25,655 bases of DNA from a virus. Position numbers and translations under genes: made by a program. The stretch spans positions 1 to 25,655 of IMG/VR virus record IMGVR_UViG_3300036719_001933; one strand, written 5' to 3'. The notes below the pieces were generated by a model. The model saw only the letters and a list, made by a program, of their open reading frames with translations, ran no database searches and was not told where the DNA came from. This document shows, piece by piece, positions 1-25,655 of the stretch (position 1 is its first letter; the number at the start of each line of letters is the position of its first letter).

Positions 1-66
1 GTGGAGATCGCCCGCAGCGCCGAGGAGGCGTGGGCCATCGTGTCTGATACCTACCGGCACGGCTAG
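1..66 (+). CDS. C-terminal end of an unidentified protein (5' end outside window)
   Basis: An open frame runs from the first base of the window to a TAG stop at 64-66, giving 21 residues that end in TYRHG. The segment is too short to assign a family. It is taken as the end of a real gene because the methyltransferase starts 3 bases after its stop, in the tightly packed style of the whole window. The GTG at position 1 could by chance be a start, but a 21-residue gene is less likely than the tail of a longer one. Confidence 0.4.
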   Translation: MEIARSAEEAWAIVSDTYRHG

Positions 67-69
67 CCA

Positions 70-1041
70 ATGCAGGCCCCGTTTCCATACTTCGGAGGCA
101 AGCGCCGAGCCGCGCCGATCATTTGGCAAGCGTTCGGCGACCCCGGCGGCTATGTCGAGCCGTTTGCCGGAAGCGCTGCCGTGTTGCTGGCACGCCCCGC
201 ATTTATAGGTCGCCGTGTGGAGACGATCAATGATGCAGACGGGTGGCTTATCAACGCATGGCGGGCTATCCGACACGCGCCCGATGCGGTCGCCAAACAC
301 GCGCACGGGCCGGTGTCCGAAATAGACTACCACGCCCGTTTGGCATGGCTTCAAGCTCGACGAGACGACGAGCTGGTGGCATGGCTAGAGGGCGACCCAG
401 AACACTACGATGCAAAGGCCGCAGGGTGGTGGCTCTATGTGGTCGCGTGCGGCATTGGCGACCCGTGGGGGCGTGGCCCGTGGCGCGTAGTGAATGGCAA
501 GCTGCGCAAATTGCCGCATCTGGGTAACGCCGGACAGGGCATCAACCGGAAGCTGCCGCATCTGGGTAACGCCGGACAGGGCATCAACCGGGAGCTGCCG
601 CATCTGGGTGACGCCGGAAAGGGCCTAGCGGGCTATCTTTATCGCATCGCCGAGCGACTTCGGCGCGTAAGAATTACCTGCGGGGAATGGCGCCGCGTGC
701 TAGCCCCAAGCGTGCTGCGCGCAACGACCGGCGGGGACGGTTCGACGGCGGTGCTGCTCGACCCGCCGTACGCCACCTCCGGCGACCTGTACGCTCACGG
801 CTCTAGCACGGCAAGCGATGACGCGCGGGCATGGTGCCTAACAGCTCCCGGCGCTTTGCGAGTCGTGCTGTGTGGCTATGACAACGAACACGACGAGCTG
901 CTGCGTCACGGCTGGCGTAAGCAGCAAGGCCGCGCGGGTGGCGGAGCTGGCTATAGCGTCAACCGCGACAATGGCAAGCGCGAGCGTTTGTGGATGTCTC
1001 CGGCGTGCCTAGACGACACACTATCGCTGGGCCTCACCTAG
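70..1041 (+). CDS. D12-class (Dam-like) adenine-N6 DNA methyltransferase with internal 14-residue repeats
   Basis: A 323-residue protein expected to transfer a methyl group from SAM to adenine N6 in DNA. The N-terminus has the PYFGGK motif (motif X) at residues 6-11. The SAM-binding motif I, YVEPFAGSAAV, follows at about 28-38, and the catalytic DPPY (motif IV) is at 231-234. This X-I-IV order is that of alpha-group D12 enzymes, in which the target-recognition region lies between the SAM motifs and motif IV. Residues 148-185, in that interval, are made of almost three copies of a 14-residue unit (LPHLGNAGQGINRK). No clear Shine-Dalgarno precedes the ATG. Parts of the gene are visibly less GC-rich than the structural genes, which fits acquisition as an accessory gene. 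A likely role is protection from host restriction or marking of phage DNA. Target specificity cannot be read from sequence; GATC, the usual Dam site, is frequent in the window. Confidence 0.9.
   Translation: MQAPFPYFGGKRRAAPIIWQAFGDPGGYVEPFAGSAAVLLARPAFIGRRVETINDADGWLINAWRAIRHAPDAVAKHAHGPVSEIDYHARLAWLQARRDDELVAWLEGDPEHYDAKAAGWWLYVVACGIGDPWGRGPWRVVNGKLRKLPHLGNAGQGINRKLPHLGNAGQGINRELPHLGDAGKGLAGYLYRIAERLRRVRITCGEWRRVLAPSVLRATTGGDGSTAVLLDPPYATSGDLYAHGSSTASDDARAWCLTAPGALRVVLCGYDNEHDELLRHGWRKQQGRAGGGAGYSVNRDNGKRERLWMSPACLDDTLSLGLT
511..624 (+). repeat. 42-bp tandem repeat, about 2.7 copies, inside the DNA methyltransferase gene
   Basis: The copies lie at 511-552, 553-594 and 595-624 (partial). 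Copies 1 and 2 match at 40 of 42 bases, and the 30-base third copy matches copy 2 at 28 of 30. The unit is a whole number of codons (14), so gain or loss of a copy keeps the frame. It encodes LPHLGNAGQGINRK-type units between the SAM-binding and catalytic motifs. Confidence 0.95.
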
Positions 1042-1058
1042 CCCACTAGCTTTCTACC

Positions 1059-1382
1059 ATGACCCCGACCCGTCCCGATTGGCTCACCATCCCGGAAGCC
1101 GCCGCGCTGCTCGGGGTCAGCCGCCAAGCCGTTCACAAGTTGTGCGACCTTGAGCCCATCGTCATCCGCGCCCGCCAGGTCAACGGACTAAACGCCCAGC
1201 GCCGGGTGCTGCACCTCGACACCGCTGACGTGCTTTCCCTGCGCGAGCAGCGCCACGCCAAGGGCCAGCCGGTCGGCCCGATCCCGTGGCCGGTCGAGGC
1301 CAGCCACCCGCCCGAGGTGCCGCCCGTGCCGCCCATGCCGCGCTTTGTGGGGCTGGGGATGCCGACCTTCCGCCCGTTCTAG
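1059..1382 (+). CDS. Small helix-turn-helix DNA-binding protein (excisionase/MerR-like fold), upstream of terminase genes
   Basis: A 107-residue protein. Residues 9-30 (LTIPEAAALLGVSRQAVHKL and onward) are a typical HTH_17/excisionase-type winged-helix signature: an alanine-rich first helix, the turn GVS, and a recognition helix RQAVHKLCD. Residues 31-66 could form the wing and a following helix. The last 40 residues are proline-rich and probably flexible. It lies 17 bases after the methyltransferase and directly upstream of the terminase region. It could be a small terminase subunit, since these bind DNA through HTH domains, or a regulator; I cannot decide between them. There is no strong ribosome binding site. 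The HTH fold is fairly secure and the role is inference. Confidence 0.7.
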   Translation: MTPTRPDWLTIPEAAALLGVSRQAVHKLCDLEPIVIRARQVNGLNAQRRVLHLDTADVLSLREQRHAKGQPVGPIPWPVEASHPPEVPPVPPMPRFVGLGMPTFRPF

Positions 1383-1395
1383 CTGTGGGGAACCT

Positions 1396-1740
1396 GTGAC
1401 TAAAAAAAAGCGACCCGCCGCGAGCCTAGCCAACCTGAAGCCTTTCAAGCCGGGGCACGATCCGCGCCGCAATATGAAGGGACCGCCCAAGCTCCCGGAC
1501 CTGCGCGAGGCCCTTGCCCGCGTGCTGTCCGAAGAAGAGGGCGGCATGACGGCCCTAGAGCAAACGATCCGCGCCCTGCGCGCCAAGGCTGCCGAGGGGG
1601 ACGTGCGGGCCGCCGAAGCCCTGCTGGATCGCGCGTTCGGCAAGGCCGTGCAGCGCACCGACGTGACCAGCGGGGACAAGCCCATCGCGACCCCGCCCAT
1701 CGCCTGGATTCCCGTCCCCCATGTGGAGCCGCCCCGATGA
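1396..1740 (+). CDS. DUF5681-like phage protein, candidate small terminase or packaging accessory
   Basis: A 114-residue protein read from GTG 1396. An upstream in-frame ATG at 1345 would overlap the previous gene by 38 bases and add residues unlike the family, so I prefer the GTG. The N-terminus is very basic (TKKKRP), followed by FKPGHDPRRNMKGPPK, which resembles the FKPGQSGNPxGRPK signature of DUF5681 proteins found in phages next to terminase genes. The rest is predicted helical, with a motif close to the family's LLDRAFGKAVQ. Codons 3-5 form a run of eight A, unusual in this GC-rich sequence. The gene ends in a 4-base ATGA overlap with the next one, implying translational coupling. The function of DUF5681 is not established; the position suggests a role in DNA packaging. 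Confidence 0.65.
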   Translation: MTKKKRPAASLANLKPFKPGHDPRRNMKGPPKLPDLREALARVLSEEEGGMTALEQTIRALRAKAAEGDVRAAEALLDRAFGKAVQRTDVTSGDKPIATPPIAWIPVPHVEPPR

Positions 1741-2372
1741 CCGACACCACAGGCACCGCCCGCCAGCCCCACGAAATGTGGTGGTCGCACCACATCCAAG
1801 CGCGCGGCATCACCGGCTCGACCTTCGCGGGGTGGCTGTCGCAATCGGACCCGCACAGCCGTCGCGCGGTGTTCCAGCAGGTCGAGACGCTCGGGGCACG
1901 GTCGGTGCTGGAGTTCGGCCCCGGCACGTTCCTCGACTATCAGACCTACTGGCGCGCTCACCCGTGGATCGGCTACCGGGCGGTGGAGCTGACGCCCGAG
2001 CTGGTCGCCTACGGGCAAGGGCTGGGGGCGCAGGTCGCGCTCGGCAGCATCGCCAGCGTGGACCACTACGGACAGGCCGACGTGGCGTATTGCCGGCATG
2101 TGCTGGAGCATCTGCCCGGCTATCACAACGCCTTGGAGACGCTGCTCGCCCACGCCCGCCGCGCCGTGGTGGTCGTGTTCTTTCAGCTCGGGGAGGGGGA
2201 CCAGGACAGCATCGTGGTGGACCAGACGTTGGCCCACGGCACCTACTGCAACGTCTACAGCCGCCAGCGCCTAGAGGCGTGGCTCACCGCGCGTGGCCTG
2301 CGCTATAGCTGGGCGCGGCCCGCCACCGACCACATCCTCACCATCTATATGGATGAGCAGCGCGCCGGGTGA
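1737..2372 (+). CDS. Class I SAM-dependent methyltransferase inserted in the packaging module
   Basis: A 211-residue protein with a Rossmann-type methyltransferase core. Motif I is SVLEFGPGTFLDY, an acidic end of strand 2 appears in RAVELTPELVAYG, and a motif-IV-like segment reads ADVAYCRHVLEHLP. The VLEHLP signature is typical of Methyltransf_11/12/23-type enzymes acting on small molecules, sugars or proteins rather than DNA. No DPPY or NPPY motif is present, so a DNA adenine methylase is unlikely. It overlaps the upstream gene by 4 bases and terL by 20, so it is fully built into the packaging operon, an unusual place for such an enzyme. The substrate is unknown. With two glycosyltransferases in the same operon, methylation of a glycan or nucleotide sugar is one possibility (inference). 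Confidence 0.8.
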   Translation: MTDTTGTARQPHEMWWSHHIQARGITGSTFAGWLSQSDPHSRRAVFQQVETLGARSVLEFGPGTFLDYQTYWRAHPWIGYRAVELTPELVAYGQGLGAQVALGSIASVDHYGQADVAYCRHVLEHLPGYHNALETLLAHARRAVVVVFFQLGEGDQDSIVVDQTLAHGTYCNVYSRQRLEAWLTARGLRYSWARPATDHILTIYMDEQRAG

Positions 2373-3603
2373 GCCCCGCCCGCTGGAGCTGCTGAGTGCC
2401 TACCAGCCGCTATTCAACCCCGCCCCCGCGTGGCGCTACGCCTTCCTGACGGGCGGGCGCGGCGGCGGCAAATCGTTTCATACAGCGCTGTTCCTGCTCA
2501 ACCTGACGTACGAGGCGGGGCACGTCATCCTGTTTACCCGCTGGACGATGGTGGCGGCGTCCATCTCGATCATCCCGGAGTTTGTGGACAAGATCGAGCT
2601 ATTGGGGCTGGCCGACGACTTCGACGTGACGCGCGACACGATCCGCAACCGGCGCACCGGCTCGGCCATCCTGTTTCGCGGCATCAAGACCAGCAGCGGC
2701 AACCAGTCGGCACGGCTCAAGTCGATTCAGGGCGTGACCACCTGGGTGTTGGACGAGGCCGAGGAGCTGGTCGATGCCAAGAGCTTCGACACCATCGACT
2801 ATAGCATTCGACAGGTAGACCGCCCCAACCGGGTGGTCCTCGTCCTCAACCCCGCCGCCCGGACCCATTTCCTCTATGAGCGGTTCGTGGCCGAGCGGCG
2901 TGACGACACGCTGTACATCCACACGACCTACCAGCAGAACGCGCACAACCTGAGCCCGTCGTTCATTGAGCAAGCCGAGCGGCTGCGCGACACCAACCCC
3001 CAGCGATACCGGCACGTCTTTCTCGGCGAGTGGACGCACGCCACCGAGGGGCTGCTATGGACGGGGGCGGACATTGTGCGGGCGCGCGTCGAGCAGGCCC
3101 CCGACAACTTCGCCAGAGTGCTGGTGGGCGTAGACCCCGCGGTGACGGCCAACACGGCCAGCAACGAGACGGGCATCGTCGTCGTGGGGCTAGGCCGCGA
3201 CCGCCGCGGCTATGTGCTAGAGGACCTGAGCGGGCGCTATAGCCCCGCGCAATGGGGCGCGGTGGCGATTGACGCCGCACGGCGTTGGGGCGGGAGCATC
3301 GTGGCCGAGGTCAACCAGGGCGGGGACATGGTGCGGTCGGTGCTCGCCGCGCAGGGCGACAAGGCGCACGGCGTCCGCATCGTCGATGTCCGGGCCACGA
3401 AGGGCAAGCTGGCCCGTGCCGAGCCGGTCTACGCGCTGTACCAGGAGGGGCGGGTGTTCCACGTCGGGCAGCTCCCGATCCTCGAGCAGCAGATGGCGAG
3501 CTTCCGCCCGGACGCCATGGACGGCAGCCCTGACCGCGTGGACGCGCTCGTCTGGGCGCTGTCGTCGCTGATGCTCAAGCAGGTCGAGGCGTTCGTGGTC
3601 TAG
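2353..3603 (+). CDS. terL: Terminase large subunit (ATPase-nuclease)
   Basis: A 416-residue packaging motor protein that translocates phage DNA into the prohead and cuts it. The ATPase half carries Walker A GGRGGGKS (residues 34-41) and Walker B WVLDEAEEL (D134, E135). A segment LVLNPAARTHF, near where the coupling motif is expected, follows. The nuclease half has an RNase H-like acidic set: D261 in VGVDPA, E319 in VAEVNQGG and D397 in DRVDALVWA. These match the terminase_3/terminase_6C type. Length is normal. The start chosen is ATG 2353, giving a 20-base overlap with the methyltransferase gene; an ATG at 2293 would add 20 residues translated from inside that gene. Walker and nuclease motifs are intact, so the enzyme should be active. 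Confidence 0.96.
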   Translation: MSSAPGEPRPLELLSAYQPLFNPAPAWRYAFLTGGRGGGKSFHTALFLLNLTYEAGHVILFTRWTMVAASISIIPEFVDKIELLGLADDFDVTRDTIRNRRTGSAILFRGIKTSSGNQSARLKSIQGVTTWVLDEAEELVDAKSFDTIDYSIRQVDRPNRVVLVLNPAARTHFLYERFVAERRDDTLYIHTTYQQNAHNLSPSFIEQAERLRDTNPQRYRHVFLGEWTHATEGLLWTGADIVRARVEQAPDNFARVLVGVDPAVTANTASNETGIVVVGLGRDRRGYVLEDLSGRYSPAQWGAVAIDAARRWGGSIVAEVNQGGDMVRSVLAAQGDKAHGVRIVDVRATKGKLARAEPVYALYQEGRVFHVGQLPILEQQMASFRPDAMDGSPDRVDALVWALSSLMLKQVEAFVV

Positions 3604-3665
3604 GTGCTGGTCTAGTCAACCGGCCAGCTTGCGGCGGGGACCATGCCGCGCCTAGCGTTCGGACC

Positions 3666-6461
3666 ATGGCTGACGCCCCGGCCCCTGTGGCCGTCCCGAC
3701 CCTGCGCGAGCGCGTAGGGCTCGCCTTGAAGGCGCTGCGCGGGGACATCACCGCGCCCGACGCATCCCGCGCCGTCATCCCGCTGACGTACCCGAATTTC
3801 CCCGGTTTGACCGGCACGACCGGCCAGCCGCAGAACGGGCTCGCCAGCGGCACGCCGCAGATGTCGCTGGTCCGCACGGCCAACCCGCAAGAGTACAAGC
3901 CCGAGGGCGCGTCGATCCGCGTCGAGGGGTTCAGCAAGCACCCGGTCGTCCATGCGTGTATGCGCGTGATCGCCGACACGGTGGCGTCGGTGCCGCTTAT
4001 CGTGCTGCGCGCGCGGGGTGACTTTGAATCGCGCGTGCCCGAGGCGCACCCGCTCCAGCGGCTGCTGGACTACCCCGGCCCACGGTTCACGGCCCGCACC
4101 ATGCGCGCGCGGCTGGCGGTCGACTTCCTAGGCTACGGCAACGCCATGCTGGAGATGGACCGCGGCCCGTCCGGCGTGGGCTTGCCGCGGCGACTTGGGT
4201 CTATCAACCCGGAGTCGCTTCAGTCGGTGTGGGTAGACACGGACGGCGACCCGCGGCGGTACGACTACGCCAACTGGAGCGGGATCATCGTGCAGCGGGA
4301 CGTGGCGGACATCATCCACGTCCGCGACCTGGAGATGCCGCGTCCGTTCACCCCCGACGCGTTCGGTTTCCCCCGCGGGGCCACGGCGCTGGCGTCCATC
4401 GCGGCCGACAACGAGGCCACGAAGTACGTCCGCCAGGTCGTGACCAACGACGGCACCCCGACCTTCGCCGTGCTGTTGGCCGACGAGGCTACGCAGGATG
4501 ACGCCACGGCCATGCAAGACCGCTACCGGGCCCGCGTGGTGGACCGCGGCAAGCGTGGCACCCCCGCCTTCTTCGGAGCCGTAAAGGACATCAAGCCCCT
4601 TGGCTTTACGCTGTCGGACCTAGAGTTCCCCGACCTGCGCCGGGTGTCCCGCGAGGACATTTGCGCGGCGTTCGGCGTGGACCCGCGGATGATCGGGATC
4701 GCGAGCGCCACTAGTGACGCTGGGCTGTCGGGCGCACAGTACGTCGAGGCGCGCGCGCGGCTGGTGCAGCACACCATTGAGCCCATGCTGGCCGCGATTG
4801 AGGACGAGTTGAACCATTGGCTCGCCCCCGAGTTTGGGGACGTGTGGATCAGTTACGACCACGACATGCTGCGCGAGCTGGTCGAGGACGACAGCGCCAC
4901 CAGCACGCGCGTCCGGGCCGAATTCCGCGACGGGCTGCGGACGTGGGAGGAGTCGCGCCGTGCGCTGCGGCTGTCCCCCATCCCTGAGCCCACCGACACC
5001 ATCCTCATTAGCGCCGGTGGCACGCTCACGCCCGCCGCGGTGGCCGTCATCGACCCGCGCATGGTGGCCGATCAAGCGCCCGCGCAGGACGACGAGGTTC
5101 CGGCCGGTGCGCCCACGGGTGCGCCTGCCGACGCCGCCTCAACTCTTGAGGCGCCCACGAACGGCGGCGGACTGGCGATCAACTTGAATGGCGCGCAGAT
5201 CGCGGCGGCGAAGGACATCATCCTGGCCGTGGCGGCGGGCCAGCTCCCGCGCGGCAGCGGGATCGCGATGCTGCAAATTCTGTTTGGCTTGAGCCCCGAG
5301 GAGGCCGAGCGTCTGATCGGGGACGCTGGCACGGGCGCGCCGACACAGCCCAACATCATTGAAGGGGCTGGCACGGTCACCGATACCGTGGCACCAACCT
5401 CCCGGCCTGCGCCGTCGTCTATGGACAGCGAGGACGAACCCGACGACGAGGAAAGCAATGGCCGCTCGGCGCAACGTGTTTCGGCAGGAGGTGCCCCCGT
5501 ACCGGCGCGTGCTGCCGTGGCGGCGGTGGCAGCGATCCAAAAGGCACCGGCTCCCGCTGGTGCGGCGGTACGGAATGCCAGCCCTCTGGTAGACGAGCAA
5601 GGCCGCCCCTACTGGGTGCATCACCCCGAGGTGCTGCGCGCCCCGCTGTACCGCGAGGACGGCGAGCCGAACGAGGACCACATCCTGTACCGCTACTGGA
5701 AGCGGCAGGTGTCGGAGATGGACCGGCAGGAAGCGCCGTTCTATAGCACCGCGCGCGAGCGGTTCCGCGAGGACGCCAAGGGCGTAGCCGCGATGTTCGC
5801 CAAGGCGACCCGCGCGGACGACCCGGTGTTGGACGCCATCGAGCGGCAGGTGCGCGCCAACTACGCCAAGGGCGGGGACTACTACGCCGCGTGGCGGGCC
5901 GCGTATCTGGAGCTGATCGAGCGCATGTACCTCTTCGGCGCGCAGGAGGTGGCGGGCGCGGGGTTCAGCTTCGGGCTCAAGCCCGCCAGCGTGCTGGACG
6001 CCATCGCCAATCGCGCCGACCGGCTGGCCGAGCTGATCGGGGAGACGACCGCCAACCAGGTGACCGCGGCAATCCGGTCCGCCGAGCTGGCCGAGCTAAG
6101 TGTGGCCGAGACGGCGCGGCTGATTCAGGCCAGCGTATACGGCGAGCAGATGACCGACGTGCGGGCCACGCGCATTGCCAAGACCGAGGTGGCGGGGGCA
6201 CAGTCGCAGGGCTCATGGGATCAAGCCAAGGCCGAAGGCGACCTGTTCCGCGCGAAGCAGTGGCTGGCTTTCGAGGACAGCAAGACTCGCCCCACGCACG
6301 CCGCGGCAGGGGCACAGCCGCCCATCGGCATGGATGACGCGTTCGGCAACGGCTTGCTCTATCCGCTGGACCCACGCGGCCCCGCGGGCGAGGTCATCAA
6401 CTGCCGCTGCACGTTGGCCTATTACACCGAAACCGCCGAGGAGGCGCAGGGCGTCCTATGA
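3666..6461 (+). CDS. Portal protein fused to Mu gpF-like minor head protein
   Basis: One uninterrupted 931-residue frame. Residues about 80-470 form an HK97-family portal. Recognisable parts are HACMRVIADTVASVPLIVL near 95-115, the LLDYPGPRFTARTMRARL segment, and SREDICAAFGVDPRMIGI near 330-350. Residues about 470-660 are an Ala/Pro/Gly-rich, low-complexity linker. Residues about 675-925 resemble the Mu gpF (phage head morphogenesis) family: RIAKTEVAGAQ near 836, a TRPTHAA segment, and the C-terminal GEVINCRCTL with C913 and C915. The portal forms the dodecameric DNA gate at the capsid vertex. MuF proteins are minor head components, usually a separate gene. A 62-base spacer precedes it without a clear Shine-Dalgarno. 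It overlaps the protease gene by 4 bases. Confidence 0.92.
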   Translation: MADAPAPVAVPTLRERVGLALKALRGDITAPDASRAVIPLTYPNFPGLTGTTGQPQNGLASGTPQMSLVRTANPQEYKPEGASIRVEGFSKHPVVHACMRVIADTVASVPLIVLRARGDFESRVPEAHPLQRLLDYPGPRFTARTMRARLAVDFLGYGNAMLEMDRGPSGVGLPRRLGSINPESLQSVWVDTDGDPRRYDYANWSGIIVQRDVADIIHVRDLEMPRPFTPDAFGFPRGATALASIAADNEATKYVRQVVTNDGTPTFAVLLADEATQDDATAMQDRYRARVVDRGKRGTPAFFGAVKDIKPLGFTLSDLEFPDLRRVSREDICAAFGVDPRMIGIASATSDAGLSGAQYVEARARLVQHTIEPMLAAIEDELNHWLAPEFGDVWISYDHDMLRELVEDDSATSTRVRAEFRDGLRTWEESRRALRLSPIPEPTDTILISAGGTLTPAAVAVIDPRMVADQAPAQDDEVPAGAPTGAPADAASTLEAPTNGGGLAINLNGAQIAAAKDIILAVAAGQLPRGSGIAMLQILFGLSPEEAERLIGDAGTGAPTQPNIIEGAGTVTDTVAPTSRPAPSSMDSEDEPDDEESNGRSAQRVSAGGAPVPARAAVAAVAAIQKAPAPAGAAVRNASPLVDEQGRPYWVHHPEVLRAPLYREDGEPNEDHILYRYWKRQVSEMDRQEAPFYSTARERFREDAKGVAAMFAKATRADDPVLDAIERQVRANYAKGGDYYAAWRAAYLELIERMYLFGAQEVAGAGFSFGLKPASVLDAIANRADRLAELIGETTANQVTAAIRSAELAELSVAETARLIQASVYGEQMTDVRATRIAKTEVAGAQSQGSWDQAKAEGDLFRAKQWLAFEDSKTRPTHAAAGAQPPIGMDDAFGNGLLYPLDPRGPAGEVINCRCTLAYYTETAEEAQGVL

Positions 6462-7231
6462 CCGTACAGACTGTGACGCTGCACCGCCGCGAGGTGGCGC
6501 TGGAGACGCGCCAAGATGAGCTACCCGCGGGTATTGCGGGGCGCATCACCGGCGTGGCCCTGACGTATGAGCAGGTCGACACCTACGGCACCGTGTTTGC
6601 GCGCGGCTGCGCGAAGCGCACCATCGACCTCAAGGTCAAGGCGCGCAAGGTTCCCTTCCTCATGGACCATGAGCGCGAGGTCGATGCCCATGTGGGCGTG
6701 GTCGCCAGCCTCACGGACACCGGGGACGCGCTGGTGATGGTCGCCGACCTGTTCGACACCGAGGGTGGTCGGGCCGCGAAAGAATACGTCCAAGCCGTCA
6801 TGGCCGCGGGCGCGTTTACCGGCCTGTCGATTGGGTTCGTGCCCAAGCGCACCGAGATGGCGACCCTTGACGGGAAGATGGTCGAACGCTTCCTAGAGAT
6901 TGAGCTGCGCGAGATCAGCTTGACCCCCATGCCCAGCGTCCCCGGCACCGATGTGTTGGGCGCGCGCAAGGATGTACCCGAGCAGCCCCGCGCCTCCGTG
7001 CGCACGGACCGCGACCTGCTCATGCTAGCCGCCCGCACGGCGCTCGACGCCTTGAGCGTCACCGACCGACAGGCGGTGCTGGATGCCTACGCCTCCCCGT
7101 ACCTGGACGATGCGGCCTCGGGCACGCGCGCGGAATGCTGCGCCCCGCCCACGCCGCCGCCAGCCCGCGAGGACGCGGCGGTCCCGATGGCCGACCGGCT
7201 CAAGGCCGTGCGGCAGACTTACTCCGTATAA
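6458..7231 (+). CDS. HK97-family prohead protease
   Basis: A 257-residue serine protease that would cleave the N-terminal delta region of the capsid protein and other head proteins during maturation. The family layout is present: an N-terminal GRITGVALTYEQVDTYGTVF region, the catalytic histidine H71 in LMDHE, the catalytic serine S124 in GLSIGF, and a conserved acidic segment ELREISLTPMP around residue 152. The final 80 residues are less conserved and include a CC pair and a proline-rich stretch. It starts inside the portal stop codon (ATGA overlap) and ends 13 bases before the capsid gene, the usual portal-protease-capsid order. Confidence 0.95.
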   Translation: MTVQTVTLHRREVALETRQDELPAGIAGRITGVALTYEQVDTYGTVFARGCAKRTIDLKVKARKVPFLMDHEREVDAHVGVVASLTDTGDALVMVADLFDTEGGRAAKEYVQAVMAAGAFTGLSIGFVPKRTEMATLDGKMVERFLEIELREISLTPMPSVPGTDVLGARKDVPEQPRASVRTDRDLLMLAARTALDALSVTDRQAVLDAYASPYLDDAASGTRAECCAPPTPPPAREDAAVPMADRLKAVRQTYSV

Positions 7232-7244
7232 CACCGAGGACACC

Positions 7245-8603
7245 ATGAATACCCCGCTGGTCACCAAGAACCGCGCGGCGAACGAGCTGCGCGCGCAGGC
7301 GCAGAAGCTCCGCGCCGAGCTGATGGACCCCGCCGTCACGCTGACGGTGGACGAGGTGAAGAACCGCACGGACGCCATCATGGCGTTGGAGCAGCGCGCG
7401 CAGGCCGCCGCCGAGTTCACGCCGGACGCCGAGATCGACCGGCAGGGCGGGGACACCGGCCTCACCCGCATCGACGCGGGCGGGCAGCCCGAGCGCACGG
7501 AGTTCCGCGGCATGGCCGACGCCATGGCCGATGTCCGCAAGGTGCTGGTCAACCACTTCCCCACGCTGGGCGCCTACATCCGCGCGGCGGCGCGCGGCAC
7601 GAAGGACCCGCGTCAGGTGGAGGGGCTTCGCAAGGTGGCGGAGATGACGCGCACCATCACCGGCTCAACGGCCGGTGGGGAGTTCCTGCTTCCGCTGACG
7701 CAGGTGCCCGAGATTTTCTCGGTGTCCAACGCGCAGCCCGGCATCTTCCAGTACGCCCGCCGCTACAACGTGCCGGGCCGCTCGCTCCGCATCCCGTATC
7801 TGATTCAGGACGAGGGGACCACCACCCTAAACCGCCCGATGGCCGGTAAGATCGCCAACGTGACCATCGTGGGCGAGGGCTCGACCAAGCCGGAGCGCGA
7901 GCCGCAGTTCGGCCAGCGGCTGCTGGAGATCTACAAGTACGCCGCCATCACCGAGTTTGGTGACGAAATCCTCGGCGATGACTTTACGGGCGAGCTGCCC
8001 AGCGAGGTCACCACCGCGGTGGGTGGGCAGATCATCAACAAGCTCAACGAGGATCTGACCATCGACGGCACGGGCTCGTCCCAGCCGCTCGGCGCGCTCA
8101 ACACCAACAACGGCTCGCTGATCGCGGTCAATCGGACCACGGCCAACAGCTTCGTGGCGGCGGACGCGTTCAAGATGTACGAGCGGCACACGGTCGGTCC
8201 GCGCTCGGTGTGGATGGTGTCGCGCCGCGTGCTGGCGCAGCTCTTCGCCCTCCAGGCGACCAACAACACCATGGTCACCTGGATCAGCAACCTGCGCGAC
8301 ACGCCGCAGATGCTGCTGCTGGGGCTGCCGGTGATCGTCACCGACCTGCTCAACACGCTGGGCAGCCGCGCCGACGTGGCGCTCGTCAACGGCGACTTCT
8401 ACGCGATGGGGCTGCGACAGGCCCTGACCGTCGAGTCGTCCATCCACGTCAAGTTCGTGCAGGACATCACCACGTACCGCTTTCTGGCGCGTGGCGGTGG
8501 CATCCCGATCCCCACCTCCACCTACGCCTACAAGACGGTGGCGGGCGTGAAGGTGGACGCGCACAGCCCCTTCGTGGTGCTGGATGTCCCGGCCAGCTCC
8601 TAA
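7245..8603 (+). CDS. HK97-fold major capsid protein
   Basis: A 452-residue protein from ATG 7245, preceded by GAGG at 7236-7239; the frame extends upstream but overlaps the protease gene. Residues about 10-60 are charged and helical (coiled-coil-like) and, with the next 70 residues, look like the delta scaffolding domain removed by the protease. The shell domain begins near residue 135 (ITGSTAGGEFLLP). It includes segments typical of the family, such as VGEGSTKPERE, the ITEFGDEILGDD segment, TIDGTGSSQPLGAL, a long P-domain helix region and ALVNGDFYAMGLRQ. No separate scaffold gene is seen, in line with an HK97-like delta-domain strategy. The protein forms the icosahedral shell. Confidence 0.95.
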   Translation: MNTPLVTKNRAANELRAQAQKLRAELMDPAVTLTVDEVKNRTDAIMALEQRAQAAAEFTPDAEIDRQGGDTGLTRIDAGGQPERTEFRGMADAMADVRKVLVNHFPTLGAYIRAAARGTKDPRQVEGLRKVAEMTRTITGSTAGGEFLLPLTQVPEIFSVSNAQPGIFQYARRYNVPGRSLRIPYLIQDEGTTTLNRPMAGKIANVTIVGEGSTKPEREPQFGQRLLEIYKYAAITEFGDEILGDDFTGELPSEVTTAVGGQIINKLNEDLTIDGTGSSQPLGALNTNNGSLIAVNRTTANSFVAADAFKMYERHTVGPRSVWMVSRRVLAQLFALQATNNTMVTWISNLRDTPQMLLLGLPVIVTDLLNTLGSRADVALVNGDFYAMGLRQALTVESSIHVKFVQDITTYRFLARGGGIPIPTSTYAYKTVAGVKVDAHSPFVVLDVPASS

Positions 8604-9957
8604 GCTGACCCGTAGCAAGGCCACGGCCGCAGGGGCGCTCCCCCCTGCGGCTGCGGCCGTGCCTGCCCCCGCGACGGCGCGCGTCATGGCGATTCAGCCA
8701 TGCCTCATCGCGGGCGTCCGGCGCGAGGCGCGGGAGATGTTTGAGGTGCCCGCCGACCGGGTGAACGACTTCGTCCGCTTCGGGCTAGTGCTGTCGCACC
8801 CGCTGGCGGGGATGATGGGCGAGCAGATGCAGGCCGCATGGCGCGAGGCTGCGACCCAGATGCGGCCCGGGCTGGACGACAACACGCTCGTGGTGGATGA
8901 CGCCACCGTCGCGCAGCTTTGGGCGGGACCGGGGCGGCTCTTGTCCCCGCCCGAGGTGCCTGAGCAGTACACGGCTGCGGAGCCGACCGAGGGGGCGCTG
9001 CGCGTACTCCAGGTGACCGAGTACGACCCCGGCAGCTCGGTCTACCGCTACCATTCCGCGGCCAACACCGCACCCGGCGTGCTGTCTGCGCTGGTGCGCT
9101 TCGACTATAGCAACCCGCATAGCCATTGGCGGCAATGGGACGGGGACGCCCACCGAACCACGGTGGACGTGCTGGCCGCGACGGCCGACGTGCTGCACGT
9201 CCACATGGACTACCGCGGGTTGTTTCAGCGCCTGCGCGTGGCCCCGACCGACCGGCAGCGGGTGGCGATCACCTATCATGGCAGCCTGCCACCGGGCGAC
9301 CCGCGCGTGACCTACCGCGACAAGGACACGGACAGCAAGCTGGGCGCGCTGGTGTTCGGCGCGCGGCCCTACCACCACCGGCACGGCGTGGAGCATTGGC
9401 TGCCAATCCCCATGCCGGTCGCCAACTACCAGGCGCTGCGGGCCAGCGTGACGCGCCATCCCCTGCCGTGGGAGGGCGGGCGACTGCGGATCGCGCACAG
9501 CCCCACGAAGCGGGCGATCAAGGGGACGGACGACTTCCTCTCCGTGGTCGGCTACCTCAAGGACTACGGCCTGCCCGTGGAGCCGGTGCTGATCGAGGAC
9601 ATGAGCCACGGCGAGGCGCTGGAGCTCAAGGCCACCTGCCATGTGGTGTTTGACTCGTTCTGGCTGGGGATGCAAGGCAGCGGGCTAGAGGGCGCGGCGA
9701 TGGGGCTGCCCGTCATCGCGGGCGACCACGGCGCGGTGGCGGACCTAGAGCGGCTTGGCATCCCGTGCCCGTGGACTTTTGGCGACACGCGCGAAGAGCT
9801 GCGCGAGGCCGTGCGGCGGCTGTGCGTTGACAGCGGCTTCTACGCGGCCGAGGCCCAGCGGGTGCATGATTACACCGTAGCCCACCACGACTACCCGGTG
9901 GTGGGTGTTAAGTACGCCCGACTTCTGCGCGAGGCTGTCCGTGGCGCTGCCGACTAG
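8584..9957 (+). CDS. Glycosyltransferase (GT-B, GT4-like) with a head-protein-like N-terminal segment
   Basis: A 457-residue protein. Residues 1-34 are Ala/Pro-rich. Residues 35-70 (PCLIAGVRREAREMFEVPAD, then VNDFVRFGLVL) resemble the short beta segment of small phage head proteins found after capsid genes. From about 139 a GT-B glycosyltransferase follows: LRVLQVTEYDPGSSVYRY opens the first Rossmann domain, and the second has LRIAHSPTKRAIKGTDDF near 301-318. The donor-site SGLEGAAMGLPVIAG at 366-380 has E369 where GT4 enzymes keep a catalytic/donor glutamate. It would transfer a sugar from a nucleotide donor; the acceptor is unknown. ATG 8584 overlaps the capsid gene by 20 bases. ATG 8686 is an alternative start and would leave the hairpin in a gap. 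Its place between capsid and connector genes suggests a virion protein target (inference). Confidence 0.8.
   Translation: MSRPAPKLTRSKATAAGALPPAAAAVPAPATARVMAIQPCLIAGVRREAREMFEVPADRVNDFVRFGLVLSHPLAGMMGEQMQAAWREAATQMRPGLDDNTLVVDDATVAQLWAGPGRLLSPPEVPEQYTAAEPTEGALRVLQVTEYDPGSSVYRYHSAANTAPGVLSALVRFDYSNPHSHWRQWDGDAHRTTVDVLAATADVLHVHMDYRGLFQRLRVAPTDRQRVAITYHGSLPPGDPRVTYRDKDTDSKLGALVFGARPYHHRHGVEHWLPIPMPVANYQALRASVTRHPLPWEGGRLRIAHSPTKRAIKGTDDFLSVVGYLKDYGLPVEPVLIEDMSHGEALELKATCHVVFDSFWLGMQGSGLEGAAMGLPVIAGDHGAVADLERLGIPCPWTFGDTREELREAVRRLCVDSGFYAAEAQRVHDYTVAHHDYPVVGVKYARLLREAVRGAAD
8622..8661 (+). promoter_or_regulatory. Strong GC-rich inverted repeat just after the capsid stop codon
   Basis: Bases 8627-8635 pair perfectly with 8642-8650 around a 6-base loop. 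The stem continues with 8622-8626 pairing to 8657-8661 across a 6-base bulge. The left arm can instead pair as an 11-bp perfect stem (8622-8632 with 8651-8661), because the right arm carries a CTGCGG direct repeat. It begins 19 bases after the capsid TAA. No T-run follows, so it is not a classical intrinsic terminator. It could be an attenuator or an mRNA-stabilising hairpin for the capsid message. It lies within the reading frame of the next gene if ATG 8584 is the true start, and upstream of that gene if ATG 8686 is used. Confidence 0.45.
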
Positions 9958-10501
9958 CACCGACCTGAAGGACTACCTGCGGATCGAAACCAACGCGGAG
10001 AACCCGCTGTTGGCCGCGCTGGTGGCGCGCGCGCAAGCCATGCTGGAGGGGTGGATCGACTGCCCGATCACGGCCGAGGCGCAGACGGCGGTGGACCGCG
10101 CCGAGTCGCTGGACGAGCCGGTGACCAGCTTGATCTTCCCGCGCCGTCCGATTGGCAGCGTGAGCATCACGGACGCCGAGGGCGGCACGGTGGACCCGAC
10201 CACGTATACCGTATACGGGGCGTCGGGCATGATCTACGCCAAGCCGCTGACGAGCTTTTATAACGGCCCCTACACCATCACGGCGCAGGTCGGGCTGTCG
10301 CTGCGCGCGGACTATGCGCGCATTGAGCCGCTGCTGACCGAAATGATTCTCGACCTTGCCGCCGACCTGTACCAGCGGCGGACCCCCGGCGCGGCCAGCG
10401 AAAAGGCCGCCGACACCACGATCACCTGGGACGCCAGCCGCGAGACGGTGGCGCGGGTGGTCAAGAGCCTGCGCCTGTTCCGGCTGGGGGTGGCCCAATG
10501 A
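9941..10501 (+). CDS. Head-tail connector protein (gp6-like family)
   Basis: A 186-residue protein from GTG 9941, with GAGG at 9931-9934 at good spacing; the frame has an earlier ATG at 9905 that lies deeper in the glycosyltransferase gene. It opens with the family's STDLKDYLRIETNAENPLLAALVARAQAMLEGWI, an acidic helical start found in HK97 gp6-like and phiE125 gp8-like adaptors, which form a ring under the portal. The middle is beta-rich (PRRPIGSVSITDAEGG) and the C-terminal half is helical (LTEMILDLAADLYQRR). It overlaps the glycosyltransferase stop by 17 bases and the next gene by 4. Position and size are as expected for the first connector. Confidence 0.85.
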   Translation: MALPTSTDLKDYLRIETNAENPLLAALVARAQAMLEGWIDCPITAEAQTAVDRAESLDEPVTSLIFPRRPIGSVSITDAEGGTVDPTTYTVYGASGMIYAKPLTSFYNGPYTITAQVGLSLRADYARIEPLLTEMILDLAADLYQRRTPGAASEKAADTTITWDASRETVARVVKSLRLFRLGVAQ

Positions 10502-10938
10502 CGATGGTGTCGGGGCGGCTCGACCAGCGGGTGAGCTTTTGGGCGCGCGAGGACGCGGGCGCGGATGGGTTTGTGCGCCCCGTGTTCGTCTATATGGGCA
10601 CCTACTGGGGCCGCATCGACCACACCGCGCAGACGCAGAACGTGGGCACCGAGCCACAGGCCGAAATCAACTATCGGTCCCCCGCGCGGGCCACGGTCGC
10701 GGACTATGTGGACGTGCCGCTCAACGGGCTGCTCAAGCTGGAGGGCGACCCAACCGCTTATTGGGTGCGGGGCGTCATCACGCAGCGCCAGCTGCGGTCG
10801 CAGCGCATCGACCTCGAGGTGGTGACCCCGCTGGAGACGGTCGAGTTTGTGGAGTTTGAGGGGCTGCCGACCACGGACGGCGTCCATCTGGTGACCACCG
10901 CCGAGTTTTCCACCGCCTTCGACGAGGCGTTCGCCTAA
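10498..10938 (+). CDS. Head-closure / head-tail joining protein
   Basis: A 146-residue protein. The start SGRLDQRVSFWAREDAGADGF followed by WGRIDHT matches the head-tail adaptor family (SPP1 gp16-like), small beta-barrel proteins that close the DNA-filled head below the connector ring. It begins in an ATGA overlap with the connector gene, and an ATG two codons later is an alternative start. About 30 C-terminal residues after LETVEF go beyond the usual barrel and are acidic (VEFEGL, FDEAFA). Gene order (connector, then closure) supports the call. In most siphoviruses the tail-completion gene comes next, but here it is 4.6 kb away. Confidence 0.8.
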   Translation: MTMVSGRLDQRVSFWAREDAGADGFVRPVFVYMGTYWGRIDHTAQTQNVGTEPQAEINYRSPARATVADYVDVPLNGLLKLEGDPTAYWVRGVITQRQLRSQRIDLEVVTPLETVEFVEFEGLPTTDGVHLVTTAEFSTAFDEAFA

Positions 10939-11492
10939 TGGCTGATACCCCGCGCACCCTATCCACGCTGATCGCGCAGCTTGCCGACAACACCAGCGGC
11001 AACATCACCGCACAGGTGGTTCGCGATATGCTGGTGTCGCTGTACCCGAGCCGCGGCCAACTCCAGCTCGCGCCGGGTGGCGCGGTCGCCACCACGTTCG
11101 CCAGCAGCGGTAGCTATACGCCGGTGCGCGGGACCACGGAGCTGGACACCGACGTGTGCAGTTCGTGTGTGTCGATGCCCGCCAGCGGGCAGCTCAAGTG
11201 GGAGAAGGGGTCCACGCACATCCTGAACGCGCAGGCCACCCTTGAGGTGCTGCCCGCGGCGAACAACAAGAAGTATACCTTTACGTTCGCCAAGAACGGC
11301 ATTGCGCTGCCCGACTTGGCGTTGCCCGCGTTCTATGGCAACTTGAGCGGCAACCCCGTGGGAGTGTACCTGTCCGGGCTGATCCCCATTGCCGAGGACG
11401 ACATCATCTCGGTGGTGGCCAAGAACGACACCGACACGACGGCAATCACCGCTTCCGTGCTGACGCTGGGCGGCGTCGGCTTCATGACCTAG
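10938..11492 (+). CDS. Putative virion surface protein with beta-rich C-terminal domain
   Basis: A 184-residue protein overlapping the previous stop by one base (TAATG). The first 35 residues (TLSTLIAQLADNTSGNITAQ, then VRDMLVSLYPSRG) are the kind of short helical N-terminal segment seen in many phage fibre and head-decoration proteins. The rest is predicted beta-strand-rich, with strands such as ILNAQATLEVL, KKYTFTFAKNGIAL and DIISVVAKNDT. This would fit a jelly-roll (TNF/C1q-like) trimer. Two cysteines (CSSC) lie mid-protein. I recognise the architecture, not a named family. Its position after the head-closure gene leaves open capsid, neck or tail attachment. Confidence 0.55.
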   Translation: MADTPRTLSTLIAQLADNTSGNITAQVVRDMLVSLYPSRGQLQLAPGGAVATTFASSGSYTPVRGTTELDTDVCSSCVSMPASGQLKWEKGSTHILNAQATLEVLPAANNKKYTFTFAKNGIALPDLALPAFYGNLSGNPVGVYLSGLIPIAEDDIISVVAKNDTDTTAITASVLTLGGVGFMT

Positions 11493-11498
11493 AGGAGA
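11493..11498 (+). promoter_or_regulatory. Strong Shine-Dalgarno (AGGAGA) for the 11504 gene
   Basis: AGGAGA lies just after the TAG stop at 11490-11492 and six to seven bases before ATG 11504. It is one of the few strong ribosome binding sites in the window, suggesting independent, fairly high initiation for this small gene. Confidence 0.7.
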
Positions 11499-11503
11499 CG
11501 ACT

Positions 11504-11848
11504 ATGGCACGCAAGGCGTTGGCGACGGGCACGCAGCTCCTGGCGGAGCGCACGATGGGGACGGTCATGCCGAGCGGCGAGGACGCCGTGACCTCGGTGG
11601 TCTTTGAGATCTTCAACGCGGCGGGCGGGTTCAGCATGATCCCCCGCGTGGATCTGGAGGAGGCGGCCCAGACGCCGTACAACGTGCTGTACTGGAACCT
11701 GCTCACGCAGGCGCCCATCGCGGCGGGCACGCCGATCACGGCGGCGGGGATCTACGCGGTGTACGCGCCGGGGTGCAAGGTGTACGCGGTGACGAGTGCG
11801 GGAACGGCCACCTGCGAGGTGCAGCGGGTGTACGGGCGGGCGTTCTGA
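11504..11848 (+). CDS. Small structural-type protein of unknown function
   Basis: A 114-residue protein with a strong ribosome binding site. I do not recognise a family. The sequence is mixed, with predicted beta strands such as GIYAVYAPGCKVYAVTSAGT and a hydrophobic segment around PYNVLYWNLLTQAPI. There is no signal peptide, membrane helix or catalytic motif. Two cysteines are at C91 and C103 or close to them. Its small size, good ribosome binding site and place between two putative surface proteins would suit a repeated virion component such as a decoration protein or an adaptor for the large adhesin next door. That is inference. Its stop overlaps the next start (TGATG). Confidence 0.55.
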   Translation: MARKALATGTQLLAERTMGTVMPSGEDAVTSVVFEIFNAAGGFSMIPRVDLEEAAQTPYNVLYWNLLTQAPIAAGTPITAAGIYAVYAPGCKVYAVTSAGTATCEVQRVYGRAF

Positions 11849-14163
11849 TGCTGGCGACGAACGCCGGGCTGTTGACGCCGATCCTTGGCGACCCGTCGCC
11901 GTGGAATCCGGAGCGCCTGTACATCAACGGCGAAGCGGGCGCATGGTACGACCCCGGCGACCTGACCGCCGAGAAGGTGGCGTGGCGGCGCAACCTGCTG
12001 ACGTGGTCGGAGCAGTTTGACAACGCGGCGTGGGTCAAAAGCAATGCTACAATCACAGGCAATGCAAGCATAGCGCCAGATGGTACGACAACGGCTGACA
12101 CGTTTGTCGAAAGCGTTGACGGCGCGCCTACCGCACATTTTGTATATCAACAGCCCTCGTTTGTGGCTGGGCAGCCGTACACCTACACGTTGTACGCCAA
12201 GGCCATAGCCTCTGATCGGCTTTTGCAGATTTACGCGCAAAGCAGCGGCGTGTTTGCGCGCGCTTCGTTCAACTTGAACACCGGGGCTGTTGTCAGCAAC
12301 GATGCTGGCTCCGCTGCGATCACGGCTGTTGGCAGTGGATGGTATCGGTTGACTGTCAGCGGCACGCCAACTACCACGGGTGGCGGGTTTGTTTTCATTG
12401 TGTCCAAAAACAGCAGTAATTTGGACTACACGGGCAACGGGTCGCAGGTGGCGTCCATCTGGGGTGCGATGCTCAACCCCGGCACCGTGGCCGAGTCGTA
12501 CCAGCGCATCACCGACTTCACCAGCGACTTCCTCGCCGCGTTTCCCACGCACGCGCTGTATCAGGACTCCGCGGGCACCACGCCCGTGACGGTGCTAGGC
12601 CAGCCGGTCGGGCTCGCGCTCGACAAGAGCCGGGGCGCGCTGGCGAATATCGGCGCAACGGTGCTGACCAACGGCGACTTCGCCAGCGGCACGGGGTGGA
12701 CGGCGGGCACGGGCTGGAGCATCGCGGCGGGCGTGGCGACCAAAACGGCGGGCACAGCGTCGGTGCTGTCGCAGGCGGTGACGCTGACGATCCCCGGCAC
12801 CTATCGGCTGGTGTACACCATGACGCGGTCGGCGGGCACGCTGACGCCGCGCATCACGGGCGGGACCACGGTGAGCGCCACGGCGCGGTCGGCCAGCGGG
12901 ACGTACACGGAATACGTCACCACGGTGACGGGCAACACCACGTTTGAGTTCAGCGCCGACGCCAGCTTTGCGGGCACGGTGGACGATGTGGCGTTGCAGC
13001 TCGTCCCCGGCGTCCACGCGATCCAGCCGACGAGCGCGAGCCGCCCCGCGCTGGACGCGCGCGTGAACCTGCTGACGTACAGCGAGCAGTTCGATAACGC
13101 GGCGTGGACGAAAACGAACGTATCGGTCACCGCCAACGCAGCAACGGCACCGGATGGCAGCACAACTGCTGACAGGGTTGTGCCATCGACCGGCAGCGTA
13201 GCGCAGCAACTGGTCCAAGGCTTTGCGGTCGGTGCCGTCGCGTACACGCAGAGCGTTTACGCCAAGGTCGGGACGTATCAATTCATCCAGTTCAACAACT
13301 CGCAGTCTGGCACAGAGTTCGTCAACTTCGACGTAGCGACGGGCTCGGTGGGCACGGTTGGCGGAAGCGCCGTTGCGGCTATCGAAAACGTCGGCAACGG
13401 CTGGTATCGCTGCACCGTGACCTACTCGGCGTTCACCGCTGCCACCGTCAACTTTCGCTGGCAGGTAGTGGGTTCCGCCACGGCGACCCGCGCGCAGGCG
13501 TTTGCCGGTGACGGCACCAACGGTGTGTTGATGTGGGGCGCGGACCTGCGCCTCGCCACCGACGCCGCGTACCCGTACCAGCGCGTGGTCACCGCGACGG
13601 ACTACGCGGACGTGGGCGTGCCGCGCAGCTTCCTGCACGACGGGTTCGACGACAGCAGCTACACGGCCAGCAGCCTGGACCTGAGCGGCACGGACAAGGT
13701 GACCGTGTGGGCGGGGGTGTACAAAAACAGCGATGCGGCGTTCGGCGTTTTGGCAGAATTGACGGCAAACGCTGGATCAAACAACGGTGGCCTTGCGGTG
13801 ATAGCCCCCGGTAATAGCCCGACACGCTACCAATGGGTGTCGCGTGGCACCGCAGCGGCTTCCGCGGTTACGAGCAGCGCAAGTTTTTCTGCTCCGCATT
13901 CTGCTGTTTTTTCTGGTGTTGGCGATATTGCGGCAGATGTGTGTGCGCTGCGAATTAACGGCGCGCAGGTCGCGACGGACAGCACCGATCAGGGCACCGG
14001 CAACTACGCCAACGCCGTGCTGTACATGGGCCGCCGCAACAACACCAGTAACCCGCTCAACGGCAAGGTCTACTGCATCATCATCCGTGGCGGCGTGACG
14101 GACGCAGCCACGCTGGCCCTCACCGAGCGGTACGTCGGCTCCCGCATGGGGATCGTCCTGTGA
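11848..14163 (+). CDS. Large adhesin-like virion protein with duplicated carbohydrate-binding-like modules and a LamG/ConA-like C-terminus
   Basis: A 771-residue protein from ATG 11848 (TGATG overlap). Residues 1-48 (LYINGEAGAWYDPGDLT) resemble the start of known phage fibre-like proteins. Module A begins at residue 49 (NLLTWSEQFDNAAWVKS) and ends near 218. Module B begins at 407 (NLLTYSEQFDNAAWTKT) and ends near 580; the two share the order SEQFDNAAW, APDGxTTAD, GWYRxTV, WGAxL and YQR. Between them are ALYQDSAGTTPVTVLGQPVG and a third beta-sandwich (272-390) starting TNGDFASGTGWTAGTGW. The final 180 residues look like a concanavalin/LamG-type fold (LDLSGTDKVTVWAGVY, VLYMGRRNNTSNPLNGKV). Such modules usually bind glycans, so receptor or surface binding is likely. 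Stretches at about 12040-12430 and 13730-13940 are clearly less GC-rich than the surroundings, suggesting module exchange. Confidence 0.75.
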   Translation: MLATNAGLLTPILGDPSPWNPERLYINGEAGAWYDPGDLTAEKVAWRRNLLTWSEQFDNAAWVKSNATITGNASIAPDGTTTADTFVESVDGAPTAHFVYQQPSFVAGQPYTYTLYAKAIASDRLLQIYAQSSGVFARASFNLNTGAVVSNDAGSAAITAVGSGWYRLTVSGTPTTTGGGFVFIVSKNSSNLDYTGNGSQVASIWGAMLNPGTVAESYQRITDFTSDFLAAFPTHALYQDSAGTTPVTVLGQPVGLALDKSRGALANIGATVLTNGDFASGTGWTAGTGWSIAAGVATKTAGTASVLSQAVTLTIPGTYRLVYTMTRSAGTLTPRITGGTTVSATARSASGTYTEYVTTVTGNTTFEFSADASFAGTVDDVALQLVPGVHAIQPTSASRPALDARVNLLTYSEQFDNAAWTKTNVSVTANAATAPDGSTTADRVVPSTGSVAQQLVQGFAVGAVAYTQSVYAKVGTYQFIQFNNSQSGTEFVNFDVATGSVGTVGGSAVAAIENVGNGWYRCTVTYSAFTAATVNFRWQVVGSATATRAQAFAGDGTNGVLMWGADLRLATDAAYPYQRVVTATDYADVGVPRSFLHDGFDDSSYTASSLDLSGTDKVTVWAGVYKNSDAAFGVLAELTANAGSNNGGLAVIAPGNSPTRYQWVSRGTAAASAVTSSASFSAPHSAVFSGVGDIAADVCALRINGAQVATDSTDQGTGNYANAVLYMGRRNNTSNPLNGKVYCIIIRGGVTDAATLALTERYVGSRMGIVL

Positions 14164-14597
14164 GCGACCTGTTCCGCACCTTCATCGTCCCCGCCGCCCA
14201 CGCCGACCTCGCCCGCGCCCTGTGCGCGCTGGAGGCCGGGGGCGCGGGGATGTTCACCACGGGCCTGTCGGCTGACGGCACGGAGCCCGCGACGCACTAC
14301 GTCTCGACCGGGCAGGTGCCGGGGCCGCTGGGGATGGCCGCGCCGTGCGCCGTGTGGGAGTTGGACGCGGAGGGCGCGTGGGTGGAGGTAAGCCGCGAGC
14401 CGGGCAACCCTGCTGCCGTCTACGCCGCCTCGCAGGCCGCTGACCCGCCGGTGGCCTGCACGCTGGCGGACATCGAAACCCTGTTCCTGGCGTCCGACAT
14501 CACCGCGCAGGAGCCGTTTACCGCGTGCGGGCGGCTGGGGCTCCGCATCGTCACGCCGCCGGAGCCCACGGCTACCCCCGCCAAGGCCAAGCGGTGA
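14160..14597 (+). CDS. Small protein of unknown function beside the adhesin
   Basis: A 145-residue protein from GTG 14160, overlapping the adhesin stop by 4 bases (GTGA). I cannot name the family. The N-terminus SDLFRTFIVPAAHADLARAL looks amphipathic and helical. The middle contains GMFTTGLSADGTEPATHYVS, and the C-terminal 12 residues are basic and Ala/Pro-rich (TPAKAKR), probably disordered. There is no signal peptide or membrane segment. Coupled translation with the adhesin suggests it acts with it, for example as an assembly chaperone or attachment partner, but nothing in the sequence proves this. Confidence 0.55.
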   Translation: MSDLFRTFIVPAAHADLARALCALEAGGAGMFTTGLSADGTEPATHYVSTGQVPGPLGMAAPCAVWELDAEGAWVEVSREPGNPAAVYAASQAADPPVACTLADIETLFLASDITAQEPFTACGRLGLRIVTPPEPTATPAKAKR

Positions 14598-15055
14598 CAC
14601 GCAAAGCCTTCCCGATCCCCGCCGCGGTCGGTGCCGTCGCCATGGCGCTGCTGGCGGGGTGGGGGCTGGCCGAGTACACGCAGCGCACCGATCCGGCGCT
14701 AGGCGGGCGCGCGCCGTGGACCCCGCCGACGTGGGCGGAAGCCGATTACCTGGCGATGTGCCGCGAGTCGCGCGCGTGCGTGCGCAGCTTTACCGACATC
14801 CGCTGGTACTGGCTGGACGCCGACACGCTGCCGCGCGCCATCTGCCCGCAGGGGCGCGAGGTGTGGGGGTGCTTCGACGCCACGGCGGGCACCATCACGC
14901 TGGCCGGTCGGCACGTTCACGACTCAATCTTGATCCGGCACGAAATGCAGCACGCCGCGCTGGAGCGAGTGAACGCCAGTGCGCACCCGTGCCGGTGGTT
15001 TAACTGGCCCCGCCGCACGCTCTGGCTGGGCGTGGCGTGTGAGGGGGGCGCGTGA
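14594..15055 (+). CDS. Small membrane-anchored protein with HExxH zinc-metallopeptidase motif
   Basis: A 153-residue protein from GTG 14594 (GTGA overlap). Residues 1-4 are basic and residues 8-26 form a hydrophobic helix (IPAAVGAVAMALLAGWGLA), a membrane anchor or uncleaved signal. The body has six cysteines (56, 62, 84, 93, 133, 149), suiting a disulfide-bonded extracytoplasmic domain. The motif ILIRHEMQHAALE holds HEMQH at 116-120, an HExxH zincin site, and H131 eleven residues later could be a third zinc ligand. A peptidase acting in the periplasm or on the cell surface is the simplest reading, but the third ligand is not certain and the domain is short. It could help entry, lysis or processing of surface proteins. 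An in-frame ATG at 14525 would lie inside the previous gene and is less likely. Confidence 0.6.
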   Translation: MTRKAFPIPAAVGAVAMALLAGWGLAEYTQRTDPALGGRAPWTPPTWAEADYLAMCRESRACVRSFTDIRWYWLDADTLPRAICPQGREVWGCFDATAGTITLAGRHVHDSILIRHEMQHAALERVNASAHPCRWFNWPRRTLWLGVACEGGA

Positions 15056-15237
15056 GCGCCATCCGCTTCCGCATTGTGGACCGCTCGCAGGGCGCGACAT
15101 GGTGCCGCGACAGCTCGGGGCCGTCCGTCTATGTGCCCACCCCGACGCTGGCGCAGCAGCCCGCCGCGGCGGTGCGGGACACGTCCGAGGGGGCGCAGGA
15201 TCTGGGGTTCTTTACCGGGGGCTTTGATGGCCGCTGA
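15052..15237 (+). CDS. Small hypothetical protein (61 residues)
   Basis: A GTG-started frame in a 4-base overlap with the metallopeptidase-like gene; it ends overlapping the next start by 11 bases. The sequence (SAIRFRIVDRSQGATWCRDS at the start, LGFFTGGFDG near the end) matches no family I know and has no membrane segment. It is accepted because it fills the space between two coupled genes exactly and no other frame fits better. No function is assigned. Confidence 0.45.
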   Translation: MSAIRFRIVDRSQGATWCRDSSGPSVYVPTPTLAQQPAAAVRDTSEGAQDLGFFTGGFDGR

Positions 15238-15580
15238 ACAGCGCAAGACGATCTTCCTAGCCAACGCCTACCTTGTCCGTCAGGAGCTGCGGGTGTACAG
15301 CGCCTCGACCGACGAGTTCGCCGTGTGGACGGGGCAGCCCGTTACGGTGACCATCGCCACGGACGCCGCCGGAACAAGCCCGGTGACGGGGCTGTCGGCG
15401 CTAGTCATGGCCGAGTCGAGCGCCACGCCTGGGGTGTACTACCGCGTCCTGACGCCGACCGAGGTGGCGAACCTCGCCGCGCTGGCCGGGCAGACGGTGT
15501 ACCAAATCACGGTAGCGGGCAGCTCGTCGCAGCTCCGGGCGGTCTTGCCGCTGCTGGTCGCCACCCCGCGGTACGTCTGA
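15227..15580 (+). CDS. Beta-rich structural-type protein of unknown function
   Basis: A 117-residue protein from ATG 15227; the frame is open further upstream but only inside the previous gene. Predicted strands alternate through the whole length (ELRVYSASTDEFAV, QPVTVTIATDAAG, GVYYRVLTPTEV, TVYQITVAGSSSQLRAVLPL), which looks like a single immunoglobulin-like sandwich. Proteins of this type occur as small virion components in many phages. Its stop overlaps the tail-completion start (TGATG), so it may be part of the neck or head surface. No family is assigned. Confidence 0.55.
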   Translation: MAAEQRKTIFLANAYLVRQELRVYSASTDEFAVWTGQPVTVTIATDAAGTSPVTGLSALVMAESSATPGVYYRVLTPTEVANLAALAGQTVYQITVAGSSSQLRAVLPLLVATPRYV

Positions 15581-16026
15581 TGCCGGTCAAGTTTACCAAC
15601 AACGCCGCGCAGTTCGTCGGGGATCTGGACAAAGCCCGCCGCAACGGGGTGGTGGCGTGCGGCAACCTTTTGGTGCGACGGCTCAAAAAGGCGTTTGGCT
15701 CGGGCTACTATAAGGGCGGGCGCTTCCGCGACACCCTCAAGGTGAAGGCGTCCATCCAGCGCGAGGACGCGCCGACGCTGGGGCGCGAGGGCTACGGCAT
15801 CCGCGTTGGCCCGCGCTTCGGCGGGGCTGCCCCGCAGGCGGGCGGCACGCAGCGGGGCAAGGCGTGGATGGTGCCGCTGTACTGGGAGCTGGGGCACTAC
15901 AACATCTTTACCCGTCGCCACGAACGGCGCGAGATCTTCCGTCCGACCGGCGTGGACGCGACCCCCGCGCTGGGCGCGGAGTACGGCAAGGTGGTCACCC
16001 GATACCTGGCGAGGTGGAAGGCATGA
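15580..16026 (+). CDS. Tail-completion protein (HK97 gp10-like)
   Basis: A 148-residue protein from ATG 15580. The N-terminal helix with NNAAQFVGDLDKARRNGVVAC leads into a basic RRLKKAFGSGYYKGGRFRDTL segment. The next parts are YGIRVGPRFGG, VPLYWELGHY and the C-terminal EIFRPTGVDATPALGAEYGKVV. This follows the HK97 gp10 pattern, in which a helix is followed by a beta domain with a WExG(T/H) element and a closing arginine-proline segment plus helix. Such proteins sit at the head-tail interface or cap the tail during joining. It overlaps its neighbours by 1 and 4 bases and precedes the tail terminator, as expected. Confidence 0.78.
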   Translation: MPVKFTNNAAQFVGDLDKARRNGVVACGNLLVRRLKKAFGSGYYKGGRFRDTLKVKASIQREDAPTLGREGYGIRVGPRFGGAAPQAGGTQRGKAWMVPLYWELGHYNIFTRRHERREIFRPTGVDATPALGAEYGKVVTRYLARWKA

Positions 16027-16538
16027 GCAGCGGGACGCCCCCGAACCAGAAGCCGCGCTGGGTGGTCCCCGGCACGGTCGAGCGGAACAAGACCAGCAGC
16101 ACGGTGGACATCTACGCCCGCCTGCGCTGGCGCCTGTTGCAGCACGTCACGCCGCAGGGTGAACGGCTGGTGGACTACCTGGGGGCCGAGCGCGTATACG
16201 TTCGGGCCGCGCCCCAGCCGCCCAGCTACCCCTACATCACGCTGCGGCTGGAGCGCATCTCGACCCCATGGGCGTCGGGCTACCGCGAGACGGCCAGCCT
16301 AGAGGTGCAGGCCATCGGCCAGCCCGAGGCGCAACTGCCGCTGATTGAATCGGCGATGGACATCGTGGACGGCTGCCTGCTCTCCTATACTGACACGGCG
16401 GACGGGCTGATGTTCGCCCGCACCCGGACGCGCAGCACCATCCCGCTGTTCTCCGACCCAGCCGACTCGACCGTGGTCGGCGTGGTCAGCACGTTTGACC
16501 TGACCCTGTGGCCCACGGTCCTGACCAATCGTGGTTGA
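16023..16538 (+). CDS. Tail terminator protein (DUF3168/gpU-like)
   Basis: A 171-residue protein from ATG 16023 (ATGA overlap). After a 30-residue polar leader comes the family-like pattern: a helix IYARLRWRLLQHV, then VYVRAAPQPPSYPYITLRLE, a dimerisation-type strand ETASLEVQAIGQPEAQLPLI, a helix SAMDIVDGCLL, and a last strand VVGVVSTFDLTLWP. This is the alpha/beta layout of proteins that form a hexameric ring ending tail-tube growth. The position between tail-completion and major tail genes supports the call. The leader is longer than usual and holds TSSTVDIYAR before the fold. Confidence 0.75.
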   Translation: MSSGTPPNQKPRWVVPGTVERNKTSSTVDIYARLRWRLLQHVTPQGERLVDYLGAERVYVRAAPQPPSYPYITLRLERISTPWASGYRETASLEVQAIGQPEAQLPLIESAMDIVDGCLLSYTDTADGLMFARTRTRSTIPLFSDPADSTVVGVVSTFDLTLWPTVLTNRG

Positions 16539-16621
16539 CTACGGGCTTTGCGCCGTGTGGGCGTCTGCCGCCGCGCCCGATACGTTTCTGGTGGCGACCC
16601 TTTCCCCTGTGAGGTGATCCG
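16539..16621 (+). promoter_or_regulatory. Largest intergenic gap, with extended Shine-Dalgarno for the tail tube gene
   Basis: This 83-base gap separates the tail terminator and tail tube genes. GAGGTGATC at 16611-16619 matches nine bases of the full anti-Shine-Dalgarno complement, with the GAGG core 7 bases before ATG 16622. It is the strongest ribosome binding site in the window, fitting a very abundant tail protein. A weak 5-bp hairpin (16559-16563 with 16574-16578) is also present. I see no convincing -10/-35 promoter. Confidence 0.7.
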
Positions 16622-17185
16622 ATGACCGCCCCGTTGACCGGCTACACCAGCGCACTCCCCACCGATGTCCTGATGGACTCGGGCATCCTCTACGTCGGCG
16701 CGACCGTGATCGGCGCCACGCTCGGGGGGCTGAAGTTCGACCCCGGCACCGAGTACCGGAACGTCGAGTTCGATGGCAAGCGCAGCCCCGTGCGCGGGCT
16801 GGATCGCAAGTCGGCGGTGATGCCCAAGCTCACCGGCACGCTCATTCAGCTCTCGACTACGAACGTGGCGCAGATCGAGCCGGGTGCCACCGTGGTGGCG
16901 TCGGGCGCGTGGACCGGCTCGACCAGCTACCAGGGCAAGCGCTCTGGCGCGCTGCTGGCGTCGGGCGACTACTTGACCGACGTGCGGGCGGTGTGGCTGC
17001 GCGGGTCTGGGGCGTTCGTGCAGGTGCGCTTCCCCGCCGCGCTGCTGACCAAGTACGACATGACCTCGCAGGACGCCGCCGAAATCGCCATCGCGTTCGA
17101 GATTGAGGCGCGGCTGGATATGAGCGTGTCGGGGGCGAACGTTGGCGACATGAGCTACAGAATTGAGTACCTAGCTACGCCGTGA
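16622..17185 (+). CDS. Major tail tube protein
   Basis: A 187-residue protein. It opens with DSGILYVGATVIGATLGGLKFDPGTEYRNVEFDGKRSPVRGLDRK, the strand-loop pattern of siphovirus tail tube subunits in which an early GGL..D..TE..N.EFDG.R segment contacts neighbours. PKLTGTLIQLST and the closing strands (AEIAIAFEIEARLDMS, SYRIEYLATP) complete the beta-sandwich. Subunits stack as hexameric rings around the tape measure. It has an excellent ribosome binding site and is directly followed by the chaperone genes, the standard order. No extra C-terminal Ig domain is seen. Confidence 0.85.
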   Translation: MTAPLTGYTSALPTDVLMDSGILYVGATVIGATLGGLKFDPGTEYRNVEFDGKRSPVRGLDRKSAVMPKLTGTLIQLSTTNVAQIEPGATVVASGAWTGSTSYQGKRSGALLASGDYLTDVRAVWLRGSGAFVQVRFPAALLTKYDMTSQDAAEIAIAFEIEARLDMSVSGANVGDMSYRIEYLATP

Positions 17186-17544
17186 ACATGACGACCAAGG
17201 TGGTGGATCTTGACGCGCTGGTGAGTGACGCGCGGCTGCCGCGGGTGCGGCTGTTCGGGCGCGAGGTGACCGTGCGGCCCATCTCCGGCGCGGCGGCGCA
17301 CAGGCTGGCCGTGGCGCAGGAGGCGGACCCCACGGGCGTGTCGCTCATGGGGGCGCTGCTGGACGTGATACGGGTAAGCTGCCCGGACCTTAAGCCCGCC
17401 GAGATTGAGGCGCTGTCGGTCGAGCAGATCGGCGCGCTGGTCGGGCTGACGCGGGGCGCGGTGGCCGAGGTGGAGCAGCAGCTGGCGAGCCAGGACGCCA
17501 AGCAGGACGAGCGGAGCGGAGCGGAGCCAGCGGCGGGAAACTGA
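17182..17544 (+). CDS. Tail assembly chaperone, short form (lambda gpG-like)
   Basis: A 120-residue protein from GTG 17182 (GTGA overlap with the tail tube gene); ATG 17188 is an alternative start. The N-terminal half has a beta segment (RVRLFGREVTVRPISGAAAHRLAV) common to siphovirus chaperones that start by describing a tail-binding domain. The middle is helical (PAEIEALSVEQIGALVG) and the C-terminal 30 residues are polar and acidic (EVEQQLASQDAKQDERSGAE). The last two codons, GGA AAC, are part of a slippery heptamer and the TGA follows at once. The protein is expected to coat the tape measure before tube polymerisation. Family similarity is modest. The call rests on position between tube and tape measure, on size, and on the frameshift signal. 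Confidence 0.85.
   Translation: MNMTTKVVDLDALVSDARLPRVRLFGREVTVRPISGAAAHRLAVAQEADPTGVSLMGALLDVIRVSCPDLKPAEIEALSVEQIGALVGLTRGAVAEVEQQLASQDAKQDERSGAEPAAGN
17535..17541 (+). promoter_or_regulatory. Slippery heptamer G GGA AAC for -1 ribosomal frameshifting
   Basis: In the frame of the 17182 gene the codons are GCG GGA AAC TGA, so the heptamer has the X XXY YYZ pattern in the correct phase and touches the stop codon. After a -1 slip, reading continues as GGG AAA CTG ATC into an open frame ending at 17918. Lambda uses the close relative GGGAAAG at the same place in its G-T gene pair. Confidence 0.9.
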
Positions 17545-17918
17545 TCGCGGGCACCGGGGCGGCGGTCCCGGTGCCGCGCTCAGTCTCGCAATATGTGCAG
17601 CGGGTGGTCGTGCAAGTCGCGCGCAAGACGGGGCGGCCGGTGCGGGAGGTGGCGGGGGAATCGTTCGCGCTCACGCTGTGGACGTGGGGCGAGATCATGG
17701 CGATGGACCGGGAGGCGACGGTGGAGCGCATGGGGGAACGAACGGACCTGGCGGGCCTCGTCGCCGTGGCATTTCACGAGCCGAGCAAGCTCCAGCACGC
17801 CGAGATGCGATATCTCAAAGCGGCGGGGCGGCTCTCGCCCATGATCGACGCGGCCAAGGCGCGGGCGCTGGCGCTGGTCGAGCAGCACAAGGGGCTGGCC
17901 GTGGTCGGGGAGGGCTGA
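17541..17918 (+). CDS. Tail assembly chaperone T-domain, expressed as a -1 frameshift fusion (gpG-T-like)
   Basis: This frame is -1 relative to the 17182 gene and is open well upstream, to at least 17463, so it overlaps the whole end of that gene. Read through the slip at 17535-17541, the fusion spans 17182-17918 and is about 245 residues. The T part runs LIAGTGAAVPVPRSVSQYVQ, then a basic ARKTGRPVREVAGESFALTL, a W-x-W pair in LWTWGEIMAM, and helical segments to the end (AAKARALALVEQHKGLAVV). A GTG at 17571 could start a free 115-residue protein, but it lies in the stem-loop and has no ribosome binding site, so I consider it unlikely. In lambda, the T domain of the fusion recruits the tail tube protein to the tape measure. 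The ratio of the two forms is set by the frameshift. Confidence 0.85.
   Translation: MIAGTGAAVPVPRSVSQYVQRVVVQVARKTGRPVREVAGESFALTLWTWGEIMAMDREATVERMGERTDLAGLVAVAFHEPSKLQHAEMRYLKAAGRLSPMIDAAKARALALVEQHKGLAVVGEG
17550..17575 (+). promoter_or_regulatory. Frameshift-stimulating stem-loop
   Basis: Bases 17550-17558 (GGCACCGGG) pair perfectly with 17567-17575 (CCCGGTGCC): a 9-bp, almost all G-C stem with an 8-base loop. It starts 8 bases after the slippery heptamer, within the spacing usual for bacterial -1 frameshift stimulators. Confidence 0.85.
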
Positions 17919-17921
17919 CGC

Positions 17922-19799
17922 ATGGACGTGATGAGCGTTGCGGTTGCCATCAAGGAAACCGGCGCGAAAGCGGTGGAGTCCGCGCTCGACGCGCTGGGCA
18001 AATCGGCCACCGAGGCGACCGGCGACCTCAAGAAAATGGACGGGATGCTGGGCGGCCTTGGCTCTACGCTGGCAGGGCTGGCCGCAAGCATTGGCGCGGC
18101 AGCCATCTTTCAGCGCATAGCGGCGGAGACTGCCGAAGCAGAGTTCGCCACGGCGCAGCTCAATGCCGCACTCAAGTCGACGCGCGGAGTGTCCGGGCAG
18201 ACCGTCCAGGCGCTCGCCGAACACGCGTCCGCGCTTCAGCTGCTGTCCGTCTATGATGACGATGTGATCGCGGGCGCGCAGGCTATGCTGCTGACGTTCA
18301 CGCGCATCTCCGGCGACACGTTCCCGAAGGCCACCGAGGCTGTGCTGAACGTAGCGCAGGCCATGGGCACCGATCTGAAGTCGGCAGCCATCCAGGTGGG
18401 CAAGGCGCTAAACGACCCGATCTTGGGCGTGTCGGCGCTGGCGCGTTCGGGCATCCAGTTCACCGAAGCGCAGCGCGAGATGATCAAGCAGATGGTTGAA
18501 ACCAACCGTCTGGCCGAGGCCCAGCGCATCATCCTCGCCGAGCTTGAAACGCAGTTTGGCGGCAGCGCCAAGGCCGCGCGGGACACGTTTGGCGGGGCGT
18601 TGCAAGCGCTGCAAAACGACATTGGCAACGCGCTGACGCTGACCGGCCAGTCGGCAAGTCTTGCCACGCAGCTGGTCAACTATTTCGGCACGGTGGTCCG
18701 CGGCTTGCGTACGGTCGTCGACAACTTCGTGAACCTGTTGAGCTTGGCCGTGACGACGGTGACCGGGACGCTCCGCATCCTCAAGGCAATGGAGCTGGCC
18801 CCCGAGCAGTACGCCGCGCGCTATACGGAAATTGCCAACGAGATGTCGAAGGCGTTGGAGACGTTTCGCGGCGGCTTTGATACGGCCAAGCAGGCGGGCG
18901 CGGTGTACAAGGACGCCGCCAGCTATTTTGGCCAGCTCGGCACGACCACCACGCAGGCCGCTGGCGCGTTTGACGTATTCTCGGGCAAGGTGTTCCGGGC
19001 CACCACCGCGGTCCGCAATTTCTTGGCGGGCGCGACCGGGGCAACAAAAGGTGGCGGCGGCGGTGGTGGCACAGCAAAGCCTGCCGCCCCGGCGCTTAAC
19101 GCCATGGTTGAGTCGGCGTTCGCGGAGATTCGCAAGGCGCAGCAAGCTGTGACCATGGCCATTGCAGATCCGGCCGCGCCGTTTATGTCTGCGGCCATTG
19201 CGGGGCTGGACGCGCGCCGCGACGAGATGGTTGCCGCTTATGATCGCAACGTGCTGGAGCCCGCGCGTGAGATGGGCAACCAGCTTGCGCAGATCTTGTC
19301 GGCTGGCGTGGCGAACGCCTTTCAGGCGCTGACGGCCAGGGGCGGCAACATCGGGGACGCGTTTAAGGCGCTCGGCCAGACGGTGCTATCCGGGCTTGGC
19401 GATATGCTGATCCGCGTAGGCACTACGGCGCTGGTCGCGGCCATTAAGGTGAACACCATGCTCGCCACGCTGTTCAGCCCGACCGGCATTGCGGCAGCGC
19501 TGGCCGTTATCGCGCTCGGCGGGGCGCTCAAGGGCGTGGCGTCGCGCACGGTCACAACCGGGCAGGGCGCGCCGGTGACGGCGGGCGGCTTTGGCTACAC
19601 CGGCATGGGCGGCGGTGGCGGCATCACGCTTCCCGGCGTGACCTATCTGCCCACCGCGGCAGGCGGCATGGGCTCGCGCGTCATGGCGGCTAACCCGGTG
19701 AACGTCACGATCATCGGCCCCAACGACCCCACGGCGCAGCGGCAGATGCAGGAGCTGATCCAGAACGCCAACCGGCGCGGCCAGACGAGGGCGGTCTAG
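17922..19799 (+). CDS. Tail length tape measure protein
   Basis: A 625-residue protein from ATG 17922, with GGGGAGGG seven bases upstream. The N-terminus is helical with a hydrophobic stretch (about residues 42-66), followed by long Ala/Gln-rich helices (EATGDLKKMDGM, ALSVYDD, KATEAVLNVAQAMGTD). GKALNDPILGVSALARSGI and LAEAQRIILAELETQFGGSA are typical of phage tape measure proteins of this group. A glycine-rich hinge lies near 370-385 (GGGGGGG), and a hydrophobic region (about 503-540) could span the host membrane during DNA entry. At the rule of thumb of 0.15 nm per residue the tail would be near 90-95 nm (inference). No peptidoglycan-hydrolase motif was seen. Confidence 0.92.
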   Translation: MDVMSVAVAIKETGAKAVESALDALGKSATEATGDLKKMDGMLGGLGSTLAGLAASIGAAAIFQRIAAETAEAEFATAQLNAALKSTRGVSGQTVQALAEHASALQLLSVYDDDVIAGAQAMLLTFTRISGDTFPKATEAVLNVAQAMGTDLKSAAIQVGKALNDPILGVSALARSGIQFTEAQREMIKQMVETNRLAEAQRIILAELETQFGGSAKAARDTFGGALQALQNDIGNALTLTGQSASLATQLVNYFGTVVRGLRTVVDNFVNLLSLAVTTVTGTLRILKAMELAPEQYAARYTEIANEMSKALETFRGGFDTAKQAGAVYKDAASYFGQLGTTTTQAAGAFDVFSGKVFRATTAVRNFLAGATGATKGGGGGGGTAKPAAPALNAMVESAFAEIRKAQQAVTMAIADPAAPFMSAAIAGLDARRDEMVAAYDRNVLEPAREMGNQLAQILSAGVANAFQALTARGGNIGDAFKALGQTVLSGLGDMLIRVGTTALVAAIKVNTMLATLFSPTGIAAALAVIALGGALKGVASRTVTTGQGAPVTAGGFGYTGMGGGGGITLPGVTYLPTAAGGMGSRVMAANPVNVTIIGPNDPTAQRQMQELIQNANRRGQTRAV

Positions 19800-20233
19800 T
19801 GGCAAGCATCACGTTCAATGACGGCACCAGCGCCACGCTGGACAACGGCACAACGGCCATCGCGGCAGGCGTCGGCTCACGCTTCGCAACCTGGACGCCC
19901 TTCACGCGGCGGGTGGGTGACACCGCGGTGGCGCTGGCGACCGGCGCGCGGACCATGTTCATCTTCCGCACCGACTACGGGGCCAGCTTTGAGCTGCGAG
20001 ACGTGCCGGTCGCCAACCTGGCGGTGGCGCTGCGGCTGGTGCGGCACCTGCAAGGCGGGGGCGTCTGCACCGTGACGACGGGCGACACGGCCAGCCGCAC
20101 CTACACGAACTGCGGGCTGGACCCGGAAGGGTCTGTCGAGATCGCGCAGCAGGACGCGCAGCTCTTGCTCTATAGCGTGCGGCTGTCGCTGATCAACCTG
20201 AGCGGGGCGGATATGCTCTGCACCTACGACTGA
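19799..20233 (+). CDS. Small minor tail protein
   Basis: A 144-residue protein from GTG 19799, overlapping the tape measure stop by one base. It looks all-beta: SITFNDGTSATLDNGTTAI, TMFIFRTDYGASFELRDVPV, CTVTTGDTASRTYTNCGL and LLLYSVRLSLINL. Three cysteines lie in the C-terminal half. Genes between tape measure and tail hub usually encode distal tail or hub-joining proteins, so a tail-tip adaptor is likely. The exact family is not recognised. Confidence 0.6.
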   Translation: MASITFNDGTSATLDNGTTAIAAGVGSRFATWTPFTRRVGDTAVALATGARTMFIFRTDYGASFELRDVPVANLAVALRLVRHLQGGGVCTVTTGDTASRTYTNCGLDPEGSVEIAQQDAQLLLYSVRLSLINLSGADMLCTYD

Positions 20234-20239
20234 CGCCCT

Positions 20240-23200
20240 GTGCCTAGCTTCGCCATAGAGTACCGGCTGCGGATCAAGACCCCCAGCAACCAGTTTGTCC
20301 CGGACCCGATCACGGACGCGCTGGTCATCACCAGCACGCCAAGCGGCACCAACCCGTACATCGCGGCCCCGCCCAGCGGCGACGGGCAGGAGCTGGACCC
20401 GGTCACCGGCTCGGTGCGGACGGGTTCGTATGTGGTCGAGGTGGTGGACGCCATTACCGGCGCTGATCTCACGGGCACGGTGCGCGTGGTCACCAGCGCG
20501 CTGGAGGACGCGCAGCTTCGGCAGCAGCTCCTGTCGCGCCGGGCGTTCGTCGAGACGCGCACGGACGGGGGCGCATGGGCCACGCTGACGGCGGGCTACG
20601 TCACCAGCATCCGTCTGGTGTCCCCGGCGCGCTACGCTATCACGGTGGGCGATACACGGCGGATTGAAGCGGTGCCGGTGCTGGCCTACGAGTCGCGGGT
20701 GACCCCGACCAACATCCGCGGCTGCCTTATCGGTGGCCCGGTGACGGCAGATTTTGGACCGGCCCGGTTCCGCGGCGGGTGGGAGTACGAGGTGACCGGC
20801 GTGTCGGGGCGGGTGGTGTCGGTGGCATTCCGTCGCGGTTATTCGCCCATCGCGGGCTCGGCAGCCGTCACGGATTTCGGGAAGCTGTACCGCACCGACG
20901 TGGTGGACGCCATCAACAGCTTGGGTTCCACGTTCGCGCCTGTGCCCATCGGGCCGTTTGGCGGCGGGCGCGTGGTGCTGGACCTGACGCTGTACATCGG
21001 GACCACGCCGACGAACGCGCAGCCGACTGATGTGCAGATCGCGCTGCCGGGGTGGTTTGGTCCGAACCTGGACAGCTACGGGCTGGCGTCGCTGGACCTG
21101 TACTGGCCGACGACGAGCCCCGTGCCGATCCCGAGCAGCGGGGCGCGGCTGTGGATCAGCATGACGCAGACCACGATTTCCCCGCTGTGCCCGCTGTTGG
21201 TGGACGCGCACCCGGTGGACATCGTGCTGTCGGTGTGGAACCAGAACGCGATCTATTACGACCCGTCGGCGGCATGGATCAGCACGATCCGCCAGCTGAT
21301 CGGCGCGGACGTGCGGTTGGCGCTGCGCTTGACCGAGACGCCGACGATTGAGGAGTTTCTGCGGAACGCGGTGTACGGGCCGTTTGGCATCGCCCCGCGG
21401 ACCAATGCGCTCGGCCAGCAAGAGTTGGTAGCTTCGCGCATCCGTCAAAGCACGCTGCCCACTTTGACGATAGCCGCGGCGGATCTGACTAGCGCCGACC
21501 CGGTGGTGTTTGACATCGACGAGAAGTCGGCGGTGGCGTCGGTCACGATTACCCAGCAGGTCATTAAAAAGTACGACAGCGGCCCGGTGTTGAGCCCGGA
21601 AACGCCCGTGGACGGTCTGGCTGTGGTGCCGGTCACGCAGCGCATCAGCAACCCGTTTGCGTTTGTGTACGGCGCGCGGGATGTGGCGTATGACGTGCCG
21701 GGAATGATCCACAACGCCGCCAGCTTTGAGGCGACCGTCACCGAGTTCCTTCAGGTTGTTGGGCGCGAGACCATCGACCGATTCCAAGCGGGCGCGGCCA
21801 GCGCCGAGGTGGCGGTGCTGGCGAGTGCGGCCAGCGCTGCCGCGCAGGTGGGCGACGAGGTGTACCTGAACGCCCCGCACTACCCGAACCAAAATTACCG
21901 GATCGGGGAAAGCACGGTCGGCGCGCGCATCATGCAGGTAATCCGCCGCACCGAGACGCCCACGGGGCCGTTGCTTCGGCTGCTGGACTCTGGCGGGGCC
22001 GCGCAGCCGGTGAGCCCTGCGGCCACCATCAGCATCGCGCAGAACACCAACCTGCCGACGCTGGTAGCGGCCTACACCATCACCAACGCCGCGACGATCA
22101 ACAGCGGCGGGGTACTGTCGGTCGAGGTCGAGTGGGCGACGGGGGCTGTAGCCCCGACCGGCAACGGGCAGACGCACACCATCTACCCGCCGACCGAGGT
22201 GCCGACCGGCGCCGTGGACCTGCCCGCCGTGACCGGCTCTGGCGTGACGGTGTACGCGCGCGCACGGACGCTCCAGCTTGGCCGCAGGCCGTCCGCATGG
22301 ACGGCGTGGGTGTCGGTGGCGCTCAACGCCCAGCCGACGCCGGGTGCCATCACGGTCAGCGGGCAGACGACGACCAGCGCCGACATTGCCTGGACGAACA
22401 CCAGCAGCGCCTACCCCATCGCCATCTTTGCCTATCAAGGCACCGCGGCCCCGGCCAACTGGGCACCGTACCAGCTCAACGCCATCGAGGCGGGCTCAAC
22501 CTTTACGACCATCCGCAGCCTGACCGGGCCCAGCGTGGCGTGGGTGGTGGCGCTGGCCTACGAGACGCCGGTCGGGCTGGGGCCGTTTCGCACGGCCACG
22601 CTGACCACGGGCAGCAGCACCGCGGCCAGCACGCGGCCCGCAGGGCTTCAGGTGGTCACCACGATTGACGATGCGCAGCTCCCGCAGGGAATCGCGCTCG
22701 GGCTTTGGGCTAACGACCCGACCCTCGACCTGATTGTCGAGCGCAGCACCACGGGCGGCGGCGTGGGCTTTGCCGAGATCGCGCGCGTTAACGGCAGCAG
22801 CGAGACGTATGCCGACCTGCTGCCGCGCGACGGCACGACCTACCATTACCGGCTGCGGCACGCGCTGGGGGGCTACACCACCAGCACGTTCACGGGCGAG
22901 GTGAGCGGGGCCGCGCGCGGCATCCCGTCGCCCGTCATCCGGCCCGGTCCGGTGACGCCCACGGTGCGGGTAAATGTGACCGAGACTAGCACCACGGCGA
23001 CCCTCACGCTGTTGGTGCTGGACCCGCAGGGGCGCACCTCGCAAGTCCGATTCCGGCATGATCCGGGCACGGGCACGTTTGGCGCGTGGACGGTGGTGTC
23101 CCCCACCATCGTGTCGGCGGACGAGGACAGCTACGCCTACAGCGCCACCATCCCGGTGACGGGCTTTCTGCGCGTCGAGTACGAGGTCAAGGGCTTCGAC

Positions 23201-24823
23201 GCGGACGGCGTGGACCGCGTGTTGGCGGGCGGCATTGAGTCGTTCGACCGCAATGCCACGGCGGATCTGGTGTCGGCGGTCGGCTCGTTCGGCATCGCGG
23301 GCAACTTTATCTTGGCAATTGCCGCCGACACCGATACGGCGTCGATCAAGTACGTGTTGAGTACGACCAGCCAGCCCAACCTCGCCACGGTGCAGGCGGC
23401 GTCCCCGGTCAACGGCCGCAACGTTGTGCAGACGTTCGCGGGGCCATACGACCTGGGCACGGTGCTGTACGTTTCCATCCTGGCGTACACCGGCGCGGGT
23501 GGCACGGGCACCGAGTCAGGGCTGTTTGAGTACCAGTACCAGCGCATGGCTGGGGCGGTGCAATGCCTCGCCGCGGAGGTAGGCAGCACGCCGACCACCA
23601 GCACCGTGACGGCCAATGCGTTGTTCGCCAACGGCACCACCATCAGCGGCGGCGAGGTGCGGCTGGCGGCGTTGTACGGACCCACCTCCGGCGCGGCTAC
23701 CATTGCCAGCGGCGCGCCGGTGTTGACATGGACGGCAGCCCCTGGCGTCTGGGTGTTCAACCGTGGCGCGCCGTTGTCCGGCCCGACGCAAGCACGGTTT
23801 GAGGCACGGCGCAGCGCAGCCAACGTCAACGAAACCGATCAGGACACGCTGGAAATCGTCGAGGAAGGGCGGGACACCAAGCCGCTGATCTCGCGCGCGC
23901 GGGTCATCGCCAGCACGGCGACGGACCTCACAGTCCGCGTGGCGGTGGTGACGCCCAGCCCCTACGCCGCGGCGTCTACCACGATCAGCTATAGCACCAC
24001 CGGCCTTGGCACGGTGTCGCCCACCAGCCCGCAGACCATTACGTCGGGCGTGGCCCCGCTCCAGATTCCCGAGCCGGTCGGCACCTACGTCGACTTTACG
24101 GTGCCGCGTCCCGCGTTCAATGCCGCGGCGGGGGGCATCACGTTCACGGCCACGGCGTCGGGCTTTGCGCCTGACACGGACCCCATTACGATCCCGCCGC
24201 AGGACAAGGACTTTACGCCGCCGACGTTCAGCCCCACGTTGACGCTGACCAGCACCACCGGCCAGGTAAGCTGGCCCGCGGTGGCGGCGGGTGTCACGGT
24301 CGAGGGGTCCAACGACAACGTGACGTTCACCACGGCGACCGGCACCGTGTACCCGACCGCGGCAACGGGCCGCAACGCATTTGGTGGATCGACCAAATTC
24401 CTGTTCGTGCGGGCCTATAACGCGGCGGGCGTCTACACCCCCACGACCGCGTTCGCGGTGCCGCCGCAAGACCCCACGGTCCCCGCCATTACGCGGTTCA
24501 CGTCGGCCAGCCTGACGCTGCGCTACGCCACGGACCCGACGTATCCGAACCAGTTTGAGCTGAATTACACGATCAGCAATTTCCCAAGCGGCGGCACCAT
24601 GAACGCCGTAATTTTGCAGGACGGCGTGGACGTGGGCGTGCGCCCTACGGGTGGCCCGCCGGGTACGCCATCGCAGACGCAGGGGTTCTGGTCGTCGCCG
24701 GTCGCACTCAACGCCACGGGCTCGCCCGCGATTGAGTGGTCGATTTATCTTGAGGTGCTGGACAGCACGGGCAACAACGTCGAAGCCACCTCCAAGACCT
24801 TGACCGCGACGAGCTACGTCTGA
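20240..24823 (+). CDS. Tail tip/baseplate hub protein with multiple Ig/fibronectin-like domains (central fibre-like)
   Basis: A 1527-residue protein from GTG 20240. Residues 1 to about 590 look like a tail-hub region: a beta-rich N-terminus with TGSVRTGSYVVEVVDAITG, the middle RQLIGADVRLALRLTETPTI and GPFGIAPRTNALGQQELVAS, and the domain end GDEVYLNAPHYPNQNYRIGE with VIRRTETPTGPLLRLLDSGG. From about 604 to the end come repeated beta-sandwich units of roughly 90-110 residues. Examples are PGAITVSGQTTTSADIAWTN near 697, RPAGLQVVTTIDDAQLPQGI near 798, and VRVNVTETSTTATLTLLVLD near 910. These resemble fibronectin type III or Ig folds, as in lambda gpJ-type host-specificity proteins. The protein forms the tail tip and probably contacts the cell surface. 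The next gene overlaps its stop by 3 bases. Confidence 0.8.
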   Translation: MPSFAIEYRLRIKTPSNQFVPDPITDALVITSTPSGTNPYIAAPPSGDGQELDPVTGSVRTGSYVVEVVDAITGADLTGTVRVVTSALEDAQLRQQLLSRRAFVETRTDGGAWATLTAGYVTSIRLVSPARYAITVGDTRRIEAVPVLAYESRVTPTNIRGCLIGGPVTADFGPARFRGGWEYEVTGVSGRVVSVAFRRGYSPIAGSAAVTDFGKLYRTDVVDAINSLGSTFAPVPIGPFGGGRVVLDLTLYIGTTPTNAQPTDVQIALPGWFGPNLDSYGLASLDLYWPTTSPVPIPSSGARLWISMTQTTISPLCPLLVDAHPVDIVLSVWNQNAIYYDPSAAWISTIRQLIGADVRLALRLTETPTIEEFLRNAVYGPFGIAPRTNALGQQELVASRIRQSTLPTLTIAAADLTSADPVVFDIDEKSAVASVTITQQVIKKYDSGPVLSPETPVDGLAVVPVTQRISNPFAFVYGARDVAYDVPGMIHNAASFEATVTEFLQVVGRETIDRFQAGAASAEVAVLASAASAAAQVGDEVYLNAPHYPNQNYRIGESTVGARIMQVIRRTETPTGPLLRLLDSGGAAQPVSPAATISIAQNTNLPTLVAAYTITNAATINSGGVLSVEVEWATGAVAPTGNGQTHTIYPPTEVPTGAVDLPAVTGSGVTVYARARTLQLGRRPSAWTAWVSVALNAQPTPGAITVSGQTTTSADIAWTNTSSAYPIAIFAYQGTAAPANWAPYQLNAIEAGSTFTTIRSLTGPSVAWVVALAYETPVGLGPFRTATLTTGSSTAASTRPAGLQVVTTIDDAQLPQGIALGLWANDPTLDLIVERSTTGGGVGFAEIARVNGSSETYADLLPRDGTTYHYRLRHALGGYTTSTFTGEVSGAARGIPSPVIRPGPVTPTVRVNVTETSTTATLTLLVLDPQGRTSQVRFRHDPGTGTFGAWTVVSPTIVSADEDSYAYSATIPVTGFLRVEYEVKGFDADGVDRVLAGGIESFDRNATADLVSAVGSFGIAGNFILAIAADTDTASIKYVLSTTSQPNLATVQAASPVNGRNVVQTFAGPYDLGTVLYVSILAYTGAGGTGTESGLFEYQYQRMAGAVQCLAAEVGSTPTTSTVTANALFANGTTISGGEVRLAALYGPTSGAATIASGAPVLTWTAAPGVWVFNRGAPLSGPTQARFEARRSAANVNETDQDTLEIVEEGRDTKPLISRARVIASTATDLTVRVAVVTPSPYAAASTTISYSTTGLGTVSPTSPQTITSGVAPLQIPEPVGTYVDFTVPRPAFNAAAGGITFTATASGFAPDTDPITIPPQDKDFTPPTFSPTLTLTSTTGQVSWPAVAAGVTVEGSNDNVTFTTATGTVYPTAATGRNAFGGSTKFLFVRAYNAAGVYTPTTAFAVPPQDPTVPAITRFTSASLTLRYATDPTYPNQFELNYTISNFPSGGTMNAVILQDGVDVGVRPTGGPPGTPSQTQGFWSSPVALNATGSPAIEWSIYLEVLDSTGNNVEATSKTLTATSYV

Positions 24824-25655
24824 TGCAGCTCCATGCCTTAGGTATCCCGCATACTGTGACGCGGCAAGACTTTAGCCATTGCGCGTTCACGCAAAAGGTG
24901 AGGCGTCTCGCCCCCATGCTGTTCCCGCATGGCTTGCGCGTCATCCACTACGGCGTGGCAGGCAGCGAGTCGGGGGCCGCGGATGACGTGGTGCTGATGG
25001 AGCAGGACGAACACCAGGCGCTGCTGGGCCACGCCTACCACGCGGTCGGGAAAGGGTTCTATGGGGCCGACGCGGTGGACAACAGCCCGGTCTACCGGCA
25101 ATGGAACCTGTACGCGCGCGAGGAGCTGAAGGCGCGCGTCCAGCCCGGAGACTTGATCCTGCTTCCGTTTGGCCACGCGCACGCCGCCGCGATCCGCGGC
25201 CTGCCGGTGCTGGCGGCGGGCGCGGGGGCGATTGAATCGGGGATCGGCTATTACGACTGCCTGCTGCCGTGGCGCATTTACGAGTCGTACGCCGTGCGGC
25301 ACGGCGTCATGGCAAAGGAGGGGCGGCACGGCGTGCAGCTCGAGAGCCCGCGCTTGGAGTTCGTGGCCCCCAATTATTACGACGTGGACGAGTGGCCGCG
25401 CGGGCGCGGGAAAGGCGACTACATCGCCTTCCTTGGGCGGCTGACGGAGGGCAAGGGCGTCGCCGTGGTGCTGGAGCTGGCGCGCCGCCGCCCGGACCTG
25501 CGCTTCCGCCTGGCGGGGCAGGGCGACCCGGACGTGTTTGGCCCCGCGCCGGACAACGTGGAATTTGTCGGCAGCCTGAACACCGAGCGCGCCGAGTTCC
25601 TCGGCAACGCTACGGCGATCATCGCGCCCAGCCGCTACGCGGAGCCGTTCTGCGG
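24823..25655 (+). CDS. Glycosyltransferase, GT-B/GT4-like (3' end outside window)
   Basis: An open frame from ATG 24823 (TGATG overlap) to the window edge, 277 codons, with no stop. The N-terminal domain includes HCAFTQKVRRLAPMLFPHGL and RVIHYGVAGSES, a Rossmann-like start I associate with phage and environmental glycosyltransferases. The second Rossmann domain starts at YIAFLGRLTEGKGVAVVLELARR, then RFRLAGQGD, VEFVGSLNTERAEFLGNA and IIAPSRYAEPFC. These are the classic GT4 elements: a GR.t..KG donor site and a PSRY.EPFG-like segment carrying the first glutamate of the E-x7-E motif. It would transfer a sugar from a nucleotide donor. The acceptor is unknown. Being translationally coupled to the tail-tip gene suggests modification of tail proteins or host surface glycans (inference). 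The first 80 bases are less GC-rich than the gene upstream. Confidence 0.88.
   Translation, partial: MQLHALGIPHTVTRQDFSHCAFTQKVRRLAPMLFPHGLRVIHYGVAGSESGAADDVVLMEQDEHQALLGHAYHAVGKGFYGADAVDNSPVYRQWNLYAREELKARVQPGDLILLPFGHAHAAAIRGLPVLAAGAGAIESGIGYYDCLLPWRIYESYAVRHGVMAKEGRHGVQLESPRLEFVAPNYYDVDEWPRGRGKGDYIAFLGRLTEGKGVAVVLELARRRPDLRFRLAGQGDPDVFGPAPDNVEFVGSLNTERAEFLGNATAIIAPSRYAEPFC

Follow-up and report, generated by a model that had tools for sequence, protein, structure and literature searches.

The interval between the tube and tape measure genes is the usual place of the chaperone frameshift in tailed phages, and the slippery heptamer of the lambda G/G-T system is G_GGA_AAG. Beyond lambda, the chaperone gene of Burkholderia phage KL1 (gp18/gp19) has GGGAAAC immediately before TGA (PMC3483164), phiCbK-type Caulobacter phages use AAAAAAC and Colossus uses GGGAAAC (PMC3556154), and a review gives G_GGA_AAC for haloarchaeal HCTV-1, A_AAA_AAC for HCTV-2 and G_GGA_AAG for HCTV-5 (PMC5009743).

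The locus considered here lies in a virus record from IMG/VR, 25,655 bases long (hereafter the window, meaning the whole stretch of DNA analysed). It has the gene order, -1 direction and heptamer class of lambda G/G-T and, like it, is predicted to give two products from one start (PMC5009743); unlike in lambda, the heptamer ends in AAC and is directly followed by the stop codon, and no sequence match to the lambda proteins is detectable. In KL1, unlike in the window, one more gene separates the chaperone genes from the tape measure. The phiCbK-like phages, HCTV-1 and HCTV-2, whose hosts and genomes are unrelated, carry in their pre-tape-measure chaperone genes the heptamers of the window's family, AAAAAAC or GGGAAAC (PMC3556154, PMC5009743). 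In Cronusvirus RcCronus and Dinoroseobacter phage R4C, GGGAAACTGA stands in the same phase, flanked by tail and tape measure genes; the RcCronus locus is annotated as a joined tail assembly chaperone. Cronusvirus phages share with the window this phase and gene position and also a related tape measure protein (the tape measure of the window matches their tape measure genes in a tblastn search), but their G and T proteins have no similarity to those of the window detectable by tblastn.

The heptamer ending in AAC and the abutting stop, both singled out as special by the original prediction, had thus both been described before, in tail chaperone genes of other phages (PMC3483164, PMC3556154, PMC5009743). 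Its statement that AAC is weaker than AAG in E. coli agrees with the review, where A_AAA_AAG is far shiftier than A_AAA_AAC in that species (PMC5009743); E. coli may not be the host here. The arrangement of the site is known from other phages, and what is left as modestly interesting is the conservation of the abutting stop, through which release factors may influence the ratio of the two products.

Two overlapping frames and a candidate slippery site

Genes in the window are ordered as terminase, portal/head morphogenesis, protease, capsid, adaptor, tail genes, major tail protein, the two frames and tape measure (Table 1). A DNA methyltransferase gene lies at the left end (70-1041; phrog_56, 1.5e-30), and a 931-aa frame at 3666-6461, matching a portal protein over residues 87-478 (phrog_2662) and a head morphogenesis protein over residues 682-923 (phrog_2468), is possibly a portal/head-morphogenesis fusion. 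The tail genes are followed by a 1527-aa protein (20240-24823) without significant Pfam or PHROGs match and by a glycosyltransferase group 1 gene (24823-25653; Pfam PF00534, 1.6e-6) truncated by the contig end. No tRNA genes were found within the window.

Table 1. Coordinates of the chaperone locus and its flanking genes in the window
Feature	Position	Strand	Evidence
Major tail (tube) protein gene, upstream	16622..17185	+	phrog_885 major tail protein, E 2.7e-14
0-frame tail chaperone, G-like, 118-120 aa	17182..17544	+	start GTG 17182 or ATG 17188; conserved in relatives; phrog_893; AlphaFold model
Slippery heptamer G_GGA_AAC	17535..17541	+	sequence; in-phase heptamer in 52/52 assessable relatives
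-1 frame, T-like extension, 125 aa	17541..17918	+	frame open from 17409; alignment of relatives
0-frame stop TGA	17542..17544	+	abuts heptamer; abutting in 19/21 non-redundant relatives
Putative stimulatory hairpin	17546..17578	+	folding; relatives; 9-bp core 17550-17558/17567-17575
Tape measure protein gene, 625 aa	17922..19799	+	phrog_27166 tail length tape measure protein, E 7.2e-37

The heptamer GGGAAAC is read as G_GGA_AAC in the frame of the G-like gene and is followed without a gap by the stop of that frame, while the -1 frame is open across it, from 17409 to a stop at 17916-17918. The in-phase heptamer, the stop immediately after it and a -1 frame open from upstream of the heptamer to 17918 had been claimed in the original prediction and were confirmed directly in the window, and we agree with its further claim that a gene caller would report two proteins here, an annotation that the present reading corrects. 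Only about 0.02 in-phase heptamers of the X_XXY_YYZ class are expected by chance in the 17409-17541 overlap (estimated from the 11 present in 25.7 kb when all phases are counted), and the heptamer marks the point where third-position G+C passes from the 0 to the -1 frame.

The locus has the features of the lambda G/GT type: 1) overlapping frames, the second at -1, between tube and tape measure genes; 2) an in-phase X_XXY_YYZ heptamer near the end of the first frame; 3) a downstream RNA structure, which is frequent and not obligatory in this type; 4) a second frame without a start of its own. We therefore consider a lambda G/GT-type frameshift in this uncultivated phage family well supported, the slipping and its rate being what we infer from the sequences, and put the probability that a programmed -1 ribosomal frameshift yields two tail assembly chaperones from one start at about 0.95. 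Most ribosomes would stop at TGA 17542 and release the short, G-like product. The others, a minority, would be held on G_GGA_AAC by the hairpin beyond it and slip back one base, with tRNA-Gly re-pairing on GGG and tRNA-Asn on AAA; they would continue in the -1 frame to 17918, giving a G-T fusion of about 245 aa. The predicted junction peptide is ...AAGNLIAGTGAAV.... The original prediction had allowed K or N between AAG and LIAGTG; N should predominate (...AAGN|LIAGTG... after a tandem slip), because tRNA-Asn has already read AAC, and K would be only a minor alternative. By analogy with lambda, G would coat the tape measure protein, and recruiting tube subunits would be the task of the T part.

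The main competing account treats the heptamer as incidental and the two frames as separate proteins: the T frame would have its own start, GTG 17571 or one further on, used through re-initiation or translational coupling once the TGA has been read. Coupled genes are generally common in phages, and this GTG, before which the -1 frame has no ATG, GTG or TTG, is just 26 bases past the TGA; however, it lies within the hairpin stem, no ribosome-binding site is seen by eye ahead of it, and conserved residue V9 of the T domain precedes it. The window and most relatives are without a usable T-frame start before the conserved part, some relatives have a -1-frame start further upstream, and the position of the first start differs among relatives, in 52 of which a chance heptamer would not have stayed in phase. 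Separate translation thus seems very unlikely.

All 14 of 14 members of the G domain match phrog_893 (best 2.6e-9), a family without assigned function. For G, AlphaFold gave a confident model (pLDDT 85.8, pTM 0.74), with the HK97 tail assembly chaperone 2ob9 as its best PDB match, a weak one (E 0.19, probability 0.77). In BFVD, many of the proteins matched by this model carry the name tail assembly chaperone, several at probability 0.9-1.0 but with E values of 0.006 or higher. Taken together, these structural matches are supportive but weak. None of the Pfam Phage_TAC families was matched above its curated cut-off, with only Phage_TAC_7 appearing, in 1/14 members (E 0.013), and a PDB sequence search gave nothing meaningful. 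The T domain, whose structure model is poor, matched no known families, and no relatives of it were found outside this phage family.

Conservation of the junction and its hairpin

To compare this junction with those of relatives, we searched IMG/VR with the T frame (32 contigs) and with an alignment (53 contigs), leaving out one contig (L067) that ends before the junction. Each of the 52 assessable contigs with the downstream (T) domain carries one, and only one, X_XXY_YYZ heptamer in phase at the junction. Clustering at 90% T-domain identity leaves 21 non-redundant junctions, with AAAAAAC in 12, GGGAAAC in 6, GGGAAAA in 2 and GGGAAAG in 1; the letters of the heptamer vary while its class and phase do not, a pattern characteristic of slippery sites. 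This comparison provides the strongest evidence for the frameshift. In the farthest relatives the G and T domains share about 50% identity with their counterparts in the window, and the heptamer, the abutting stop and the hairpin persist in relatives down to about this level of protein identity. The G and T domains had no match in GTDB genomes or INPHARED, and a tape-measure query found nothing in IMG/VR.

This conservation bears on two further explanations. One continuous frame could have been split by gene decay or by an indel arising in sequencing or assembly, the window being a single-contig metagenomic sequence and GC-rich hairpins being able to produce errors; the two-frame layout recurs, with different bases, in dozens of contigs, many of them from different metagenome samples, which refutes this reading and leaves it a negligible probability. 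Transcriptional slippage could produce the fusion in place of ribosomal frameshifting, as the site contains, in many relatives, 6 to 7 consecutive A (AAAAAAC), a run that can cause polymerase slippage. Yet the window and its near relatives keep the same layout with only GGGAAAC and no long homopolymer, and ribosomal slippage accords with both the hairpin and the X_XXY_YYZ phase rule, so that a transcriptional origin is highly improbable.

In the window, GGCACCGGG pairs with CCCGGTGCC in a perfect, GC-rich 9-bp core stem with an 8-base loop, after an 8-base spacer, exactly as the original prediction had described. The minimum-energy fold lengthens the stem to 14 bp, with one bulged G and a 4-base loop, and has 3 further outer pairs that take in the stop codon. 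This fold (-31.3 kcal/mol) has a z of -4.25 against dinucleotide shuffles, 0/200 of which were equally good. Among codon shuffles preserving the T protein, the window hairpin ranks 8 of 300 and those of near relatives 0 of 300. Pooled over the 21 junctions, hairpin energy is -494 against -379 +/- 16 in codon shuffles (0/300), a figure that overstates significance and is no true probability because the junctions are related. The junction sequences sort into three stem registers; in that of the window (7 sequences) the core 8-bp stem is formed in 7/7, and 4 of 10 examined pairs are altered on both sides, as compensatory changes. An Rfam search of the window gave no match.

Most relatives retain a hairpin, L031 being a clear exception with no convincing one. 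Relatives keeping both frames without the heptamer and stem, named in advance as evidence against the frameshift, were thus not found: 52/52 keep the heptamer and most a hairpin. The original reading of a tail-chaperone frameshift is supported both by this retention of its elements and by the position of the frames between phrog_885 and phrog_27166 matches, and an uncultivated phage family is added to the known cases. We also considered as a stimulator a Shine-Dalgarno-like GGAG about 8 bases before the heptamer; it is present in most relatives, yet not stronger than in protein-preserving codon shuffles, and was rejected.

The stop codon abutting the heptamer

In 19 of the 21 non-redundant junctions the 0-frame stop abuts the heptamer (TGA in 10, TAA in 5, TAG in 4), the exceptions being L007 (+3) and L010 (+24). 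The first -1 codon in the 19 abutting cases is CTG, CTA, ATA or GTA, so that the residue varies while the stop is constant. CTA makes up 6/16 at this codon, compared with a background of 22/233 of CTA+CTG (binomial 0.002, relatedness ignored). These sequence patterns suggest selection for a stop directly after the heptamer, which might either fix the end of G or involve a release factor.

Natural stops directly after a slippery heptamer occur in Rous sarcoma and barley yellow dwarf viruses, which resemble the window in this respect but are eukaryotic RNA viruses with other products (PMC4373837). In a bacterial system, a stop put after the HIV-1 heptamer reduced frameshifting, and extra RF2 abolished it (PMC4373837). 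Such a stop could have been selected here as part of the switch itself, with the release factor competing with the slip while the stop is in the A site; the G:GT ratio would then depend on RF1/RF2 activity or growth state of the host, as might the yield of complete tails. We hold this proposal to be speculative and rather unlikely.

Across the family, one and the same junction occurs naturally with four different heptamers, with each of the three stop codons and in three stem registers. Such a series would lend itself to experiments on what heptamer, intercodon and stem each contribute to the rate of frameshifting. The family also includes a single relative (L010:3977-4010) whose 0-frame stop is 24 bases past the heptamer, which gives G a short extra tail.
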